The notes beneath the pieces are model-generated. The model was not told the DNA's origin. It made no database searches and saw nothing but the letters and a program-made list of their open reading frames with translations. The translations under genes and the position numbers were made by a program. This document shows, piece after piece, positions 1-64,000 of a stretch of DNA of 64,000 nt; the first letter of the stretch is position 1; the number at the start of each line of letters is the position of its first letter. The DNA lies in contig VAXG01000036.1 in NCBI GenBank assembly GCA_005883355.1, forward strand, positions 62,001 through 126,000. Direction: 5' to 3'. The stretch comes from Actinomycetota bacterium (GTDB lineage: Bacteria > Actinomycetota > Thermoleophilia > Gaiellales > Gaiellaceae).

Positions 1-74
1 CGCCGCCGCCGGACGCTCGCCGGCGGCTTCCGCCTCGTCAACGCAGTGGGGACCGGAACGCTCGCGGTGCTCAC
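1..74 (-). CDS. Carbohydrate ABC transporter permease, second subunit (N-terminus only)
   Basis: Only the first 24 codons lie in the window. The GTG start overlaps the TGA of the upstream permease in a GTGA arrangement, which is how genes of this operon are joined. The visible peptide is short, basic and proline-rich (ends RKPPASVRRRR), like the cytoplasmic N-terminus of MalG/UgpE-type permeases. The assignment rests mainly on position: binding protein, then MalF-type permease, then this gene is the standard order of a family-1 sugar importer. No membrane segment is visible, so the product is inferred. Confidence 0.5.
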   Translation of the reverse strand, partial: MSTASVPVPTALTRRKPPASVRRR

Positions 75-1063
75 TTGGCTGCTCCCACGTAATGCACCCA
101 GCGGCGAGAGTTGCGGATGATGAGAACGGTGATCGTGAACGCGACGACGAGCAACAGCACCGACATCGCCGACGCATAACCCATGTTGAAGTAGCGGAAC
201 CCGTGCTGGTAGAGCTCCACGGGGTAGAAGAGGGTCGAAGCTTCGGGATACCCGAGGTTGTTGACCGTTTGGTCACCGGCCTGCGAGGCCTGTCCCGACG
301 CGACGTTGGCCGCGACGTAGGCCTGCGTGAAGTACTGCAGCCCGGCGATGACGCCGATCACGACCGAGAAGAGGATCACCGGGCTGATCGTCGGCAACGT
401 CACCCAACGCAGGCGCTGGAGTGGCCCAGCTCCATCCAGCTCGGCAGACTCGTACAGATGCCTCGGAACGTCGAGGATGGCCGCGAGAAAGATGATCATG
501 ATGTTGCCGACGCCCCAGAGCCCGAGCAAGACAAGGGATGGCTTCGACCAACTGGGCGACTGGAACCAGAGCGGGCCGTCGATGCCGAGATGCTTGAGCA
601 GAACGTTCACCGGCCCTGTCGCCGGGTTGAGGATGTAGACGAACGCAAGAGTCGCCGCTACCGGTGGCGCCAGTGCCGGCAGATAGAAGATCGTCCGGAA
701 GAAGCCCACCCCGCGCCGCGCCCGCGCAAGCATCAATGCGACGCCGAACGCGAACACCACTTGGAGTGGAACCATGACGGCGATGATCCAGAGGGTGTTC
801 TTCACCGCCTCTCCCACTTGAGGATCCTGGGTGAAGAGATACCGGTAGTTGGCGGTGCCGATCCACTTCGGCGACGACAGCAAGTCGTAGTGCGTGAACG
901 ACAGGTACACGCTCATCACGAGCGGATAGCCGAAGAAGGCCGAGAAGCCGATCAGCCAGGGCGCCATCAGCAGCAGGACGAGGCGGCGGCGGCGCCAAGC
1001 CGCCCTCCGCCTCGCCCGGGTCCTGTCCAACGGCTGAGCAGTCGCCGCCGCGGAACTCGCCAT
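71..1063 (-). CDS. Sugar ABC transporter permease (MalF/UgpA type)
   Basis: A 330-residue integral membrane protein of the family that forms half of the membrane channel of CUT1 sugar importers. After a basic N-terminus (RTRARRRAAWRRRR) come about six hydrophobic segments. The EAA-loop region that contacts the ATPase is recognisable late in the protein as YESAELDGAGPLQRLRWVTLP, around residues 207-226. Length is normal for the family. It follows the binding-protein gene with a one-base junction and overlaps the next permease by 4 bp, so the three are one transcript. No ATPase gene is in view; CUT1 systems often share a common MsmK-type ATPase encoded elsewhere. The sugar is unknown. Confidence 0.9.
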   Translation of the reverse strand: MASSAAATAQPLDRTRARRRAAWRRRRLVLLLMAPWLIGFSAFFGYPLVMSVYLSFTHYDLLSSPKWIGTANYRYLFTQDPQVGEAVKNTLWIIAVMVPLQVVFAFGVALMLARARRGVGFFRTIFYLPALAPPVAATLAFVYILNPATGPVNVLLKHLGIDGPLWFQSPSWSKPSLVLLGLWGVGNIMIIFLAAILDVPRHLYESAELDGAGPLQRLRWVTLPTISPVILFSVVIGVIAGLQYFTQAYVAANVASGQASQAGDQTVNNLGYPEASTLFYPVELYQHGFRYFNMGYASAMSVLLLVVAFTITVLIIRNSRRWVHYVGAAK

Positions 1064-2400
1064 TACGGCACTCCGCCCGCCTGCGCCTGCTTCAGCTGTG
1101 CGTCGATCTGCTTATCGAGCTTCTGCAGCCCCTTCGCGAGATCGCCGGCGTGCCCGGCCTGCCACTTGACTGCGAACGCCTGGATCAGCGAGCCATACGC
1201 GTTGCCGGCCGCGGTGATCGGGGTCGTCGTCGATTTGGGGTTCGCGAAGATCTTCAGGAACGTCTTGAAGTGCGCGTCCGGCTTGATGTCGGGCGACGTC
1301 AGCGAAGCCTTCGTCGTCGGGACGTTGCGCACGCCGTTGGAGAAGATCGCCAGTGCGTGACTGTCGGTCGTCAGGTACTTGACGAGCGCCCACGCCTGAT
1401 CCTTGTGCTTCACACCTTTGGGGATGCCGATGATCGTGCCGTTGACATACCCCGCGCCGTAGAGCTCAGGATGAGCGTCGTCGACCGGAGCCGGCGCCGT
1501 GCCGTAGTCGAGGCTCGGATGCTCACGTCCGATGAACGCCACGCGCCACTCGCCGTCGATCATCATCGCGAGCTTGCCGATCTCGAACGCATGCGACGCC
1601 GAGAACTCGTCCGCAGCGCCGGCATTGAACTTCTGGAGCTTCTTGTAGCCATACCAGTCGACGAGGCTCTTCTGCCACGTGAGCATCTTCGACCAGGCCG
1701 GGTCCTTCGAGATCACTGACTTGCCACTCCCGTCGACGTACTTGGCGCCGAAGAGCGGGGCGTATGCACTCAGATCCGGAGCGTTGCCGGCGTAGAAGCC
1801 GAGGAACGGGTTGTACCCGGCGACCTTGATCGAGCCGTCGGAGTTCTTCTTCGTGAGCTTCTTCGCGTACGACGTCAGCTGCGACATCGTCTTCGGCGGG
1901 CTCGTGAGCCCAGCGGCCTTGAACATCGCCTTGTTGTAATAGAAGCCGTACACGTCCGCGAGGAGCGGCAGTGCGCACCGCTTGCCTTTGTACTGCGTGT
2001 AGTACTGCGACGTCTTCGGGAACATGTTGACGTCGATCTTGTCCTTCGACAGGAACGGCTTCAGATCGATCCAAGCTCCCGAGTTGCAGTAACTCCCCAC
2101 ATTTGCCGACGTGAACGAGCTGACGACGTCCGGCACTTTGCCGCTGCGGATTGCCGCGGTGATCTTGTCGTCGTTGATGCCGCCGACGACCTTCACCGTG
2201 ACGTCGGAGTGCTTGCTGTCGTACTCCGCCACCACGCCCTTGAAGGCCTTGAGCTCCGCAGCGCTCCAGCCCACCCAGATCGTGATGTTGTCGACCTTCG
2301 CGCCGGACGTGCCGGCTGTGGCCGAGCTCCTCGCGGTTGCCGCCACGAGCGCCGCGCCGAGCACGAGCGCCACGAGCAACCCAATCCCCACGCGTCTCAT
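1063..2400 (-). CDS. Extracellular solute-binding protein, family 1 (sugar ABC importer)
   Basis: A 445-residue exported binding protein that captures the substrate for the two permeases downstream. Residues 1-25 are a signal peptide (MRRVGIGLLVALVLGAALVAA), followed by a Thr/Ser/Ala-rich spacer. I see no lipobox Cys. The mature protein opens with NITIWVGWSAAELKAFKGVV, the usual first strand and helix of the family-1 fold, and has the characteristic AMMIDGEWRVAF stretch around residue 280. A purine-rich ribosome site (GGGAGG) precedes the ATG. A strong promoter facing this gene sits at 2506-2534, beside the divergent ROK regulator, which probably controls it. The ligand cannot be deduced. Confidence 0.92.
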   Translation of the reverse strand: MRRVGIGLLVALVLGAALVAATARSSATAGTSGAKVDNITIWVGWSAAELKAFKGVVAEYDSKHSDVTVKVVGGINDDKITAAIRSGKVPDVVSSFTSANVGSYCNSGAWIDLKPFLSKDKIDVNMFPKTSQYYTQYKGKRCALPLLADVYGFYYNKAMFKAAGLTSPPKTMSQLTSYAKKLTKKNSDGSIKVAGYNPFLGFYAGNAPDLSAYAPLFGAKYVDGSGKSVISKDPAWSKMLTWQKSLVDWYGYKKLQKFNAGAADEFSASHAFEIGKLAMMIDGEWRVAFIGREHPSLDYGTAPAPVDDAHPELYGAGYVNGTIIGIPKGVKHKDQAWALVKYLTTDSHALAIFSNGVRNVPTTKASLTSPDIKPDAHFKTFLKIFANPKSTTTPITAAGNAYGSLIQAFAVKWQAGHAGDLAKGLQKLDKQIDAQLKQAQAGGVP

Positions 2401-2505
2401 ACCCTTGCCTCCCTTGGGGTGATTGTCGTCGACCCCGATGTCCTCCTCCAGTCCCCGCCGCCGAGTGCGACGGTGATCTGGATCTCGTAAAGGTTCCGAA
2501 CGAGG

Positions 2506-2542
2506 ACTCTACGACTGAGACCAAATGGAGTCAAGCTTGACG
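2506..2542. promoter_or_regulatory. Back-to-back divergent promoters sharing a perfect palindrome
   Basis: Minus strand: TTGACT (2534-2529), 17-bp spacer, TAGAGT (2511-2506), pointing at the binding-protein gene. Plus strand: TTGACG (2537-2542), 17-bp spacer, GTTAAC (2560-2565), pointing at the ROK regulator; this -10 is weaker. The two -35 boxes form the 12-bp palindrome GTCAAGCTTGAC at 2530-2541. A protein bound there would cover both -35 elements, so I read it as a possible operator for the ROK protein. That role is inference. The plus start point would fall a few bases before the ATG at 2578, implying a very short leader. Confidence 0.55.
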
Positions 2543-2577
2543 AGAGCTAGGGCAGCAGAGTTAACTTTCTTGACGAT

Positions 2578-3774
2578 ATGGCGAAAACCGTCCCTCCAGC
2601 TGCCCGAGCCACTCCGCCGCTCCTCAAGCACCTCAACGAGCGGACCGTGCTGGAGGCGATCCGTTCGGGAGCCCCGATCTCGCGCGCCGAGATCTCGCGC
2701 CGGGCCGGCATCTCGAAGCCCACGGTGTCTCTGGCGCTGCAGTCGTTGGTCGGCGACGGGCTCGTGCGCGAGGCCGCCACCGCCCCCGGCGGCCCGAGCT
2801 ACGGGGCGGTGTTCTTCGAGCCCGTGCCGGAAGCCGCCTACGTCCTCGGGCTCGACCTCGGCGCGCGCTTTCTGCGCGGCGCTGTCTGCGACCTCGCCGG
2901 CGAGGTGCGCGCGCGCCAGGACGTCGAGCTCCGCGGCGCCGACGCCGACGGGGCCCTGCGGGCAATCGCAGCGCTGCGCGAATCGCTGATTGCAGCCGCT
3001 GCGCTGCCGGTCGACCGGATCGACGGCGTCGTCCTCGGGGTGCCGGGAGTCATCGAGGCGGACGAGGCGACACTCCACCTGACCACCCCGAACATTCCCG
3101 GTCTCGAGGGCCGTGCCTTTGGCCGCGAGGTGGCCGACCTGCTCGGAGCCGACGCCACGCTCGAGAACGACGTCAATCTCGCGGCGGTCGGTGAACGCTG
3201 GGCCGGCGTCGCCCGCGGCGTCGACGACTTTGCGTTCCTTTCCGTCGGCACCGGCATGGGCATGGGGCTCGTGCTCGGCGGCGAGTTGCATCGCGGCAAT
3301 CACGGTGCCGCCGGCGAGGTGGACTGGGCGCTCGCCGGAGTGTCCGAGGACGTCGACCCTTCAGCGGACGGAGTCGCAGCGTTGGCGGCGCGGATCGCAC
3401 CGGCAGGCTCGGCCGGGACGTCGCTCGCGCCTCCCTACGACGCCAGGGCCATCTTCGCGGCGGCGCGGCGCGGCGACTCGCTCGCACGCACGGTCGTCGA
3501 GGAGGTGGCTCGACGCATCGCCGCGCACATAGCTCCCATCGCCGCGGTCGCGGACCCCGCGCTCGTGGTCCTCGGCGGCGGGCTCGGCGCGAACGGCGAC
3601 CTGCTGCTTACGCCTGTACGCCGCCTCCTCGCCGCGTGGATCCCCTATCCGCCGCGGGTCGAGATCTCGAGCCTCGGCGAGGCTGCCGTGCTCATGGGCG
3701 CTCTGGCTGTGGGGCTGCGCTCCGCACTCGACAACGTCTTCGTGAATCGCCCACGGTCCGCACCTAACCGCTGA
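2578..3774 (+). CDS. ROK-family transcriptional regulator (NagC/XylR type)
   Basis: A 398-residue regulator with an N-terminal winged helix (about residues 22-66: VLEAIRSGAPISRAEISRR then GISKPTVSLALQ) fused to a ROK sugar-kinase-like domain. The phosphate-binding motif GLDLGARFLRGAV lies at residues 91-103, and an ENDVNLAAVGE segment matches the catalytic/sugar-binding region of ROK kinases. The usual zinc motif CGxxGCxE is absent; the corresponding stretch reads NHGAAGEVDWALAG, so the sensor domain probably does not bind zinc in the standard way. It is divergent from the sugar importer at 1-2400 and is its likely regulator. Confidence 0.9.
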   Translation: MAKTVPPAARATPPLLKHLNERTVLEAIRSGAPISRAEISRRAGISKPTVSLALQSLVGDGLVREAATAPGGPSYGAVFFEPVPEAAYVLGLDLGARFLRGAVCDLAGEVRARQDVELRGADADGALRAIAALRESLIAAAALPVDRIDGVVLGVPGVIEADEATLHLTTPNIPGLEGRAFGREVADLLGADATLENDVNLAAVGERWAGVARGVDDFAFLSVGTGMGMGLVLGGELHRGNHGAAGEVDWALAGVSEDVDPSADGVAALAARIAPAGSAGTSLAPPYDARAIFAAARRGDSLARTVVEEVARRIAAHIAPIAAVADPALVVLGGGLGANGDLLLTPVRRLLAAWIPYPPRVEISSLGEAAVLMGALAVGLRSALDNVFVNRPRSAPNR

Positions 3775-3803
3775 CGTCGTTTCGCGGTAGTTACTCTGAG
3801 GAC

Positions 3804-3998
3804 GTGAGCCGGAAACGACCGCTGACGGGCAAGGGCGCGAAGAAACTGGGCGAGCGCGAACGCGCCGTCGGTATCGAGCCGGACGACGCTGCGGCACGGT
3901 GGCTCGAAGAGCACGATCCACCACCCACGCCGCAGCCGCCGAAGGCGGCCAGCAAGTCGAAGGTACTACACCAGTGGCGCCAGCAGCGCGGGGGCTAG
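3804..3998 (+). CDS. Small basic hypothetical protein (64 aa)
   Basis: A 64-codon frame beginning at GTG, 30 bp after the ROK gene. The product is very polar: a Lys/Arg-rich N-terminus (MSRKRPLTGKGAKKLGERER), an acidic helix, a Pro-rich hinge (PPPTPQPP) and a basic tail (KSKVLHQWRQQRGG). No signal peptide or membrane segment. I do not recognise a family. The biased composition and closeness to the upstream gene favour a real product, but its function is unknown. Confidence 0.5.
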   Translation: MSRKRPLTGKGAKKLGERERAVGIEPDDAAARWLEEHDPPPTPQPPKAASKSKVLHQWRQQRGG

Positions 3999-4002
3999 AC
4001 AA

Positions 4003-4257
4003 AGTCACTTCCGGGCCGCACGCTGCGGCGTCGATCCGTCGAATCTCGGCGGCGTCGTCGACCAGCTCACGGAGCGAGGGCTACTGCTGAGCCGCCCCGC
4101 AGCGCACGACAAGCGCGTGCGGGTCATCCGGCTGACGGCGGACGGTGTCCGCTTGCGGCGTCGTCTCGTCGCATTCATGTCGGAGAACCCGGCGATCCAC
4201 GCCCTCTCCTCGCACCGCCAGGACCAGTTGCTCGAAATCCTGCGGGAAGTCTCGTGA
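4003..4257 (+). pseudogene. Truncated MarR-family regulator remnant
   Basis: Reading from codon 4003 to the TGA at 4255-4257 gives the C-terminal half of a MarR winged-helix protein: a recognition-helix segment (AARCGVDPSNLGGVVDQL), the wing (RGLLLSRPAAHDKRVRVIRL) and the dimerisation helix (LTADGVRLRRRLVAFM). The first roughly 60 residues of the family are missing, and the frame upstream runs into the preceding small gene without a suitable start. A 5' deletion therefore seems to have removed the N-terminal half. The stop overlaps the GTG of the MFS gene, the normal arrangement for a MarR repressor with its exporter. Confidence 0.7.
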
Positions 4258-5507
4258 CCTCCGACTTCAAGAAGTTCTGGGTCGGCCAGACGATCTCGAA
4301 CCTCGGCAGCTCGTTCACGCAGTGGGCGGTGCCGCTCCTCGTGTATCAGCTCACGCACTCCGCGGTGAACCTGGGGATCGCGACGGCGGCGACCTTTCTC
4401 CCTTACCTCCTCTTCGGCCTGATCATCGGGGCATGGATGGATCGTGTCGACCGCAAGAAGGCGATGATCGGGCTCGACTGGCTGAACGCGCTGGTGATCC
4501 TGTCGATTCCGCTCGTCGCGCAGTTCGGCCACTTGACCGTCTGGTGGATCTACGGCGTCACGTTCATCCAGTCGACCGTCTTCATCGCGTTCAGCTCGGG
4601 CGAGTTCGCCGCGATCCCAAGCCTCGTCTCGACCGACGACCTCGTCACGGCGAACGGTCGCATCCAGGCCACGTACTCGGCCGCGCAGGTGGCGGGACCG
4701 CTCCTCGCCGGCGCGTTGATCTCCTTCTTCCCGCTGGTCTGGGTGATGGCTTTCGACGCGGGGTCCTTTGCGATCTCGGCGTCGTCGCTGATGCTCGTCC
4801 GCGCAAGCTTCAACAACGCCACGGAGGAGGTCAAGGAGGCGACCACCATCCTGCACGACGTCCGCGAGGGTCTGCGCTACGTCCTCGGGCATCCGGTGCT
4901 GCGGAACATCTCGCTGATGATGGCGCTGATCAACTTCGTCACGGGCACGACTTGGGCAGAGCTCGTCCTTTTTGCGGACCAGCGGTTGGATGCGAGCCAG
5001 CGGCAGATCGGCGTGCTGTTCGCTGCCGGCAGCGCGGGTGTCGTGGTCACCGGCCTGCTGGCCGGCCGGCTGCGCAAACGCTTCAGTTTCACCGCGCTCG
5101 CAATGACGTCGCTGATGCTGATGGGCGCACTGATCGTGGTGTTCGCAGGGATGCGCTGGTATTGGATCGCGCTCCCGATCTGGGCCGCCCAGAGCGGCCT
5201 CGGCATCCTCTTCAACATCAATACGGGCAGCTTGCGCCAGGCGATCGTCCCGAACCAGCTGCTCTCGAGGGTCCTTTCGATCGCGGGCGTGCTCGCATGG
5301 TCGGCGATCCCCGCTGGCGCGCTCGTGGGCGGCTGGGTCATCAGCGCCACCGACAACGTTGCGCTCGTGTACGGCTTGATCGGCATCATCACGATCTGCA
5401 TCGCGGTCTTCTTCCGCCTCTTCACCGCGCTCGGCGACGCGCAACGCTACGTCGACGAACGACAGGCGGAAGAGGAGCGCATCGCCGGTGAAGCCGTCAT
5501 CGCCTAG
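4254..5507 (+). CDS. MFS exporter (MFS_3 / EntS-like family)
   Basis: A 417-residue major facilitator protein with about 12 hydrophobic segments. The N-terminus DFKKFWVGQTISNLGSSFTQWAVPLLVYQLT is typical of the drug and siderophore exporter group that includes EntS. The conserved loop between segments 2 and 3 reads GAWMDRVDRKKAM (about residues 61-73). The GTG start overlaps the stop of the MarR remnant, so the exporter may have lost its repressor and be expressed constitutively; this is inference. The substrate is unknown. Confidence 0.88.
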   Translation: MTSDFKKFWVGQTISNLGSSFTQWAVPLLVYQLTHSAVNLGIATAATFLPYLLFGLIIGAWMDRVDRKKAMIGLDWLNALVILSIPLVAQFGHLTVWWIYGVTFIQSTVFIAFSSGEFAAIPSLVSTDDLVTANGRIQATYSAAQVAGPLLAGALISFFPLVWVMAFDAGSFAISASSLMLVRASFNNATEEVKEATTILHDVREGLRYVLGHPVLRNISLMMALINFVTGTTWAELVLFADQRLDASQRQIGVLFAAGSAGVVVTGLLAGRLRKRFSFTALAMTSLMLMGALIVVFAGMRWYWIALPIWAAQSGLGILFNINTGSLRQAIVPNQLLSRVLSIAGVLAWSAIPAGALVGGWVISATDNVALVYGLIGIITICIAVFFRLFTALGDAQRYVDERQAEEERIAGEAVIA

Positions 5508-5641
5508 CCCCGACGTCTCGGTCACACCTACGGCACGGTGTCCGACACCTGCCGTTGGGGAGCCAGCCCGTACCACAACAACGCTTCGCGGGCGGGGCGT
5601 CACACTCCCGGCACAGTGTCTGACCCCGGGCCGTGTCGGTG
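5508..5641. repeat. Intergenic palindromic repeat region (GGTGTCCGACACC)
   Basis: This 134-bp gap between convergent genes contains the perfect 13-nt palindrome GGTGTCCGACACC at 5537-5549 and a degenerate relative (AGTGTCTGACCCC) at about 5615-5627. Related palindromes occur near 26.4, 40.7 and 62.6 kb, always outside protein genes. No small gene is visible. It may also help terminate transcription from either side. Confidence 0.6.
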
Positions 5642-6496
5642 TCAGCCGTGGGCTAAATGGTCGACTGCTTCCGCGAGCCAGGTTTGCGCATGCGCGGACC
5701 AGACACTCTGCTCGTGCCCACCCGGATAGATCCGGAACAGGTGCGGCACACCGGCCGCAGTGAGCTCGCGGTGGAATAGGCGGTTTTCCTCGCGGAACCG
5801 TGCGTCGCCGCTACCGACGTAGAAGGCGAAGAACGTCGGCCTCTTTGCGAACCCGCGCTTCAGGGTCTTGACGAAGGCGTGCGCGTTGGCGTTCGCGTTC
5901 GCATGTGCGGTGCCGAGATCGAGGGCGCGGTCTCCGGCCGGGTCGGTCGGATGGAAGTATCCGCTCCAGGACTCCATCACCGAGAAGGCAGGGAGATGGT
6001 GGAGCGCGAGCATGACCGCGCCGTAACCCCCTGCAGAAAGGCCCACGATCGCTCGGCCCCTTCGCCCCCTGATCGTCCGGAGATGTGAGTCGACGTAGGT
6101 CACGACATCGCGCGTGACCGCGGTCTCCCAGTTTCGCCCGGCACCCCAGTCGAGGTATTCGGGATCCGAGTCGTTGTCGCGCGCTCCCTGGGGCGCGACG
6201 ATGATCGCCCGACGGCCACTGGCGGCCAGAGCCCGCGCCAGAAAGTCTGCTCCGCGATACGAGCTCGGCGTGGCCGGCAACCCGTGGAGGAAGTAGACGA
6301 CGGGATACCTCCTGCTGACACTGCTCGAGTAGCCGGCCGGGAGATAGACGGCGAGCCGGAGGCGTCCTGCCACCGCCGGCGAGTAGATCGTCCGCTCGAC
6401 CTTGAGCGACTGTTCGCTGCGAGTGTGGGCACGACCTGTCACGACTAGCGCTCCGAGAGCGAGAGCCACCAGACTGCCTGCGAGGACACGCATCAC
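5642..6496 (-). CDS. Exported alpha/beta-hydrolase, esterase D / antigen 85-like
   Basis: A 284-residue secreted serine esterase. A signal peptide covers about residues 1-24. The hydrolase fold shows the oxyanion segment YPVVYFLHGLPATPSS, the nucleophile elbow VGLSAGGYG (Ser in GxSxGG), an Asp in GSGDARFREENR and a His in YPGGHEQS, so the full catalytic triad is present. A small reiterated stretch HANANANAHA follows the domain centre. The frame begins GTG-ATG, and either codon could start. It is divergent from two related esterase modules at 6.6-11.3 kb and next to an MprF-like gene, suggesting action on envelope lipids or esters. The substrate is not determinable. Confidence 0.85.
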   Translation of the reverse strand: MMRVLAGSLVALALGALVVTGRAHTRSEQSLKVERTIYSPAVAGRLRLAVYLPAGYSSSVSRRYPVVYFLHGLPATPSSYRGADFLARALAASGRRAIIVAPQGARDNDSDPEYLDWGAGRNWETAVTRDVVTYVDSHLRTIRGRRGRAIVGLSAGGYGAVMLALHHLPAFSVMESWSGYFHPTDPAGDRALDLGTAHANANANAHAFVKTLKRGFAKRPTFFAFYVGSGDARFREENRLFHRELTAAGVPHLFRIYPGGHEQSVWSAHAQTWLAEAVDHLAHG

Positions 6497-6562
6497 ATCG
6501 ACGGTACCGATCTTCTTCGTTGCTTAACCGGCCCTTAACCAGGCGTCGAGTAGAAGGAGAAC

Positions 6563-7489
6563 ATGTCGGCGCGCTGGCTCACGCCGGTCGCGGTCGTCGT
6601 CCTCGCGACGTTCATCGCGGTCGGATTCGTCGGCGTCGACCGCTACGGGACGAACTACTGGCTCTACCGTGGCTTCCCGCCGCCTCACGACCCGGCCTTT
6701 GTGACTCAGAGAGGGAGCGTCGAGCACATCAGTGTCGCCAGCCAGGCTCTCGGGGGCCGTAGTCAGCAGGTCTACGTCTACCTCCCGCCGGGATACGCGA
6801 GCCACCCGGCCAAGCGCTACCCCGTCCTCTACCTGCTGCACGGCTTTCCGGGCCGGCCGCTCGCGTTCCTGCTCACGGTGCGGATGGGGGTCGTCGAGGA
6901 CGCGCTCGTGGCGGAGCACCAGGCACAGCCGCTCATCCTCGTGATGCCGTTTGGATCGACAGGGACCTTCACCGACAAGGAATGGGCCAACGGCCTGGGT
7001 CCGTCCGAGGGCTGGCGCACATTCGTCTCACGTGACGTGGTCCGCGCCATCGATGCCAACTACCGGACGATTGCGTCGCGCACAGCCCGAGGGATCGGCG
7101 GTCTCTCGGAAGGAGGTTACGGCGCCATCAACATCGCTCTCCATGCCCCGAAGGAGTTCTCGCTCGTCGAAAGCTGGTCGGGATACGAGGTCGCCGTGCA
7201 CAACCACTCGATCTTCGGACGACAGCTCGCTGGGCTCGCACCGAACACGCCACTGGATGGGCTCCGCGTTTCAGCGTCGATGTTGCGCCGTTTGCACACG
7301 TACTTCTGGGTCTACACGGGCAAGGACGACTCGCTCCGTCGTGAGAACCGCGCCTTTGCCAGCGAGCTCACTGCCGCCGGCATCCCACACACGTACCTGG
7401 AGCTCCGCGGCGGACACAACTGGGCGCTGTGGCGCGGAATGGCCTGGCGGTCGTATCTGGTGGCATCACGGAGGCTGAGCCATGCTTAG
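6563..7489 (+). CDS. Membrane-anchored or exported esterase, antigen 85-like
   Basis: A 308-residue hydrolase paralogous to the divergent neighbour. The N-terminus (LTPVAVVVLATFIAVGFVGV) is a signal anchor. Motifs: YPVLYLLHGFPGRP (oxyanion strand), GGLSEGGYG (nucleophile Ser), TGKDDSLRREN (acid) and LRGGHNWALW (His). All triad positions are filled. It starts the plus-strand operon and overlaps the next gene by 8 bp. Being cotranscribed with an aminoacyl-phospholipid synthase suggests it could hydrolyse the aminoacylated lipid; in Pseudomonas aeruginosa an alanyl-phosphatidylglycerol hydrolase is encoded beside its synthase. That role here is inference. Confidence 0.85.
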   Translation: MSARWLTPVAVVVLATFIAVGFVGVDRYGTNYWLYRGFPPPHDPAFVTQRGSVEHISVASQALGGRSQQVYVYLPPGYASHPAKRYPVLYLLHGFPGRPLAFLLTVRMGVVEDALVAEHQAQPLILVMPFGSTGTFTDKEWANGLGPSEGWRTFVSRDVVRAIDANYRTIASRTARGIGGLSEGGYGAINIALHAPKEFSLVESWSGYEVAVHNHSIFGRQLAGLAPNTPLDGLRVSASMLRRLHTYFWVYTGKDDSLRRENRAFASELTAAGIPHTYLELRGGHNWALWRGMAWRSYLVASRRLSHA

Positions 7490-9566
7490 GACCGGACGGA
7501 TCGCGGCGGCATCCCTGCTCTCGTTCTGCGTCGTCGTTGCCGCGGGCGGTTGGCTCTACATCATCCAACCGCGTTCGCCGCTGCCGGGACCGCCGGTGAC
7601 GGACGCCCTCCCGTTGGACGAGCTTTCCCGGCGCTCGGCTGTGCCGCTGCTCGTGTTCGTCGGAGTCTGGTCTGCAGCGGCTCTGTCGCTCGGACTGGTC
7701 GCGCGCATCATGCGCGCCGAACGGCTGACCGCAGGATTGATGCTCGCCCTCGGCGTCGGCGGCTGGGGCTACCTGCAGACCGGCCTGTCCCTGCTGATCG
7801 TCCGGCAGATTCCGGCGCAGCAGGCGTTCCATGCGGCCGCCGGCCAGAAAGCCGTCTACTTGCCGGCGACGCTGGCGGGGCTTGCCGGCGCGCTCGGCGG
7901 CCGCGCGCGCACGAGTGAACGGCCGCGCAGCCCGCTCGTCCTGGCCTGGTTCGTCGCGGCCGCGGGGACGTTGGGCGTCATCGAGGCGGTCACGCCCGAC
8001 CACAGGTCCGCGCTCATTGCCGCGCTCGCACCCGAGAACGTCCACGGCGTGTCCGAGGCGCTCGTCGCGCCGCTCGGGTTAATGCTTCTCGTGGCGGCGC
8101 GCGGCCTTGCGCGCAGGAAGCACCGCGCCTGGCAGATCTCGGTCGTCGTCCTTCTCTGGCTTGTCGCGCTCCATCTCCAGCATCGTTTCGGCTACGGCGC
8201 GATCGCAACCGGACTCGTGGCCGTCGCGCTGCTCGCCCGACGCGCCGACTTCGACGCGCAAGGCGATGCCTCGGCGAACCCTCGAATCGCGCTGCGCGCA
8301 TTCCTGTTCGGTACCAGCATCTTCGGCTACGCCTTCAGCGCGCTCTGGCTGAACCGCGTCATGGCCGATCAGCCCTTCACGCTCTCGTTCGCACTGCGCG
8401 AGACGCTGCGCGGTGCGGTCGGAGCGAACGCCACTGGCTCGGGTCACCTTTCCGGCTCGTTCGGCGAGTGGTTCCCCCTGTCGGTCCTGCTCCTGACCGT
8501 CAGCGCTGCGGGTCTGCTCCTGTTCGCCTGGCTCGCGCCGTGGCGTTACCGACACGCGCAGGAAGCCAGACACCGACTGCTGACGCGCGATCTCGTCGCG
8601 ACCTGGGGCGTCGACACCCTCGCCCCGTTCGTCCTCCGTGCGGACAAGTCGTACTTCTTCGACGAAGAGGAAGCTTCCTTCCTCGCCTACAAGGTCGTGA
8701 GCGGCATCGCAATCGTCTCGGGGGACCCGATCGGACCGCCCGAGCGTTTTCCCGGCCTCGTCGGCTCTTTCCTCCGCTTTGCGCACGTGCGTGGCTGGCG
8801 GGTTGCGATCCTGGGCGTCTCGGAAGGCGCTCTCGGTCTCTACCGCGGCCACGGCCTCCACGCGCTCTATCACGGGGACGAGGCAGTGGTGGACACGTCG
8901 ACGTTCTCCCTCGAGGGACGGCCGATCCGGAAGGTCAGGCAGTCGGTGCACCGGCTCGAGCGCAGCGGGTACACCGCGGCGGCCATCCGTCCGAGCGCGA
9001 TCGGCGCCGCGCTACGCCACGACCTCGAGGCACTTGCCCGGGACTGGCGCGGGGCCCAACCGGAGCGAGGTTTCGTGATGGCGCTCGATACGCTCTTCCG
9101 CCTCGACGATGAGCATGCGCTATTTGTCATCGGCCGCGCCTCCGACGGCTCGGTCGCCGGGTTCCTGCACTTCGCGCTCTGCCGGCCCGGCTCTGCCCTG
9201 TCCCTCTCGTCGATGCCCAGGCTTCGCGACACGCCGAACGGCTTCAACGAATGGCTCGTCTGCGCGGCGATCGATTGGGCGCGCGACGAGGGCATCGAGC
9301 GGGTGTCGCTGAATTTCGCGCCCTTCGCGGCGCTGCTCGCGCCGGAAGCCGAGCTGTCGAAGCTGCAACGGCTCGAGCGCCACGCGCTGCTGCGGCTCAA
9401 AGGGCATTTCCAGCTCGACAACCTGCTGCTGTTCAATCGCAAGTTCTTCCCGGAGTGGCAACGCCGCTTCGTCGTGTACGAGAAGCGCCTCGATCTGCCG
9501 CGGGTGGGAATCGCAGCGCTTGCGGCGGAGGCCTATCTCCCCTTCAGCGGGAGAGAGCGCCCGTGA
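7482..9566 (+). CDS. MprF-like phosphatidylglycerol aminoacyltransferase domain protein (DUF2156)
   Basis: A 694-residue membrane enzyme predicted to move an amino acid from aminoacyl-tRNA to phosphatidylglycerol or another lipid. The first ~350 residues hold roughly nine to ten hydrophobic segments. The C-terminal ~310 residues form the GNAT-like LPG-synthase domain, with WGVDTLAPFVLRADKSYFF, FNEWLVCAAIDWARDEGIER and the closing LLLFNRKFFPEWQRRFVVYE typical of the family. It is shorter than full MprF (about 840 residues), lacking part of the flippase region. It sits between two esterase genes in one operon. The amino acid and lipid acceptor are unknown. Confidence 0.87.
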   Translation: MLRTGRIAAASLLSFCVVVAAGGWLYIIQPRSPLPGPPVTDALPLDELSRRSAVPLLVFVGVWSAAALSLGLVARIMRAERLTAGLMLALGVGGWGYLQTGLSLLIVRQIPAQQAFHAAAGQKAVYLPATLAGLAGALGGRARTSERPRSPLVLAWFVAAAGTLGVIEAVTPDHRSALIAALAPENVHGVSEALVAPLGLMLLVAARGLARRKHRAWQISVVVLLWLVALHLQHRFGYGAIATGLVAVALLARRADFDAQGDASANPRIALRAFLFGTSIFGYAFSALWLNRVMADQPFTLSFALRETLRGAVGANATGSGHLSGSFGEWFPLSVLLLTVSAAGLLLFAWLAPWRYRHAQEARHRLLTRDLVATWGVDTLAPFVLRADKSYFFDEEEASFLAYKVVSGIAIVSGDPIGPPERFPGLVGSFLRFAHVRGWRVAILGVSEGALGLYRGHGLHALYHGDEAVVDTSTFSLEGRPIRKVRQSVHRLERSGYTAAAIRPSAIGAALRHDLEALARDWRGAQPERGFVMALDTLFRLDDEHALFVIGRASDGSVAGFLHFALCRPGSALSLSSMPRLRDTPNGFNEWLVCAAIDWARDEGIERVSLNFAPFAALLAPEAELSKLQRLERHALLRLKGHFQLDNLLLFNRKFFPEWQRRFVVYEKRLDLPRVGIAALAAEAYLPFSGRERP

Positions 9567-11293
9567 CCTTGCGCCTGGCCGGCGGTCTCGTGCTCGCACT
9601 GGGCTCGGCCCTCGCGCTCAACTGGAGCTATTTCGTGCAGCATGGTGCCGCAGCGTCGTTACCGCCGCTGACTTTGCGCCGGCCCTTGCATTCGCTCGCT
9701 GCGCTGTTCGGCAACCGCCGCTGGCTCATCGGCTTCTGGACCGGGATCGGAGGATGGATCCTGTACGTCGTGGCGCTGACGCTGGCGCCGCTCTCGCTCG
9801 TCCAGGCCTGCGCTGCCGGCGGGCTCGCCGTCCTCGCTGCGCTCGCGGGCGTGCGCTCCCGCAGAGAGCGCCTCGCGGTCGTGACGTCGGTCGTCGGACT
9901 CGTGCTCCTCGCGGTCTCGCTCGCCGGCCACGTGCGGACGTCGCAGCACGCGAATCTTCGCGACGCGGCGGTGTGGATGCTTGCCTCGGTAGCGCTCGCC
10001 GGGCTTGCAGCGGGGCCTGGAGCCAGCCTCCTCAACCGCGCTGCAGGTCTCGGGATGGCCGCCGGTGTCCTCTATGCCGCGGGTGACGTCGGCACGAAGG
10101 CGGCCGTCTCCGGCGGATTCCACCCGGCGTTCGTTCCGGCGCTGCTCGCCTGCCACGGGCTCGCCTTCGTCGCGCTGCAACTGGGTTTCCAGCGCGGCAG
10201 TGCCTTGACGACCGCCGGCCTGGCGACTTTGTGGACGAACGCGCTCCCGATCGCGGCGGGCATGTTCGTCTTCGGAGATCCCTTGCCCGGAGGCGCGCTC
10301 GGGGTGGCACGTGTGGCGGCCTTCGCCGCCGTCGTGGTGGGCGCGGCGCTGCTGACCCGGCCCGGCGCCGAGCACACAGAGCAGATCGGCGAACCCCGAA
10401 GTCGGGGCCCGCGGATCGTTGGCGCCGCGATTGCAGCACTCGTTTTGCTGGTCTGCGTTGGAGCGGTCCGGGCATCCATCGATCCACCGCTCCCGGGCTA
10501 CACGCTGATCGATCAGGGCTCCGCAGGCGGGACGGTCTGGAGCGGCCGCATCCCGAATCGCTTCGTTCCGACCGACACGCGCGAGACGGACATCTACTTG
10601 CCGCCCGACTACTCGCCGACGAAGCACTACCCGGTCCTCTACCTCCTGCACGGGTTCTGGGGCGCACCCTCGTCGTTCGTCGTCAGCCTCCGACTCGCCG
10701 ACGTCGCCGACTCGCTCATTCGCGACGGCACGGCCCGTCCATTCATCGTTGTGATGCCGCCCGGCGGCCTGCCGGACGGCTCGAAGCGGCAGCGCGCCGA
10801 CAGCGAGTGGGTAGGCGTCTGGGAAGACTTCGTGGTTCGGGGCGTCGTCCCCTGGGTAGACACTCATCTTCCGACCATCCCCACTGCACGTGCACGCGCC
10901 ATCGGTGGCGTATCGGCGGGAGCCTACGGCGCGGTGGACATCGCGCTCCGACACGTCGGCGTCTTTGCCGTGGCCGAGTCGTGGGAGGGATACTTCCATC
11001 CCTTCCGTGACGGTCCGTTCAAGACTGCGTCGCCCGCGACGCTGGTCGCCCACGATCCCGTCCTCCTCGCACGGAAGGAAGCCACGGCCATCCGGTCGCA
11101 CCGGCTGCGCTTCTTCCTGTCGACCGGCGGGAGCCACGGTTCGGTGAAGCGGCTCTGGACGTTCGAGTTCGACCGGGAGCTGCGCGCACTCGGGATCGCA
11201 GCTCGTATGTGGGCCCAGCCGCCGGGTGTCCCGGGGTTCGGGCGAAATCAGCTGCCGCCCGCATTGATCTACGCCGAGCCGCCCGGCAGTTGA
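9563..11293 (+). CDS. EamA/DMT-like membrane domain fused to an esterase domain
   Basis: A 576-residue fusion. Residues 1-265 carry about nine membrane helices of the drug/metabolite transporter type (ALNWSYFVQH at 18-27). Residues 284-304 form one more segment, and residues ~320-576 are an antigen-85/esterase-D domain. Ser451 lies in GGVSAGAYG and the oxyanion strand YPVLYLLHGFWGAPSS at 356-371. The expected acidic residue and His are not at the family positions: the region reads STGGSHGSVKRLW, and the C-terminus has no GGH. The active site may therefore be degenerate. The GTG start overlaps the previous stop (GTGA). One frame runs unbroken across both halves, so this is not two genes. Confidence 0.8.
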   Translation: MTLRLAGGLVLALGSALALNWSYFVQHGAAASLPPLTLRRPLHSLAALFGNRRWLIGFWTGIGGWILYVVALTLAPLSLVQACAAGGLAVLAALAGVRSRRERLAVVTSVVGLVLLAVSLAGHVRTSQHANLRDAAVWMLASVALAGLAAGPGASLLNRAAGLGMAAGVLYAAGDVGTKAAVSGGFHPAFVPALLACHGLAFVALQLGFQRGSALTTAGLATLWTNALPIAAGMFVFGDPLPGGALGVARVAAFAAVVVGAALLTRPGAEHTEQIGEPRSRGPRIVGAAIAALVLLVCVGAVRASIDPPLPGYTLIDQGSAGGTVWSGRIPNRFVPTDTRETDIYLPPDYSPTKHYPVLYLLHGFWGAPSSFVVSLRLADVADSLIRDGTARPFIVVMPPGGLPDGSKRQRADSEWVGVWEDFVVRGVVPWVDTHLPTIPTARARAIGGVSAGAYGAVDIALRHVGVFAVAESWEGYFHPFRDGPFKTASPATLVAHDPVLLARKEATAIRSHRLRFFLSTGGSHGSVKRLWTFEFDRELRALGIAARMWAQPPGVPGFGRNQLPPALIYAEPPGS

Positions 11294-12474
11294 CGAGCCG
11301 GCTACTGCCGGCGCTCGGAATCGCAATCGCCGTCGCGCTCGGGGCGGCGATCTTCGCCGCGTCGACGCGGGGATCGCCGGTTCCGGCAGGCGGGCTCGAG
11401 CTCGGCGATACGGCGAGCATCGTCTTCGTCGTCGCGTTGGCTGTTGGCTTTGCGTTGTACGCCGCCGCCCTCGTGACCCTTCGACGAGGAGGACATCTCG
11501 TACTGGTCTGCACGATCGCGGTGGCGATCCAGTTGATCCCGCTGGCAGGTCCGCTGTTGCTTTCACACGACGTCTACAGCTACTGGGCCTACGGCCGCGT
11601 CGCCTCGAAGCACGACAGCGATCCGTACCGTGTACCGCCCGCCGACTTCCCGTCCGATCCGGCGACGCGGGCCGTAGCGCCTGGCTGGCGCGGGACGACC
11701 TCCGTGTACGGCCCAGCCTTCACCGCCTTCTCGATCGGGGTCGACCGCGTGACGCACGGCTCGGTCGAGGCGGTGGCGCTCGTCTTCCGAATTGTCGCCG
11801 CGGCCGCCGCGATCGCGGCGACGCTTCTCGCCGCCTACATCGCCCGGCGTAAGGCATTCGCCGCGGCGTTCGTCGGCTGGAACCCCTTGCTCGCGGCAAG
11901 CTCGGCCGGCGGCGGACACAACGACACGCTGATGTTGGCGCTGATGCTCGGCGCGCTCGCGCTCGTGTCACGACGCAAGGACGCCGGCGCCGGCGGGCTC
12001 TGGCTGCTGGCCGCCGCGGTCAAAGCACCGGCGCTCTTCCTGCTGCCTCTGCAACTCGTCCGCGCCGGCCGCCGCTTCTGGGCCGGGTGCGTCGTCGCCG
12101 GAGTAGCGGGCTCGATCGCAGCAACGGCCGCGTTCGGGAGCGGCTGGCTCAGCTCGCTTGGCCGGCTCACTCGCAACGAGTCGCGCTACGCAATTCCGTC
12201 GCGGCTCGAACAGCTCGGTGTTCCCGACCAGGCGGCGCATGCGCTCGCCGCCGCCGCACTCGGAATCGCCGCGCTTTGGCTCTTGCGACAGGCTCGAAGG
12301 GGGCGACCACGACTGGCCCTCGGTGCGTGTCTGCTTCTGTTGACGACGCCGTGGCTCTTGCCCTGGTACGCGACGTGGCCGGTCGTGCTCGCCGCGGTCG
12401 AGGAGGATGCGGTGGCGCAGGTCCTTGCACTCGGTCTGGCCGCGTACCTGCTCCCGGACCGCGTCCCCTTCTAG
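11290..12474 (+). CDS. Polyprenol-phosphate-mannose-dependent mannosyltransferase-like (MptB type)
   Basis: A 394-residue polytopic GT-C type enzyme. The loop after the first segments, LLSHDVYSYWAYGR followed by DSDPY, is the hallmark of the alpha-(1,6)-mannopyranosyltransferase MptA/MptB and related families that use a lipid-linked sugar. A second marker is WNPLLAASSAGGGHNDTLML. About ten hydrophobic segments are visible. The TTG start overlaps the stop of the preceding fusion gene (TTGA) and is chosen for that coupling. It is last of the envelope operon, and its stop overlaps the convergent DHA2 exporter. A role in building a mannosylated lipid or glycan is likely; the acceptor is unknown. 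Confidence 0.75.
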   Translation: MTSRLLPALGIAIAVALGAAIFAASTRGSPVPAGGLELGDTASIVFVVALAVGFALYAAALVTLRRGGHLVLVCTIAVAIQLIPLAGPLLLSHDVYSYWAYGRVASKHDSDPYRVPPADFPSDPATRAVAPGWRGTTSVYGPAFTAFSIGVDRVTHGSVEAVALVFRIVAAAAAIAATLLAAYIARRKAFAAAFVGWNPLLAASSAGGGHNDTLMLALMLGALALVSRRKDAGAGGLWLLAAAVKAPALFLLPLQLVRAGRRFWAGCVVAGVAGSIAATAAFGSGWLSSLGRLTRNESRYAIPSRLEQLGVPDQAAHALAAAALGIAALWLLRQARRGRPRLALGACLLLLTTPWLLPWYATWPVVLAAVEEDAVAQVLALGLAAYLLPDRVPF

Positions 12475-13931
12475 ACGGTCGCCGTGATCGCTTCTTCCGA
12501 GTCGATCGTTGCCACGTCGTCGCGGCGGATGAGGCCGAGCACGACGACTCCCGCGGCGAGCATCAGGAACGCCCCGGCCGTGAACGCGAGCTTGTAGCCG
12601 TCGACCTGCGCCGAGGTCTTCTGGACAATCGTTGCGACCTGGCCGAAGCCGTTGACGACGTTGTTCGTCCTGCTCGTTGCGAGCGTCGACAGCACCGCCA
12701 GACCAAGGGCACCGCCGACCTGCTGGGTCGTGTTCAGCAAGCCTGACGCGAGGCCGGCGTCTCCCGCTCCGATGTTCGTCGTCGCGATCAATGTCAGCGG
12801 CACGAAGACGAGGCCCATTCCGATCGACATCAGCAGTAACCCCGGCAACAGGTCCGAGAGGTAAGTGCCGTGCGTAGGGATCCGTCCGAGCAGGAAGAGG
12901 CCTCCCGACGCCAGCGCGATCCCGATCAAAGGGACGTGCCGTGCGCTCATCCACCTGATGGCGGCCTGCGAGAGCCCGGCGCCGATCACGATGCCCGCCG
13001 TCACGGGCAGGAACGCGAGACCAGCCTTGAGCGGGCTGTATCCGAGCACGTCCTGCACGTACAGCGAGGCGAAGTAGAACATTGCGAACAGGCCGGAGAC
13101 GACGAAGAGCATCGCCGCGTTCGACCCGGTCAACGACCGAATCCTGAAGATGTCCAGTCGAATCAACGGCGCTCTCGAGCGGCGCTCGATCACGACGAAG
13201 GAAGCGAGCAGCGCAGCGGCGACGGCGGCGAGCCCAAGCGTGCGTCCCGATGTCCACCCGTACTGCTGCGCCTTCACGATGTCGTAGACGAGCACGAGGA
13301 GACCGGCGGTCACCGTGACCGCGCCTGCGACGTCGACGGTTTCCGGCCGCTCTTCGGCGCGCGAGTTCGCCACGTAGCGGATCGCGAGCAAAACTGCCGC
13401 GATCCCGATCGGCAGGTTGATGAAGAACACCCAGCGCCACGACAGCGTGCTCGTGAGGAAGCCACCGACCACAAGACCAACCGCGCCGCCTCCCGCTGCG
13501 ATCGCGCTCCACACCCCGAGCGCTCTCGTCCTCTCCCGACCTTCGGCGAACGTCGTGGTCACGATCGAGAGAGCTGCCGGGGAGACGAGGGCCGCACCGA
13601 GGCCCTGGAGGGCGCGGCCGCCGATCAACACGTTGGAGGTGGTCGCCAAGCCGTTCAGCAGCGAGGCGCCGGTGAAGACGACGACGCCCGCGACGAAGAG
13701 CAGCTGCCGTCCGAATAGATCTGCAGCACGACCGCCGAGCAGCAGGAATCCGCCGAACACGAGCGTGTAGGCGTTGACGATCCACTGGAGGCTCGAGGCG
13801 GAGAAGTGCAGGCTGTGCTGGATGGACGGCAATGCAACGTTCACGATCGTCGCGTCCAGGACGACCATGAACTGCGCGACGCAGACGATCACGAGGACGA
13901 GCCAGCGATTGGTCTGATCTCTGTCGGTCAT
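12471..13931 (-). CDS. MFS multidrug exporter, DHA2 (EmrB/QacA) family
   Basis: A 486-residue, 14-segment proton antiporter. Start at MTDRDQTNRWLVL. Motif D1 (AQFMVVLDATIVNVALPSIQ) lies near residues 20-39, motif A as GGRAADLFGRQ near 73-83, and motif C in the GGGAVGLVVGGFLT region. Length and layout match DHA2 drug exporters. A stand-alone gene: no regulator is adjacent, and its end overlaps the convergent mannosyltransferase by 3 bp. Substrate unknown. Confidence 0.92.
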   Translation of the reverse strand: MTDRDQTNRWLVLVIVCVAQFMVVLDATIVNVALPSIQHSLHFSASSLQWIVNAYTLVFGGFLLLGGRAADLFGRQLLFVAGVVVFTGASLLNGLATTSNVLIGGRALQGLGAALVSPAALSIVTTTFAEGRERTRALGVWSAIAAGGGAVGLVVGGFLTSTLSWRWVFFINLPIGIAAVLLAIRYVANSRAEERPETVDVAGAVTVTAGLLVLVYDIVKAQQYGWTSGRTLGLAAVAAALLASFVVIERRSRAPLIRLDIFRIRSLTGSNAAMLFVVSGLFAMFYFASLYVQDVLGYSPLKAGLAFLPVTAGIVIGAGLSQAAIRWMSARHVPLIGIALASGGLFLLGRIPTHGTYLSDLLPGLLLMSIGMGLVFVPLTLIATTNIGAGDAGLASGLLNTTQQVGGALGLAVLSTLATSRTNNVVNGFGQVATIVQKTSAQVDGYKLAFTAGAFLMLAAGVVVLGLIRRDDVATIDSEEAITATV

Positions 13932-14054
13932 CTGACGGCTGTGGGTTTCAACGACAAACCCTCCCCTTGTATTCGCTGCTTGTAACCGGGGTGTAAAAGG
14001 TTCGTGGCATCCGTTGACTCTGCCCGGCGAGGGCGCAACGGTAGCTGTGCCGTC

Positions 14055-15056
14055 ATGCCGAGGTTCCTCCCGATCGGGAAGGAAGCCAAGGGCGCAGCAG
14101 GCTTTCTTCTCGCCGCCTTGCCAGCATTGGGGGCCCTGCTGACCGCCCTGGCGATCAGCGGAGACCTCATCGGCAGAATGGCGCGGAACCATCCGCTGGC
14201 GAGCTTCGGCGCATTCGGGTCGGCCGCGGTCGCCGTCTTCCTGGGCGCGATCGCCGCGTACGGTCTGCAAGAAGGTTCGCGCGAGGAACGCGGCGTGCTC
14301 TCCCTCGGAATCATCGTGCTCGGAGTGGCGCTCCTGTTCGGCGTCTACGCCGGAGTCGAAACCTGGGGCGACAGGGCGCAACCGAGCATCACGGTGACGC
14401 CGAAGTCGGGATCCCTCGTCGCGGTCTCCGTGCACGGGATCGGGCTCCGCTCGAGCGACCACATCGTCGTTGAGGTCGAGCAACTGCTCCGCGCCTCCGA
14501 CCGCAACGGTCGGCCGACGTGGCAGCCGGGCCAGCCGCTCTACGGTGCATCGCTCGGCCCGAACGGCTCGGGCGAGATCGAGCACACCGTGAACCTTTCT
14601 CTGCCGGCCGGAGACTTCGACGGCCTCGGCGCGAGGGCATGGGTCGGCGACGAGCCTCGTCCCTGTTATACGCGCGGCAACACCACCGGCTGCGTTCGGG
14701 TCCACATCTCGCGCCCACAAGAGCGTCCCCAGCTCTCCGTCGTCTGGGAGACCTTCGTCAGAGTGCCACGGCTGCTCCTCAGGCTCAGGGCTCGCAACCT
14801 GTCTCAGCGCCCGTCGCACTCGATGACTCTGCGCGTGTTCGGCATCGCGGCAGGACAACCGCGGCGCAACCTTGCCGAATGGTCGCTCGCGCCGAATGCG
14901 GGCGGCGAGTTCGATCGCAGCCTGGCCGTGGTGGTCGGCCGCGCGTACTCGGACGTCTGCGTGGTCGCCAGCATCTCCACTCGAGACCCCGAATGTCCGG
15001 CACCCGTCGAAGACGGGACGGTGTGGATGCAGCTGGCCGTGCCGGCTGCGCACTAG
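14055..15056 (+). CDS. Membrane-anchored hypothetical protein with extracytoplasmic domain
   Basis: A 333-residue protein from the ATG at 14055; an in-frame ATG 51 bp earlier is possible but gives a polar leader. Three hydrophobic segments (AGFLLAALPALGALLTALAI, a second at ~40-60, a third at ~75-95) are followed by a ~230-residue soluble region rich in beta-type sequence with paired cysteines (CYTRGNTTGC and later CVVASISTRDPEC). I do not recognise the family. Topology suggests a surface domain held by a membrane bundle. It precedes a set of secreted proteins on the same strand. Confidence 0.75.
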   Translation: MPRFLPIGKEAKGAAGFLLAALPALGALLTALAISGDLIGRMARNHPLASFGAFGSAAVAVFLGAIAAYGLQEGSREERGVLSLGIIVLGVALLFGVYAGVETWGDRAQPSITVTPKSGSLVAVSVHGIGLRSSDHIVVEVEQLLRASDRNGRPTWQPGQPLYGASLGPNGSGEIEHTVNLSLPAGDFDGLGARAWVGDEPRPCYTRGNTTGCVRVHISRPQERPQLSVVWETFVRVPRLLLRLRARNLSQRPSHSMTLRVFGIAAGQPRRNLAEWSLAPNAGGEFDRSLAVVVGRAYSDVCVVASISTRDPECPAPVEDGTVWMQLAVPAAH

Positions 15057-15141
15057 CTGCATCCCTCGTTCGAGTGATTTGCCGCATGTTTTGTTGCCTT
15101 TCGCTTTCTCCTTTGCCTGACAGCAGTCAGAGGAGGAAACG

Positions 15142-15822
15142 ATGGTTCGCCGCACCCGCTCCAGATGGTTCATCGCACTCGTGTCGGCCCTCGGCGCGGC
15201 GGTCCTGCCCGCAGCCGGCGCTGCGGACACCGGCGGGATTCCCGTGGATCCGTCCTGCATCTCGGTGCTGCCCGCACTGACGACGACTTGTCCGCAACCG
15301 GCGTCGCCGCAGCCGCAGCCCGCCAACGTCGCCTCGACACAAAGCAGCCCCTCGTCTCAGACAGGAGCGGCCAGTGTTACGGCGACTCCCGAGCTCGCGC
15401 GCTCGCTCCTGGTCGAGGTGAACCGCACGCGCCGCGCGTACGGATTGCGCCCGCTCGCGTACTCCGCGCGTCTTGCGAGCGCAGCGACCGAGCACTCGAC
15501 GGCACTCGCGACAGCGGGAATGTTCACGCACAACTGGCCAACGACGGGACGGCTCTTCTCGAGCTGGATCCGTTCCTACTATCCGGCTAGCGGCTATCGC
15601 GCTTGGAGCGCCGGCGAAAACCTGGTCTGGGCATCCCCGGGATTCACTCCTGCGAGTGCCGTCCAGCAGTGGCTCGACAGCCCCACTCATCGCCGCGTGC
15701 TCTTGACGAAGTCCTGGCGCGAGCTCGGCATCGGCGTCGTGTCCGCCGTCCGGGCGCCCGGCGCATACGGAGGGCGCGATGTTCAGATCGCGGCAGCCGA
15801 CTTCGGGTTCCGGAGTCACTGA
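15142..15822 (+). CDS. Secreted CAP-domain (SCP/PR1-like) protein
   Basis: A 226-residue exported protein. A signal peptide (FIALVSALGAAVLPAAGAAD) is followed by a Pro/Gln/Ser-rich linker (to ~80) and a CAP domain. Domain landmarks are LLVEVNRTRRAYGLRPL, ATEHSTALATAGMFTHNW, AGENLVWASPG and VQQWLDSPTHRRVLLT; the His and Glu residues of the CAP cavity are present. CAP proteins are widespread extracellular proteins whose biochemical role in bacteria is mostly unknown. A GGAGGA ribosome site precedes the ATG. The next gene begins 3 bp after the stop, so the two are cotranscribed. Confidence 0.9.
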   Translation: MVRRTRSRWFIALVSALGAAVLPAAGAADTGGIPVDPSCISVLPALTTTCPQPASPQPQPANVASTQSSPSSQTGAASVTATPELARSLLVEVNRTRRAYGLRPLAYSARLASAATEHSTALATAGMFTHNWPTTGRLFSSWIRSYYPASGYRAWSAGENLVWASPGFTPASAVQQWLDSPTHRRVLLTKSWRELGIGVVSAVRAPGAYGGRDVQIAAADFGFRSH

Positions 15823-15825
15823 GCG

Positions 15826-16401
15826 ATGCATCGCGTCGCCTTTCTGGTTGCAGCGGCATGCGTCGCGTTTCCGGCCACGACGTCCAGTGCGGCTCTGGGG
15901 ACGTTCACATTCGACGGTGGCACGAAGAAGGAGCGCGAGACCGTGGTCGCGGCCCTCGATGCGAGCTCGTTCGACTGGAGCTTGCTTCCGGGATCGATCG
16001 TGATTCACGTCGTCCACGGCGAACCTTCGCGTTCGATTCCGCACGAGATCTGGCTCGACGCCGATCTATTGCACTCGGGTGAGTTCGCCTGGGGCGTCGT
16101 GCAGCACGAGTTCGGCCATCAGGTCGACTACCTGCTGCTCGACGACGCCGAGCGCGCTCTGCTCCTGCACGAGCTCGGAGGCCGCGACTGGTGCTACAGC
16201 GTCCCTGGGCTGGCGCACAATCAGTACGGCTGTGAGCGGTTCGCGTCGACCTTTGCCTGGTCGTTCTGGCGCTCCCCGCAGAACTCCATGCGTCCGACTC
16301 ATCGCGGAGACGAGTCGGCAGCGATGGCGCCGGCGAAGTTTCGAGCGCTGGTCGCGCGCTTGACGAGCCGTGCGGCGACACAAGGCGCGGCGAAGCACTG
16401 A
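15826..16401 (+). CDS. Secreted HExxH metalloprotease-like protein
   Basis: A 191-residue protein with a signal peptide (residues 1-23). The centre carries HEFGH (residues 94-98) inside VVQHEFGHQVDYLLL, the canonical zinc and catalytic helix of zincin proteases. A downstream helix GCERFASTFAW contains Glu137, a plausible third ligand in a gluzincin-like arrangement. Two cysteines (CYSVPG and YGCERF) could form a disulfide. It is coupled to the CAP-domain gene and overlaps a small membrane protein gene. The protease assignment is by motif only. Confidence 0.72.
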   Translation: MHRVAFLVAAACVAFPATTSSAALGTFTFDGGTKKERETVVAALDASSFDWSLLPGSIVIHVVHGEPSRSIPHEIWLDADLLHSGEFAWGVVQHEFGHQVDYLLLDDAERALLLHELGGRDWCYSVPGLAHNQYGCERFASTFAWSFWRSPQNSMRPTHRGDESAAMAPAKFRALVARLTSRAATQGAAKH

Positions 16402-16595
16402 TGCCCGGCTGGTTGATGTGGACGCTCGTCGGGCTCGGTGCGTGGCTCGCCGCGTCGGTGCCGCTCGCCTTCCTTGCGGGCCGCCTGCTCCGCCAGGGGC
16501 GTACGACACGGCGCCGCGTCGTTCTCCTAGCCGGCCCGACAGCGATCCGAATTCGCGTTCGAGAGCGCTCGAGGACGCTGACCAGGTCCGGCTAG
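16401..16595 (+). CDS. Small single-pass membrane protein
   Basis: A 64-codon frame whose ATG shares one base with the previous TGA, suggesting translational coupling. Residues 5-28 are strongly hydrophobic (WTLVGLGAWLAASVPLAFLAG), followed by a very basic tail (RLLRQGRTTRRR), a typical inside-positive anchor. The second half is Arg-rich and low in information. It overlaps the convergent COG4315 gene by 4 bp. Unknown function; existence moderately supported. Confidence 0.5.
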   Translation: MPGWLMWTLVGLGAWLAASVPLAFLAGRLLRQGRTTRRRVVLLAGPTAIRIRVRERSRTLTRSG

Positions 16596-17035
16596 CGCAC
16601 GAGGCCGCCTGTCGGACGGATCACACGCCAGATCCCTCCGAACTCGGAAACGTTCTGACACAGCACCTGCCCCGCCTTGCGATCTCCGACGTAGTAGTAG
16701 AGAGGGCGTCCTGCGTAAGTGACCTGCACGGCGCCGTTCGCCCGCCTCGTCGTGCCCAAGAGACGAGCATTCACTCCCGCGGCCGCACGCGGCCGTGTCT
16801 TCACGACATACGGCGGCCAAGCCTTCGCGCAAGCACCGGCGCAGACGCTCTTACTACGGGGGTCGCGCGTGAACCCGTAGAGCGCAAAGCCGCGGCCGTC
16901 GAAGAGGACTCGACCGTAGGAGGACGCGCCGACGGTGAGCGTCGATGGCGGGCCCTGTGCTGAAGCGAGAGCTCCCGAGAAGGCCGAGGCCGCGCTCAGA
17001 GCCAGGATGACGGACAGCAAAAAGCGTCTTGCCAT
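16592..17035 (-). CDS. Secreted repeat protein, COG4315 family
   Basis: A 147-residue exported protein: a signal peptide (LLSVILALSAASAFSGALA) and two copies of the secreted-repeat motif. These are GRVLFDGRGFALYGFTRDP followed by CAGACAKAWPPY, and a second half with VTYAGRPLYYYVGDRKAG and a terminal GGIWRVI. This is the pattern of the predicted lipoprotein family COG4315/PF03640, found often in actinobacteria with unknown function. No lipobox Cys is evident, so it is probably released or loosely bound. Confidence 0.85.
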   Translation of the reverse strand: MARRFLLSVILALSAASAFSGALASAQGPPSTLTVGASSYGRVLFDGRGFALYGFTRDPRSKSVCAGACAKAWPPYVVKTRPRAAAGVNARLLGTTRRANGAVQVTYAGRPLYYYVGDRKAGQVLCQNVSEFGGIWRVIRPTGGLVR

Positions 17036-17083
17036 TGACGCCCAGTCTCGCGGGCGGCCGAAAGCGTTACAGCCGCCCTACGA

Positions 17084-18109
17084 TCAGGTCTCGCTCGAGG
17101 CGGCCCAGATGTTGATGTCCGCTTCCGTTGCGTACCGGTCGATCTCCGCGAGCTCCTCTTGCGTGAAGTCGAGCTTGTCGAGAGCCGCGACGTTCGCCTC
17201 CAGCTGCGCCACGCTCGAAGCGCCGATCAGCGCCGCGGTGACTCGGGAATCGCGAAGCGTCCAGGCGAGCGCAAGCTGCGCCAGCGTCTGGCCACGGTGC
17301 GCTGCGATCTCGTTCAGCGCTTGTATCTTCGCCAGGGACTGGTCATTGATCAGATCCGGCGAGAGCGACCCGTGGCGACTTGCCCTCGAATCCTTTGGAA
17401 TTCCGTCGAGATACTTGTCCGTGAGCATTCCCTGGGCGAGCGGCGAGAAGACGATGCAGCCGATGCCGAGCTCTCCGAGCGTGTCCAACAGCTCCGGCTC
17501 GATCCAGCGGTTGAGCATCGAATAGGAGGGCTGGTGGATGACGAGCGGCGTGCCGAGCTCGCGCAGGATCTCGTACGCCTCGCGTGTCTTCGCGGCGGAG
17601 TAGGACGAGATGCCGACGTAGAGCGCCTTCCCCTGCCGCACGGCGGTGTCGAGGGCGCCCATCGTCTCCTCGAGCGGCGTCTCGGGGTCGAAGCGATGTG
17701 AGTAGAAGATGTCGACGTAATCGACGGCCATGCGCCGAAGGCTCTGATCGAGGCTCGCCAGGAGGTACTTGCGGGAGCCCCATTCGCCGTAGGGTCCGGG
17801 CCACATGTCATAACCCGCCTTGCTCGAGACGATCAGCTCGTCGCGGTACGGGGCGAGGTCCTGCTTCATGAGCAGGCCGAAGTTCGCTTCCGCGGATCCG
17901 TAGGGCGGCCCGTAGTTGTTGGCGAGGTCGAAGTGCGTGATGCCGAGGTCGAAAGCGCGCCGGACGATCGCGCGGCTGGTGTCGAGCGGACGGTCGTAGC
18001 CGAAGTTCTGCCACAGCCCGAGCGAAACCGCCGGCAACTGCAGTCCGCTGCGGCCTGAGCGGTGGTAGCGCATGAGCTCGTAGCGGTCGTCTGCGGGCAC
18101 GTATCTCAT
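17084..18109 (-). CDS. Aldo/keto reductase, YghZ/GPR-like
   Basis: A 341-residue NAD(P)H-dependent reductase of the branch including E. coli YghZ (L-glyceraldehyde 3-phosphate reductase). Tetrad residues are visible: Asp and Tyr in HFDLANNYGPP, Lys in IVSSKAGYDMWPGPYGEWGS and His in DYVDIFYSHRFD. The coenzyme tail ALIGASSVAQLEANV is also typical. The ATG overlaps the stop of the sugar ABC ATPase (ATGA), so the enzyme belongs to that importer operon and probably acts on the imported sugar or an aldehyde derived from it. Confidence 0.88.
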   Translation of the reverse strand: MRYVPADDRYELMRYHRSGRSGLQLPAVSLGLWQNFGYDRPLDTSRAIVRRAFDLGITHFDLANNYGPPYGSAEANFGLLMKQDLAPYRDELIVSSKAGYDMWPGPYGEWGSRKYLLASLDQSLRRMAVDYVDIFYSHRFDPETPLEETMGALDTAVRQGKALYVGISSYSAAKTREAYEILRELGTPLVIHQPSYSMLNRWIEPELLDTLGELGIGCIVFSPLAQGMLTDKYLDGIPKDSRASRHGSLSPDLINDQSLAKIQALNEIAAHRGQTLAQLALAWTLRDSRVTAALIGASSVAQLEANVAALDKLDFTQEELAEIDRYATEADINIWAASSET

Positions 18110-18924
18110 TCGGGGCTCCCTTTCTTGGCCAAGACGTTGTCGAGCTCGCTCGGCGTAGCGCCGGTCATGATTGCGACCGCTTCGGGCATGGTGTGCGTCT
18201 TCGGCGTCACGACCGCAACTCGACGTCCGAGCCGCATGATGTGGATCCGGTCCGCCAGCTCGAAGACGTGCGGCATGTCGTGGCTGATCAGGATCACCGG
18301 CAGTCCGCGCTCGCGAACACGCTTGATCAGGTCGATCACCTGCCCGGTCTCCTTGACGCCGAGCGCGGCGGTCGGCTCGTCCATGATTACGAGACGGCGT
18401 GCCCAAGCAGCCGCCCTTGCCACCGCAACTCCCTGGCGCTGGCCGCCGGAGAGGTTCCCGACGGCCTCGCCGATCGACTGGACGCCGATGCCGAGCTCTT
18501 CGAATTGACGCCGAGCCTCACGACGCATGCCGCGCTTGTCGAGGAGGCGGAGCAAGCTCCCGAGGGGGCCACGGCGGCGGGTTTCTCGCCCGAGGAAGAC
18601 GTTGGAGGCGATGTCGAGCGCAGGCGCAACCGCAAGATCCTGATACACCGTTTCGATCCCGGCGCGCTGCGCATCGCGAGGCGAACGGAAGTTGATGCGT
18701 TCGCCACCGAGTGAGATCTCCCCTTCGTCCGGCTGAAGCGCACCCGACAGCGCCTTGATCAGCGTGGATTTCCCCGCACCGTTGTCGCCGATGATGGCCA
18801 GGATCTCTCCGGGGTAGATCTCGAAGTCTGCGCCGTTGAGGGCGACTACCTGGCCGTATTTCTTGACGAGTCCACGAGCTTCGAGAATCGGTTCCGGAGA
18901 GCTCATCGGTTCCGGAGAGCTCAT
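18106..18924 (-). CDS. Ribose-type sugar ABC transporter ATP-binding protein
   Basis: A 272-residue single-domain ATPase of the CUT2 type; RbsA/MglA proteins usually have two domains. Walker A is [16 protein letters not shown], the Q-loop is in VYQDLAVAP, the signature is NLSGGQRQGVAVARA and Walker B is LVIMDEPTAALG. The start overlaps the permease stop (ATGA). The first residues are a duplicated hexapeptide MSSPEPMSSPEP from an 18-bp tandem repeat, so an inner ATG at 18906 is an alternative start. Operon order is binding protein, permease, ATPase, reductase. Confidence 0.9.
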   Translation of the reverse strand: MSSPEPMSSPEPILEARGLVKKYGQVVALNGADFEIYPGEILAIIGDNGAGKSTLIKALSGALQPDEGEISLGGERINFRSPRDAQRAGIETVYQDLAVAPALDIASNVFLGRETRRRGPLGSLLRLLDKRGMRREARRQFEELGIGVQSIGEAVGNLSGGQRQGVAVARAAAWARRLVIMDEPTAALGVKETGQVIDLIKRVRERGLPVILISHDMPHVFELADRIHIMRLGRRVAVVTPKTHTMPEAVAIMTGATPSELDNVLAKKGSPE

Positions 18925-19898
18925 CCGTTCCGCCGGTGCAGGAACTGGTCCACCGAAACCGCGAGGATCACGAGGATGCCGGTCACCAGGTACTGGTAGA
19001 TGACCGACACGCCGATCAGCGTCAGGCCGTTGCGGAACACCCCGACGATCAACGCGCCGATCAGCGTGCCGATGACCGTTCCGCGTCCGCCGAAGAGACT
19101 CGTGCCGCCGAGGACCACGGCCGTGATGCTGTCGAGGTTTTCGGTCGTCTGTCCCGCGTTCGGATCGCCGACCTGCGTACGCCCGATGAGCAGCCACGCG
19201 GCGATGCCGTAGGTGAGCCCGGCCAGCGTATAGACGGAGAGGAGAACGCGATTGGTATTGATGCCGGTGAGGCGCGCAGCTTCGCGATTGTCGCCCGTGG
19301 CGTAGACGTGCCTCCCCCAGGCGGTCTGGTTAAGCCCGTACCAGGCCAGCGCATAGAGCACGAGCATCAGCACGACCCCGTAGGTGAAGTCCGTCCCGCT
19401 GATGCTGAACGTTCGGCCCCAGAACAGCTCGAGCTTGGGCAACCCGGTGAAGGTCAGGTCGTTCGAGATGATGTGGGTCAACGCAAAGGCGATGTTCAGC
19501 GTGCCGAGCGTGATGATGAAGGGTGGCAGCCGAACGCCGGTCACGAGCCCGCCGTGCAAGACGCCGAAGCCAACGCACGTCAGGACCCCGAGGAGGAGCG
19601 CAGGCACGACCGGAACGCCGTTCGCGACCGCGAGCTTTGTCATGATCACCTGCCCTAGCGCCATGACCGTGCCCACCGAGAGATCGATGCCGGCGGTGAG
19701 GATCACGAGCGTCTGCCCGATCGCCAGAACGCCGACGATCATCACCTGCTGTAGCACGAGCGAGAAGTTCTGCGCCTGGAAGAACCGGTCGGTCTTCAGC
19801 GAGAAGAACACCATCGTGAGGACGAGCGCGATGAACGGCCCCACCGTCGGCGCCGTGATCAGGCGACGGGCGAGCTGCAGTGTCCTTGTCGGTCCCAA
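18921..19898 (-). CDS. Ribose-type sugar ABC transporter permease (RbsC family)
   Basis: A 325-residue CUT2 permease with about nine hydrophobic segments. The family signature LVILTAGIDLSVGTVMALGQV is near residues 65-85, and the GRGTVIGTLIGALIVGVFRNGLTL region near 268-291. The start is placed at TTG 19898 because an in-frame TAG lies three codons upstream and no ATG/GTG precedes the conserved region. It lies 77 bp after the binding-protein stop and overlaps the ATPase gene. Confidence 0.9.
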   Translation of the reverse strand: MGPTRTLQLARRLITAPTVGPFIALVLTMVFFSLKTDRFFQAQNFSLVLQQVMIVGVLAIGQTLVILTAGIDLSVGTVMALGQVIMTKLAVANGVPVVPALLLGVLTCVGFGVLHGGLVTGVRLPPFIITLGTLNIAFALTHIISNDLTFTGLPKLELFWGRTFSISGTDFTYGVVLMLVLYALAWYGLNQTAWGRHVYATGDNREAARLTGINTNRVLLSVYTLAGLTYGIAAWLLIGRTQVGDPNAGQTTENLDSITAVVLGGTSLFGGRGTVIGTLIGALIVGVFRNGLTLIGVSVIYQYLVTGILVILAVSVDQFLHRRNG

Positions 19899-19975
19899 AC
19901 GCCGATCCTAAGGCCGCAACGGCCACAACCGGAGGCGAGGAGGTAGCCCCCGATTGCGGTCGCTGGACGGACTAC

Positions 19976-21001
19976 CTAGCCCCAGCAGTTGGCCAGGCCG
20001 TACTTGACGCTCTTAGAAGGCACGCCCTTCAGCGGCTTCTTGGCGATCAGGTTGAGTCCGGTGTCGGTGTAGCCGGACGCTTTCGCCCCGCCGTTCGCGA
20101 ACTTCACGACTGCCGCGACGCCTAGTGACGCCATTCTCAACGGGTACTGCTGCGAGGTGGCGTCGATGATTCCGGCCTTGACGTTTCGTACGCCGGCGCA
20201 GCCGCCGTCAACGGAGACGATGGTCACTCCGCTCGGCTTCTTGCCGGCGTTCTTCAGAGCCGTCCACGCGCCTGCGGCGCTCGGCTCGTTGATCGTGTAG
20301 AGCACATTGATGTTCGGGTTCTTCTGTAGGCAGTTCTCCATTGCCGGCTGCGACTGGGTCTGCTGGCCGCCGCCGTTCGCCACACAGGCGATCTGCTTGT
20401 CGTTCGTCTTGATTCCGAATCCCTTGAGGAACCCGTTGTGACGCAACGCGCCCACGGACGATCCCGCGTGCTCGTCGAGCATCGCGATCGTCACCTTGCG
20501 GCCCTTCGTCGCGGCACGTGCGTACTTACCGATGAACACGCCGGCGTTGAAGTTGTTCGTTGCGAACAGCGCGTCGACCGCACTGGTCGGACTGGTCGGC
20601 GAGTCGAGCGCAATCACCAACACTCCCTTCGCCCTCGCCTGCGCGATCGCCGCATTCTCGGCCTTCGCGTCGGCCACCGTGATCAGGATCCCCTTCACGC
20701 CCGCCGTCACCATGTTCTCGATTGCAGTGATCTGGCCGGCATTGTCAGAGCTGTCCTTGCCGGCGGCATAGATCAGCTGTGCACCCGCCTTGCTGGCAGC
20801 CTGATTCGCTCCCGCGTGCATCTTGACGAAGAACGGGTTCGTCGCATCCTTCGTGATCAGCCCGACCTTGACGGTCGCGCTTGTAGCCGTCGGCTTCGCG
20901 GCTGCCACCGAGACGACTACGGCCATGACCACCAGGACGAGGATTGCCGTAAAAAGCCTGAACCTCCATGTTCGGCGTTCGCCCCCTTGCGGATGGCGCA
21001 T
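19976..21001 (-). CDS. Periplasmic sugar-binding protein (RbsB-like)
   Basis: A 341-residue exported binding protein. The ATG at 21001 is preceded by GGGAGG at a good distance. A basic n-region (MRHPQGGERRTWRFR) and hydrophobic segment (LFTAILVLVVMAVVVSVAAA) form the signal peptide. The mature fold begins VKVGLITKDATNPFFVKMHAGANQAA and includes VTAGVKGILITVADAKA and VIALDSPTSP, as in ribose, galactose and inositol binding proteins. A LacI operator at 21032-21047 sits just upstream, so expression is probably sugar-induced by the divergent LacI protein. Confidence 0.92.
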   Translation of the reverse strand: MRHPQGGERRTWRFRLFTAILVLVVMAVVVSVAAAKPTATSATVKVGLITKDATNPFFVKMHAGANQAASKAGAQLIYAAGKDSSDNAGQITAIENMVTAGVKGILITVADAKAENAAIAQARAKGVLVIALDSPTSPTSAVDALFATNNFNAGVFIGKYARAATKGRKVTIAMLDEHAGSSVGALRHNGFLKGFGIKTNDKQIACVANGGGQQTQSQPAMENCLQKNPNINVLYTINEPSAAGAWTALKNAGKKPSGVTIVSVDGGCAGVRNVKAGIIDATSQQYPLRMASLGVAAVVKFANGGAKASGYTDTGLNLIAKKPLKGVPSKSVKYGLANCWG

Positions 21002-21031
21002 TCGATCCTCCCTTCCCTCATTGCCCAGATT

Positions 21032-21047
21032 GTGGTACCGATAACAC
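21032..21047. promoter_or_regulatory. LacI-type operator upstream of the binding-protein gene
   Basis: Sequence GTGGTACCGATAACAC, an imperfect inverted repeat centred on CG as expected for LacI-family operators. It agrees at 13 of 15 positions with the reverse complement of the second site at 21108-21122, consensus TGGTAYCGRTAACAC. It lies 31 bp upstream of the binding-protein ATG. Confidence 0.7.
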
Positions 21048-21107
21048 GGTGGCGGCCGAAAAGTCAAGGTGCCGAAGCAGAATCAGTATGAGTTCTGGCC
21101 AAAAATC

Positions 21108-21122
21108 GTGTTACCGATACCA
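21108..21122. promoter_or_regulatory. LacI-type operator upstream of its own regulator gene
   Basis: Sequence GTGTTACCGATACCA, oriented opposite to the site at 21032-21047. The two sites are 76 bp apart centre to centre (about seven helical turns), which would allow looping between divergent promoters. This site directly abuts the regulator start, implying autorepression. Confidence 0.7.
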
Positions 21123-21125
21123 AAT

Positions 21126-22142
21126 ATGAGCCCAAGCAACACCACAATCAGAGACGTCGCCCGCCTGTCGGGGGTCTCTCCGATGACCGTCTCGCGGGTG
21201 ATCAACGACAGCGAACGCGTCAGCCCCGAGACGCGGAGACGCGTCGAGGAGGCGATCTCGGAGCTCGGGTACGTGCCGAGCCGCCTCGCCCGCGGCCTCA
21301 GCCGACAGCGAACGGGCACACTCGCCGTGATCGTCCCGGACGTCGCCAATCCCTTCTTCACCGCGGTCGTGCGCGCAGCCGAGGAGGTCGCGCGCCGAGC
21401 CGACTACCAGGTGATCCTCTGCGATACCCGAGCAGACCTGAACGTCGAGCGCGACGTCATCGACGAGTTGATCGCACACCGAGCCGAGGGAGTAGTGATT
21501 GCGCCGGTAAGCGACCGCTCGGCCGCGCAATTGAGGCGACTCGCCGAGTTCGGCGTTCCCTTCGTCCTCATCGATCGCACGATTCCGGAAATCGACTGCG
21601 ACGTCGTCCTCGGCGATAGCACGGGCGGGGCACGGCAACTCGTCGAGCATCTGATCTCGTTGGGGCACCGGCGGATCGGCTTCATCGTGGAGTCCGACGA
21701 CGTCTCGACCGCTCGCGATCGGCGCAGAGGGTACGAAGCCGCGTTGAGCGCAGCCGGCATCGCGCTCGACCCGGCGTTGGTGGCGCACGCTGCTCCGGAC
21801 CCGAGCGGGGGCTCGGCAGGGATGCGCAGGCTGCTCGAGCTCGAGGACCGACCGACGGCGGTCTTCACCGTCAACAACCTCGTCGCGCTCGGCGCGATCG
21901 AGGCGGTGCGCGCCGCCGGACTCGAGGTCCCCGACGACGTCGCGCTCGTCTGCTTCGACGACATCGAGTACGCATCGAGGCTCTATCCGTTTCTGACGGC
22001 GATGGAGCAGCCGGCGCAAACGTTCGGGACGCTGGGCACGCAGCTCCTTCTGGAACGCATCGAGGGCCGCGGGCCCGAACGGCGGCACGAGGTGGTCTTG
22101 CCCGGCGAATTCATCGTCCGCAAGTCGTGCGGCGCAAAGTGA
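21126..22142 (+). CDS. LacI-family transcriptional regulator
   Basis: A 338-residue repressor. The N-terminal helix-turn-helix TTIRDVARLSGVSPMTVSRVIND and hinge helix SRLARGLSRQRTGTLAVIVPD are classical, and the sugar-binding domain follows (NPFFTAVVRAAEEVARRADY to the end). ATG 21126 is chosen; a GTG at 21108 inside the operator is in frame but unlikely. No clear ribosome site precedes the ATG, so the mRNA may be nearly leaderless. It is divergent from the ribose-type importer, coupled to a ROK kinase, and flanked by two matching operators. The inducer is probably the sugar imported by the system. Confidence 0.92.
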   Translation: MSPSNTTIRDVARLSGVSPMTVSRVINDSERVSPETRRRVEEAISELGYVPSRLARGLSRQRTGTLAVIVPDVANPFFTAVVRAAEEVARRADYQVILCDTRADLNVERDVIDELIAHRAEGVVIAPVSDRSAAQLRRLAEFGVPFVLIDRTIPEIDCDVVLGDSTGGARQLVEHLISLGHRRIGFIVESDDVSTARDRRRGYEAALSAAGIALDPALVAHAAPDPSGGSAGMRRLLELEDRPTAVFTVNNLVALGAIEAVRAAGLEVPDDVALVCFDDIEYASRLYPFLTAMEQPAQTFGTLGTQLLLERIEGRGPERRHEVVLPGEFIVRKSCGAK

Positions 22143-23014
22143 CCGCTTACGGCGGCATCGAGACCGGCGGATCGAAATGGGAGTGTGCGGTCGGGACCGG
22201 GCCCGACGATCTCCGCGCAGCCGAGACGATCCGGACGACGACGCCGGCGGAGACGATCGGACGCGCAGTCGCCTTCTTCGAGCGCGAAGGGCCGGTCGAG
22301 GCGATCGGGATCGGCTCGTTCGGGCCGATCGACCAGAAGCTGTCGTCACCGACGTGGGGCCACATCACGAGTACTCCCAAACCGGGCTGGGCGCACACCG
22401 ACGTCGGCCGGCAGATCCAACGCCGTCTGTCCGTGCCGGTGGCATTCGACACCGACGTCAACGCCGCAGCCCTCGGCGAGCATTGGTGGGGCGCTTGCCA
22501 GGGGCTCGAAACGTTCTGCTACATCACGGTCGGCACCGGCATCGGCGGCGGCGGAATGGCCGGCGGGAAGCTCCTGCACGGGCTGCTGCATCCGGAGTTC
22601 GGTCACATGCGTATCCCCCACGATCGCGACGCCGATCCATTTGACGGCGTGTGTCCGTACCACGGCGACTGCTGGGAAGGGCTCGCGTCCGGACTTGCAA
22701 TCGAAGCTCGCTGGGGCCACCCTGCCGCATCGCTCGACGGCGATCAGGCGGTCTGGGAGCTCGAGGCGCGTTACCTCGCGCTCGGGCTCGTGTCCGTCCT
22801 GTGCGTACTCTCGCCCGAGCGCATCGTCATCGGCGGCGGTGTCGCCCATCACGAAGGGCTGCTCGCCCTCGTGCAGCGCGACGTGCTCACACTCATGAAC
22901 GGCTATCTCGAAGCGAGCGCCGTCGTCGACGACATCGCCGGCTACATCACCTTGCCGGGGCTGGGAATGCGGGCCGGTGTCCTCGGCGCGATCGCGCTCG
23001 CGCAGACGCTCTAG
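22139..23014 (+). CDS. ROK-family sugar kinase, fructokinase-like
   Basis: A 291-residue cytoplasmic kinase. The start GTG at 22139 overlaps the LacI stop (GTGA). The phosphate motif AYGGIETGGSKWECAVG opens the protein. The zinc-site region reads PEFGHMRIPHDRDAD then VCPYHGDCWEGLASG, with the His/Cys ligands of the ROK fructokinase branch, followed by GLGMRAGVLGAI at the end. It probably phosphorylates the imported sugar; fructose or a related hexose is a guess from the branch. It converges on the PEP-mutase-family gene. Confidence 0.87.
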   Translation: MTAYGGIETGGSKWECAVGTGPDDLRAAETIRTTTPAETIGRAVAFFEREGPVEAIGIGSFGPIDQKLSSPTWGHITSTPKPGWAHTDVGRQIQRRLSVPVAFDTDVNAAALGEHWWGACQGLETFCYITVGTGIGGGGMAGGKLLHGLLHPEFGHMRIPHDRDADPFDGVCPYHGDCWEGLASGLAIEARWGHPAASLDGDQAVWELEARYLALGLVSVLCVLSPERIVIGGGVAHHEGLLALVQRDVLTLMNGYLEASAVVDDIAGYITLPGLGMRAGVLGAIALAQTL

Positions 23015-23814
23015 CCGAACGCTGCCTTGAGCGCGTCGCGCGAAGCGCCCCTTTCTGCATAGCGCGACGTGCCCTCGTCTCGTAACTCACGTGCCCCTTC
23101 GAGCAACGCACCATAGGCCGCAGCCGCCAGCAGGCTCCCCGTGGAGATGCGCCGAACTCCGGCAGCTGCGAGCTCGCCAAGACTCGGTCCCGACGGCAGC
23201 GCGAGCACGTTGAGCGGAATTCGCACGGCTTCCACGACCCTTGCGATCTGTTCGACGTCGGTCAGGCCCGGCGCGTAGACGGCGTCGGCACCGGCATCGC
23301 GGTAGGCGATCAGCCGGGCGATCGTGTCGTCCAGATCGTCGACACCGCGAATGTGGTTCTCGGCTCGAGCGGTGAGCAGCATCCCTTCGCGCGACGCCTG
23401 TGCCGCCTCGGCGACACGCTCGGCCGCACGACCGACCTCGTCCATCCCGCCAGTGTCCGGGTCGTAGTCCTCGATCGAGAATCCCGCCGCTCCGGCCTCG
23501 GCGAGCAACTCCACAGTTCGCGTCACACCTCCGGGGTCGTCCGGATAGCAGCGCTCGCTGTCGACGTTGAGGGGCAGGTCCGTCGCAGCCGCAAGCGTCG
23601 CGACATGCGCGACGAGCTCTTCGCGTGACACGGTCTGGTCGAGCTTGCCGACCGACCAGGCGAAGCCGGCGCTCGTTGTGGCGAGCGCCTCGAAACCGGC
23701 GGACTGGAGCAGTCGGGCGGAGCCGACGTCCCACGGATTCGGCATCACGAACAGCTGCTCTCGGTCGTGAAGCGCCCGGAATCGGGCCCGCCGTTCCGCG
23801 GCTTCGTCGCTCAT
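23011..23814 (-). CDS. Isocitrate lyase / PEP mutase superfamily protein
   Basis: A 267-residue TIM-barrel enzyme (ICL_PEPM group, phosphonomutase-like). Landmarks: LFVMPNPWDVGSARLLQSAG, the metal/substrate strand LPLNVDSERCYPDD, FSIEDYDPDTGG, MLLTARAENHIRG and DAVYAPGLTD. The family cleaves or rearranges C-C or P-C bonds next to a carboxylate (2-methylisocitrate lyase, oxaloacetate hydrolase, PEP mutase). The lyase Cys motif KKCGH is absent, so the exact reaction is open. It follows rtcB on the same strand by about 50 bp and could be read from that transcript. Confidence 0.8.
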   Translation of the reverse strand: MSDEAAERRARFRALHDREQLFVMPNPWDVGSARLLQSAGFEALATTSAGFAWSVGKLDQTVSREELVAHVATLAAATDLPLNVDSERCYPDDPGGVTRTVELLAEAGAAGFSIEDYDPDTGGMDEVGRAAERVAEAAQASREGMLLTARAENHIRGVDDLDDTIARLIAYRDAGADAVYAPGLTDVEQIARVVEAVRIPLNVLALPSGPSLGELAAAGVRRISTGSLLAAAAYGALLEGARELRDEGTSRYAERGASRDALKAAFG

Positions 23815-23864
23815 CGTCGAGAGTGAATCAGGAACCAGGTCCGCGCACGCGGGGGAACGCGACC

Positions 23865-25163
23865 CTAGTCCTTGTACAGGTCCTGCACGTCGCGGCCGGC
23901 CATCGCCACGCCGAGCGGGCGCAGCGTGTGCTTCACGCGGATCGAGCCCGCATGCGCAGCGAGCACCTCCGGCAGGCGCTTGTACACCTCCGGCGCCTCG
24001 TCCGCACCGCCGCCCACGAGCACGATGCCCTGCTCGCGCAGACGCGCCTGCACGGCCGGCCAGTCGACGACGCCAGGCTTGATCTGCTCCTCGACCCAGA
24101 CCCTCTTCAGGCCCGCGTCCGGATGGTCCGGGCACGCGCCTTCGCCGTCGAAGACGCGGTCGCACTCGCGGTTCCGGCAGATCCAGCGCTTGCGCCGGCG
24201 CACACGGCCCGCCGCCTGCGAGCGACTCATCACACGACCGGCGCCGTGGACGGTCGAGAAGAGCGACTGCTCGGCGTCGGCGCCCGCGACCCCCGCGAGG
24301 ATCACGGACTCGTCACCCATCGAGCCACCGACGAAGCCCTCCTGACCGGGACGCGCCGGAGTGCAGCCCTTGCGGATCACCCAGTACGTGCGCCCGAAGT
24401 GATCCTCGCGCCAAGCGAAGTTGTGGTGATTGTGCACCTCGTGCACGGCCTCCGCGCCGAGGATCTCGAGCACCTTGCCGACCACGACGTCGCGGCCGGC
24501 GTAGGCGTACTCTCCCGCGAGCTCCATGGCGGAAACGTAGGACTCGCCGAGCTCGGAGCCGACCTCGAAGAGGACTGGCGGGGAGTCCATTTCTCCCTCG
24601 CTGGCCCGGCCACCGAAAGGCAGTCCCTGCGCGAGCGCGAGGAAACCGGATGCCGTCTTGTGGCCGAAGCCGCGCGAGCCGAAGTGGACGCCGACCCAGA
24701 TGCGACCCTCCTCGTCCTCCATCACGTTGACGTAGTGGTTGCCGGAGCCAACCGTGCCGAGCTGCGACGCCGCAAGCTGGTGCAGCTTCCTCTGGGGGGC
24801 GAACTCGGCGTGCCGGATCTTGTCGAGCACCGGGTGATCGCTGCGCTCCTGCGCCGGGACACCCATCCCGAACGAGATCCGCCGTGTGATCTCGCGCATG
24901 ATCGCCTCGACGCCGCCCAGCGCGCCGAGGTCCGTTCGCGTCAGGTCCGTCCGCGCCGCCTTGTTGCCGCAGCCGATGTCATAGCCACATCCGGACGGCG
25001 ACACGTAACCCTCGTAGGCGATAGCGCCGCCGATCGGCTGGCTGTAACCCGGGTGGTGGTCGGCGCAGAGCACGCCGAACTCGGCGTCGCCCACCTCCAT
25101 GCACCGCTCGAGCTGCGCGAGGCTGCGCGGGTCGACGGTGCCGAACGTCTTGATCGTGCTCAT
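23865..25163 (-). CDS. rtcB: RNA-splicing/repair ligase RtcB with zinc-ribbon-like insert
   Basis: A 432-residue GTP/Mn-dependent ligase that joins 2',3'-cyclic-phosphate (or 3'-phosphate) ends to 5'-OH ends, mainly in cleaved tRNA. Metal and nucleotide residues are visible: C59/C65 in SGCGYDIGCG, GSGNHY (139-144), HFGSRGFGH (160-168), HNHHN (244-248), GGSMG (279-283) and the guanylylated His306 in HGAGR. An insertion of about 40 residues after the HGAGR loop carries C329, C334, C344 and H347, resembling a zinc ribbon. The start follows GGAAGGAG. Upstream on the same strand are tRNA-Cys, a Cys-rich protein and a tRNA array. No archease gene is adjacent. Confidence 0.93.
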   Translation of the reverse strand: MSTIKTFGTVDPRSLAQLERCMEVGDAEFGVLCADHHPGYSQPIGGAIAYEGYVSPSGCGYDIGCGNKAARTDLTRTDLGALGGVEAIMREITRRISFGMGVPAQERSDHPVLDKIRHAEFAPQRKLHQLAASQLGTVGSGNHYVNVMEDEEGRIWVGVHFGSRGFGHKTASGFLALAQGLPFGGRASEGEMDSPPVLFEVGSELGESYVSAMELAGEYAYAGRDVVVGKVLEILGAEAVHEVHNHHNFAWREDHFGRTYWVIRKGCTPARPGQEGFVGGSMGDESVILAGVAGADAEQSLFSTVHGAGRVMSRSQAAGRVRRRKRWICRNRECDRVFDGEGACPDHPDAGLKRVWVEEQIKPGVVDWPAVQARLREQGIVLVGGGADEAPEVYKRLPEVLAAHAGSIRVKHTLRPLGVAMAGRDVQDLYKD

Positions 25164-25195
25164 GACGTGACTCCTTCCATTGTGGCTCGCTGAAA

Positions 25196-25265
25196 GACAC
25201 CGGGCGGAATCGAACCGCCGTAGCGCGCTTTGCAGGCGCGCACCTCGCCGCTCGGTCACGGTGTC
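25196..25265 (-). tRNA. tRNA-Cys(GCA)
   Basis: Folds as a cloverleaf on the minus strand: acceptor GACACCG / CGGTGTC (7 bp), 3-bp D stem ACC/GGT, anticodon stem CGCGC/GCGCG with loop CTGCAAA (anticodon GCA), and T arm GGCGG-TTCGATT-CCGCC. 70 nt; no encoded CCA. It lies between the Cys-rich protein gene and rtcB, separated from the main array by one protein gene. Confidence 0.92.
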
Positions 25266-25274
25266 GCGCTCGAG

Positions 25275-25315
25275 CGAACGGGCGGCGGCTGCAATGGGTC
25301 GCCACCGCCCGTTCG
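25275..25315 (-). terminator. Strong hairpin after the Cys-rich protein gene
   Basis: An 11-bp perfect inverted repeat (CGAACGGGCGG at 25275-25285 with CCGCCCGTTCG at 25305-25315) and a 19-nt loop, 8 bp after the stop of the 25324-25695 gene and just before tRNA-Cys. No T-run follows, so it may be an RNA processing or stability element rather than an intrinsic terminator. Confidence 0.5.
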
Positions 25316-25323
25316 ATCCGGCT

Positions 25324-25695
25324 TCAGTCCCGCTGTTGTGCAAGCTCGCGCTCTCGCTGGTCGTACGGCTCGAACTCGGCCACCAGGCCCTCGCGGAAGA
25401 CGCGGAGAGCCGCCAGCAGAGTGTCGAGCTTGTGCAGCGAGTTGGCACGGCCTGTCTCCGAATCGACGTCGAACTCGAGACCGATCCAGCGGTTGCAGTC
25501 GGCGATCTCGAGGATCATCCGCGGCTCGAAGTTGTACGGGCACTCCCGACAGTTCTCGTCCTCGCAGCCGCCGCAGTGCTGGAGACCACGCTCGCGCGTG
25601 TCCTCGACGTAGGCCATCACGTACGCGCCGCCGTGGAAGCCGGGCAGGTTCAGGAACCAGCGCTCGTTGACACGAGCGCGATACGGCAGTCCCAT
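25324..25695 (-). CDS. Cys-rich hypothetical protein between tRNA array and rtcB
   Basis: A 123-residue soluble protein with no signal peptide. A cluster of cysteines, CGGCEDENCRECPYNFEPRM (about residues 41-60), looks like a compact metal site. Other marked segments are RWFLNLPGFHGGAYVMAYVE at the start and CNRWIGLEFDVDSETGRANSLHKL. The C-terminus is a charged helix. It has a GGAAGGAG ribosome site identical to that of rtcB. I do not recognise the family. Its placement inside the tRNA/rtcB cluster, with tRNA genes on both sides, suggests a partner in RNA binding or repair; that is inference. Confidence 0.8.
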   Translation of the reverse strand: MGLPYRARVNERWFLNLPGFHGGAYVMAYVEDTRERGLQHCGGCEDENCRECPYNFEPRMILEIADCNRWIGLEFDVDSETGRANSLHKLDTLLAALRVFREGLVAEFEPYDQRERELAQQRD

Positions 25696-25811
25696 GTCGT
25701 GCTCCTTCCTAGGCCGATCAGCCGGCCGGCCGTCGTATCGTCAAGCGCTGGACCCGACGCCGCCTGCGAGACGGCGCCTAGCCTCGCCGGAGTCCGCGAA
25801 TCTGTTGCAGC
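25696..25811 (-). other. Leader between tRNA-Trp and the Cys-rich gene, with hairpin
   Basis: This 116-bp stretch holds a 7-bp hairpin (GACGCCG 25756-25762 with CGGCGCC 25772-25778) and the self-complementary run GCCGGCCGGC at 25721-25730. There is no complete tRNA: no T-loop TTCRA or matching acceptor pair. It is presumably spacer and 5' leader of the Cys-rich gene. Confidence 0.4.
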
Positions 25812-25881
25812 AGGTCCGCCAGGGATCGACCCGGACCAGCGAGGTTGGAGCTCGCCGTGCTACCGGTTACACCACGGACCT
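25812..25881 (-). tRNA. tRNA-Trp(CCA), T loop atypical
   Basis: Acceptor AGGTCCG/CGGACCT is perfect; anticodon stem GCGAG/CTCGC with loop CTCCAAC gives CCA. In the T arm the normal TTC start of the loop is replaced (GTCGATC) and the stem has a C-T mismatch. 70 nt. Last gene of the main array. Confidence 0.82.
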
Positions 25882-25886
25882 GTGAA

Positions 25887-25957
25887 GCGGACGACTCGGA
25901 TCGAACGGGCCTATCCGGGTTGGCGGCCCGGTGCTCTGCCTGCTGAGCTACGTCGGC
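25887..25957 (-). tRNA. tRNA-Gly(GCC) with C at position 33
   Basis: Acceptor GCCGACG/CGTCCGC with one C-C mismatch; anticodon stem CCGGG/CCCGG; loop CCGCCAA, anticodon GCC. Position 33, almost universally U, is C here. The T stem has one mismatch. 71 nt. Confidence 0.8.
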
Positions 25958-25965
25958 GTGCTGAA

Positions 25966-26037
25966 GCCTCCGGCAGGAGTCGAACCCACGCCTCGGCCGT
26001 ACAAAGGGCGCGTGCTTGCCGTTGACACTACGGAGGC
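25966..26037 (-). tRNA. tRNA-Thr(TGT)
   Basis: Acceptor GCCTCCG/CGGAGGC perfect; loop TTTGTAC with anticodon TGT; anticodon stem CGCCC/GGCCG contains one C-C mismatch; T stem GTGGG/CCTGC closes with two G-T pairs. 72 nt. A weaker-than-usual anticodon arm. Confidence 0.78.
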
Positions 26038-26043
26038 ATTGAT

Positions 26044-26119
26044 GGAGACGGTGGGAGTCGAACCCACTCGAACGCCGAAAAATCGTCATGGCCCGCGAAG
26101 CGGGCCGGATTTTCCGGCG
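26044..26119 (-). other. tRNA 3' half joined to a long hairpin
   Basis: Reading the minus strand, 26119-26073 forms a hairpin: outer arms CGCCGGAAAATC and GATTTTTCGGCG (one imperfect position) enclose a perfect 7-bp stem GGCCCGC-TTC-GCGGGCC. It is followed by an intact T arm GTGGG-TTCGACT-CCCAC (26067-26051) and an acceptor 3' strand CGTCTCC (26050-26044). No matching 5' strand GGAGACG exists before it, so this is a tRNA 3' half whose 5' half has been replaced by, or fused to, the hairpin. Confidence 0.65.
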
Positions 26120-26120
26120 T

Positions 26121-26193
26121 AAGGACGACCGGACTCGAACCGGCGCGTGCTCGCCTGACAAGCGAGTGCTCTCAGCCGCTGAGCTACGTCCCC
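26121..26193 (-). tRNA. tRNA-Asp(GTC)
   Basis: Acceptor GGGGACG/CGTCCTT (two G-T pairs), D stem GCTC/GAGC, anticodon stem CTCGC/GCGAG with loop TTGTCAG (GTC), T arm GCCGG-TTCGAGT-CCGGT. 73 nt. One of the most canonical members of the array. Confidence 0.92.
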
Positions 26194-26202
26194 GAATGAA
26201 GT

Positions 26203-26275
26203 AGCGCCGGTGGGATTCGAACCCACGGTCTCGAGCTCATGAGGCTCGCGGGGACAGCCACTCCCCTACAGCGCG
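26203..26275 (-). tRNA. tRNA-Met(CAT), elongator type
   Basis: Anticodon stem CGAGC/GCTCG with loop CTCATGA (CAT); T arm GTGGG-TTCGAAT-CCCAC; acceptor CGCGCTG/CGGCGCT with the first pair C-T mismatched. It lacks the three G-C pairs of initiator anticodon stems, so it is read as elongator (or an Ile2 precursor). 73 nt. Confidence 0.86.
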
Positions 26276-26278
26276 AAT

Positions 26279-26351
26279 CTGCCCGCCTGGAGTCGAACCA
26301 GCGATCTCGGCGCCCAAAGCCGGAGGGTTGGCCACGCTTCCCTACAGGCAG
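26279..26351 (-). tRNA. tRNA-Pro(TGG)
   Basis: Acceptor CTGCCTG/CGGGCAG (7 pairs, one G-T); anticodon loop TTTGGGC (TGG) with the proline-typical G37; anticodon stem CCGGC/GCCGA has a terminal mismatch; T stem GCTGG/CCAGG with one mismatch. 73 nt. Confidence 0.85.
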
Positions 26352-26568
26352 AAGTGAGGGCGAAACGACCTAGACCGAAATCGTCACGACTCGTCGAACC
26401 ACGTCCCGGTGTCGGACACCGTGTCGTCGAGCCCGCCGCGATGTCACCGAACCCGCAACGACTCCCGATTCGAGCCAGTTCCTTGATGTCCAACTAGTCC
26501 ACGTCCCGGTGTCGGACATGGTGACGAGAGTGTGACGGAGTTTCCACAGACCTCGTCGTTCGGTTAGT
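26352..26568. repeat. Degenerate spacer in the tRNA array with two palindromic repeats
   Basis: A 217-bp interval without a complete tRNA splits the array. It holds two copies of a 19-nt direct repeat beginning ACGTCCCGGTGTCGGACA (at 26401 and 26501). The first contains the perfect palindrome GGTGTCGGACACC (26408-26420); the second is slightly degenerate. It belongs to the intergenic palindrome family seen at 5.5 kb. A lone GATTCGAGCC (about 26467-26476) resembles a T-arm remnant. Confidence 0.6.
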
Positions 26569-26641
26569 ACCCCCGGCGGGACTCGAACCCGCAACTTCCG
26601 GATTGAGAGTCCGGCGTCATAGCCCGTTCGACCACGGGGGC
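26569..26641 (-). tRNA. tRNA-Glu(CTC)
   Basis: Acceptor GCCCCCG/CGGGGGT (first pair G-T), anticodon stem CCGGA/TCCGG with loop CTCTCAA (CTC), T arm GCGGG-TTCGAGT-CCCGC. 73 nt. Confidence 0.92.
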
Positions 26642-26660
26642 GTGCGGTTACTTCGACAAG

Positions 26661-26732
26661 CTCCGGCGCCAGGGCTCGAACCTGGGCCTCGCGATTAACA
26701 GTCGCGCGTCTTACCGCTCGACTACACCGGAA
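26661..26732 (-). tRNA. tRNA-Asn(GTT)
   Basis: Acceptor TTCCGGT/GCCGGAG (two G-T pairs), D stem GTC/GAC, anticodon stem CGCGA/TCGCG with loop CTGTTAA (GTT), T arm CCAGG-TTCGAGC-CCTGG. 72 nt. Confidence 0.92.
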
Positions 26733-26739
26733 CGAAAGC

Positions 26740-26820
26740 GGAAGGAGAGGGAGTCGAACCCCCAAGGCCGAAGCCCACCCGTTTTCGAGACGGGATACCG
26801 CGCCAGATGGCAGTCCTTCC
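26740..26820 (-). tRNA. tRNA-Ser(CGA)
   Basis: Acceptor GGAAGGA/TCCTTCC perfect, discriminator G as expected for Ser, anticodon stem CCCGT/ACGGG with loop CTCGAAA (CGA), long variable arm GGGC-TTCG-GCCT, T arm GGGGG-TTCGACT-CCCTC. 81 nt, class II. Confidence 0.93.
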
Positions 26821-26827
26821 AGCAGGT

Positions 26828-26900
26828 GGCCCCGGCAGGAGTCGAACCTGCACGCCCCGCGTTTCAAGCGGGTGCTCTACCTGATTGGAGCCACGACCAC
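26828..26900 (-). tRNA. tRNA-Phe(GAA)-like, damaged acceptor stem
   Basis: D stem GCTC/GAGC, anticodon stem CCCGC/GCGGG with loop TTGAAAC (GAA) and T arm GCAGG-TTCGACT-CCTGC are sound. The acceptor is not: the 3' strand CGGGGCC would need GGCCCCG, but the 5' strand reads GTGGTCG, leaving about three mismatches. 73 nt. It may be inactive or need a non-standard fold. Confidence 0.75.
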
Positions 26901-26907
26901 ACGAGAT

Positions 26908-26980
26908 GGGCGAGGTTGGAGTCGAGCCAGCGGTCTCTTGTTTGTAAGACAAGCGCTCTAGCCGTCTAAGCCACTCGCCC
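26908..26980 (-). tRNA. tRNA-Val(TAC)
   Basis: Acceptor GGGCGAG/CTCGCCC perfect; anticodon stem CTTGT/ACAAG with loop CTTACAA (TAC); T arm GCTGG-CTCGACT-CCAAC with one mismatch and C replacing the usual first T of the T loop. 73 nt. A tRNA 5' fragment abuts it. Confidence 0.88.
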
Positions 26981-26999
26981 GCGCTGAGCTACCCGCCCG
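26981..26999 (-). other. tRNA 5' fragment abutting tRNA-Val
   Basis: Immediately before the Val gene the minus strand reads CGGGCGGGTAGCTCAGCGC: an acceptor 5' strand (GGGCGGG) plus the start of a D arm (TAGCTCAGC). No anticodon or T arm follows; the next base is the first of tRNA-Val. It looks like a recombination scar left when a tRNA was replaced or deleted. Confidence 0.65.
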
Positions 27000-27016
27000 T
27001 GTGACGCTTCGCAATT

Positions 27017-27084
27017 TCGGGACAAGGGGTCGAACCTCGATCTCCACGTTCAGAGCGTGACGTCCTGCCATTAGACGATCCCGA
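27017..27084 (-). tRNA. tRNA-Gln(CTG)
   Basis: Acceptor TCGGGAT/GTCCCGA (last pair T-G), short D arm GTC/GAC, anticodon stem TCACG/CGTGG with loop CTCTGAA (CTG), T arm around GAGG-TTCGACC-CCTT. 68 nt plus discriminator. First gene of the array in the direction of transcription. Confidence 0.87.
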
Positions 27085-27396
27085 AAGGTCTGTTTCTTCG
27101 TCTGCTATGTCTCGCCCGGCCTGAGCCGAAGCGATGTTTTCCAAGCCTCTCGCCTACCCTTCGACCCTGGATCGACAGTTCGTACAACAGAACGCCGTCC
27201 TACGTGGAGGAGCTTTGGAGCCCGATTCTTGCTTGCCGGCTGGAAAAGCACAGGCTAAAGCTGACGCTTATTCGCCGATGGCATTTCTCAGCGCGCGGCT
27301 TCAGAGATCTTTCTCTCTCAGGCGGGGCCTCGATTCGATTTTGAGCTTCTCAAGCTGAGCATCACCTTCTGTCTGACGTTGTCTGGTCGCCCCTTC
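27085..27396. other. Non-coding leader of the tRNA array; no gene recognised
   Basis: About 310 bp between the first tRNA and the terminator at 27397. Open frames here are short and lack ribosome sites or recognisable content. Base composition is less GC-rich than the neighbours. It probably contains the array promoter, which I could not place with confidence. Confidence 0.5.
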
Positions 27397-27426
27397 AACA
27401 AAAAGGCGACCCGCTCTGGGGTCGCC
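27397..27426 (-). terminator. Rho-independent terminator (minus strand)
   Basis: On the minus strand GGCGACCC-CAGAGC-GGGTCGCC (27426-27405) is a perfect 8-bp stem with a 6-nt loop, directly followed by TTTTTGTTG (27404-27396). This is the clearest intrinsic terminator in the window. It ends the short unit that starts at the promoter near 27648 and lies upstream of the tRNA array. Confidence 0.85.
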
Positions 27427-27456
27427 CTCGTCTGGCTTGCATCTGCGGCCAGGGAT

Positions 27457-27597
27457 CTAGCGCAGCGAGCTCCCAGCGAGGGCTACGACGTGGCCGTACC
27501 GGCGGATCGCATCGCTGCGATGCAGGCACGGCAGAGCCGTTGCGGCGATGGCCGCTTCGGCGAGAAATGATTGGGTGTTCGCTTTGATCATCATCAT
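27457..27597 (-). CDS. Possible 46-aa small ORF / leader peptide
   Basis: A short frame starting ATG-ATG-ATG (MMMIKANTQSFLAEAAI) between a good promoter (27648-27620) and a good terminator (27426-27397). Its 46 residues show no known family and no membrane segment. No convincing ribosome site precedes it. It could be a real small protein, a leader peptide in an attenuator, or a chance frame inside a small RNA of about 210 nt. Confidence 0.3.
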   Translation of the reverse strand: MMMIKANTQSFLAEAAIAATALPCLHRSDAIRRYGHVVALAGSSLR

Positions 27598-27619
27598 GGT
27601 GTGGCTAGTGCCGGATCGC

Positions 27620-27648
27620 AGGATAGAGCAAAGATCGGACAATCGCAA
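27620..27648 (-). promoter_or_regulatory. Predicted sigma-70-type promoter
   Basis: Minus strand TTGCGA (27648-27643), 17-bp spacer, TATCCT (27625-27620). The start would fall near 27613, about 16 bp before the ATG of the small ORF. It drives the promoter-ORF-terminator unit and points toward the tRNA array; iolC lies on the other side. Confidence 0.55.
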
Positions 27649-27771
27649 GAGTTCCAAACGAAGATCTAACGAACAGTAGTCCCGTTCCGACGCAGAACGC
27701 AGAAAGAAATGCTCGATGTGATTCGCCGCCTTCTCGCGACACAACTTCTCGCTTCGAAGGAAAATGCGCCG

Positions 27772-28677
27772 ATGATCGACGTCGCAGTGCTAGGCCGGGT
27801 GGGCATCGACCTGTACCCGAACCAGCTCAGCACTCCCCTACGCGAGGTGCGCACCTATACGCGCTTCGTCGGCGGCTTCGCGGGTAACGTTGCGACCGGG
27901 CTCGCACGGCTTGGGCTGAGGCCGGCGATCGTATCGCGCGTGGGTCCCGATCCGCACGGAGAGTTCGTCCGTGACTTCCTCTCGAGAGAAGGTGTGGACG
28001 TGCGTTTCCTCGCCGTCGACGAACGCTTGATGACGCCGCCGACGTTCTGCGAGGTCTGGCCGCCCGACAACTTCCCGATCACCTTCTATCGCTACCCGAC
28101 TGCGCCGGACTGGCAGCTCGCGCCGGAGGATTTCGACGGTGTCGAGGTCGCCGCCGCGCCGTTCCTGCTCGCAACCGGGACCGGCCTCGCGCAGTCACCG
28201 AGCCGCGAGACGACGCTGGCCGCGCTCGAAGCGCACGACGGAACGACGATCTTCGACCTCGACTGGCGCCCAACTCTCTGGGAACGAGCCAACGAATACG
28301 GCGAGCTCGCTCGAACCGCGGCAAAGCACGCGGACATCGTCATCGGCAACGAAGAGGAAGTCGCAGCCGCAGCGGGAGCCCCGAACGCGCTGCTCGAGCT
28401 CGGCGTCCGCACGCTCGTGCTCAAGCGCGGCGAGCGCGGTGTGCTGCTCTTCCACGAAGGTCGCGAGGTCGACGTGCCGGGTCATCCGGTCGAAGTCGTC
28501 AACGGGCTCGGCGCCGGCGACGCCTTCGTCGCAACCTTCGTCCAGAGCCTGCACGCGAATCTGCCGCTCGAGGAGTCGGTTCGCCGAGGCTCGGTCGCCG
28601 GCGCGATCGTTGCTTCGCAGCTGGCATGCTCGGAAGCGATGCCAACCCTCGAGGAACTCGAAGCGGAGCTCGCGTGA
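27772..28677 (+). CDS. iolC: 5-dehydro-2-deoxygluconokinase (PfkB family)
   Basis: A 301-residue ribokinase-like kinase that phosphorylates 2-deoxy-5-keto-gluconate in inositol catabolism. ATG 27772 is chosen because GAAGGA lies 10 nt upstream and the conserved start IDVAVLGRVGIDLYPNQ follows directly. Substrate motif RFVGGFAGNVATGLARLG and catalytic/anion-hole motif NGLGAGDAFVATF are intact. It opens the operon iolC-iolB-iolE, with a 4-bp GTGA overlap to iolB. Confidence 0.9.
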   Translation: MIDVAVLGRVGIDLYPNQLSTPLREVRTYTRFVGGFAGNVATGLARLGLRPAIVSRVGPDPHGEFVRDFLSREGVDVRFLAVDERLMTPPTFCEVWPPDNFPITFYRYPTAPDWQLAPEDFDGVEVAAAPFLLATGTGLAQSPSRETTLAALEAHDGTTIFDLDWRPTLWERANEYGELARTAAKHADIVIGNEEEVAAAAGAPNALLELGVRTLVLKRGERGVLLFHEGREVDVPGHPVEVVNGLGAGDAFVATFVQSLHANLPLEESVRRGSVAGAIVASQLACSEAMPTLEELEAELA

Positions 28678-29519
28678 CGGAGCTCCTGCTGCGCCACGGC
28701 GAGTGGGACGTCATCGACCCGGCGTCGGCCTCGTGGCGCTACCTGTCTTTCCGCGTCGAGCGCCTGCGAGACGGCGAGCAGGCGTCACGTCAGACGGGCG
28801 ACGAAGAAATTGCGATTGTTCCGTTGGGAGGAAGGTGCGCTGTCGAGAGCGACGGCGAACGATGGGAGCTCGGTGAACGCTCGAACGTCTTCGCAGGCAT
28901 GCCATGGGCCTTGTATCTCCCGCGCGAGACTGAGTACACGCTGTCCGCACTCGGCGATGCCGAGGTCGCGATCTCGGGAGCACTCGCCGAAGAACGACTC
29001 GAGCCGCGCCTCGTCACGCCGGACGAGGTCGACATCGAGGTGCGCGGCTCCGGCAACGCGACCCGTCAGATCAACCACATCATCAAGCCCGAGTTTCCGG
29101 CCCAGCGCCTGCTCGTCGTAGAGGTGTTCACACCCGCGGGGAACTGGTCGAGCTATCCGCCGCACAAGCACGACGAGGATCACCCGCCCGGCGAGGTCGT
29201 GCTCGAAGAGGTCTACTACTACCGCACGCAGACCGATCCGCCGGGAGCGTTCGCGGTGCAGCTTCTCTACAGCCCGCAACATGGAATCGACGTCACCGAA
29301 ACCGTTCGCGACGGCGACATCATGCTCGTTCCGCACGGCTACCACACGACCGCCGCTGCGCACGGCTACGACCTCTACTACCTCAACGGGCTCGCCGGGG
29401 ACCGCCGCTCGATGGCCGCCGCCGACGATCCGTTGCTTGCATGGATCCGGCCGGCGTGGGCAGACCTCGATTCGGATCCGCGCGTGCCCATGGTGACCCT
29501 GGAAGGACGGCGTCGCTGA
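28674..29519 (+). CDS. iolB: 5-deoxy-glucuronate isomerase
   Basis: A 281-residue cupin-type isomerase converting 5-deoxy-glucuronate to 2-deoxy-5-keto-gluconate. The diagnostic metal-binding stretch WSSYPPHKHDEDHPPGEVVLEE (near residues 157-178) and the later VPHGYHTTAAAHGYDLYYLNG are present. The GTG start overlaps the iolC stop. The product feeds IolC, so gene order matches pathway order. Confidence 0.93.
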   Translation: MTELLLRHGEWDVIDPASASWRYLSFRVERLRDGEQASRQTGDEEIAIVPLGGRCAVESDGERWELGERSNVFAGMPWALYLPRETEYTLSALGDAEVAISGALAEERLEPRLVTPDEVDIEVRGSGNATRQINHIIKPEFPAQRLLVVEVFTPAGNWSSYPPHKHDEDHPPGEVVLEEVYYYRTQTDPPGAFAVQLLYSPQHGIDVTETVRDGDIMLVPHGYHTTAAAHGYDLYYLNGLAGDRRSMAAADDPLLAWIRPAWADLDSDPRVPMVTLEGRRR

Positions 29520-30427
29520 ACGGCATTCGCATCGCGAATGCGCCGTGCAGCTACGGGGCGTTCGAGATCACGGTCGGAATCCTGCCCGACGTGCCCGGGC
29601 CCGAGTTCGTGCTCGCGGCGATCTCCGGCGCGGGCTATCAAGGAACGGAGCTCGGCCCGCCCGGATACCTAGGCCAACGCGACAACCTGCACGACCGGCT
29701 GGCGGAGCACGACCTCGTCCTCGTCGGCGGATACATCCCGATCCGCTTCAGCGAGCCCGAGCACTGGGGCGAGGACCTCGCGGCGATGGAAGGGACTCTT
29801 GATCTGTTCGCGGCCGCCGACGGCGACGAGGCCAAAGCTGTCCTTGCGGACGCGGGCTCACCGGAGCGCGCACAACTTCCCGGTCGAGCCGCCTCGGATC
29901 ACTCGATCGGCCTCGACACCTCCGGCTGGCGACGCCTGTCCCAGGGCATCGCTCGCGCCGCCGATCTCGCTCGCACGCGTGGCGTGGAGCCGACGTTCCA
30001 CCACCACACTGCGACGTTCGTCGAGGCACCGTGGGAGATCGAGCGCATGCTCGAGCTCACAGACGTCGGCCTCTTGCTCGATACGGGCCATCTTGCTCTC
30101 GGCGGCGGAGATCCAACGGAGGCGCTCCGCGCCTGGGGCGAGCGGATCAACCATCTACACGTGAAGGACGTTCGGAACGACGTGCTCGCGAGCGTGATCG
30201 CCGACGGCGCCGACATGCCCGAGGCGTGGCGCCGCGGTGTGTTCTGCGAGCTGGGAACGGGAGACGTCGACCTCGACACTTTCTTCGCCGAGCTGGCGCA
30301 GTCCCAGTATTCGGGCTGGTTGGTCGTGGAGCAGGACATGGTCCCGCAGTCGCCGCAGGATGCCGCCGACGCGGAAGCCTCCCAGATCCGCAACCGCGCC
30401 TGGCTCCGGGAGCACGCATTGCTTTAA
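29516..30427 (+). CDS. iolE: Inosose dehydratase-like (IolE family)
   Basis: A ~303-residue xylose-isomerase-fold protein. Residues near the N-terminus (IRIANAPCSYGAFEI) match IolE, which dehydrates scyllo-inosose; metal and active-site segments HHHTATFVEAPWEIE, LLLDTGHLALGGGDP, HLHVKDV and FCELGTGDVD are present. No ATG/GTG fits the conserved start. The best start is CTG 29516, which overlaps the iolB stop (CTGA) and has GGAAGGA at 29502-29508, 7 nt upstream. GTG 29456 or ATG 29441 would add 20-25 residues read from inside iolB. It converges with the propeller pseudogene. Confidence 0.85.
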   Translation: MNGIRIANAPCSYGAFEITVGILPDVPGPEFVLAAISGAGYQGTELGPPGYLGQRDNLHDRLAEHDLVLVGGYIPIRFSEPEHWGEDLAAMEGTLDLFAAADGDEAKAVLADAGSPERAQLPGRAASDHSIGLDTSGWRRLSQGIARAADLARTRGVEPTFHHHTATFVEAPWEIERMLELTDVGLLLDTGHLALGGGDPTEALRAWGERINHLHVKDVRNDVLASVIADGADMPEAWRRGVFCELGTGDVDLDTFFAELAQSQYSGWLVVEQDMVPQSPQDAADAEASQIRNRAWLREHALL

Positions 30428-31402
30428 GAAAGGTCGCGCGTCCAGGCGAGGTCGAGCGCGCGCAACGGCAGCACAACGCTGCGGTGAGGCCCCACGAGGA
30501 GGATCTTCTGCTCCTGCGCGACGGCCCGCCACCGCTCGTCACTTGACCACGCGACCGAGACGAGCATGCCGAAGCGGCGGACGCGCGGAAGATCTCGCAG
30601 GCGGGCGTCGTACACGCGCACCCCACGCGCCGTTCCCAGCACCACGTAGTTGCCGCGCGGGCTCCCCCGCAGCTCGATCACGCGAGACGGCACGCGCGGT
30701 CTGAGCGCGACGATACGCCGGCCGGAGAAGACGGCGAGCACAGTCCGCGACCTATTTGACGCAAGCACCGCGAAACGGGCGGGGCTGAGCCAGGCGACCC
30801 GGCTCGCTTTCCAGCCGGACAGCCCACGGAGCGCGGGCAGGCGCTCGAGCGCCCCGGCGAGTTGGCTTGCGCTGCGCAGTACCTGTGCCCCGGCCGGTGC
30901 GCGGGAACTGCACGATTGCGCCGCGACGAATGTACGTCATCGACCCGTCCGGTCTCCACGCCGGAGCGCAACCGCCGATCATCGGCAGCGCCGGCCCGGC
31001 GGCTGCGCTCACGATGACGCGCCGGTGCTCGTCGCAACGGGCCGCGAGCGGTGTGTCGCGAGCCCAGAGCGACCAGCCCGGTGGCGCGGATGCCGGCGAG
31101 ACGAGAGCGTGGCAGCCGCCGTCACGCGGCGCCGGCGCCGCCGCGAGCGACGGTAGCCGCAACGCATGCAGACGGCAAGCCGGATCGACGAAGTAGAGGA
31201 CGCCGCCGGCGCTTCCTGCCCGTAATCGGCTTGCGAGCGCATCGCGATCGCTCAGATGCACGCCGCGCGCCAGGCGAACCTCATCCGTCTTGACATGCGA
31301 TCGCTCCTTCGACTTCCCGAGTGAGTCGACGACCGCCGCCCCGACGACTGCGGTTGCCAGCAACGCGAGCGCGGCAGTCGTGAAGCGCGGACGTCGACTC
31401 AC
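30424..31402 (-). pseudogene. Frameshifted secreted propeller-like protein
   Basis: Starting from GTG 31402 (GTGA overlap with the dehydrogenase upstream), the protein has a signal anchor (RFTTAALALLATAVVGAAVVDSLG) and beta-rich repeats with Trp/Asp motifs (PPGWSLWARDT, CAPAWRPDGSMTYI). The frame is coding to about 30905, then must shift to a second frame that continues the same style (RLPALRGLSGWKASRVAWLS, then TVLAVFSGRRIVALRP and VSVAWSSDERWRAVA) to the stop at 30424. A one-base gain near 30898-30906 explains it. Intact it would be ~326 residues. A sequencing error is possible. Confidence 0.65.
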
Positions 31403-32421
31403 GGCCAGGGCCAATCCGTGCCGATCGCAAGCGGCTTTCCTCCCACGGCGCTCGCGCGCGCTGCGATGCCGGTAGCGACCGCCCGGCGATCGTCGTCGAG
31501 CGTCGGCCCCGCAGGGCCCTCGCCCGTGCAAGCCGCGACGAACGCTGCGAGCTCGGCAACGTACGCGTCCGCGAAGCGTGCGCGATAGTCAGACGGAAAA
31601 CGCGAGGCGTCGGAACGGTCGATCAAGCCCGCGGCACCGTCACCGGGCCCGCGCACGAACACCGAGCCTTCGCTCCCCACGACCTCGCAACGGATGTCGT
31701 GCCCGAACGACGATGTCCGCGACACGTGCGTGACCGCAAGACCACCATGCGCGAAGCGGATCGTCACGAGGCCGTTGTCGAGGTCGCCGAGCCCAGCGAG
31801 CGTCGGGTATACGAGCGCCTGCCGTGCGACCGATACCTCGACGGGCTCGTCGTCGAAGAGCCAGCACGCCGCGTCGTAGTCGTGCACCGCCATGTCGAGC
31901 AGAAAGCCGCCGGTATCGCCCGGGTCCTCGCCTGCGGGCCACTCGGTGTCGCGGCTCGTGAGGAGGATGACGAGCGGGGCCCCGCCGTCCCCGGCCCGAA
32001 CACGGCGATGCGCCTCGACGAAGCCGGCGTCGTAGCGCCGCATGTAACCGACCTGAACCATCTGGCCGGGACGAGCGGCGCTCTCGAGCCGAAGCGTGGC
32101 GTGGTCCGCCAGCGACGTCGAGCCGGGTTTCTCCAGAAACAGATGCTTCCCTGACCTCAGGGCCTCAACCGCCAGCGGCCCGTGATCCACGGAACGGGCT
32201 GCGAGGACGACCGCGTCGACGTCGGGCCGTCCGAAGAGCTCGGCATAGCTGGAAGAGGCGACTCCGAGCCGCCTCCCCACCTCCTCCGCGCGCCCTTCAC
32301 GGGCCGCGGCGACGGCGACCAGCTCGGCTCCGGGAAGCCGCTGGGCGTTCTCGGCGTGGAGCGTTCCCATCCCGCCAAGACCGGCGACGCCGAGCCGAAG
32401 AGGACGCGTCGCCCTTGACAC
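31399..32421 (-). CDS. Gfo/Idh/MocA dehydrogenase (inositol 2-dehydrogenase-like)
   Basis: A 340-residue NAD(P)-dependent oxidoreductase. Rossmann motif RLGVAGLGGMGTLHAENAQR (about 9-28), catalytic Lys in HLFLEKPGSTS, and the domain-2 segment FLLDMAVHDYDAACWLFDD containing the His-Asp pair typical of inositol dehydrogenases. The GTG start is 7 bp from the divergent LacI gene's furthest start. The LacI protein probably regulates it. Likely oxidises inositol or an isomer; the exact isomer is unknown. Confidence 0.88.
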   Translation of the reverse strand: MSRATRPLRLGVAGLGGMGTLHAENAQRLPGAELVAVAAAREGRAEEVGRRLGVASSSYAELFGRPDVDAVVLAARSVDHGPLAVEALRSGKHLFLEKPGSTSLADHATLRLESAARPGQMVQVGYMRRYDAGFVEAHRRVRAGDGGAPLVILLTSRDTEWPAGEDPGDTGGFLLDMAVHDYDAACWLFDDEPVEVSVARQALVYPTLAGLGDLDNGLVTIRFAHGGLAVTHVSRTSSFGHDIRCEVVGSEGSVFVRGPGDGAAGLIDRSDASRFPSDYRARFADAYVAELAAFVAACTGEGPAGPTLDDDRRAVATGIAARASAVGGKPLAIGTDWPWP

Positions 32422-33542
32422 TGCAAGAGCGAGTATGGCAGCGTCGCAATCGCTTGCGCAATCGATTTTCCAGCCTGGCGGCGAGCGAGCCGCGGGAGAG
32501 CCCTGCGCCTGACGTCGCCCCCCGGCGCAAGGCTACGCTCGCCGATGTCGCCGAACGGGCAGGCGTCTCGACGTCGACCGCCTCGCGGGCCCTGAACGGG
32601 CACGGCGGTCTCGCACCGGCAACGCGCGCCGCAGTGCAGGACGCGGCTGCGAAGCTCAACTTCCAGCCGTCTGCGCTTGCCCGGTCGCTGCGAACGCAGC
32701 AGACCTTCACCGTCGGGTTCGTCGTTCCGGACGTCTCGAGCCCGTTCTACGCCGCCGCGCTCAAGGGAGCGCAGGGACGGCTGGAGCAGGCCGGCTATCG
32801 CGTGATGCTGATGGACGCAAGCCTGAACGTCGACCGGGAGCTTGCAGCACTGGAGACCTTGCTCTCGCATCAGGTCGACGGCCTGCTCGTCGCCAGCACG
32901 GGGATGCCGCGCGCGCTTTTCGACGGGGCGGTCGGCGCGGCCGCGACTCCGACGATCTTCTTCGACGGAGTGGTCGAGGGCACCGGCGAGGGTGCCGTCA
33001 CGCTCGACAACGAGGGAGGGATCACGCTTCTTGTCGACCACCTCGTCGAACACGGCCACGAACGCATCGCCGTGCTCGCAGGATCGCAGCGCGAGAGCGC
33101 CGGAGCGGCACGCCTGCGGGCCTTCCACACCGCGATGGCAGCACACGGCATATCGCCTGTGGATCGGTACGTGAAGGTCTGCGATTGGGAGATCGCCGAC
33201 GGTCGCCGTGCGGGAATGGAGCTCCTCGCGGACCCGAAGCCCGCAACAGCCGTGCTCGCGTCGAGCGCGGAGCTCGCTCTCGGCTTCATGTCGGCCGCCG
33301 CGACACGGGGGATTCGCGTTCCTGACGATGTCGCACTCGTCGCCTTCGACGACCCGTATTTCGGGGATCTCCTCGAGCCTCCGCTCACGGCGGTGGCGTA
33401 TGACGCCCGCGAGATCGGCGCCACGGCTGCGGAGTTGCTCGTCGAGGCGATGCGATCGGAGACGATCGCGGTCGAGGTGACCGTGCCGGTCACGCTCGTC
33501 CGGCGCCGTTCGTGCGGCTGTCAGCCGGAGGCGTCCCGGTGA
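32415..33542 (+). CDS. LacI-family regulator of the inositol region
   Basis: A LacI repressor of up to 375 residues. The helix-turn-helix KATLADVAERAGVSTSTASRALN is preceded by ~38 residues if TTG 32415 is used. That start lies on the overlapping promoter/operator region, so TTG 32454 or another internal start is plausible. Hinge FQPSALARSLRTQQTFTVGFVVPD and an effector domain to the end are intact. It stands divergent from an inositol-dehydrogenase-like gene and is followed by a wrecked ABC transporter gene (GTGA overlap). The effector is probably an inositol catabolite. Confidence 0.85.
   Translation: MTLQERVWQRRNRLRNRFSSLAASEPRESPAPDVAPRRKATLADVAERAGVSTSTASRALNGHGGLAPATRAAVQDAAAKLNFQPSALARSLRTQQTFTVGFVVPDVSSPFYAAALKGAQGRLEQAGYRVMLMDASLNVDRELAALETLLSHQVDGLLVASTGMPRALFDGAVGAAATPTIFFDGVVEGTGEGAVTLDNEGGITLLVDHLVEHGHERIAVLAGSQRESAGAARLRAFHTAMAAHGISPVDRYVKVCDWEIADGRRAGMELLADPKPATAVLASSAELALGFMSAAATRGIRVPDDVALVAFDDPYFGDLLEPPLTAVAYDAREIGATAAELLVEAMRSETIAVEVTVPVTLVRRRSCGCQPEASR
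32446..32466. promoter_or_regulatory. Putative LacI operator with GCAATCG direct repeat
   Basis: Sequence GCAATCGCTTGCGCAATCGAT contains the palindrome TTGCGCAA (32454-32461) and two GCAATCG copies 12 bp apart. LacI-family sites in high-GC bacteria often have a TTGCGCAA-type core. It lies between the divergent dehydrogenase and regulator genes, 25 bp from the dehydrogenase start. Confidence 0.5.
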
Positions 33543-34150
33543 ACGGGAGGGGCGATCCCCCTGCGATCACGTTCCGCGGCGTCACCAAGCGGTACGGCGG
33601 CCAGGTCGCGCTCGAGCCGACGGACCTCGAGATCGAGGAAGGCGAGTTCTTCTGCCTCCTTGGGCCGTCGGGCTGCGGAAAGACGACGACGCTGAACCTC
33701 GTGGGCGGCTTCGTCGCGCCGACGTCCGGCGAGATCCTGATCAGAGGCGCGAACGTGAACCGGCTCCCTCCCTACAGGCGCGCCGTGAACACGGTCTTCC
33801 AGAACTACGCTGTTTCCGCACATGACAGTGCGCGACAACGTCGGCTTCGGCTTGAAGATGGCCGGTACGAGGGCTTCCTCGATCCTTCGCTCCGGCCATT
33901 CTCGCGGGGGGCGCTGTTCGCGTTCACCCTCTCGCTCGACGAGTTCATCATCACGCTGTTCCTCATCGGCAGCCACAACACGCTTCCGATCTACATCTAC
34001 ACGCAGGTGAAGTTCGGGATCACTCCGGAGGTGAACGCGCTGGCGGCGCTGATGCTCGCCGCGTCGCTCTGTCTGATCGCACTCGCGTTCGTGCTACCGG
34101 GCATCGTTCGCCGCGCGCTTCGGCTCGTCCCGGGCCGCGCAGCAGGCTAG
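33539..34150 (+). pseudogene. Collapsed polyamine-type ABC transporter (PotA start joined to PotC end)
   Basis: The first ~90 codons are an intact PotA-like ATPase N-terminus (ITFRGVTKRYGGQVALEPTD, Walker A GPSGCGKTTTLNLVGG, Q-loop TVFQNYA). Then 2 nt appear lost: the continuation HMTVRDNVGFGLKMAGT is in another frame (33821-33871). Soon after, the sequence switches to the C-terminus of a PotC-type permease (ALFAFTLSLDEFIITLFLIG, NTLPIYIYTQVKFGITPEVNAL) and runs to a stop at 34150. The rest of the ATPase, the first permease and most of the second are missing. Internal deletion has removed over 2 kb of an ABC operon. Confidence 0.85.
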
Positions 34151-34189
34151 GCCTCGTTCCCGGTCGTCCGCCGCGTCCGGGTAAGCAAG

Positions 34190-35176
34190 TCAGCCGATAC
34201 GAAGAACGGCGGCGCCGTTTAGTTCGCCGGCGCGCAGGTGCTGCAGCGCCTCGTTCGCAGCTTCGAGGCGAAACTCCCGGATCCGGGTGCGAACCGGCAC
34301 CCTCGGCGCGAGCTCCATGAACTCCTCGCCATCTTGCCGAGTGAGGTTCGCGACCGAGCGGAGCACTCGCTCACCCCAGAGCAGGTCGTACGAGAAGGAG
34401 GGGATCTCGCTCATGTGGATTCCGGCACAGACAACGACTCCGCCTTTCGCGACTGCCGCCAGCGCTACGGGAACGAGCTCCCCGACAGGCGCGAAGATGA
34501 TCGCGGCATCGAGCTCCTCGGGTGGACTCTCGGTTGAGCTCCCGGCCCACTCCGCACCAAGCGAAAGCGCGAACTGCTGGCCCGCTTTATCGCCGGCACG
34601 GGTGAAGGCAAAGACGCGGCGCGCCTGCCAGCGCGCCACCTGGACGATGATGTGGGCAGAGGCACCGAACCCGTAGAGGCCGAGGCGCTCGGCATCCCCC
34701 GTCATCTTCAGTGAGCGGTAGCCGATCAGCCCTGCGCAGAGAAGCGGCGCCACCTCGAGATCGGAGTAACTCTCTGGGAGTCGGAGGCAATACCGCTCGT
34801 CGGCCACCGTCTCCTCCGCAAAACCACCGTCGACCTGGTAGCCGGTAAACCGCGCTCGGTCGCAGAGGTTCTCCCGTCCCGAGCGGCAAAAGCGACAGCT
34901 GCCGTCCGTCCAGCCGAGCCAGGGCACGCCGACGCGCTCGCCGACCGAATACCGCGACGCACCCTTACCAAGCCCGCTCACCAAACCGACAATCTGATGA
35001 CCAACCACCAGCGGGAGCTTGGGGTCGGGCAGCTCGCCGTCGACGATGTGTAGGTCGGTTCGACAGACCGCGCACGCCTCGACATTCAGCCGCACCTGTC
35101 CCGTGCCGGGCTCAGGCTCCGGAAGCTCGGTCTCTCGAAGAGGACTCCCGACACCGGTGAAGACCATGGCGCGCAC
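34190..35176 (-). CDS. Zinc-dependent alcohol dehydrogenase (AdhP-like)
   Basis: A 328-residue medium-chain dehydrogenase. Catalytic zinc ligands are Cys in ACAVCRTDLHIV and His in VVGHQIVG; structural zinc ligands lie in DGSCRFCRSGRENLC, where only three of the usual four Cys are evident. The Rossmann motif LGLYGFGASAHIIVQVA follows. The start is GTG 35176; ATG 35167 has better spacing to an AAGGA. It belongs to the propanol-preferring branch. It stands alone between the collapsed ABC gene and a small surface protein; its substrate is unknown. Confidence 0.88.
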   Translation of the reverse strand: MRAMVFTGVGSPLRETELPEPEPGTGQVRLNVEACAVCRTDLHIVDGELPDPKLPLVVGHQIVGLVSGLGKGASRYSVGERVGVPWLGWTDGSCRFCRSGRENLCDRARFTGYQVDGGFAEETVADERYCLRLPESYSDLEVAPLLCAGLIGYRSLKMTGDAERLGLYGFGASAHIIVQVARWQARRVFAFTRAGDKAGQQFALSLGAEWAGSSTESPPEELDAAIIFAPVGELVPVALAAVAKGGVVVCAGIHMSEIPSFSYDLLWGERVLRSVANLTRQDGEEFMELAPRVPVRTRIREFRLEAANEALQHLRAGELNGAAVLRIG

Positions 35177-35342
35177 GTCCTTGTTCTACAGAGAGTGGCG
35201 ATTTGCCAGTCGGGCCACAGCGTTTCGACCGGTTGGTTACCCCGCTGTGGGCGGCGGTGGGTCGCTCGTGCCGTCGTCGTTACCGCTGTCCGCGAGTGTC
35301 GTCATCAGGGCACATGGAGCGGACGGAAAGGAGCAGCAGGAC

Positions 35343-35771
35343 ATGAAGAAGTGGAAGCGATATCTGTCTCTCCGACGGTCGGTCGTAGCACTCGCGGCCG
35401 TGGCCGTCGCCGTCCCCGTCGCGCAGGCGAACGCGCAGGCGACGCATAACCCTGGCTTCACACAACCCGCGGCGGCAAAGAGAGCGAAGCTCGTGTACGG
35501 CATCCCCGCGAGCTCGTACCGGCGGCTGCCGGCCGACGATCAGGAAGCGCTTCGGCCTCCGCGCAGCGTCGCGATCGGAGACTCCTCTGCGCCGGCGCTC
35601 GGCACGACCAACGTCGTCCGCACGTCAACCCCGGTCGCGTCTGAAACGTCGAGCACGTTCAACTGGGGCGCCGCGGGCTTCTGGACCGTGAGCGGCCTCG
35701 TACTCGCGTCGTTCGCCGCGCTGGGCGTTCTCGTGGTTCGCCGGGGCCGAATCAGCCAGCCGGCAGTCTGA
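35343..35771 (+). CDS. Small surface protein with signal peptide and C-terminal anchor
   Basis: A 142-residue protein. A basic start (MKKWKRYLSLRR) and hydrophobic stretch (SVVALAAVAVAVPVAQANA) form a signal peptide. The middle is polar and low-complexity (Ser/Thr/Pro). Residues ~112-134 (FWTVSGLVLASFAALGVLVV) are a membrane anchor with a basic tail RRGR. A GGAG ribosome site precedes the ATG. Not recognised; likely a short extracytoplasmic stalk protein. Confidence 0.65.
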   Translation: MKKWKRYLSLRRSVVALAAVAVAVPVAQANAQATHNPGFTQPAAAKRAKLVYGIPASSYRRLPADDQEALRPPRSVAIGDSSAPALGTTNVVRTSTPVASETSSTFNWGAAGFWTVSGLVLASFAALGVLVVRRGRISQPAV

Positions 35772-35788
35772 CTGCGCGCAGTCGAGCC

Positions 35789-36853
35789 CTAGCTAACGCA
35801 AGAGACCCAGGAGCCATCCTGCACGCTCCGCAGCGCCGCCTCGAGCACCTGCATGCCGCGGTGCCCGTCGGCGAAAGTCGGAAACGAGCCGTGCGGCTCG
35901 CCGGCCATTGCCCGGTAGGCGTCGGCCAGGATGACGCGGAACGCATCGCCGTACCCCTCCGCGTGCCCGGGCGGGTAGCGCGCGAACCGTGCGGCACGCC
36001 CCACATTCGCGCCGGGGTCCTTGACGACGATCTCCGTCGGTGACTCCGCGTGGCGGTGGAGTAACTCGTTCGGTGACTCCTGATCCCAGGTGAAGCCGCC
36101 TCGGCTGCCCTCGAGCTCGAACAGAAGCTGGTTCTTCCGCCCCGGCCCGAGCGCGCTGAACTCTGCGCTGCCGGCCGCGCCGTTGTCGAAGCGGAGCAGC
36201 AAGGAGGCATGATCCTCGAGCGCTCGGCCCGGGACGAACGTTCGAAAGTCCGCGAGCACCTCGGAGATGCGCGCGCCGGTCACGTGCTCGGCGAGATCGA
36301 ACCAGTGCGCGCCGAGGTCGGCGGTCACGTACGTCGGGCCGGAGCTCTCGGGCAACAGCCGCCAGCCCGCTGACACGAGGAGAGCGTCGTCGCAGACGTA
36401 GCGGCCGTGCACGACGCGTAGTTCGCCGAGCCCGCCCCCGGCCACGGTCGCCCGCATGTGCTCGACGAGCGGGTAACCACGTACGTGGTACGCCACCGCC
36501 CCGATCCGATCGGTGCCGTTAAGCGCCTCCAGCATGCGCCCGCTCTCCTCGGTGCTCGTCGCGAGTGGCTTCTCGCACACGACGTGCGAGCCGTATTCGA
36601 GTGCGAGCAGCGCCTGTTCGGCGTGCAGTGCATTCGGCGTGCAGACGTGGACGACGTCGACGGCCTCACCTCGCAACAAGTCGTCGAACGAGTCGTACGC
36701 CGTGACATCCCCCACCTCGTCCGCAAACAGCTCGGCTCCCGCGCGCGTGCGGCTGCAAACGGCCACGACCGTTCCACCCAGGTCGCGCACCGTCGCCGCA
36801 TGCACCCGCGCGACGAATCCGGAGCCGACGATCGCGCTCCGGAGCTCGGTCAT
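35789..36853 (-). CDS. Gfo/Idh/MocA-family oxidoreductase
   Basis: A 354-residue dehydrogenase. Rossmann segment LRSAIVGSGFVARVHAATVR at the start, catalytic Lys in HVVCEKPLATST, and substrate-domain segment TYVTADLGAHWFDLAEHVTG with the conserved Asp and His. The ATG overlaps the stop of the next related dehydrogenase (ATGA). It is the last gene of a three-gene operon aminotransferase - dehydrogenase - dehydrogenase. Probably acts on a cyclitol or sugar acid. Confidence 0.88.
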   Translation of the reverse strand: MTELRSAIVGSGFVARVHAATVRDLGGTVVAVCSRTRAGAELFADEVGDVTAYDSFDDLLRGEAVDVVHVCTPNALHAEQALLALEYGSHVVCEKPLATSTEESGRMLEALNGTDRIGAVAYHVRGYPLVEHMRATVAGGGLGELRVVHGRYVCDDALLVSAGWRLLPESSGPTYVTADLGAHWFDLAEHVTGARISEVLADFRTFVPGRALEDHASLLLRFDNGAAGSAEFSALGPGRKNQLLFELEGSRGGFTWDQESPNELLHRHAESPTEIVVKDPGANVGRAARFARYPPGHAEGYGDAFRVILADAYRAMAGEPHGSFPTFADGHRGMQVLEAALRSVQDGSWVSCVS

Positions 36854-37944
36854 TCGCCGGTGGCCGCCTTCAGAAACATCTGCGTCAAGACGTCCATGTC
36901 CAGCCGGGCCTGGGCCGGCGGCGTCCGGCACTCCGTCCCGTTCACGACGCAGTCGTGAAAGTGCGCGAGCTCCCGCGCAAAGCTTTCCTCGTAGGACTCG
37001 AACGACTCGGCGGCACGGGCGCCGTCCTTGGCGCGAGAGACCTCGTACACGGTCGGAGACTGCTTGAGCCACGGCGACGGGAACGTGAGGGTGTGCACCT
37101 CCTCCGCGAAATAGAAGGCCACCGACTCGCGGTACTCGTAGACGTCGAGCAGCTGGATCCACGCGCTGTCCCAGCGCGATCCATTCGCCAGCCGAACCGC
37201 TCCTGTGACCGCCTGCCCCTCGTTCCACCAGTCGCCGTCGATCACCTCGGCCGGCAGCGGCTCGCCCAGGCGCTCGAGCAGGCCGTGGACGAGGTTCACA
37301 TCATGGACGAGGCTGCCGAGGAAGGCTCCTTCGAACGCGGTGATCACGGCCGGGCTGTCTACGCCGACCGCCTCACGCACCTGTGCGCGCATCTGCTCGC
37401 GCCCGGCCTCGAGCACGTCCGCGGGGATGTCCGAGCCGCGCGCGATCTCGCCCGGTGCAAAGTACGGTCCGAACTCGGGATCGTGCACGACGACGCGGAT
37501 GTAACGGAGCGACTCGGCGGACTCCGGCATCCCGTCGAGCATCCGCTCCCATCCGCGGTCGAAGCGCTTCATGTAACCAACCTGCACGACGTTCCCCGTG
37601 CGTCGTTGCGCCTCGGCGACTCGGTGGGCGTCCGCGAGCGTGATGCACATCGGCTTCTCGACGAAGACGTGGAGCCCGCGGTCGAGCGCGGCGAGTGTCG
37701 CTTCTGCATGTGTCTGAGCCGGCGAGCAGATGACGAGCGCGTCGAGCTTTGCGTCGTCGAGCAACTGCGCGTGATCAGTGTAGGTCGCCTCGAGGTTGTA
37801 GAGCCGCTGCAGCGATTCGCGAACGGTGGCGCTCGGATCCGCGACCGCGACGAGCTCGAAGCGGTCGCTCATGTGCGCAAGGAAGTGGAGATGCATCGCC
37901 TGGGCGACGAGACCGCCGCCGACGACCCCGATGCGCAGCTTCAC
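36850..37944 (-). CDS. Gfo/Idh/MocA-family oxidoreductase
   Basis: A 364-residue dehydrogenase with LRIGVVGGGLVAQAMHLHFL (dinucleotide fold), HVFVEKPMCITLADA (Lys motif) and VQVGYMKRFDRGWERML. The substrate domain differs from its neighbour, with an insertion around DPEFGPYFAPGEIARG. The GTG start overlaps the aminotransferase stop (GTGA). Together with the flanking genes it suggests conversion of a keto-cyclitol and an amino-cyclitol or amino-sugar. Confidence 0.87.
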   Translation of the reverse strand: MKLRIGVVGGGLVAQAMHLHFLAHMSDRFELVAVADPSATVRESLQRLYNLEATYTDHAQLLDDAKLDALVICSPAQTHAEATLAALDRGLHVFVEKPMCITLADAHRVAEAQRRTGNVVQVGYMKRFDRGWERMLDGMPESAESLRYIRVVVHDPEFGPYFAPGEIARGSDIPADVLEAGREQMRAQVREAVGVDSPAVITAFEGAFLGSLVHDVNLVHGLLERLGEPLPAEVIDGDWWNEGQAVTGAVRLANGSRWDSAWIQLLDVYEYRESVAFYFAEEVHTLTFPSPWLKQSPTVYEVSRAKDGARAAESFESYEESFARELAHFHDCVVNGTECRTPPAQARLDMDVLTQMFLKAATGE

Positions 37945-39182
37945 GCGAGAACCTGCTTGGCCACCTTTTCGAAGGCGAACGCGATCTCGTCGAGATCCTG
38001 CTCGTTGCAGAGCGGCGAGACGTCCACGTGAATCGTCCGCTCCAGGAGCTCCAGCGTGCGCGGGCAATCCGGCCGGTCCGCACCGGCGGCCTCGAGCGCC
38101 TCGAGAACGGGAGCCCAGTAAGGAAAGACGTGAAGATCAGGCGTGGCCGGAGAGTAGATCTGCATCGCGAGCACGCCTTCCGCGTTGAGCGCAGCGACGG
38201 CCTCGGCTGCGCGTGCCGCATGGTCTGCGAATGCGATCAGCGCGATGCCGGCGTCGCCATCGTCGTCGCTGCCGCGCCTGAGCTCGAGCCCGGGCAGACC
38301 GCCGACCTGGGAGGCGAGGCGCGCATGATTCGCCCGCATCCGCTCCAGCAAGCCGTCGAGCCTCGTCAGCTGGACCCGCGCCATGGCGCCGGTCAACTCG
38401 GAGGCGCGAAAGTTGTACCCCGCGAACTTCGGCAGCCCGACGCCGCGCCGGACCGAGTTGGCACAGTCGTGCACGTCGAGCGCGAGCTCCAGCAGGTCAT
38501 CGCGGTCCGTGATCAGCACGCCGCCCTCGCCCGTGGTGATGATCTTGTTGAACTGGAGGCTGAACGCGCCCGCGTCGCCGAACGTGCCCAGGCGGCGGCC
38601 GCGATAGGTGGCACCGGCGGCCTGGCACACATCCTCGATCAGCACGAGCTCGTGCGTCTTCGCGATCGCCACGAGCTCGCCCATCGCGGCGGGGGCGCCG
38701 CGCATGTGCACTGGGAGAATCGCCCGTGTCCGGGGCGTGATCTTTCGCTCCACGTCGAGCGGGTCGAGCGTCAGCGACTCGTCCACCTCCGCGAGGACGG
38801 GAAGCGCGCGCGAGGCGAGCACCGCGTTCGGCGTCGCATTCCACGTGTACGCCGGGACGATCACCTCGTCGCCCTCGCCCACGCCCGCGCCGATCAGAGC
38901 GCAGATGAGCGCCGAGGAACCTGCGTTGAGGCAAAGGGCGTGCTTCGCGCCCATGACCTCCGCGAACTCACGCTCGAACGAGGCGACCTCGTCCGGCCCG
39001 TCGCCGACGCCGTAGTAGCGGAAGAGATTCTTGCTCTCGATCACCCGGGCCAGTGCCGCGAGCTCCTCCTGGCCCACCTCCATCCCGCCGGGAAACATCG
39101 GCGCCTCCGGCCGGGTCCGGGCCGGGGTGCCCCCATCCCGGGCGAGAGTCAGGTCACTTTGAAAGCGAGTCGGCGTCGTCAT
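37941..39182 (-). CDS. DegT/DnrJ/EryC1/StrS family PLP aminotransferase
   Basis: A 413-residue sugar/cyclitol aminotransferase. The PLP-binding Lys213 lies in FSLQFNKIITTGEGG, Asp184 in LVLIEDVCQAAGA contacts the pyridine nitrogen, and the N-terminal AGSSALICALIGAGVGEGDEVIVPAYTW is canonical. The family includes scyllo-inosose aminotransferases (StsC) and AHBA synthase. It is first gene of the operon with two Gfo/Idh/MocA enzymes and sits inside an inositol gene island, so an inosose/inosamine substrate is attractive but unproven. Confidence 0.9.
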   Translation of the reverse strand: MTTPTRFQSDLTLARDGGTPARTRPEAPMFPGGMEVGQEELAALARVIESKNLFRYYGVGDGPDEVASFEREFAEVMGAKHALCLNAGSSALICALIGAGVGEGDEVIVPAYTWNATPNAVLASRALPVLAEVDESLTLDPLDVERKITPRTRAILPVHMRGAPAAMGELVAIAKTHELVLIEDVCQAAGATYRGRRLGTFGDAGAFSLQFNKIITTGEGGVLITDRDDLLELALDVHDCANSVRRGVGLPKFAGYNFRASELTGAMARVQLTRLDGLLERMRANHARLASQVGGLPGLELRRGSDDDGDAGIALIAFADHAARAAEAVAALNAEGVLAMQIYSPATPDLHVFPYWAPVLEALEAAGADRPDCPRTLELLERTIHVDVSPLCNEQDLDEIAFAFEKVAKQVLA

Positions 39183-39340
39183 ACCGGCCGCCCATTCTGG
39201 ACATGAAATCGTTTGCGATCAAGGTCGCAAGCCGTTCGAAGCCTCCGGTGGCTCAGAGGCCAATGTCTGCCGCTCGCGCAGCTCATCCTTTACACGCCCG
39301 TGCATTTCACGTAACCGGCCGGGCGTAGACTCGCCGCTCG

Positions 39341-40645
39341 GTGACCTGTCGGGCTTCGCTGTTGCTCCTCTTCTTGCTTGCGGTACCGGTGGCTGCAGAG
39401 GGTGCTGCTTCGCAGAAGTCCGGCTCCTGGAGCGCACCAGTCGTTGTTGTTCCGGCGTTTGCCGATCGGGAAACGCGGCTGCCCGTAGTCACTCTCGACG
39501 GCCACGGCAACGCAAGCGCGGTCTGGGAGGTCTTCAGCCGCGGCGGTACTGGGTACGTCGGCGCGACTGCGGACAGGCAGGCCGGGCGAGGTTGGACGGC
39601 GCCGATGCAGCTCGCGGGCGGAGTGGCGGCGCAGCTTGCTAGGGATCGCCAGGGCGACCTGCTGGCGGTCTGGACAGACGTCGCGGGTATTTCGCAGCGG
39701 ATCCGTGCCGCGTTTCGTCCGCGAGGCGGTCGCTGGGGGGCGCCCGTGTACGTCTCACCAGCCGGCGAGCAGGCGTCTGTTCCAAAGGCGACGCTGGACG
39801 CGCGGGGCAGGGCACTCGTCGTCTGGACGGGGTACTCCTCAGCGTCGTTCACCGTCGAGTCGGCGAGCCGGGGAACGAGTGGCCGCTGGAGCCGGGCGGT
39901 GACGGTCGCGCGCGGCAACTCGGGGGACCCCGATATGGCGATGGACGCGAGCGGGCGGGCGCTCGTCGTCTGGGACGGGCAAGCGGGGGCGACGCGCGTC
40001 GCATCGCGGTCTCCGAGTGGGAACTGGACACCTCCCGCGACACTCTCTTCTCCGAACGACCAGGGGCACAACCCAAAGGTGGCGCTGAACGCCGCCGGAA
40101 CGGCGATCGCAGTCTGGATGGGGGCGCCGCCGGGGCAGGCCGCGCAAACGCTCGAGGCAGCAATCCGACCCGCAGGCGGGCGTTTCGGCTCCGCTCGAGT
40201 CGTCACCGGCGAGGTCACCGGCATGTCGAAGGTGGCGCTCACAGCATACGGTGAAGCAGTCGTGATCTCCTCCGACCGCGATGTGCTGTACTCGAACGTG
40301 CGCCTGCCGGGCGGCCGATTCGGGAGCCGGCAGGTGCTCGGCAACGGCTTCGCGCCGACTGTCGGAGTCGACGCGCGAGGCGACGCGATCGCGGTCTGGA
40401 CCCGGTCGGACGGAACGAACCTCTTCGTCCATGCGGCACGGCGGCTCTCCCGGCACACCTTTGGTGCAGGTGTAGACCTCGCGCCTGTCGGCCCCGACTG
40501 CTCGCTGCATCGCTGCCTCGTAGGAGGCGAAGCGGCACTCGCCGTCTCGCCACGAGGCAGTGCCATCGCGATCTGGATCGTGCAGCCTCACCCGCAGCAG
40601 GGCTTCGACAGCTCAGTAGAGGCTGCCGAATACGCACAGCCTTAA
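39341..40645 (+). CDS. Secreted beta-propeller-like repeat protein
   Basis: A 434-residue exported protein: a signal peptide (ASLLLLFLLAVPVAAEGAA), then about seven irregular repeats of ~50-60 residues. Each has the pattern V.LD..G.A.AVW (e.g. VTLDGHGNASAVWEVF, ATLDARGRALVVWTGYSS, VALNAAGTAIAVWMGA, VGVDARGDAIAVWTRS). The periodicity points to a seven-bladed propeller. Start GTG 39341. Two Cys near the end (DCSLHRC) may pair. The ligand or role is unknown. Confidence 0.8.
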   Translation: MTCRASLLLLFLLAVPVAAEGAASQKSGSWSAPVVVVPAFADRETRLPVVTLDGHGNASAVWEVFSRGGTGYVGATADRQAGRGWTAPMQLAGGVAAQLARDRQGDLLAVWTDVAGISQRIRAAFRPRGGRWGAPVYVSPAGEQASVPKATLDARGRALVVWTGYSSASFTVESASRGTSGRWSRAVTVARGNSGDPDMAMDASGRALVVWDGQAGATRVASRSPSGNWTPPATLSSPNDQGHNPKVALNAAGTAIAVWMGAPPGQAAQTLEAAIRPAGGRFGSARVVTGEVTGMSKVALTAYGEAVVISSDRDVLYSNVRLPGGRFGSRQVLGNGFAPTVGVDARGDAIAVWTRSDGTNLFVHAARRLSRHTFGAGVDLAPVGPDCSLHRCLVGGEAALAVSPRGSAIAIWIVQPHPQQGFDSSVEAAEYAQP

Positions 40646-40650
40646 TCGTC

Positions 40651-40780
40651 GGGTCAGACCCTTGCCGTTCTGGACGTCGCTCTGACCGACCGGCTCCTAA
40701 AGGCCAGGGTCAGACCCTGGCCTTTCGAGACCGTGACGGTCGGGACGTGACCGGAAGAGCTGGGGTCAGACCCTGGCCTT
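40651..40780. repeat. Cluster of GGGTCAGACCC palindromes
   Basis: Three copies in 130 bp: GGGTCAGACCC at 40651-40661, the perfect 21-nt palindrome with 9-bp arms GGCCAGGGT/ACCCTGGCC at 40702-40722, and GGGTCAGACCC with CTGGCCTTTCG on its right at 40763-40783. Copies 2 and 3 share CAGACCCTGGCCTTTCG. They lie between converging genes and match the repeat at 62.6 kb. Fold-back structure suggests a REP-like element that may also act as a terminator. Confidence 0.75.
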
Positions 40781-40793
40781 TCGGCACTAATCG

Positions 40794-40934
40794 CTACTCC
40801 CGAAAGCCCTGGGCGTCGAGCTTGGCCTGCGCTCGCTCGGCCAATTCGCGCGTGCGCTGGGCGTTAGCCAGGACGCGCTCGTGCCTTGCGTCCCGCTCCG
40901 CGCGTTCAGCTTTCGTCAGCTTCTTGTTCGCCAT
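40794..40934 (-). CDS. Small highly charged protein (46 aa)
   Basis: Short gene with a very good ribosome site (AGGAGGAGAC before the ATG). The product starts MANKKLTKAERAERDARHER and is a single amphipathic Lys/Arg/Glu helix to the end (GFRE). No hydrophobic segment. Unknown family; probably a small nucleic-acid- or ribosome-associated helix. It follows a 29-codon frame on the same strand by 16 bp. Confidence 0.65.
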   Translation of the reverse strand: MANKKLTKAERAERDARHERVLANAQRTRELAERAQAKLDAQGFRE

Positions 40935-40950
40935 CGTCTCCTCCTAGTAG

Positions 40951-41040
40951 TCACTCGATGTTCGTCAGTGCGACGGCGATGTCGCTCACGTTGAAGAGTA
41001 GGGCAACGACCTCGGCGCGCGCGATTAGCGGGTCTGGCAT
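40951..41040 (-). CDS. Possible 29-aa small protein
   Basis: Frame ATG 41040 to TGA 40951, product MPDPLIARAEVVALLFNVSD then IAVALTNIE, a plausible amphipathic helix. GAGG lies 9-10 nt before the ATG. It sits upstream of the 46-aa gene in an apparent two-gene mini-operon. Low information; could be a leader ORF. Confidence 0.35.
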   Translation of the reverse strand: MPDPLIARAEVVALLFNVSDIAVALTNIE

Positions 41041-41146
41041 TTGCTACAGCCTCTGCACGGGCGGGCCGCATCGCAATTCGCAAATTCAGACACGCCCCTG
41101 GGCGGGCAGAGGCTCGGTGAATGAATGCGTCGCGGCTAAGAAGGGA

Positions 41147-43009
41147 TCAACTCGAAGTTCGAGCCTGCTCGTACGCCACACGAGCCGCCTGGACGGCCTC
41201 GACTTCGGAGACCTCGGCCACGGGCACGTCCCACCAGCTGTCGTAGTCCGGCACTCCCGCGTAGCGGTCGACCTCGATCGCGAGCACCACGGTAGAGTCC
41301 TCGGCCTTCGCGGCCTCGAGCCCTGCGCGGAGCTCGTCGATGCTCCGACACCGAATCACTTTGGCCCCGAGCGACTCGGCATTCGCGGCGAGGTCCACCG
41401 GGAGCAGCGGCTTCGTCGGGTCGTCGGTATCCAGGCCGAGTGAACCGTTCTGCCGGTAGCGGTACTGCGTGCCGAAGCCGTCTGTGCCGAGCGAGCGGGA
41501 GAGGCTCCCGATCGAGCTGAACCCGTGATTGTCGACGAGCACGATCGTCAGCTTCAGGCCTTCCTGGATCGACGTGACGATCTCGCTCGAGAGCATGAGA
41601 TAGGAACCGTCGCCGACCATGACGTACACCTCGCGTTCCGGCGCCGCCATTTTCACGCCGAGCCCGCCGGCGATCTCGTAGCCCATGCACGAGTAGCCGT
41701 ACTCGACGTGGTAGCCCTTCGGATCGCGCGTTCGCCAGAGCTTGTGCAGGTCGCCGGGCATCGACCCGGCGGCACAGACGACGACGTCGGTGGGACGCGC
41801 CGCGTCGTTGACGGCGCCGATCACTTCGCTCTGGGCGGGAAGCGGGTCGTGGCCGAGCGCGTACAGCCGCGTGACCTCCTCGTCCCACTCCATGTTCAGC
41901 CGGGCAGCGAGCTCGCGGTACTCCGGCTCGACCTGGTGCCCTTCGACCGCAGCGGCCAGCCGCTCGAGCGTGACTCGCGCATCGGCGACCAGCGCGATCC
42001 CGTCGAGCTTCGCGGCGTCGAAGTCGGCGACGTTGATGTTGATGAAGCGCACATCCGGATTCCGGAACGCGGTTCTGGAAGCCGTCGTGAAGTCGGACCA
42101 GCGCGTGCCGATACCGATCACCACGTCCGCCTCCGCGGCGACCCGGTTCGCGGCGAACGTCCCTGTCGCGCCGATGGCCCCGAGCGACGCGGGCTGGTCG
42201 TAAGGCAGAGAGCCCTTCCCCGCCTGGGTCTCCGCGACCGGAATTCCGGTCTGTTCAGCGAAGGCGCGCAGCGCATCGGTCGCCTCCGAGTAGATGACGC
42301 CGCCGCCTGCCACGATCAGCGGTCGCTTCGCACTCCGGATGAGGGAGGCCGCCTCTGTCAGCAGGCCCGAGTCGGGCTCCGGCCTCGTCACGTGCCAGAC
42401 GCGCTTCGCAAGGAACTCGTCCGGGTAGTCGTACGCCTCCACCTGCACGTCCTGGGGGAAGGCAAGCGTCGCGGCTCCCGTCTCGGCCTGGTTCACGAGC
42501 ACTCGCATAGCTGCGGGCGCTGCCGCCAGCACTTGCTCCGGCCGCTCGATGCGATCGAAGTAACGCGAAACCGGCTGCAGCGCGTCGTTGACGGAGACGT
42601 CGCCGCGCGCCGGCACCTCGAGCTGTTGCAACACGGGATCGGGCCGCCGCGACGCGAACACGTCGCCGGGGAGAAGCAGCACCGGGAGCCTGTTCACGGT
42701 GGCAAGAGCCGCTCCCGTGACGAGATTCGTCGCCCCCGGGCCGATCGACGTCGTGCACGCTAGCGTGGCGAGGCGGTTCTTCGTTCTGGCGAAACCGACG
42801 GCGGTGTGCACCATCGCCTGTTCGTTGCGGGCCTGGTAGTAGGTCAACAGATCCGGATACTGGTAGAGCGCCTCCCCGATTCCCGCGACGTTCCCGTGCC
42901 CGAAGATCCCGAAGCAACCAGCAAAGAACCGCCGCTCGACGCCGTCGCGCTCGACGTGCTGCGCTGCGAGAAAGCGAATGAGAGCCTGGGCCGCGGTTAT
43001 TCGAGGCAC
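41147..43009 (-). CDS. iolD: 3D-(3,5/4)-trihydroxycyclohexane-1,2-dione hydrolase
   Basis: A 620-residue thiamine-diphosphate enzyme that opens the ring of the diketone made by IolE. The N-terminal block (RFFAGCFGIFGHGNVAGIGEAL, YYQARNEQAMVHTAVGFA) is diagnostic for IolD, with the ThDP Glu in the second segment. The ThDP/metal motif GDGSYLMLSSEIV to VDNHGFSSIGS is intact. Length is normal. Start GTG 43009. It is divergent, by 57 bp, from the aldehyde dehydrogenase operon. Confidence 0.94.
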   Translation of the reverse strand: MPRITAAQALIRFLAAQHVERDGVERRFFAGCFGIFGHGNVAGIGEALYQYPDLLTYYQARNEQAMVHTAVGFARTKNRLATLACTTSIGPGATNLVTGAALATVNRLPVLLLPGDVFASRRPDPVLQQLEVPARGDVSVNDALQPVSRYFDRIERPEQVLAAAPAAMRVLVNQAETGAATLAFPQDVQVEAYDYPDEFLAKRVWHVTRPEPDSGLLTEAASLIRSAKRPLIVAGGGVIYSEATDALRAFAEQTGIPVAETQAGKGSLPYDQPASLGAIGATGTFAANRVAAEADVVIGIGTRWSDFTTASRTAFRNPDVRFININVADFDAAKLDGIALVADARVTLERLAAAVEGHQVEPEYRELAARLNMEWDEEVTRLYALGHDPLPAQSEVIGAVNDAARPTDVVVCAAGSMPGDLHKLWRTRDPKGYHVEYGYSCMGYEIAGGLGVKMAAPEREVYVMVGDGSYLMLSSEIVTSIQEGLKLTIVLVDNHGFSSIGSLSRSLGTDGFGTQYRYRQNGSLGLDTDDPTKPLLPVDLAANAESLGAKVIRCRSIDELRAGLEAAKAEDSTVVLAIEVDRYAGVPDYDSWWDVPVAEVSEVEAVQAARVAYEQARTSS

Positions 43010-43066
43010 GGTCCAACTCTCTCAAAAACGGTACGGTCGCCCCAGGCGTTCGAAAGGAGCTTCCTC

Positions 43067-44527
43067 ATGGCCGTCACGGTCCGTACTCTCGAGAACTTCA
43101 TCGGCGGCGAGTGGGTCGCGTCTACAGGCGAGAGCGCCCGCGCCGTCGTCTCTCCTGTCACCGGCGAGACACTCGCCGAAGCGCCGAACGCGAGCACCGA
43201 GGACGTCGACCGCGCAGTGGCGGCGGCCCGGGCAGCCCAGCCGAAATGGGCTGCGCTCTCGGCCTGGGAACGGGCGAGGACCTGCCACGCGATCGCCGAC
43301 CTGATCAGCGAGCGCCGTGAGGATTTTGCGCGGGAGCTGTCCCTCGAGCAGGGCAAGCCGTACGCCGCCGAGGCCCTCGGCGACATCGACGAGACCGCAG
43401 AGAACTTCCGCATCGCCGCCGAGGACGTGAAGCGGATGGAGACGGCGATCATCCCGTCGCAGGATCCGAACAAGCGAATCCTCACGTTTCGCAAGCCGAA
43501 CGGGGTCTACGCGGGGATCACGCCCTGGAACTTCCCCACGCTGATTCCGGTCGAGCTGATCGCGCCAGGGATCGCGGTGGGTAACACCATCGTGATGAAG
43601 CCGTCGGAGTGGACGCCGATCGCGATGGCGAACTTCATGCAGATCATGGCCGACGCAGGTCTCCCGGAAGGCGTCGTCAACGTGGTCTACGGCGGCGGCG
43701 ACGTCGGCGAGTGCCTTGTCACGCATCCCGATGTCGACTGCGTCGGCTTCGTCGGCTCCTATCCCACCGCGGAGAAGATCGTCCGCGCCGCCGGCCTCAA
43801 GCGTTCTCTGATCGAAGCGAGCGGCAACGGGCCCGTCGTCGTCTGCGAGGACGCCGACCTCGAGCGCGCCGCGCAGGGCGCCGTCTTCGGCGGCTTCTTC
43901 TGCGCGGGGCAGGTGTGCTGTGCGACCGAGCGGGTGCTCGTGCACGAGGGAGTGCACGACGCGTTCCTCGACGAGGTGCTGAGGGCGGCTGCGGGCTGGC
44001 GACTCGGCGACCCGTTCGACGACGCCACCACGGTCGGCCCGATGAACAACGAGCCGACCGCCCTGAAGATGGATCGTCATCTCGAAGACGCCGTCGACAA
44101 AGGAGCAAATGTGGTCCTCGGAGGCTCGCGTGCAGGAGACCGCCCCACTCACCTGTACTACGAGCCGACGGTCATCACGGACGTCGGCGTCGACACGCTC
44201 ATCAACCAGCAGGAGACGTTCGGTCCGATCGTGCCGCTGATCCGCGTCCGCTCCGACGAAGAGGCCCTGGCCGTCGCGAACGATTCGCACCTCGGTCTGC
44301 AGGCCGCCGTGTACACGTCGAGCCTGAAGCGCGCGTTTCGCTACGTCGACAACCTGCGCGTCGGCAATGTCGTCGTGAACGACTCGACCGACTACTGGGA
44401 AGCGCACGAGCCCTTCGGCGGCGCGTCCGGCACGCAGAGCGGTTGGGGCCGCATCGGCGGCCGATACACGATGCTCGACATGAGTGACCTGAAGACCGTT
44501 GTGCTCGATGTCGGAGGCCTTGAGTAA
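43067..44527 (+). CDS. Aldehyde dehydrogenase family protein in inositol cluster
   Basis: A 486-residue NAD(P)-dependent aldehyde dehydrogenase. Asn155 in TPWNFP, Glu250 in SLIEASGNGP and catalytic Cys284 in GQVCC are all present. The start follows AAAGGAG. By position it could do the IolA (malonate-semialdehyde dehydrogenase) step, but the sequence lacks the GGAKNH-type motif of MmsA/IolA, so I keep the general name. It is first gene of the operon with a dehydrogenase and a sugar importer. Confidence 0.88.
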   Translation: MAVTVRTLENFIGGEWVASTGESARAVVSPVTGETLAEAPNASTEDVDRAVAAARAAQPKWAALSAWERARTCHAIADLISERREDFARELSLEQGKPYAAEALGDIDETAENFRIAAEDVKRMETAIIPSQDPNKRILTFRKPNGVYAGITPWNFPTLIPVELIAPGIAVGNTIVMKPSEWTPIAMANFMQIMADAGLPEGVVNVVYGGGDVGECLVTHPDVDCVGFVGSYPTAEKIVRAAGLKRSLIEASGNGPVVVCEDADLERAAQGAVFGGFFCAGQVCCATERVLVHEGVHDAFLDEVLRAAAGWRLGDPFDDATTVGPMNNEPTALKMDRHLEDAVDKGANVVLGGSRAGDRPTHLYYEPTVITDVGVDTLINQQETFGPIVPLIRVRSDEEALAVANDSHLGLQAAVYTSSLKRAFRYVDNLRVGNVVVNDSTDYWEAHEPFGGASGTQSGWGRIGGRYTMLDMSDLKTVVLDVGGLE

Positions 44528-45551
44528 GCAACTCGCAGTGGGCGTCGTCGGCCTGGGCAGGATCGGCACGCACCACGTCCACACCCTGCTAGGCCTCGAC
44601 GGCGTCTCGATATCGGTGACCGACGCCGATCCCGAGCGAGCCCGGCGAGTTGCGGACGAGCTCGGCGTCCAGGCCGTAGCGACACCCGAGGCGTTGCTGG
44701 AGGCCGGTGTGGATGCGCTCGTGATCGCAACGTCGACACCGAGCCACGCGCCGCTGCTCCAATTGGCCGCCGCATCAGCGGTGGCAGCATTCTGCGAGAA
44801 GCCTGTCGCCCTCGATCTCGGAACCCTGGATCGTGTGCGTGACGCGGTCGAGCGCGCCGGGATCGTCGTGCAGGTCGGTTTCCAGCGCCGCTTCGATGCG
44901 GGCTACGAAGCAGCGAGGGAAGCCGTGGTCGCGGGCGACGTCGGGAAGATCCTGGTCATGCGTGCCGCGACGCACGACCCGGTTCCCCCGCCCGCGGAGT
45001 ACATCGCCGCGTCCGGCGGCATCTTCGCCGACCTCCACATCCACGACTTCGACGCGGTCCGCTTCGTCAGCGGCGAGGAGATCACGCAGGTCTACGCGGA
45101 CGGCGCCGCACTCGACGCGCCCTGGGTGGACGAGCTCGACGACGCCGACGTCGCAGCGGCGATCCTCCGGCTGTCAGGCGGCGGCCTCGTGATCGTCTCC
45201 GGCACCCGCCGCGATCCGCTCGGCTACGACGTCCGGCTCGAGGTCTTCGGCACCGCCCACAGCATCGCGGTCGGGACCGACACCCGTAGCCCGCTCCGTT
45301 CGGTGGAGCCGGGCGCCACGCGCCCACAGGTCCCGGCGTACCGAGATTTCTGGGATCGCTTCGAGTCTGCCTACCGAAAAGAGCTGGCCGCCTTCGTCGA
45401 GACCGTCCGCGCCGGTGCTCCGAGCCCTTGCCCACTGGCGGAGGCCCGCGCGGCTCTGGCAGTCGCGCTGGCCGCCGAGCGGTCGCGCGCCGAACGCCGC
45501 CCCATCACGATCGAAGAGGTGGGACTAGCGCCGGAACCCCCAAACGGTTGA
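44508..45551 (+). CDS. iolG: Inositol 2-dehydrogenase-like Gfo/Idh/MocA protein
   Basis: A ~347-residue dehydrogenase: LAVGVVGLGRIGTHHVHTLL (NAD fold), AAFCEKPVALDLG (Lys), VQVGFQRRFDAGYEAA and GGIFADLHIHDFDAVRFV with the Asp-His catalytic pair of myo-inositol dehydrogenases. The gene overlaps the aldehyde dehydrogenase end by 20 bp; ATG 44508 is used, but TTG 44520 is possible. Of the four Gfo/Idh/MocA genes in the window this looks most like IolG, and it leads into the importer genes. Confidence 0.82.
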   Translation: MSEALSKQLAVGVVGLGRIGTHHVHTLLGLDGVSISVTDADPERARRVADELGVQAVATPEALLEAGVDALVIATSTPSHAPLLQLAAASAVAAFCEKPVALDLGTLDRVRDAVERAGIVVQVGFQRRFDAGYEAAREAVVAGDVGKILVMRAATHDPVPPPAEYIAASGGIFADLHIHDFDAVRFVSGEEITQVYADGAALDAPWVDELDDADVAAAILRLSGGGLVIVSGTRRDPLGYDVRLEVFGTAHSIAVGTDTRSPLRSVEPGATRPQVPAYRDFWDRFESAYRKELAAFVETVRAGAPSPCPLAEARAALAVALAAERSRAERRPITIEEVGLAPEPPNG

Positions 45552-45586
45552 GAATCGTCATAGCAGCCAACCGGGAAAGGAGATTC

Positions 45587-46591
45587 ATGGACAAGGACTT
45601 CATCGACGAGGAGCTCACCCAGCTGTCACGGAAGGGGTTGTTCCTCAAGGGAGGCGCCGCAGCGGCGGGACTCACGGTGCTCGGCTCACCCGCGGCTGCA
45701 GCGTTCGGAGCGAGCAACGCATCGACGTTCAAGGTCGCGATCGTCACACACGGGGACACCGGGTCGTTCTGGTCGGTCTTCAAGAAGGGCGTCGACCAGG
45801 CCGCGAAGGATCTGAAGTCGCGAGGCGTGAGCGTGACCCAGGTCTACGCGAACAACAACGTTCCGAACCAGGTTGCCGGGATCAACGCCGCAGTCGCAAG
45901 CGGCGCCAAGGTGATCGCGACCTCGGTGCCCGACGCAAGCGCGCTCAAGGACCCTCTCCGCAAGGCTTCGAACAAGGGGATCGAGATCATCACCGTGAAC
46001 TCCGGCCTCGGCGCTTTCGACTCTCTGCCGACGTACGAGGTGCACATCGGGCAGACGGAGGACGTTGCCGGCAAGGGCGCCGGCAAGCAGTTCAAGAAGG
46101 CCGGCGCGAAGAAGGTGCTGATCGTCATCCACGAGGCGAGCAACTCGGCCCTCGTGCAGCGTGCTTCCGGTGTGAAGTCGGTCCTCGGCGCAAGCAACGT
46201 GAAGGTCATCACGATCCCGAATGCGAAGTCGGACATCCCGGGAACGAAGGCGAAGGTGAAGGCGGCCTTCAACGCGGACAAGAGCCTCGACAGTTTCCTC
46301 GGGCTCGACCCCGACGTGACGATCCCGTGCCTGTCCTCGGTTCCGAAGGGCACGAAGGTCGGGACGTTCGACGTCGGCGGCTCGATCAAGCAGATCCAGG
46401 CCGGCAAGATGCTGTTCGCGATCGACCAGCAGCAGTACCTGCAGGGCTACCTGCCGGTCGTCTTCGCCGTCCTGTACCAGACGAACCTCAACACAGTCGG
46501 AAACGGTGCGCCGGTGCTGACCGGTCCCGGCATCATCAACAAGGCGAATGCGGCGAAGATCGCCGCACTCGCAAAGAAGGGCACTCGCTAG
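45587..46591 (+). CDS. Sugar (inositol?)-binding protein of CUT2 ABC importer
   Basis: A 334-residue exported protein. The N-terminus MDKDFIDEELTQLSRKGLFLKGGAA with a following Ala-rich hydrophobic core resembles a Tat-type signal, although RK replaces RR. The mature part (TFKVAIVTHGDTGSFWSVFKKGVDQAA) is of the periplasmic-binding-protein type 1 fold. AAAGGAG lies before the ATG. It precedes permease and ATPase genes; by context it may bind myo-inositol or a derivative. Confidence 0.9.
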   Translation: MDKDFIDEELTQLSRKGLFLKGGAAAAGLTVLGSPAAAAFGASNASTFKVAIVTHGDTGSFWSVFKKGVDQAAKDLKSRGVSVTQVYANNNVPNQVAGINAAVASGAKVIATSVPDASALKDPLRKASNKGIEIITVNSGLGAFDSLPTYEVHIGQTEDVAGKGAGKQFKKAGAKKVLIVIHEASNSALVQRASGVKSVLGASNVKVITIPNAKSDIPGTKAKVKAAFNADKSLDSFLGLDPDVTIPCLSSVPKGTKVGTFDVGGSIKQIQAGKMLFAIDQQQYLQGYLPVVFAVLYQTNLNTVGNGAPVLTGPGIINKANAAKIAALAKKGTR

Positions 46592-46593
46592 CT

Positions 46594-46625
46594 GATAGGG
46601 GCAGCCCGTGCGGGCTGCCCCTATC
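46594..46625 (+). terminator. Intercistronic hairpin between binding protein and permease
   Basis: A perfect 14-bp stem (GATAGGGGCAGCCC / GGGCTGCCCCTATC) with loop GTGC, starting 3 bp after the binding-protein stop and ending 16 bp before the permease start. No T-run. Such hairpins usually protect the upstream mRNA and lower downstream expression, which fits a binding protein needed in excess. Confidence 0.8.
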
Positions 46626-46641
46626 CAACTGAAGACCGAGA

Positions 46642-47691
46642 ATGGCCGAGACCGCAGCCCCGAAGGTCGCCCCGGACGAACGCCTCGTTCGGGTCGGGCC
46701 CCTCGCCGGGCTGCTGACGCGCCCGGACATCGGAGCGTTCCTCGGCGCGGTCGCGGTTTTCTTCGCGTTCGGGTACTTCGCCCGCTCCGTGAACTGGATC
46801 GGCGATCCTGGGATTGCGGCCGGGTGGACCGACCAGGCGGCGCAGTACGGGATCGTCGCCGTGCCGGTGGCTCTCCTGATGATCGGCGGCGAGTTCGATC
46901 TCTCCGCCGGCGTGATGATCGGCAGCTCGGGCCTGCTGCTCGGCTATCTGACGACGTTCAAGCACATGAACGTCTGGCCCGCGATGGTGCTGGTGCTGGT
47001 GTTCGGCCTCGTGATCGGCTTGATCAACGGGCTGACAGTGGTCAGGACGAGGCTGCCGAGCTTCATCGTCACGCTCGCGACCTTCTTCGTCTTACAAGGT
47101 GTGAACGCAGCCGGGACGCTGAAGCTGACGGGACAGACGGCCATCCAGGACATCGACACGGCCCGCGGGTTCAACTCCGCTCGCAGGATCTTCGCGGGCG
47201 ACCTGACGCATTACGGCTTCAAGGTCAAGGTGCTCTGGTGGATCGGGATCACGCTCACCGGAGCGTGGCTGCTGGCGAAAACACGCTTCGGCAACTGGAT
47301 CTACAGCGCCGGCGGCGAGCCCAACGCCGCCCGCAACGTGGGCGTACCGGTCGCGCGCACGAAGATCGCGCTGTTCATGATGACCTCCACCATCGCATCG
47401 CTGATGGGAATCATCGAGGCCCTGGAGCTTAGGTCGATGCAGGCGAAGGAAGGCATCGGCCTCGAGTTCATCTTCATCATCTGCGCCGTCGTCGGCGGCT
47501 GTCTCCTCACCGGCGGCTTTGGCTCGGTGATCGGGACCTTGTTCGGCGCGGCGATGCTCGGCATGGTCCAGCTCGGGATCATCGACGCGCAATGGGACAG
47601 CAACTGGACCTTCACGTTCCAGGGCGGAATCCTCTTCGCAGCGGTCATGCTCAATACGCTGATACGAAGCCGCGCGCAGAAAGCGAGATGA
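46642..47691 (+). CDS. CUT2 sugar ABC transporter permease (RbsC family)
   Basis: A 349-residue membrane protein with about ten hydrophobic segments. Family signature [20 protein letters not shown] near 75-94, later [31 protein letters not shown]. It lies between the binding protein and ATPase genes, with an ATGA overlap to the latter. Cluster context suggests inositol uptake. Confidence 0.9.
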
Positions 47692-48479
47692 CGATGGCGC
47701 ACCTCCTGGAAGCCGACCACATCTCCAAGTACTACGGGAACATCGTCGCGCTGAACGACATCTCGACGTACGTCGACGCCGGCGAGGTCACCTGCATCCT
47801 CGGCGACAACGGCGCGGGCAAGTCCAGCTTCATCAAGATCCTCTCCGGAGTACACCAGGCGGACAAGGGCCGGCTGCTCGTCGAAGGTGAAGAGGTGCAC
47901 TTCACGTCGCCGCGCGACGCGCGCGCAGCAGGCATTGCGACGGTCTACCAGGACCTGGCAATGGTGCCGCTGATGTCGATCTGGCGGAACTTCTTCCTCG
48001 GCGCAGAGCCCCGGAAGGGCTTCGGCCCCCTGCAATGGTTCGACTCCGGCAAGGCCAAGAGCATCGTTCGTCGAGAGCTGAGCGAGATGGGCATCGACAT
48101 CCGCGACCCCGATCAGGCAGTCGGAACGCTTTCGGGCGGGGAGCGGCAGTCCGTCGCGATCGCGCGGGCCGTCTACTTCGGCGCACGCGTGCTGATTCTC
48201 GACGAGCCGACGTCGGCGCTCGGTGTGAAGCAGGCGGGGGTCGTCCTCAAGTACATCCTGCAGGCGCGCGAACGGGGCGTCGCAGTCATCTTCATTACGC
48301 ACAACCCGCATCACGCGTACCCGGTCGGCGACCGCTTCGTGATCCTGAACCGTGGCCAGAGCCTCGGCGCATTCGAGAAGTCCGAGATCGACCGGCAGGA
48401 GCTCGTGCGCCTGATGGCAGGCGGCAAGGAACTGGCGGAGCTCGAGCACGAGCTCGAGGCGATCAAGGTCGAGGTCTAA
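47688..48479 (+). CDS. CUT2 sugar ABC transporter ATP-binding protein (single domain)
   Basis: A 263-residue ATPase: Walker [18 protein letters not shown]-loop [20 protein letters not shown], signature [15 protein letters not shown], Walker [14 protein letters not shown]-loop [11 protein letters not shown]. Half the length of RbsA because it has only one nucleotide-binding domain, like the other CUT2 ATPase in this window. Ends the inositol operon and overlaps the convergent c-di-GMP gene. Confidence 0.9.
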
Positions 48480-50221
48480 CCGACGCTGGACTCGACCGTG
48501 TCGCCCGAGAGCGCCTGCGTCGCCGCCGCCGCCGCCGCAGGACGGCCGAAGTGGAACCCCTGCGCGCCATGGCAGCCGAGGCCCTGCACGATTCCCTGCT
48601 GAGCATCCCGCTCGATTCCCTCCGCCACGAGTTGGAGCCCGAGCGCCTTCCCCAGCCCCACGATTCCCTCGAGGAGTGCGAGGTCGGCGGCGCCGCTGTC
48701 GATCTTGGCCGTGAAGCTGCGGTCGATCTTGACGATGTCGACCGGGAGACGCTGAAGATAGGTGAGCGATGCGTAGCCCGTGCCGAAGTCGTCGAGGGCG
48801 AGCTTGACGCCTCGGTCCTTCAGGGCGTTGAGCTGCTGCTCGGCCCGCTCGCCGCTTGCGACGAGCACGCTCTCGGTCAGCTCGAGTGTCAGCAGGTGCG
48901 GGGGCAAGTCGGCGCGCTCGAGTGCGTTGTCGACGTGATCCACGAACTCCGGATGCTGAAGCTGCCGGGCGGAGACGTTTACCGCGATCTCGAGGTCACG
49001 ACCGAGCAGCTCGCGAAGGCGGGAGGCGTAGAAGCAGGCCTCGAGCAAGACCCAGCGTCCGATCTGCACGATCAGCCCTGACTCCTCAGCCAAGGGGATG
49101 AAGTCGAGCGGCGGTATCTCTCCGAGCGTCGGGTGTTGCCAGCGGAGCAGTGCTTCGAGGCCGACGACCTCGAACGGATCGAGGTTGACCACCGGCTGGT
49201 AGGCGAGGCTGAACTCCTTTTCCACGATCGCCTCTCGCAGCTCCGCGATCCGCTTGAAACGGTTGAGAGCCGTTTGATCCAGGTCGTCGTCGTAGAAGGC
49301 GTAGTCCACGTCCCCGTGAAGCTTCGCGCGGTACATCGCAGCGTCCGCCTGCTTGAGGAGCTCGGTGCCGCTGCTGCCGAGAGCGATGCCCACGCTCGCC
49401 GTGAGTGAGAGGTGCCGTCCCGCGACGTCGATCGGCGCGGTGATCTGCTCGAGCAGACGCTCGGCGACGATCGCGGCCTCCGCCGGCTCGCGGACTGCCG
49501 TCAGCAGGACGGCGAACTCGTCACCGCCGAGCCGCGCCACCGAGTCGCCCGCCCGGATCACGCTCTTCAAGCGCCCGCCGAGCGCGGCAAGCACTTCGTC
49601 GCCGACGCTGTGCCCGTGCTGGTCGTTGATCTGCTTGAACTCGTTGAGGTCGACGAAGACGACCGCCGTGCCGGCTCCGTCCTCCGTCCGCATCGCGACT
49701 GCATGCTCGAGCTGCTCGTGGAAGAAGGCACGGTTTGCGAGCCCGGTGAGCGGATCGAAGAGTGCCTGTAAACGGAGTTGCTCCTGGAGCTCACGCTCCG
49801 CCGTGATGTCGAGCAGGTAGCCCTGGAGGTAGAGCGGCTCACCGGCGTCGTCGAGAACGATGACGCCGTCGTCGCGAACCCAGACGACCCGCCCGTCGCG
49901 GGCGACGAGGCGGTACTCGAGTCTCAGCGGCTCGTGGGTTCGGTGGGTGCGGGCATGTGCCGCGAGCACGCGATCGCGATCGTCCGGGTGCAGCGTGCGC
50001 ACGAAGAGGTTCGGATCGTCGCGCCACTCCTCGACCGTGTACCCGAGCAGCGGTTCGATCTGGCCGCTCGTGAAGATGTTCGAGCTGCCTTCGTCCAGAG
50101 CGTCTACGTAGACCACGAGCGGCAGTTGCTCGACGAGCGTGCGGTAACGCCGCTCGATCTCCCGAGCCTCGTCTGCCGCCACCGCCGCCGCGGTGGTCCC
50201 ACGATCGACGCCGCAGTCCAC
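48476..50221 (-). CDS. PAS-GGDEF-EAL cyclic-di-GMP enzyme
   Basis: A 581-residue cytoplasmic signalling protein. PAS domain ~20-150 ([20 protein letters not shown] to [10 protein letters not shown]), GGDEF domain ~155-315 with [11 protein letters not shown] and [12 protein letters not shown] (active-site GGDEF intact), and EAL domain ~330-575 with [36 protein letters not shown] and LVAEGIE. Both the cyclase and phosphodiesterase signatures look complete, so it could be bifunctional. No membrane segment; the PAS presumably senses a soluble cue. Monocistronic. Confidence 0.94.
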
Positions 50222-50334
50222 CAGACCGAAATCGGGCCGAACGGGTCAGTTGCAGTCACTCCAAAGGGTGATTCGTCGCACCTGCTCCCGCCTGAGCTAG
50301 GGTCGCCGCCGTCCATACGAGAGGAGCGGCACCG

Positions 50335-50598
50335 ATGTCCGCCTTCATCATCACCAGGATCCACGTTGGCGACTACGACGCGTGGAGGCCGATGTTCGAC
50401 CAGGATCGCCCCCAAGCACGCGAGAAGGCAACGGTCCAGCGCGTCTTCCGCAACGTCGACGATCCGAACCACGTGTTCATCTTCCTCGAGTTCACATCCG
50501 TGGAAGACGCGGAGGAAGCGCGAGGACGGCTCGTCGAGTCAAGGGTTCTCGACCGGTTCGACGACAAGCACGGGCCGAACGTCGTCCAAGAAGCCTGA
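50335..50598 (+). CDS. Small dimeric alpha/beta-barrel protein (ABM/cyclase-like)
   Basis: An 87-residue protein, SAFIITRIHVGDYDAWRPMFDQD then VFRNVDDPNHVFIFLEFTSVEDAEEARGRL. The ferredoxin-like strand-helix-strand pattern matches the dimeric alpha-beta barrel group of small monooxygenases and cyclases of unknown substrate. GAGAGGAG precedes the ATG. Convergent with the MATE gene. Confidence 0.75.
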   Translation: MSAFIITRIHVGDYDAWRPMFDQDRPQAREKATVQRVFRNVDDPNHVFIFLEFTSVEDAEEARGRLVESRVLDRFDDKHGPNVVQEA

Positions 50599-50607
50599 CG
50601 CCGACGC

Positions 50608-51912
50608 TCAGCTCCACCCGACCACAGCCCAACGCCGGCCGGCGAAGCGGATCGAGAGCAGCGCGAGCCGAGCCGCGATCAGGACATCGAGAGCAATCCA
50701 GACGCCCACGATCCCCCAGTCGCGAGCGAGAGCCGCCGAGGCGAGCGTGATGAAGATCGTGCTCGCCGCGATCATCGACCACATGAGGTACGAGGTGTCT
50801 CCAGCACCGATCAGGATCCCGTCGAGCGCGAAGGCTGCACCGGCGAGCGGCTGCATCAGCACGAGATAGGGCCACAGCTCCGCCGCCTCGTGCAGCACAA
50901 CGGGGTCATTCGTGAAGGCGTGCGGGACGACGTGCGCGAGCGGCAGCAGCACGGTCGCGAACGCCACGCCAACGGCGACCGACCAGCCGATCATCCGCAC
51001 TGCCGACGCATGGGCGCTTTCGGGATCTCCTGCACCGAGCATGCGACCGACGATCACCTGTCCTGCGATCGCAACGGAGTCGAGGATCAGGGCGAGAAAG
51101 TAGAAGAGCTGCGTCCCGATCTGATGGGCCGCCAGTTGGGGATCGCCCATGCGCGCGCAAACAGACGCCGCGACCAGGAAGGAGGCGTACAACGCAGCCG
51201 TCCGCACGAAGATCTGCCGGCCGACGCGCAGCATCGGGCGCATCGCCTGCAGGCTCGGGCGTTTGGACTCGGCGTGAGGTCGCAGCAACTCGACCGCAAA
51301 CGCAAGACCCATCCCTGCCTGCGCTATTGCCGTCCCGGCGGCGGAGCCGGCGATCCCCCAGTGAAAGACGTACACGAAGAGCACCTCGAGGACTGCGTTG
51401 ACGACGTTCGCCACGACGACGATCTCGAGGGGCCGCCGCAGGTTCGAGACGCCGCGCAGGTATCCCTGTCCGGACAGTGCGACCAACGCCGGCAGCAGCC
51501 CGATCGCCGCGATCCGGAAATAGGTCAGCGCGTAATCGCCCGACCTTCCGTGGGCGCCGAGCGCACTCAGGAGCGGGCCGGCGAGCGCCTCGCAGGCAAG
51601 GAGTAGGAACAGGCCGATGCCGAGCGAGACCCAGAGCGCCTGCGCCGCAAGTCGCGCCGCTCGCTCGTGCTCACCGGCGCCGGAAGCGCGCGCGACGACC
51701 GCCGTCGTGCCGTAGGTGAGGAAGTTGAAGATCGTGAAAGCGCCCGCAAGCATTGTCCCCGCGAGGCCCAAGGCCGCGAGCTGCGGCCGGCCGAGGTGTC
51801 CGACGATCGCAGTGTCGACGAGGACATAAAGAGGCTCCGCCGCCAGCGCGCCGAGTGCCGGCAGCGCGAGGCGGACGATCTCGCGGTCGTAGGGAGAACG
51901 AATACGGCTCAC
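50608..51912 (-). CDS. MATE family efflux transporter (DinF-like)
   Basis: A 434-residue, 12-segment cation antiporter. The start YDREIVRLALPALGALAAEPLYVLVDTAIVGHLG is characteristic of the DinF/NorM-like MATE branch, and the second bundle repeats it (LFYFLALILDSVAIAGQVIVGRMLG). Single gene with no neighbouring regulator. Substrates unknown, probably cationic drugs or metabolites. Confidence 0.92.
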   Translation of the reverse strand: MSRIRSPYDREIVRLALPALGALAAEPLYVLVDTAIVGHLGRPQLAALGLAGTMLAGAFTIFNFLTYGTTAVVARASGAGEHERAARLAAQALWVSLGIGLFLLLACEALAGPLLSALGAHGRSGDYALTYFRIAAIGLLPALVALSGQGYLRGVSNLRRPLEIVVVANVVNAVLEVLFVYVFHWGIAGSAAGTAIAQAGMGLAFAVELLRPHAESKRPSLQAMRPMLRVGRQIFVRTAALYASFLVAASVCARMGDPQLAAHQIGTQLFYFLALILDSVAIAGQVIVGRMLGAGDPESAHASAVRMIGWSVAVGVAFATVLLPLAHVVPHAFTNDPVVLHEAAELWPYLVLMQPLAGAAFALDGILIGAGDTSYLMWSMIAASTIFITLASAALARDWGIVGVWIALDVLIAARLALLSIRFAGRRWAVVGWS

Positions 51913-51954
51913 GGCGCGCGCACGATAGTCGGCGCCGCTCCCGGCCCGTCGCGC

Positions 51955-52743
51955 CTACGAAGCAGTCGGGTCGACGGCGCTGCTACCGCCGTCGACCATG
52001 ATCGCAGCACCCGTGATGTACGCGGCCCGCAGAGAGGCGAGAAACACGATCACGTCCGCGATCTCCTCGGGCTGCGCGGGGCGCCCGAGCGGATTCTGCC
52101 GGTGTGCGAGCTCGTAGGCGCCCTCGCGGTCGATCCCGTGCGCTCGCCCAAGTTCGTCCATGTCGTGGTCACCCATCGGCGTCCGCACCCAGCCGGGGCA
52201 GACTGAGTTTGCGCGTACGCCCTGACGGCCGTAGTCGTTCGCGACGCACTTCGCGAGCATGACCAGCCCCGCCTTGGAGACGCAGTAGGACGTCCAGCCG
52301 GGCCCAGCCAGGACGCCGTTGACCGAGGCGACGTTGACGACGGCGCCGCGGCGCTCGATCAGGTGCGGCAGGGCGAGCTTCGTCGCCAGAAATGCGCCGG
52401 TCAGGTTGATGCTGAGGGTCTCCTCCCATAGCTCGAGCGGCTCCTCCAGGAGCGGCCCGCTGCCGCCGACTCCTGCGTTGTTGACGAGTGCATCGATGCC
52501 GCCGAAGCGCTCGACGGCCGCATCGATCGCGGCGCTAACCTCTTCAGGTGATGCGACGTCGGCGGGAGACGCGATCGCCTCTCCCCCGCTCTCGCGAAGC
52601 TCGGCCGCGAGCTCCTCGAGCGGCGCGGCACGGCGACCGACCAGCGCAACCGCGTATCCGTCTCTCGCAAAAGCGAGCGCGGTTGCACGACCGATCCCGG
52701 TTGCCGCGCCCGTCACGACCGCACACGGAGTAGCTGCCACCAT
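51955..52743 (-). CDS. SDR-family oxidoreductase
   Basis: A 262-residue short-chain dehydrogenase: cofactor motif VVTGAATGIGRATALAFA (residues 9-26), NNAGVGG, Ser in NVASVNG, and Tyr/Lys in SYCVSKAG. The C-terminus ITGAAIMVDGGSSAVDP is typical of the classical family. Cofactor preference and substrate cannot be read. Separate from its neighbours. Confidence 0.92.
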   Translation of the reverse strand: MVAATPCAVVTGAATGIGRATALAFARDGYAVALVGRRAAPLEELAAELRESGGEAIASPADVASPEEVSAAIDAAVERFGGIDALVNNAGVGGSGPLLEEPLELWEETLSINLTGAFLATKLALPHLIERRGAVVNVASVNGVLAGPGWTSYCVSKAGLVMLAKCVANDYGRQGVRANSVCPGWVRTPMGDHDMDELGRAHGIDREGAYELAHRQNPLGRPAQPEEIADVIVFLASLRAAYITGAAIMVDGGSSAVDPTAS

Positions 52744-52789
52744 GGCAGCTAGTCAACCACAGGCCACGCGTCAGCTAGTCACACGCCGC

Positions 52790-52814
52790 CGATGCCGGCT
52801 ATGCCGGCGTCGGC
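52790..52814. repeat. 25-nt hairpin repeat, left copy flanking the prs-like gene
   Basis: CGATGCCGGC-TAT-GCCGGCGTCGGC. The arms GATGCCGGC and GCCGGCGTC pair over 9 bp with a 3-nt loop. An otherwise identical copy differing only in the three loop bases lies at 53899-53923, so the two bracket the prs-like gene. Confidence 0.75.
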
Positions 52815-52884
52815 CGCAAACGCGCGGATCGCCGACAAGACCGAGCCGTGGACATCTCTCGTGTGTTAGACATCGGCGGTCGGG

Positions 52885-53880
52885 ATGAGCGTCCTTCGCC
52901 GCCCTCGAGGTTTCCCGCGCCGACGCCATCGGTCTGATGATGAGGATCCGCTGATCTTCGCCGGAAGTGCGAGCCCTCGCCTCACAGCCGCGGTCTGCCG
53001 CGAGCTGGAGGTCGAGCTAGGCGCAAGCGAGGTTATCCGCTTCTCCGAGGGCACCCTGTTCGTGCGCGTGCTCGAGAACGTTCGCGGCCGAAGCGTCTAC
53101 CTCGTGCAGTCGACCGTTTTTCCGACCAATGCGAATTTCATGGAGCTGCTCTTCTGGATCGACGCGTTTTCGCGTGCGAGTGCTGACTCTGTCACGGTCG
53201 TCGTCCCTTACTTCAGTTACGCGAAGGGCGACAAGAAGGACGAGCCGCGGGTCTCGATCCGCGCGCGAGTCTGCGCCGATGCGATTGAGGCAGCCGGGGC
53301 AGATCGAGTGGTGACGCTCGATCTGCACGCCCCGCAAATCCAGGGGTTCTTCCGAATACCGGTGGACGATCTCTACGCAATGCCCTATCTCTGCGCAGCG
53401 ATCGAGCGTGCGGACCTGCGAGATCCCGTCGTCGTCTCACCCGATGCCGGCTTCGCCAAGCGCGCACGCAGATTCGCGCAGCACCTCGGTGCGCCGCTCG
53501 CAATCGCGGACAAGGTCCGCAGGGGTCACGGTGAGACTGCCGAACTGGTAGAGATCATCGGCGAGGTCGCTGATCGCGATGCCGTTGTCGTGGACGATTT
53601 CACTATCAGTGCCGGTACGCTCGTGGAGGCCGCCGAACAACTCGTTGCGCGCGGTGCACGTTCCGTTACGGCTGTGGTCACGCACGGCGTCTTCGCGGAG
53701 GGATCGATGGAGCGTCTCGATCGCAGCCCGATTGAGCGTTTGATCGTGACGGACTCGATCGAGACCCAGCCCGTCGAGCTGTCGGAAAAGGTGACATTGG
53801 TCTCGGTCGCCCCGCTGTTCGCCGAGGCGATCGGCCGTATCCATCGACGCGAGAGCATCAGCGTTCTCTTTCAGGAGTGA
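52885..53880 (+). CDS. Ribose-phosphate pyrophosphokinase-like protein (divergent)
   Basis: A 331-residue PRPP-synthetase fold protein with a basic N-terminal extension (MSVLRRPRGFPRRRHR). Recognisable blocks: LIFAGSASPRLTAAVCRELEV, VYLVQSTVFPTNANFMELLF, TLDLHAPQIQGFF (146-156) and VVSPDAGFAKRARRFA. Key motifs deviate: the ATP-binding YARQDKK reads YAKGDKK (112-118), and the ribose-phosphate loop VDDxxDTAGT reads VDDFTISAGT, losing the second Asp. It is therefore probably a divergent or specialised paralogue rather than the housekeeping enzyme. Two copies of one hairpin flank it. Confidence 0.82.
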   Translation: MSVLRRPRGFPRRRHRSDDEDPLIFAGSASPRLTAAVCRELEVELGASEVIRFSEGTLFVRVLENVRGRSVYLVQSTVFPTNANFMELLFWIDAFSRASADSVTVVVPYFSYAKGDKKDEPRVSIRARVCADAIEAAGADRVVTLDLHAPQIQGFFRIPVDDLYAMPYLCAAIERADLRDPVVVSPDAGFAKRARRFAQHLGAPLAIADKVRRGHGETAELVEIIGEVADRDAVVVDDFTISAGTLVEAAEQLVARGARSVTAVVTHGVFAEGSMERLDRSPIERLIVTDSIETQPVELSEKVTLVSVAPLFAEAIGRIHRRESISVLFQE

Positions 53881-53898
53881 CGCCTACGTGACGCCCGG

Positions 53899-53923
53899 CG
53901 ATGCCGGCCTCGCCGGCGTCGGC
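53899..53923. repeat. 25-nt hairpin repeat, right copy flanking the prs-like gene
   Basis: CGATGCCGGC-CTC-GCCGGCGTCGGC, same arms as the copy at 52790-52814 and a different loop. It lies 19 bp after the prs-like stop and could also be its terminator. Confidence 0.75.
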
Positions 53924-53968
53924 TACCGAACGCCCGAATCCAAGCCGCAACCCGAGCGCAGTCATCAT

Positions 53969-53987
53969 GGCTCGGCAACGCCGAGCC
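53969..53987 (-). terminator. Hairpin after livM
   Basis: GGCTCGGC-GTT-GCCGAGCC on the minus strand, a perfect 8-bp stem 14 bp after the livM stop. No T-run; probable end or 3' stabiliser of the liv transcript. Confidence 0.5.
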
Positions 53988-54000
53988 GGACTTCGCTCGG

Positions 54001-55038
54001 CTAGCGACTTGCCCATGCCCGGACCGGCCGGGTCACCCGCCCGAGGAGGCTGGCGGCGCCGCCGGGAATGAGGAGCACGATGAGCATCAGGGTCACACCG
54101 AAGACGACCGGACCGGCCTGTTTCGCGAAGTGCAGGTGCACGAGTGGAGGCGACTGGGCATAGATGGGCAGGAACTCGAGGACGAATGCTCCGACGATCA
54201 CGCCCGACAGCGACGCCAGACCACCTATGACGACGCTTGCGAGCAGGAGCAGGGAGAGCGTCACGGGGAACGTGTCCGGATTGATGTACGACACCTGGAT
54301 CGCGAAGAGCGCGCCCGCGACACCGGCGTACGCCGCCGCGATGCCGAACGCCAGCGTCTTGTAGACAGCCGGGCTGACGCCCGAAGAGACGGCGGCGACC
54401 TCCCCGTCCCGGATTGCGCGCCAGGCACGTCCGACGCGACCGCGCACGAGCAGCCAGGCGACGACGAAGAGAATGCCGGCACAAACCCACGCTTCGTAGT
54501 AGAGCCAGTGCGGAGTCGAAAGGTGCCATCCGAACGGCGCATGTGGAAGCGGCAACGACAAACCTCCCCCGCCGCCGGTCAAATGCTCGAAGCGCTTCGC
54601 AATCGCCGGCAACGAGACAGCCACCGCGAGAGTGGCCAGCGCGAGCGAGACACCCGCGAGCCGCAGAGCCGGGATCCCGAACAGGCAGCCGATTACGCCG
54701 GTGACGAGACCGGCGATCGGAATGGTGAAGATCGCCCGCATTCCGTGCTCGGGCAGGACGTGCGACGCCTGCTGCCCCAAGAGCTCGAACCCGCTGCGGC
54801 CAAGGATGAGCAGCGCCGCCGTATAGCCACCGATCGCCATGAACGCGGCGTGGCCGAGCGTGATCTGTCCGCTGTAGCCCGTGAGGATGTTCAGACCGAG
54901 CAGCGCGACGAAGTAGATCCCGACGTAGGTGAACTGCCCGAGGCGGAACTCACTCGTAAATCTCGGCAACACCGCGATCAGCAGGGCGGCGCCGGCGAGC
55001 ACGAGACCTTGCAGCACCGGTGTGGTCCAGCGCCGCAT
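54001..55038 (-). CDS. livM: Branched-chain amino acid-type ABC transporter permease LivM
   Basis: A 345-residue membrane protein of about ten segments. LNILTGYSGQITLGHAAFMAIGGYTAA (48-74) and the late AWRAIRDGEVAAVSSGVSPAVYKTLAFG EAA-type loop are diagnostic. The ATG overlaps livH (ATGA). Last gene of livG-livF-livH-livM. The family also transports urea, amides and aromatic acids, so the substrate is open. Confidence 0.9.
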   Translation of the reverse strand: MRRWTTPVLQGLVLAGAALLIAVLPRFTSEFRLGQFTYVGIYFVALLGLNILTGYSGQITLGHAAFMAIGGYTAALLILGRSGFELLGQQASHVLPEHGMRAIFTIPIAGLVTGVIGCLFGIPALRLAGVSLALATLAVAVSLPAIAKRFEHLTGGGGGLSLPLPHAPFGWHLSTPHWLYYEAWVCAGILFVVAWLLVRGRVGRAWRAIRDGEVAAVSSGVSPAVYKTLAFGIAAAYAGVAGALFAIQVSYINPDTFPVTLSLLLLASVVIGGLASLSGVIVGAFVLEFLPIYAQSPPLVHLHFAKQAGPVVFGVTLMLIVLLIPGGAASLLGRVTRPVRAWASR

Positions 55039-55943
55039 CAGACCTTCCGCACCACGACGCGACCGAAGAGGCCCGACGGCCTGATTACGAGGACGATCAA
55101 CAGCACGGCCAGCGCCGTCGGCAGCCTGAGCTCCTGGCCCACGAAGTTGACGTAGGCGCCCAGCAGATTGATCACGACGCCGATCAGGAGACCGCCGACG
55201 ACCGCACCCACCGGGCTGTCGATTCCGCCGAGTACGGCAGCGGCGAACGCGTAGATCAGGACGACGAGCATCATGTCCGGATCCAGAAAGACCGTCGGCG
55301 CGGCCATCATCCCCGCGATCGCCCCGAGGACGGCCGCGAAGCCCCAGCCGAGGGCGAGCATCCAGCCGACCCGCACTCCCATCAGCCGGCTCGCGTCGGG
55401 ATTGAACGCAACCGCCCGCATCGCGAGCCCCAGCGTCGTGAGGCGGAAGAAGAGCCAGAGAGCGACGACGGTGCCGAGGCAGACGCCGAAGGTGCCGATG
55501 TCCTGGACGGAGATCGAAACGCCTCCGAGAACGACCGACCGGTTCGGGAACGGGCTGTCGAAGGCCTTGACCTCGGGCCCGAAGACCCAGCCGACGAGCC
55601 CGTTGATCGCGATGAACAGCCCGATCGTCAGGATCACGATCACAATCTCCGGGCGGTGTTCGACCGGACGGATGAGCACACGCTCGACGGTGACCCCGCC
55701 GCCGAATGCGATCAGCAGCGTCAGGACGAATGCCGGCCAATAGGAAAGGCCGTGGTGCATCATCGTCCACGCCACGTAGGTGGTGAACGTCGCCATCTCG
55801 CCCTGCGCAAAGTTGACGACGTTCGTCGTCTGGTAGATCAAGACGAGCGCGAGTGCGAGGCTCGCGTAGATCGCGCCCGAAGCGAGACCGCTCGTCACCT
55901 GCTGCCCAAACTCGGTCCACGTGAATGCGAGCGGGAGTGCCAC
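55038..55943 (-). CDS. livH: Branched-chain amino acid-type ABC transporter permease LivH
   Basis: A 301-residue permease. SGLASGAIYASLALALVLIYQTTNVVNFAQGEMATF near the N-terminus is the LivH hallmark, and AVAFNPDASRLMGVRVGWM is the ATPase-contact loop. Start GTG 55943 shares bases with the livF stop. About eight to nine membrane segments. Confidence 0.92.
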   Translation of the reverse strand: MALPLAFTWTEFGQQVTSGLASGAIYASLALALVLIYQTTNVVNFAQGEMATFTTYVAWTMMHHGLSYWPAFVLTLLIAFGGGVTVERVLIRPVEHRPEIVIVILTIGLFIAINGLVGWVFGPEVKAFDSPFPNRSVVLGGVSISVQDIGTFGVCLGTVVALWLFFRLTTLGLAMRAVAFNPDASRLMGVRVGWMLALGWGFAAVLGAIAGMMAAPTVFLDPDMMLVVLIYAFAAAVLGGIDSPVGAVVGGLLIGVVINLLGAYVNFVGQELRLPTALAVLLIVLVIRPSGLFGRVVVRKV

Positions 55944-56656
55944 TAGTACCCGAGGTAGGACTTGCGGACGCCCTCGTGCCGGCGAAGCTCGGCGCTCTGG
56001 CCCTCGATCGCCACCTGGCCCACCTCCAACACGTAGGCGCGCGCCGCGGCGTCGAGGGCCACGTTCGCGTTCTGCTCGACGACCAGAACGGTCAGCCCGT
56101 CGTCGGCATTCAGCTCCTTGACGATCCGGAAGATCTCTTGGACCACCGTCGGCGCGAGCCCGAGTGAGGGTTCGTCGAGCATCAACAGCCGTGGCCGGCC
56201 CACGAGCGCACGCGCGAGCGCGAGCATCTGCTGCTCGCCGCCGCTGAGCGTGCCGGCCTGCTGGTCGCGTCGACGCTCCAGCCAGGGAAAGTACTTGAAC
56301 ACCCGAGGAGCCTCGGCGCGGAGCGTGCGCCGCTCGCCGCGAACGTATGCCCCCATCCGCAGGTTCTCCCAGACGCTGAGTTGCGTGAAGAGCCCACGCC
56401 CCTCGGGAACGTGTGCGATCCCTGCGCGGGCGACCGCGTCCGGTTTGCCACGCGCGATCTGCTTGCCCTCGAAGACGATCTCGCCCGTGTGGCGAACGGT
56501 TCCCGAGACCGCGCGTAGCGTCGTCGTCTTCCCGGCTCCGTTCGCCCCGAGCAGCGCGACGATCTCTCCGTCCGCGACGGTCAGCGAGACGCCGTGCAGC
56601 GCCTTGATCGGCCCGTAGCGCGCCTCGACGCGACGGAGCTCAAGCAGCGGCGACAC
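55943..56656 (-). CDS. livF: Branched-chain amino acid-type ABC transporter ATPase LivF
   Basis: A 237-residue ATPase: Walker A GANGAGKTTTLRAVSG, HVPEGRGLFTQLSVWENL (LivF-type Q-loop region), signature TLSGGEQQMLALARAL, Walker B LLMLDEPSLGLAP, VVEQNANVAL. GTG 56656 overlaps the end of livG by 17 bp. Confidence 0.92.
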   Translation of the reverse strand: MSPLLELRRVEARYGPIKALHGVSLTVADGEIVALLGANGAGKTTTLRAVSGTVRHTGEIVFEGKQIARGKPDAVARAGIAHVPEGRGLFTQLSVWENLRMGAYVRGERRTLRAEAPRVFKYFPWLERRRDQQAGTLSGGEQQMLALARALVGRPRLLMLDEPSLGLAPTVVQEIFRIVKELNADDGLTVLVVEQNANVALDAAARAYVLEVGQVAIEGQSAELRRHEGVRKSYLGY

Positions 56657-57377
56657 GTTCCGCTCCGAGATATGCCTCGATCACGGCCGGATCCGCCTGC
56701 ACCTCGCCGGGCGTTCCCTCCGCGATCTTACGGCCGAAGTTGAGGACGTGCACACGGTCGGAGACCGACATGACCAGATTCATGTGGTGCTCCACGAGCA
56801 GGATCGTCAGATCCAGATCGTGCTGTAGGCCGCGGATCACCTCGGCAAGGTCACCGACCTCCTCGTGGTTGAGCCCGCCGGCCGGCTCGTCGAGCAAGAG
56901 CAGAGTCGGCTTCGCTGCGAGCGCGCGCGCAAGCTCGACTCGCTTGAGCGTGCCGAACGGAAGTCCGCCGGGAAGTCGCCGGCCGAATTCGCCGAGCTCG
57001 AGATAATCGAGGATGTACTGCGCCTGTTTGCGGCCACGACGCTCCGAGAAGGGTCGAAGCCGCGCGTGCGCACCGACGAGTACGTTCTCGAGCACGGTCA
57101 TGTGCTGGAAGAGCACCACGTTCTGAAAGGTGCGTGCGATCCCGAGTCGTGCGATCCTGTGAGCAGGCGTTCGCGTCAGGTCCTTGCCGTCGAAGAGGAT
57201 CCTCCCGTCGTTCGGGCGATAGAGGCGTGTGACGAGATTGAAGAGCGTCGTCTTCCCGGCACCGTTCGGCCCGATCAGTCCGACGATCTGCCCCTGCTCC
57301 ATCGCGAGCGAGACATCGGCGAGAGCGACGATCCCGCCGAAACGCCGTGTGACGTCCTCGATCGCAAGAAGCGCCAT
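56640..57377 (-). CDS. livG: Branched-chain amino acid-type ABC transporter ATPase LivG
   Basis: A 245-residue ATPase: RRFGGIVALADVSL, Walker A GPNGAGKTTLFNLVTR, RTFQNVVLFQHMTVLENVLVG (LivG type), LPFGTLKRVELARALA in the signature position (FGTLKR rather than LSGGQQ), Walker B LLLLDEPAGGLN and LLVEHHMNLVM. First gene of the operon, divergent from the alcohol dehydrogenase operon. No LivJ/K binding protein is adjacent on either side. Confidence 0.92.
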   Translation of the reverse strand: MALLAIEDVTRRFGGIVALADVSLAMEQGQIVGLIGPNGAGKTTLFNLVTRLYRPNDGRILFDGKDLTRTPAHRIARLGIARTFQNVVLFQHMTVLENVLVGAHARLRPFSERRGRKQAQYILDYLELGEFGRRLPGGLPFGTLKRVELARALAAKPTLLLLDEPAGGLNHEEVGDLAEVIRGLQHDLDLTILLVEHHMNLVMSVSDRVHVLNFGRKIAEGTPGEVQADPAVIEAYLGAERVAAA

Positions 57378-57434
57378 CGGACGCGGGATGATATGACCGT
57401 CCGCAGTGCGTATGCATTTCGACGGTGACCAGTC

Positions 57435-58463
57435 CTGGATCGCGGCGTCGTCCTGAGCGAGGTCGGACGCTTCGGCCTCGAAGAGATCGAGGTCGACGCT
57501 CCGGGCGAAGGCGAGGTGCTCGTCCGCATCGAAGCGAGCGGGGTTTGCCACAGCGATCTGCACGTCGTCCAGACCGGCTGGGCGCATCGTCTGCCCGTGC
57601 TGCTGGGCCACGAAGGAGCCGGTGTGGTCGAAGAGATCGGCGGCGGCGTCACCACCCTCGCACCGGGGGATCGCGTCGTCCTCGGCTGGCGCTCGCCCTG
57701 CGGTGCGTGTCGCTGGTGCAGGCGCGGCGACAGCCGACGTTGCCGCACGCCGCCGGGAGTACGGGACCGCCTCCACCTCGCCGACGGGCGCTCCGTTACG
57801 CAAACGTTGCAGCTCGGGACGTTCGCAACGCGCACCGTCGTTCATTCGGCAGCGGCCATCTGCACCCCGGACGGGCTCCCGCCGGAGCAGGCTTGTCTGA
57901 TCGGCTGCAGCGTCGCAACCGGTGTCGGCTCGGTGCTGAACACGGCGGGGGTCTGGGAGGGAGCGCGGGTCGCCGTCATCGGCTGCGGCGCGGTCGGTCT
58001 CTCGGTGGTCCAGGGCGCACGGCTCGCAGGAGCGTCCGAGATCTACGCGCTCGATCTCGAGGAACGGAAGCTCAGCGCGGCAGAACAATTCGGCGCGACA
58101 CATCGCGGACCGGGCGAAAAGCTCGACTTCGTGTTCGACGTCGTGGGCCTGCCGGAGACCGTGGCGCAGGGCCTCGACATGCTCGGCCACGCGGGGACGC
58201 TCGTCTACATCGGCCTCCCCCGGCCCGGCGCGTCCGCCGCCGTCGACCTCCAGCAGTTGTTCGACCGGCGGCTACGAGTCGTCGTCTCGCACGGCGGCGA
58301 CCACGTACCTGCACTCGACTTCCCACAGCTCTTCCAGTGGGCCGGCGAGGGCAAACTCGATCTCGCCGGCATGGTCACGAAGCGGATCGGGCTCGGGGAC
58401 GTGGCTCAGGCATTCGACGATCTCGAGGCCGGCGACGTGATCCGTTCCGTGATTCTGTTCTAG
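57435..58463 (+). CDS. Zinc-type alcohol dehydrogenase (possible CTG start)
   Basis: A ~342-residue medium-chain dehydrogenase: GEVLVRIEASGVCHSDLHVV (catalytic Cys), LPVLLGHEGAGVVEEIGG (His), CGACRWCRRGDSRRC (structural zinc) and VAVIGCGAVGLSVVQGA (Rossmann). A GTG at 57516 would cut off the first strands of the GroES-like domain. The open frame upstream to the TGA at 57426 encodes the expected RGVVLSEVGRFGLEEIEV but contains no ATG/GTG/TTG, so CTG 57435 or CTG 57453 is the likely start. It is probably first gene of the acyl-CoA operon; the product resembles S-(hydroxymethyl)glutathione-/mycothiol-type dehydrogenases. Confidence 0.82.
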   Translation: MDRGVVLSEVGRFGLEEIEVDAPGEGEVLVRIEASGVCHSDLHVVQTGWAHRLPVLLGHEGAGVVEEIGGGVTTLAPGDRVVLGWRSPCGACRWCRRGDSRRCRTPPGVRDRLHLADGRSVTQTLQLGTFATRTVVHSAAAICTPDGLPPEQACLIGCSVATGVGSVLNTAGVWEGARVAVIGCGAVGLSVVQGARLAGASEIYALDLEERKLSAAEQFGATHRGPGEKLDFVFDVVGLPETVAQGLDMLGHAGTLVYIGLPRPGASAAVDLQQLFDRRLRVVVSHGGDHVPALDFPQLFQWAGEGKLDLAGMVTKRIGLGDVAQAFDDLEAGDVIRSVILF

Positions 58464-58472
58464 ATTCCGCGT

Positions 58473-59567
58473 GTGAACCTTCGCGACAGTCCCGACGAGG
58501 TCACCTTTCGAGCACAGGTTCGAGCTTGGCTGGCGGAGAACCTTCCGGCTGAACCCGGTCGGCCGTGGAGCCGGAAGATGTTCGACGCCGGCTACGCAGG
58601 CTTGACCTGGCCGGAGGAGTACGGCGGACGCGGCGCGCCCTATAGCCACCAGGCGATCGCGCTGGAGGAGTTCGCTCGTGCGGAAGCGCCGAATCACATG
58701 AACGTGATCGCGCTCGGAATGGCTGGGCCGACGATCATGGCGCACGGCACCGAGGAGCACAAGCAGCGTTACCTCTCGAAGATGCTGTCCGCGGAAGAGA
58801 TCTGGTGCCAGGGATTCTCGGAGCCGGGCGCGGGCTCCGATCTGGCGGCGGTGCGGACGCGAATCGAACCGGCCGACGGGCACTTCCTCGTCAACGGGCA
58901 GAAGGTGTGGTCGTCGCTCGCGCACGAAGCGGACTTCTGCATCCTCGTCGGCCGCGGCGACCCCGAATCTCGCGGTCACGCCGGCCTGACCTATGTCATC
59001 GTCGATATGCACGCGCCGGGTGTCGAGGTGCGGCCGCTTCGCCAGATCACGGGTGAGGCCGAGTTCAACGAGATCTTCTTCACTGACGTCGAGGTTCCGC
59101 GCGAGAACCTGCTCGGCGAGATCGGCGGGGGCTGGCAGGTTGCGATGACGACGCTGCTGCACGAGCGCGGCACGCTGGGCTTCGCCCTCACCGGAACGCT
59201 CGACGCGCAGGTCAAGAAGCTGATCGCTCTGACGAAGAAGCGCGCCGTGAACGATCCGATCATCCGGGATCGCGTTGCACAGGAGTGGATCGAGCTGCAG
59301 GCCTTGAAGCTGACGAACTACCGCTCGCTGACGGCTCTGATCCAGACCGGCGTCCCCGGACCGGAAGGGTCCGGCTCGAAGTTGCACTGGTCCGAGCAGA
59401 ACCAGCGTCTGACGAAGCTGGCGATGGAGATCCTCGGCGGCGAAGACGACGGCTACTGGGGCCATCAGCAGCTACGGAGCCGCGGGAACACGATCGAAGC
59501 GGGGACGAGCGAGATCCTGCGCAACATCATCGCCGAGCGCGTGCTCGGGCTCCCGAGGTCACGCTGA
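58473..59567 (+). CDS. Acyl-CoA dehydrogenase, full-length subunit
   Basis: A 364-residue flavoenzyme. GYAGLTWPEEYGGRGAPYSHQAI in the N-terminal helical domain, WCQGFSEPGAGSDLAAVRTR and NGQKVWSSLAHEADFCILVGR in the middle beta domain, and AMEILGGEDDG and TIEAGTSEILRNIIAERVLGLPR at the C-terminus are all standard. Oxidises an acyl-CoA to the 2-enoyl-CoA and passes electrons to ETF. Start GTG 58473. It overlaps the second, shortened dehydrogenase gene by one base, suggesting a heteromeric FadE-type pair. Confidence 0.92.
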   Translation: MNLRDSPDEVTFRAQVRAWLAENLPAEPGRPWSRKMFDAGYAGLTWPEEYGGRGAPYSHQAIALEEFARAEAPNHMNVIALGMAGPTIMAHGTEEHKQRYLSKMLSAEEIWCQGFSEPGAGSDLAAVRTRIEPADGHFLVNGQKVWSSLAHEADFCILVGRGDPESRGHAGLTYVIVDMHAPGVEVRPLRQITGEAEFNEIFFTDVEVPRENLLGEIGGGWQVAMTTLLHERGTLGFALTGTLDAQVKKLIALTKKRAVNDPIIRDRVAQEWIELQALKLTNYRSLTALIQTGVPGPEGSGSKLHWSEQNQRLTKLAMEILGGEDDGYWGHQQLRSRGNTIEAGTSEILRNIIAERVLGLPRSR

Positions 59568-60178
59568 TGCAGTTCGCCTTCACGGAGGAGCAGGAATTGC
59601 TGCGGCGCGAGGCACGTGAGGTGCTCGAGAACGGCGGCTGGGGTCGAGAGGAGCTGGACGAGCTCGGTTTCCTCGATCGTGCGGTGCTCTTCGAAGAGGC
59701 AGGTCGCGCGAATCGTGGCGAGGAGTTCTTCGACTCCGGGGTTCCCGAGAACGAGTGGCTCGCCGCGCTCGCGTTGGAGGCTGCGGGAATCGCCGGCCGC
59801 GCTCTCGAGCTCGGCGTCGAGCACGCGAAGACACGCGAGCAGTTCGGCCGGCCGATCGGCGTCTACCAGGCCGTGTCGCATCCACTTGCCGATACGTACG
59901 TCGACACGGAGCTCGCACGGTCGATCGCGTACTGGGCGGCTTGGTGCGTCGCGGAGGACGACGAGGAGGCGCCGATCGCTGCCGCGGCCGCCAAGAGCTT
60001 CTCCGGCGACGTGGCCGTCAGCGCGTGCGAGCGGTCGATCCAGGTGCTCGGCGGCATCGGCTTCACCTGGGAGCACGTGCTCCACCGCTACTACAAGCGG
60101 GCGCTCTGGATCCAGGCCCACGGCGGCTATCCGCGCGAGCTGCGCGCGAAGGTCGCGGCCTGGCTGCTCGACCGATGA
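59567..60178 (+). CDS. Shortened acyl-CoA dehydrogenase-like subunit
   Basis: Only 203 residues against about 350-380 for the family. The N-terminal part (MQFAFTEEQELLRREAREVL) and C-terminal helical domain (HAKTREQFGRPIGVYQAVSHPLADTYVD, IQVLGGIGFTWEHVLHRYYKRA) are present. The roughly 100-150 residue beta-barrel that carries flavin and substrate contacts is missing, with a smooth junction in frame. It is coupled to the full-length partner, so it may be the non-catalytic half of a heterodimer, as in the mycobacterial FadE28-FadE29 type. Upstream and downstream overlaps keep it in the operon. Confidence 0.82.
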   Translation: MQFAFTEEQELLRREAREVLENGGWGREELDELGFLDRAVLFEEAGRANRGEEFFDSGVPENEWLAALALEAAGIAGRALELGVEHAKTREQFGRPIGVYQAVSHPLADTYVDTELARSIAYWAAWCVAEDDEEAPIAAAAAKSFSGDVAVSACERSIQVLGGIGFTWEHVLHRYYKRALWIQAHGGYPRELRAKVAAWLLDR

Positions 60179-60978
60179 TGCGGACGGCGCTCGTCACCGG
60201 GGCGTCGTCCGGGATCGGCGCGGCCTGCGCAACCCGGCTCGCCACTGCAGGCTGGCGCGTCTTCGCGGGCGTCCGGCGCGCAGGGGACGCACCGGCGGGC
60301 ACGGAGGAAATCTTGCTCGACGTGACGAACGAGGACCACGTACGAGCAGCCGCCGAGCGAGTCGAGGAGCTACATGGCCTCGTCAACAATGCCGGCATCG
60401 CGCTGGCGATGCCGCTCGAGTTCATTCCACTGGACGAGCTCCGCCGGCAGTTCGAGGTGAACGTCGTCGGACAGGTCGGGGTCACGCAGGCTTTCCTCCC
60501 GCAGCTGCGGCGCACGCGTGGCCGGATCGTCTTCGTCGGCTCGATTGCCGGACGCAGCGCGCTCCCGTTCCTCGGCCCATATGCAGCCTCGAAACATGCG
60601 CTGGAAGCGATAGCCGACACGCTGCGGCTCGAGCTGCGGCCGTTCGGCGTCGACGTGTCGCTCGTCCAGCCGGGAACGATCAGGACGCCGATCTGGGCCA
60701 AGTCCGCCACGGTTGCGGATGCATTGGCGAACGGGGCGCCGGCCGAGCTCGCCGGCCTGTACGGGGAACGGATGGCGGCGTTTCGCGAGGTCGCGCAGAA
60801 GCGTGGCGCGAAGGGCGCGTCCGCGGAGAACGTCGCTCGGGTGGTCGAAGAGGCGCTCACGATGGAGCGTCCGCGCACACGCAAGCTCGTCGGCGTCGAT
60901 GCGAAAGTGCGGTCGGGAGTCGAGAGGCTTCCGGATCGGCTGCGCGACCGGGTGTACGAACGAGTGTTGTTGCGCTAA
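60175..60978 (+). CDS. SDR-family oxidoreductase
   Basis: A 267-residue short-chain dehydrogenase: TALVTGASSGIGAACATRLA, NNAGIALAMPLE, Ser in FVGSIAGRSALPF, Tyr/Lys in PYAASKHALEAI, VQPGTIRTPIW. ATG 60175 overlaps the previous stop (ATGA). It belongs to the branch that includes 17-beta-hydroxysteroid-like and fatty-acyl reductases. In this operon it may reduce or oxidise a hydroxyacyl or aldehyde intermediate. Confidence 0.9.
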   Translation: MMRTALVTGASSGIGAACATRLATAGWRVFAGVRRAGDAPAGTEEILLDVTNEDHVRAAAERVEELHGLVNNAGIALAMPLEFIPLDELRRQFEVNVVGQVGVTQAFLPQLRRTRGRIVFVGSIAGRSALPFLGPYAASKHALEAIADTLRLELRPFGVDVSLVQPGTIRTPIWAKSATVADALANGAPAELAGLYGERMAAFREVAQKRGAKGASAENVARVVEEALTMERPRTRKLVGVDAKVRSGVERLPDRLRDRVYERVLLR

Positions 60979-60989
60979 AAGGAGGACCG

Positions 60990-62597
60990 ATGGACGGCCT
61001 GATGATGGACTTCCCGCTGACGCTTCCGACCTTGCTTCGGCGCGTGGAGACGTACTTCGGCGAGAAGGAGGTCGTCACGCGCCTGCCGGACAGATCGTTC
61101 CACCGGTACACCTATTCCGAGATGGCGCGGCGCGCGAAGCAACTCGCCCTGGCGCTGCGCGAGCTTGGCCTCGAGCGCGGTGACCGCGTCGCGACGCTCT
61201 GCTGGAACCACTACCAGCATCTGGAGGCGTACTTCGGCATCCCCTGCGGCGGCTTCGTTCTGCACACGCTCAACCTGCGGCTCCATCCGAACGACATCGG
61301 GTACATCGCCGCACACGCAGGCGACCGCGCGCTCATCGTCGATGCGAGCCTGGCGCCGCTCGTCCAACAGTTTCTGGACCAGACCGAGATCGAGCACGTG
61401 TTCGTCGTCGAGGATTCGTACGAGGAGCTGCTCGCCTCCGCCGACCCGGCCGGATGGATTGCGCCCGATCTCGAGGAAAACGAAGCGGCGGCGATGTGTT
61501 ACACGAGCGGCACCACCGGTATGCCGAAGGGCGTCGTGTACTCCCACCGCTCGACGATCCTGCACACGCTCGGCGTCGCCGCCGCGACTCCGATGGGCGT
61601 CGGCGTCTCCGAGCAGGACACGATTCTTCCGGTCGTCCCCATGTTCCACGCGAACGCCTGGGGTTATCCGTACGTCGCCGCGATGCTCGGGGCGAACCAG
61701 GTCTTCCCGGGCCCACACCTCGATCCGGAGAGCCTTCTCGAGGACTTCGTGCAGCAGGGCGTCACGTGGACGGCGGGCGTGCCCACGATCTGGCTCGGCA
61801 TCCTGCAGCTCCTCGATGCGCAGCCCGGCAGATGGGATCTGTCGCGCATGAAGGGGATGCTCGTTGGCGGTTCGGCTGCTCCGCGCGCCATGATCGCGGG
61901 GTTCAAGGAGCGCCACAACCTTGTCGTCTGCCACGGCTGGGGTATGACGGAGACCTCCCCAGTCGCATCGTTTCCGGCGCTGCCGGGGGAGCTCAGCAAC
62001 GCCGACGACGAGACGAAGTTCGACTACATGGCGATGCAAGGACTGCCGCTCGCCCTCGTCGAGCTGCGGGCGCGGGATGACTCCGGGAACGAGATTCCGC
62101 GCGACGGCGAGACGATGGGAGAGCTGGAAGTACGCGGGCCGTGGGTCGCTTCCGCGTACTACGAGACCCCGGACTCGTCGGATCGCTGGACGGACGACGG
62201 CTGGTTCAAGACAGGCGACATCGTCTCGTTCGATCCCAAGGGTCACATCCAGATCAAGGACCGGTCGAAGGACGTGATCAAGTCCGGCGGCGAGTGGATC
62301 TCGTCGGTCGAGCTCGAGAACGCGTTGATGGCGCATCCCGCCGTCGCGGAGGCAGCGGTGATTGCGATTCCCGACGACAAGTGGCAGGAGCGCCCGCTTG
62401 CCGCGGTCCTCCTGAAGGACGGAGCGTCCGCAAGCGCGGAGGAGCTGCGCGACTTCCTGGCGCCGCAGTTCGCGAAGTGGTGGCTGCCGGACCGTATCGA
62501 GTTCGTGACCGAGATCCCGAAGACGGCGGTCGGCAAGTTCCGCAAGACCGCGCTGCGCGAGCAGTTCGCGCCGCGGCCCGCCGTGCCGACTCCGTAG
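60990..62597 (+). CDS. Long/medium-chain fatty acid-CoA ligase
   Basis: A 535-residue adenylate-forming enzyme that activates a carboxylic acid to acyl-CoA. Motifs: P-loop CYTSGTTGMPKGVVYSHRS, substrate-site VPMFHANAWGYPY, GWGMTETSPV, TGDIVSFDPKGHIQIKDRSKDVIKSGGEWIS (hinge), and the adenylation Lys in PKTAVGKFRKTAL. AAAAGGAGG lies 7 nt before the ATG. Last gene of the operon, feeding the acyl-CoA dehydrogenases. Confidence 0.93.
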   Translation: MDGLMMDFPLTLPTLLRRVETYFGEKEVVTRLPDRSFHRYTYSEMARRAKQLALALRELGLERGDRVATLCWNHYQHLEAYFGIPCGGFVLHTLNLRLHPNDIGYIAAHAGDRALIVDASLAPLVQQFLDQTEIEHVFVVEDSYEELLASADPAGWIAPDLEENEAAAMCYTSGTTGMPKGVVYSHRSTILHTLGVAAATPMGVGVSEQDTILPVVPMFHANAWGYPYVAAMLGANQVFPGPHLDPESLLEDFVQQGVTWTAGVPTIWLGILQLLDAQPGRWDLSRMKGMLVGGSAAPRAMIAGFKERHNLVVCHGWGMTETSPVASFPALPGELSNADDETKFDYMAMQGLPLALVELRARDDSGNEIPRDGETMGELEVRGPWVASAYYETPDSSDRWTDDGWFKTGDIVSFDPKGHIQIKDRSKDVIKSGGEWISSVELENALMAHPAVAEAAVIAIPDDKWQERPLAAVLLKDGASASAEELRDFLAPQFAKWWLPDRIEFVTEIPKTAVGKFRKTALREQFAPRPAVPTP

Positions 62598-62681
62598 GAA
62601 CCCCGACGCAGGTGTCGCGTCCCGAACGGCCAGGGTCTGACCCCAGCTCTTAGCGCCGCGTCTCGAACCGTCGCCGACGAG
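62598..62681. repeat. Intergenic GGGTCTGACCC repeat copy
   Basis: The 84-bp gap between convergent genes contains GGCCAGGGTCTGACCCCAGC at 62629-62648, inverted relative of the cluster at 40.65-40.78 kb. Possible bidirectional terminator. Confidence 0.65.
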
Positions 62682-63683
62682 TTACTCTGCGCGTTCGGCG
62701 ACTTTGACCAGGGCCTTGCCTCGGTTCTCGCCGTTGAGCATCCCGATGAAGGCCCGCGGGGCGTTCTCCAAGCCGTCGGTGACGTGCTCGCGCCAGCGGA
62801 TCTTCCCGCTCGCCACCCAGTGCGCGAGCTTGCGAGCGGCCTCGTCGTAACGGTGCGCGTAATCGAAGACGAGGAAGCCCTCCATCCGCGCGCGGAACAT
62901 GATCAGCAGCCCGGGGTGGAACGACAGCTCCGGCCGCTCGGCGTTGTACTGCGAGACCTGCCCGCAGATCACGATGCGCGCCCCGAGATTCAGGCGCCTG
63001 TGCACCGCCTGCGAGATCTCGCCGCCGACGTTGTCGAAGTACACGTCGACGCGTTCACCGCGTAGCGCCTCGGCGACGCCGTCGTTCTTGTAGTCGATCG
63101 CGGCGTCGTAGCCGTAGAGCTCGATCAGGTCGCGCGCCTTCTCCGGCCCGCCGGCGATGCCGACCGCGCGACAGCCGGCGATCTTTGCCAGCTGGCCGGC
63201 GATCTGCCCGACTGCACCCGCCGCGCAGGAGACGACGACGGTATCGCCGGCCCGAGGCTTGCCGACGTCGAACAGTCCGAAGTACGCGGTGAGCCCGGTC
63301 ATGCCGACCGCGTGCAACGCGAGCGTCTGCGGGTCGAGCTCCTCTGGGACGGGACGCACCGTACCTGCCCGGGCGGTCGCGTATTCCTGCCACCCCAGCT
63401 GACCGACGGCGAGATCGCCCACCGAAAACCGTCGATCGTTGCTCTCGACGACGTGCCCGACGCTCTGCGCCGTGATCACATCGCCGACCTGCAGAGACGG
63501 CGCATAGGATTTCGCCTCGCTCATCCGTCCGCGCTGGTAGGGATCGACCGAGGTCCAGAGGACGCGGACGAGCACCTCGCCCGCCTCGGGCGAGCTGACG
63601 TCGACTTCGTCGAGGGCGAAATCGGACTCCTGCGGGTGACCGACGGGCCGCGCGGCCAAGGTGATGCGGCGATTGACCGGCAT
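62682..63683 (-). CDS. NADP-dependent oxidoreductase, CurA/leukotriene B4 dehydrogenase type
   Basis: A 333-residue zinc-free medium-chain reductase. [21 protein letters not shown] at the start, [48 protein letters not shown] (Rossmann), [16 protein letters not shown] and [12 protein letters not shown] are all typical. It reduces conjugated double bonds or curcumin-like enones with NADPH. Divergent from the LLM oxidoreductase gene. Confidence 0.93.
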
Positions 63684-63702
63684 CCGTTTAGCATCGCAGG
63701 TC

Positions 63703-64000
63703 GTGCGCCTCGGCTTCTACATGGGCTATGCGCCGCCAGGGACGAACCCGCTGGAGTTGATCGCGCTCGCACAAGAAGCCGAACGGCTCGGATACGACTC
63801 CGCGTGGGCCGCCGAAGCGTGGGGAACGGACGCGGTCACGGTGCTGACGTGGCTGGCTGCAACAACCTCGACGATCAAGATCGGCTCGGCGATCATGCAG
63901 ATCCCGGCGCGGACGCCGGCGAATACGGCGATGACCGCGTCGACTCTCGACCTCATGTCTGGCGGACGCTTCCTCCTCGGGCTCGGCACCTCCGGACCGC
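63703..64000 (+). CDS. LLM-class F420-dependent oxidoreductase (N-terminus; cut by window end)
   Basis: Starts GTG 63703: [20 protein letters not shown] then [40 protein letters not shown] and [14 protein letters not shown]. These are the first ~99 residues of the luciferase-like (LLM) F420-dependent family, up to the GRFxLGLGxSG motif. The remainder is outside the window. Presence supports an F420-using organism. Confidence 0.88.

Follow-up and report, generated by a model that had tools for sequence, protein, structure and literature searches.

A non-housekeeping tRNA array coupled to rtcB behind a putative translation-responsive leader in a Gaiellaceae genome

Neither tRNA arrays nor RtcB repair operons are new, and Ro60 and Y RNAs are known partners in the latter. 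In Anabaena, a single repressor controls both the 26-tRNA trn operon and rtcB, and antibiotics that target translation induce them (PMC10272220). Array units were defined by Tran/Morgado as having at least 20 tRNAs at a density of at least 2 per kb (PMC5966550), and RtcB is not mentioned in the text of either of two papers on such units (PMC5966550, PMC12803027). In the whiB7/wblC system, completed translation of a uORF leads to formation of a terminator, whereas disrupted translation leads to an antiterminator (PMC11550727). The locus described here, from a soil bacterium, bears on why surplus, silent tRNAs are retained in bacteria and on what RtcB repairs in vivo.

Within the window (the whole 64,000-nt stretch of DNA analysed), the union of ARAGORN and Infernal calls comprised 13 minus-strand tRNA genes, each for a different amino acid, packed into 1.89 kb (Table 1), confirming the first-pass annotation, which had reported 13 isotypes on one strand within 1.9 kb. 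ARAGORN called 12 of these (Gln, Val, Ser, Asn, Glu, Pro, Met, Asp, Thr, Gly, Trp, and Cys; 25195-27086), including tRNA-Ser, which fell below the Infernal gathering score, and Infernal added tRNA-Phe; lowering the ARAGORN threshold produced noise, and those calls were left out. The clustering is far beyond chance, because elsewhere in the assembly the remaining 41 tRNA genes occur alone or in groups of two or three. The 5′ end of the array is the Gln side, upstream of which lies a leader of ∼560 nt; at the other end, the gene order was as previously described, with a 123-aa open reading frame between tRNA-Trp and tRNA-Cys, followed by rtcB. The piece between tRNA-Asp and tRNA-Thr resembles a tmRNA 3′ end and was joined to tRNA-Asp in a tmRNA match of 30.1 bits (cutoff 47); a complete tmRNA was rejected here because there is no room between the two tRNAs, and the true tmRNA sits on contig C97.

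Table 1. Features of the tRNA-rtcB locus, in window coordinates.
Feature	Position	Strand	Basis
Promoter-like element TTGCGA, 17 nt, TATCCT	27620..27648	-	8 family leaders
Leader uORF, 46 codons (MMMIKANTQSFLAEAAIAAT...VVALAGSSLR-stop)	27457..27597	-	open frame kept in family
Attenuator	27397..27489	-	alternative folds, covariation
Conserved structured RNA, ∼270 nt	27105..27371	-	alignment A1, compensatory changes
tRNA-Gln(CTG)	27014..27086	-	ARAGORN + Infernal
tRNA-Val(TAC)	26907..26980	-	ARAGORN + Infernal
tRNA-Phe(GAA), degenerate acceptor	26827..26898	-	Infernal 39.3 bits, not ARAGORN
tRNA-Ser(CGA)	26738..26820	-	ARAGORN only
tRNA-Asn(GTT)	26660..26731	-	ARAGORN + Infernal
tRNA-Glu(CTC)	26567..26641	-	ARAGORN + Infernal
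tRNA-Pro(TGG)	26277..26352	-	ARAGORN + Infernal
tRNA-Met(CAT)	26201..26275	-	ARAGORN + Infernal
tRNA-Asp(GTC)	26119..26193	-	ARAGORN + Infernal
tRNA-like 3′ piece (T arm + acceptor 3′ strand), behind long hairpin	26040..26118	-	sub-threshold tmRNA match; fold
tRNA-Thr(TGT)	25965..26037	-	ARAGORN + Infernal
tRNA-Gly(GCC)	25886..25957	-	ARAGORN + Infernal
tRNA-Trp(CCA), short T loop	25810..25881	-	ARAGORN + Infernal
123-aa protein, ribosome-binding site GGAAGGAG	25324..25695	-	ORF between tRNA-Trp and tRNA-Cys
tRNA-Cys(GCA)	25195..25265	-	ARAGORN + Infernal
rtcB, 432 aa, Cys-containing insertion before C-terminus	23865..25163	-	Pfam RtcB E=4e-62
Segment absent from same-genus G003	23876..27730		blastn of G003 site, flanks meet there

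Judged by sequence, the array tRNAs are extra, non-housekeeping copies. The 41 further tRNA genes in the assembly cover 19 of the 20 amino acids, and the array tRNAs are 61-76% identical to same-isotype tRNAs of their own genome and usually 72-90% identical to the matching isotype in arrays from other genera, which were closer than the genome's own housekeeping copy in 10 of 11 comparable isotypes (for Asp, the reference was the same-genus housekeeping tRNA-Asp); the array tRNA-Cys, for example, is 90% identical to the tRNA-Cys directly 5′ of rtcB in L079. The earlier suggestion that these are not the housekeeping copies was thus borne out by their divergence, and so was that of degenerate features, with median Infernal scores of 55 in the array (12 genes) versus 67 among the other tRNAs (n = 41; Mann-Whitney p = 7e-5); several array tRNAs have low scores and may be non-functional. 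That reading was said to fail if the array held the only copies of its isotypes; 12 of the 13 have other copies, but tRNA-Asp has no second copy in this draft (95% complete). The same-genus genome G008 encodes 46 tRNAs, among them a separate housekeeping tRNA-Asp that is 73% identical to the array copy, and a search of G008 for the leader pattern gave no match.

The leader had been overlooked in the first-pass annotation. In a set of 10 leaders from nine genomes, all share a promoter-like element, a small uORF that ends within mutually exclusive hairpins, and a ∼270-nt structured RNA; most of the 10, though not all, are also associated with tRNAs. A CTTGC..N17-18..TATCCT-like sequence lies at a constant distance from the uORF in eight family leaders; a strict promoter consensus scan did not call this element and found nothing. 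In 7/7 intact family loci, the uORF has its ATG 45-46 codons upstream of a shared stop, whereas in G015 it is frameshifted; its end is conserved as ALAxRxxR-stop, and its middle part lacks codon-level conservation. The codon-position test was saturated and gave no third-position excess in the uORF body, so the peptide is not demonstrably under selection.

The attenuator can form two alternative structures. In the antiterminator, GCCCTCG (27483-27477) pairs with CGAGGGC (27430-27424), together with an inner helix, and the terminator consists of GGGCGACCC...GGGTCGCC plus TTTTTGTT. Across the 10 related sequences on which covariation was based, antiterminator cells were paired in 82% of cases versus 33-46% when slid, 10 pairs had two-sided changes versus 4.5 when shuffled, and terminator cells were 97% paired. 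The folds before and after the 3′ arm alternate in 10/10 leaders, and three loci change both sides or retain the pairing in a different context, namely, G157 (CTTC/GAAG), G137 (CCCTCGTA/TACGAGGG), and the distant G248 (CCCTCG/CGAGGG). A uORF combined with mutually exclusive antiterminator and terminator is the arrangement of a whiB7/wblC-like attenuator, and this design would predict antibiotic- or starvation-induced read-through at the present leader. Between the attenuator and the first tRNA, the structured RNA contains the invariant blocks GAGAGAGAAAG, CGGGCTCCA, and GATCCAGGG, and its long-range and 3′ helices carry compensatory changes in an alignment of nine leaders (94% paired versus 27-41% when slid). 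Since it matched no Rfam 15 family at E<=1, it would represent a new ncRNA family.

The rtcB gene starts 31 nt past tRNA-Cys, is intact, and encodes the single RtcB of the assembly. Besides the RtcB fold, alignment to the solved Pyrococcus RtcB showed the Cys/Asp/His metal ligands to be kept, with the catalytic Asp/Cys (GYDIGCG), Asn/His (GSGNH), and His residues (GVHFGS, VHNHHN), as well as the guanylylated His (STVHGAGR); the protein is a predicted ligase of 3′-phosphate or cyclic phosphate to 5′-OH RNA. The gene after rtcB encodes a PEP mutase, and neither rtcA nor RtcR was found among the tested neighbours (PfkB, KduI, and a sugar-binding protein). The setting is chromosomal, between sugar-metabolism-type genes, and no phage genes were seen alongside. 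As for the protein described previously as a 123-aa Cys-rich product, the open reading frame stands, but Cys-richness is not conserved among its homologues, one of which lies between tRNAs and Ro60 in G011. It matched nothing in Pfam, NCBIfam, or PHROG, and its single-sequence AlphaFold model was too poor for a fold search (mean pLDDT 58.5).

Conserved linkage of array and rtcB, on which the first interpretation depended, was found in part: a tRNA lies directly 5′ of rtcB in other genera (L079, L080/G011, L083/G248, and L092, where it is a tRNA-Tyr), but rtcB of the same type occurs without tRNAs in G006, G010, G016, G020, and G024, and leader and tRNAs occur without rtcB in the drafts of G157 and G229. 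Two of the relatives with the junction, G248 and G011, also encode Ro60, the linkage in one being inferred across contigs. In G248, the leader, tRNAs, three Y-RNA-like RNAs, Ro60, a tRNA-like element, and rtcB form a single operon-like run; the element before rtcB (L083) is 105 nt long and has an altered anticodon arm. The pairing of Ro60 and Y RNA that characterizes rsr-yrl-rtcBA operons is thus present in G248, with Ro60 also in G011, and absent here: no Ro60/TROVE was detectable in the window genome (G000), and no Y RNA was found in the window by a GGTTATC/ACGACC motif search. In same-genus G003, nearly the whole 3.86-kb module is missing, leaving an rtcB stub (ACAAGGACTAG) identical to the end of rtcB. 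Searches of 50,697 phage and 72,556 plasmid records returned no match to the leader, nor were relatives of the 123-aa protein found in phage or plasmid records or in viral contigs (IMG/VR), which argues against a phage or plasmid origin. The short leader motif did occur at 39 IMG/VR loci, which a scripted check identified as chance matches because they lack the other conserved blocks.

Taken as a whole, the locus is probably a translation-stress-inducible operon that supplies spare, divergent tRNAs together with the RNA ligase RtcB. Transcription would start at ∼27613. Ribosomes translating the uORF to its end would mask GCCCTCG, letting the terminator fold and keeping the operon silent; if translation stalled or failed, through tRNA cleavage or depletion or through ribosome inhibitors, GCCCTCG would instead pair with CGAGGGC and block the terminator. 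Polymerase would then run on from the structured RNA across the 13 tRNAs and the 123-aa gene into rtcB, presumably as one transcript, after which the spare tRNAs, if charged, would refill the pool and RtcB would rejoin broken RNAs with 2′,3′-cyclic phosphate ends, its presumed substrates. An array and RtcB under a built-in translation sensor would yield a testable hypothesis, in which loss of functional tRNA slows uORF translation, releases the attenuator, and calls up both spare tRNAs and ligase.

The most serious competitor, although rather unlikely, is that the array was acquired horizontally as a tRNA array (from a plasmid, phage, or other element) and is now a remnant in decay that drift has kept, with rtcB useful alone and its neighbourhood incidental. 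Low array tRNA scores, the partial tRNA-like piece and short T loop, the frameshifted uORF and internally deleted Ro60 of G015, leaders without a following tRNA in G277 and G267, the almost total loss in G003, and a patchy distribution (∼9/399 class genomes) all accord with decay; however, compensatory changes maintain leader pairing across genera and families, rtcB and the anticodons are kept, the tRNA-rtcB junction recurs, and the searches gave no match to the leader in phage or plasmid records and no relative of the 123-aa protein in phage, plasmid, or viral sequences. An ordinary housekeeping cluster accidentally beside rtcB is contradicted by the data and was ruled out by the 41 separate tRNA genes covering nearly all amino acids, as well as by G008, whose 46 tRNAs include Asp and which had no leader-pattern match, and by the divergence of the array tRNAs and their recurrence in other genera, even though some bacterial phyla commonly have clustered tRNA genes (PMC5966550) and the draft's sole tRNA-Asp is the array copy.

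Two further readings concern what the RNAs do. On the first, their main role is not translation but that of a decoy or scaffold, as a nuclease sponge or a Ro60/Y-RNA-like platform. This view draws on Ro60 and Y-RNA-like elements inside relatives' arrays, on tRNA-like RNAs with altered anticodon arms (the 105-nt element of L083 and the hairpin piece here), and on the competitive-inhibitor role against a nuclease suggested for Salmonella YrlA (PMC7790460); it is improbable in a genome without detectable Ro60 or Y RNA motif, and supply fits better with 13 anticodons that are intact and never repeated. The first-pass proposal of spare tRNAs and repair, possibly directed at anticodon nucleases from phages or competitors, falls within the stress-operon explanation as one special case; it would here mean spares that resist cleavage and a ligase that mends cut tRNAs. 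The strong divergence of the array tRNAs from the host's own, the sealing of cyclic-phosphate ends by RtcB, and the escape of phage tRNAs from nucleases via anticodon-loop mutations (PMC10264068) are in its favour, but on visual comparison several anticodon loops retain the host sequence, and such an attenuator would answer any translation block; as a dedicated function it is very improbable. The layout of the leader points more directly to induction by a general impairment of translation than to an anti-nuclease target.

The locus may also, although this is tentative and held with less than even confidence, represent an undescribed kind of stress island, in which an attenuator sensing failing translation drives a new class of ∼270-nt structured RNA and a separately inherited lineage of specialised spare tRNAs; these would be joined with RtcB, and in the relatives with Ro60 and Y RNAs as well, such that tRNA loss itself triggers tRNA replacement and repair. 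Relatives in which tRNAs and rtcB form a single run with Ro60 and Y-RNA-like elements give these systems a physical link.

Among the described systems, Salmonella rsr-yrlBA-rtcBA (PMC7790460) shares RtcB and, with the relatives of this module, Ro60 (TROVE and vWA_Ro60) and Y-RNA-like RNAs between tRNAs and rtcB; here, by contrast, there is no rtcA/RtcR alongside and no Ro60 in the genome, a tRNA array is present, and an apparent translation attenuator replaces sigma-54/RtcR control. The Anabaena trn operon, part of the TrcR regulon (PMC10272220), is likewise a non-housekeeping array with rtcB under the same control, and silence with stress induction is predicted here as well; there, however, rtcB lies elsewhere in the genome and control is by a protein repressor, whereas here rtcB is within the array and control is apparently by leader RNA. 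Array units of mycobacteria, plasmids, and phages (PMC5966550, PMC12803027) are similarly dense (∼6.9 tRNAs per kb here, above the Tran/Morgado density threshold), isotype-diverse, non-housekeeping, actinobacterial, and sometimes associated with structured ncRNA, but the 13 tRNAs here are fewer than the at least 20 of a unit, and no leader similarity was found in phage or plasmid records. Jumbo phage tRNA sets with RNA ligases and Ro/TROVE (PMC7824862) also combine their own tRNAs with RtcB and sometimes Ro, unlike which this locus is chromosomal, between PfkB and PEP mutase. The leader is closest in design to the whiB7/wblC attenuator (PMC11550727), with a uORF, an antiterminator overlapping the uORF end, and an intrinsic terminator; it differs in having a tRNA/RNA-repair operon as its target where whiB7/wblC has a transcription factor, and in the extra ∼270-nt RNA that follows.

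The 13 tRNA genes, all on the minus strand and called by ARAGORN and Infernal combined, run in the order Gln, Val, Phe, Ser, Asn, Glu, Pro, Met, Asp, Thr, Gly and Trp, followed by an open reading frame of 123 aa, Cys, and rtcB, which begins 31 nt past tRNA-Cys. The window belongs to a contig of 180 kb in a draft assembly that totals 3.19 Mb, is 95% complete and encodes no other RtcB; the 432-aa protein contains the RtcB domain with all metal and guanylylation residues kept, and its closest named matches were from actinobacterial metagenome-assembled genomes, including Gaiellaceae and Thermoleophilaceae. Within the class, the 123-aa protein was found in this family only (5 of 299 genomes) and had no match in family libraries; in G229, another genome of the family, a DIP1984/DUF6847 protein occupies a comparable place.

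The first-pass annotation had taken the array tRNAs to be spare rather than housekeeping copies, and this held for every isotype but Asp, as 41 further tRNA genes, covering 19 amino acids, lie elsewhere in the assembly. The missing second tRNA-Asp likely reflects an assembly gap, since G008, of the same genus, has a normal tRNA-Asp elsewhere. Identity to same-isotype housekeeping tRNAs of the same genome was 61-76%, versus usually 72-90% to those in arrays of other genera, which were closer in 10 of 11 comparable isotypes (the exception was Glu; for Asp, the housekeeping reference was the G008 gene, at 73%). Because the array tRNAs are closer to other arrays and also scored lower than the remaining tRNAs against the Rfam tRNA model, their sequences indicate a separate, partly degraded tRNA lineage.

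Upstream of tRNA-Gln, a leader of ∼560 nt was recognized through a motif ∼60 nt before that gene; ten were found across nine genomes (tallies cover up to 399 sampled genomes of the class), in the same family in G000 (the window's genome), G011, G015, G157, G229 (two copies), G267, and G277, and in other families in G137 and G248. The two G229 copies (L197, L198) are separate and followed by different tRNAs, and in L198 a degenerate Val-like tRNA is apparently fused to a Glu-like one. Four parts are visible in the alignment: a promoter-like element (TTGC-N17-TATCCT), a uORF, an attenuator, and a block of ∼270 nt. In the seven family loci where it is intact, the uORF has its ATG 45-46 codons ahead of a shared stop and ends in ALAxRxxR-stop; G248 and G137 have a shorter version and G015 a frameshifted one, and no codon-level constraint was seen in the uORF body. 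In the attenuator, (G)CGAGGGC complements the uORF segment GCCCTCG(C) and doubles as the 5′ arm of a strong hairpin that runs into a T-rich stretch. The fold predicted before the 3′ arm is made was the antiterminator in all ten leaders, weakly so in G015, whose uORF is broken as well. The antiterminator was paired in 82% of alignment cells (33-46% with slid partners) and the terminator in 97%. The ∼270-nt block contains invariant stretches, and its long-range helix and 3′ hairpin covary, with 94% of cells paired (27-41% slid). Two-sided changes occurred in 10 antiterminator pairs, versus 4.5 in shuffles, and in 6 pairs of the block, a number reached by 1 of 500 shuffles, although the counts, taken over related sequences, are not probabilities. 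The block had no match in Rfam and possibly represents a new RNA family.

Features of the window and of other loci
Sequence	Positions	Feature
Window	26353-26566	Two direct copies of GTCCGACACCGGGACGTGG between tRNA-Glu and tRNA-Pro
Window	23876; 27730	Positions joined in G003
P0001 (window's RtcB)	residues 325-350	Small Cys-containing insertion (WICRNRECDRVFDGEGACPDH) between guanylylated-His motif and C-terminal segment, in RtcB of the clade; possibly a metal-binding ribbon
L083 (G248)	2688-3040	Three consecutive Y-RNA-signature elements upstream of Ro60, at least one with tRNA-like T and D arms
L083 (G248)	4854-4958	105-nt tRNA-like gene directly before rtcB, long hairpin replacing the anticodon arm (Infernal 45.5 bits); might carry an intron or be Y-RNA-like or tmRNA-like
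L199 (G015)	8422-9132	Remnant; internal deletions join the two ends of Ro60 and the beginning of the 123-aa homologue
L201 (G040)	9109-11041	tRNA-Glu, Pro, and Asp directly after Ro60, without leader or rtcB

Relatives also carry Ro60, a known partner in RtcB repair operons. In G248 (L083/L200), the order is leader, tRNA-Phe, Lys, Met, degenerate tRNAs, three elements with a Y-RNA signature (GGTTATC...CACACGACC; one a sub-threshold, tRNA-like YrlA match), Ro60 (TROVE and vWA_Ro60 domains), a tRNA-like element, and rtcB. In G011, the leader is followed by tRNAs Gln, Phe, Lys, Asn, Pro, Asp, His, Tyr and others, the 123-aa homologue, Ro60 (split across two frames), tRNA-Leu, tRNA-Arg, and the contig end, while rtcB opens another contig, immediately preceded by a cut tRNA; because tRNA-Leu, tRNA-Arg, tRNA-Cys, rtcB in locus L079 is the order expected across this gap, we infer that the two contigs join. 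In Armatimonadetes, Ro60 lies directly upstream of the same RtcB type in L093 and L096, with a partial match in L091.

The proposed array-rtcB linkage was only partly conserved: a tRNA directly precedes rtcB in L079 and in L092 (tRNA-Tyr), but this rtcB type has no tRNAs in front in G006, G010, G016, G020, and G024. Leader and tRNAs are present without rtcB in the G157 and G229 drafts, on contigs separate from rtcB in G015 and G137, and no tRNA follows the leader in G277 and G267. In G003, of the same genus, PEP mutase and PfkB, whose divergent genes border the module in the window, are encoded side by side, and the junction retains ACAAGGACTAG, identical to the rtcB end; further rtcB genes of the clade share the TACAAGGACTAG/TGA ending. 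The favoured reading is that G003 lost the 3.86-kb leader-tRNA-rtcB segment by deletion and kept an rtcB stub, insertion reusing the sequence being less likely. In G015, the module is decaying, given the internally deleted remnant and the frameshifted uORF.

With 13 genes, the array falls outside the definition of a tRNA array unit (20 needed), and the absence here of rtcA, RtcR, Ro60, and Y RNA excludes an rtcBA operon. Among the papers listed by an open-access full-text search, none paired transcription attenuation or leader peptides with tRNA arrays, and ‘tRNA array’ together with RtcB retrieved the Anabaena paper only. The module combines features of kinds already known, possibly with a new RNA family in its leader. 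In its logic the leader matches the whiB7/wblC attenuators, in which completed uORF translation favours the terminator and disrupted translation the antiterminator (PMC11550727), so impaired translation would be expected to switch on the array and rtcB; the natural trigger may be nuclease attack, antibiotics or starvation. Functionally, the closest known case is in Anabaena, where TrcR represses a 26-tRNA operon and rtcB and translation-targeting antibiotics induce both (PMC10272220), and for RNA repair it is the Salmonella rsr-yrlBA-rtcBA operon, which is regulated by damaged tRNAs (PMC7790460).
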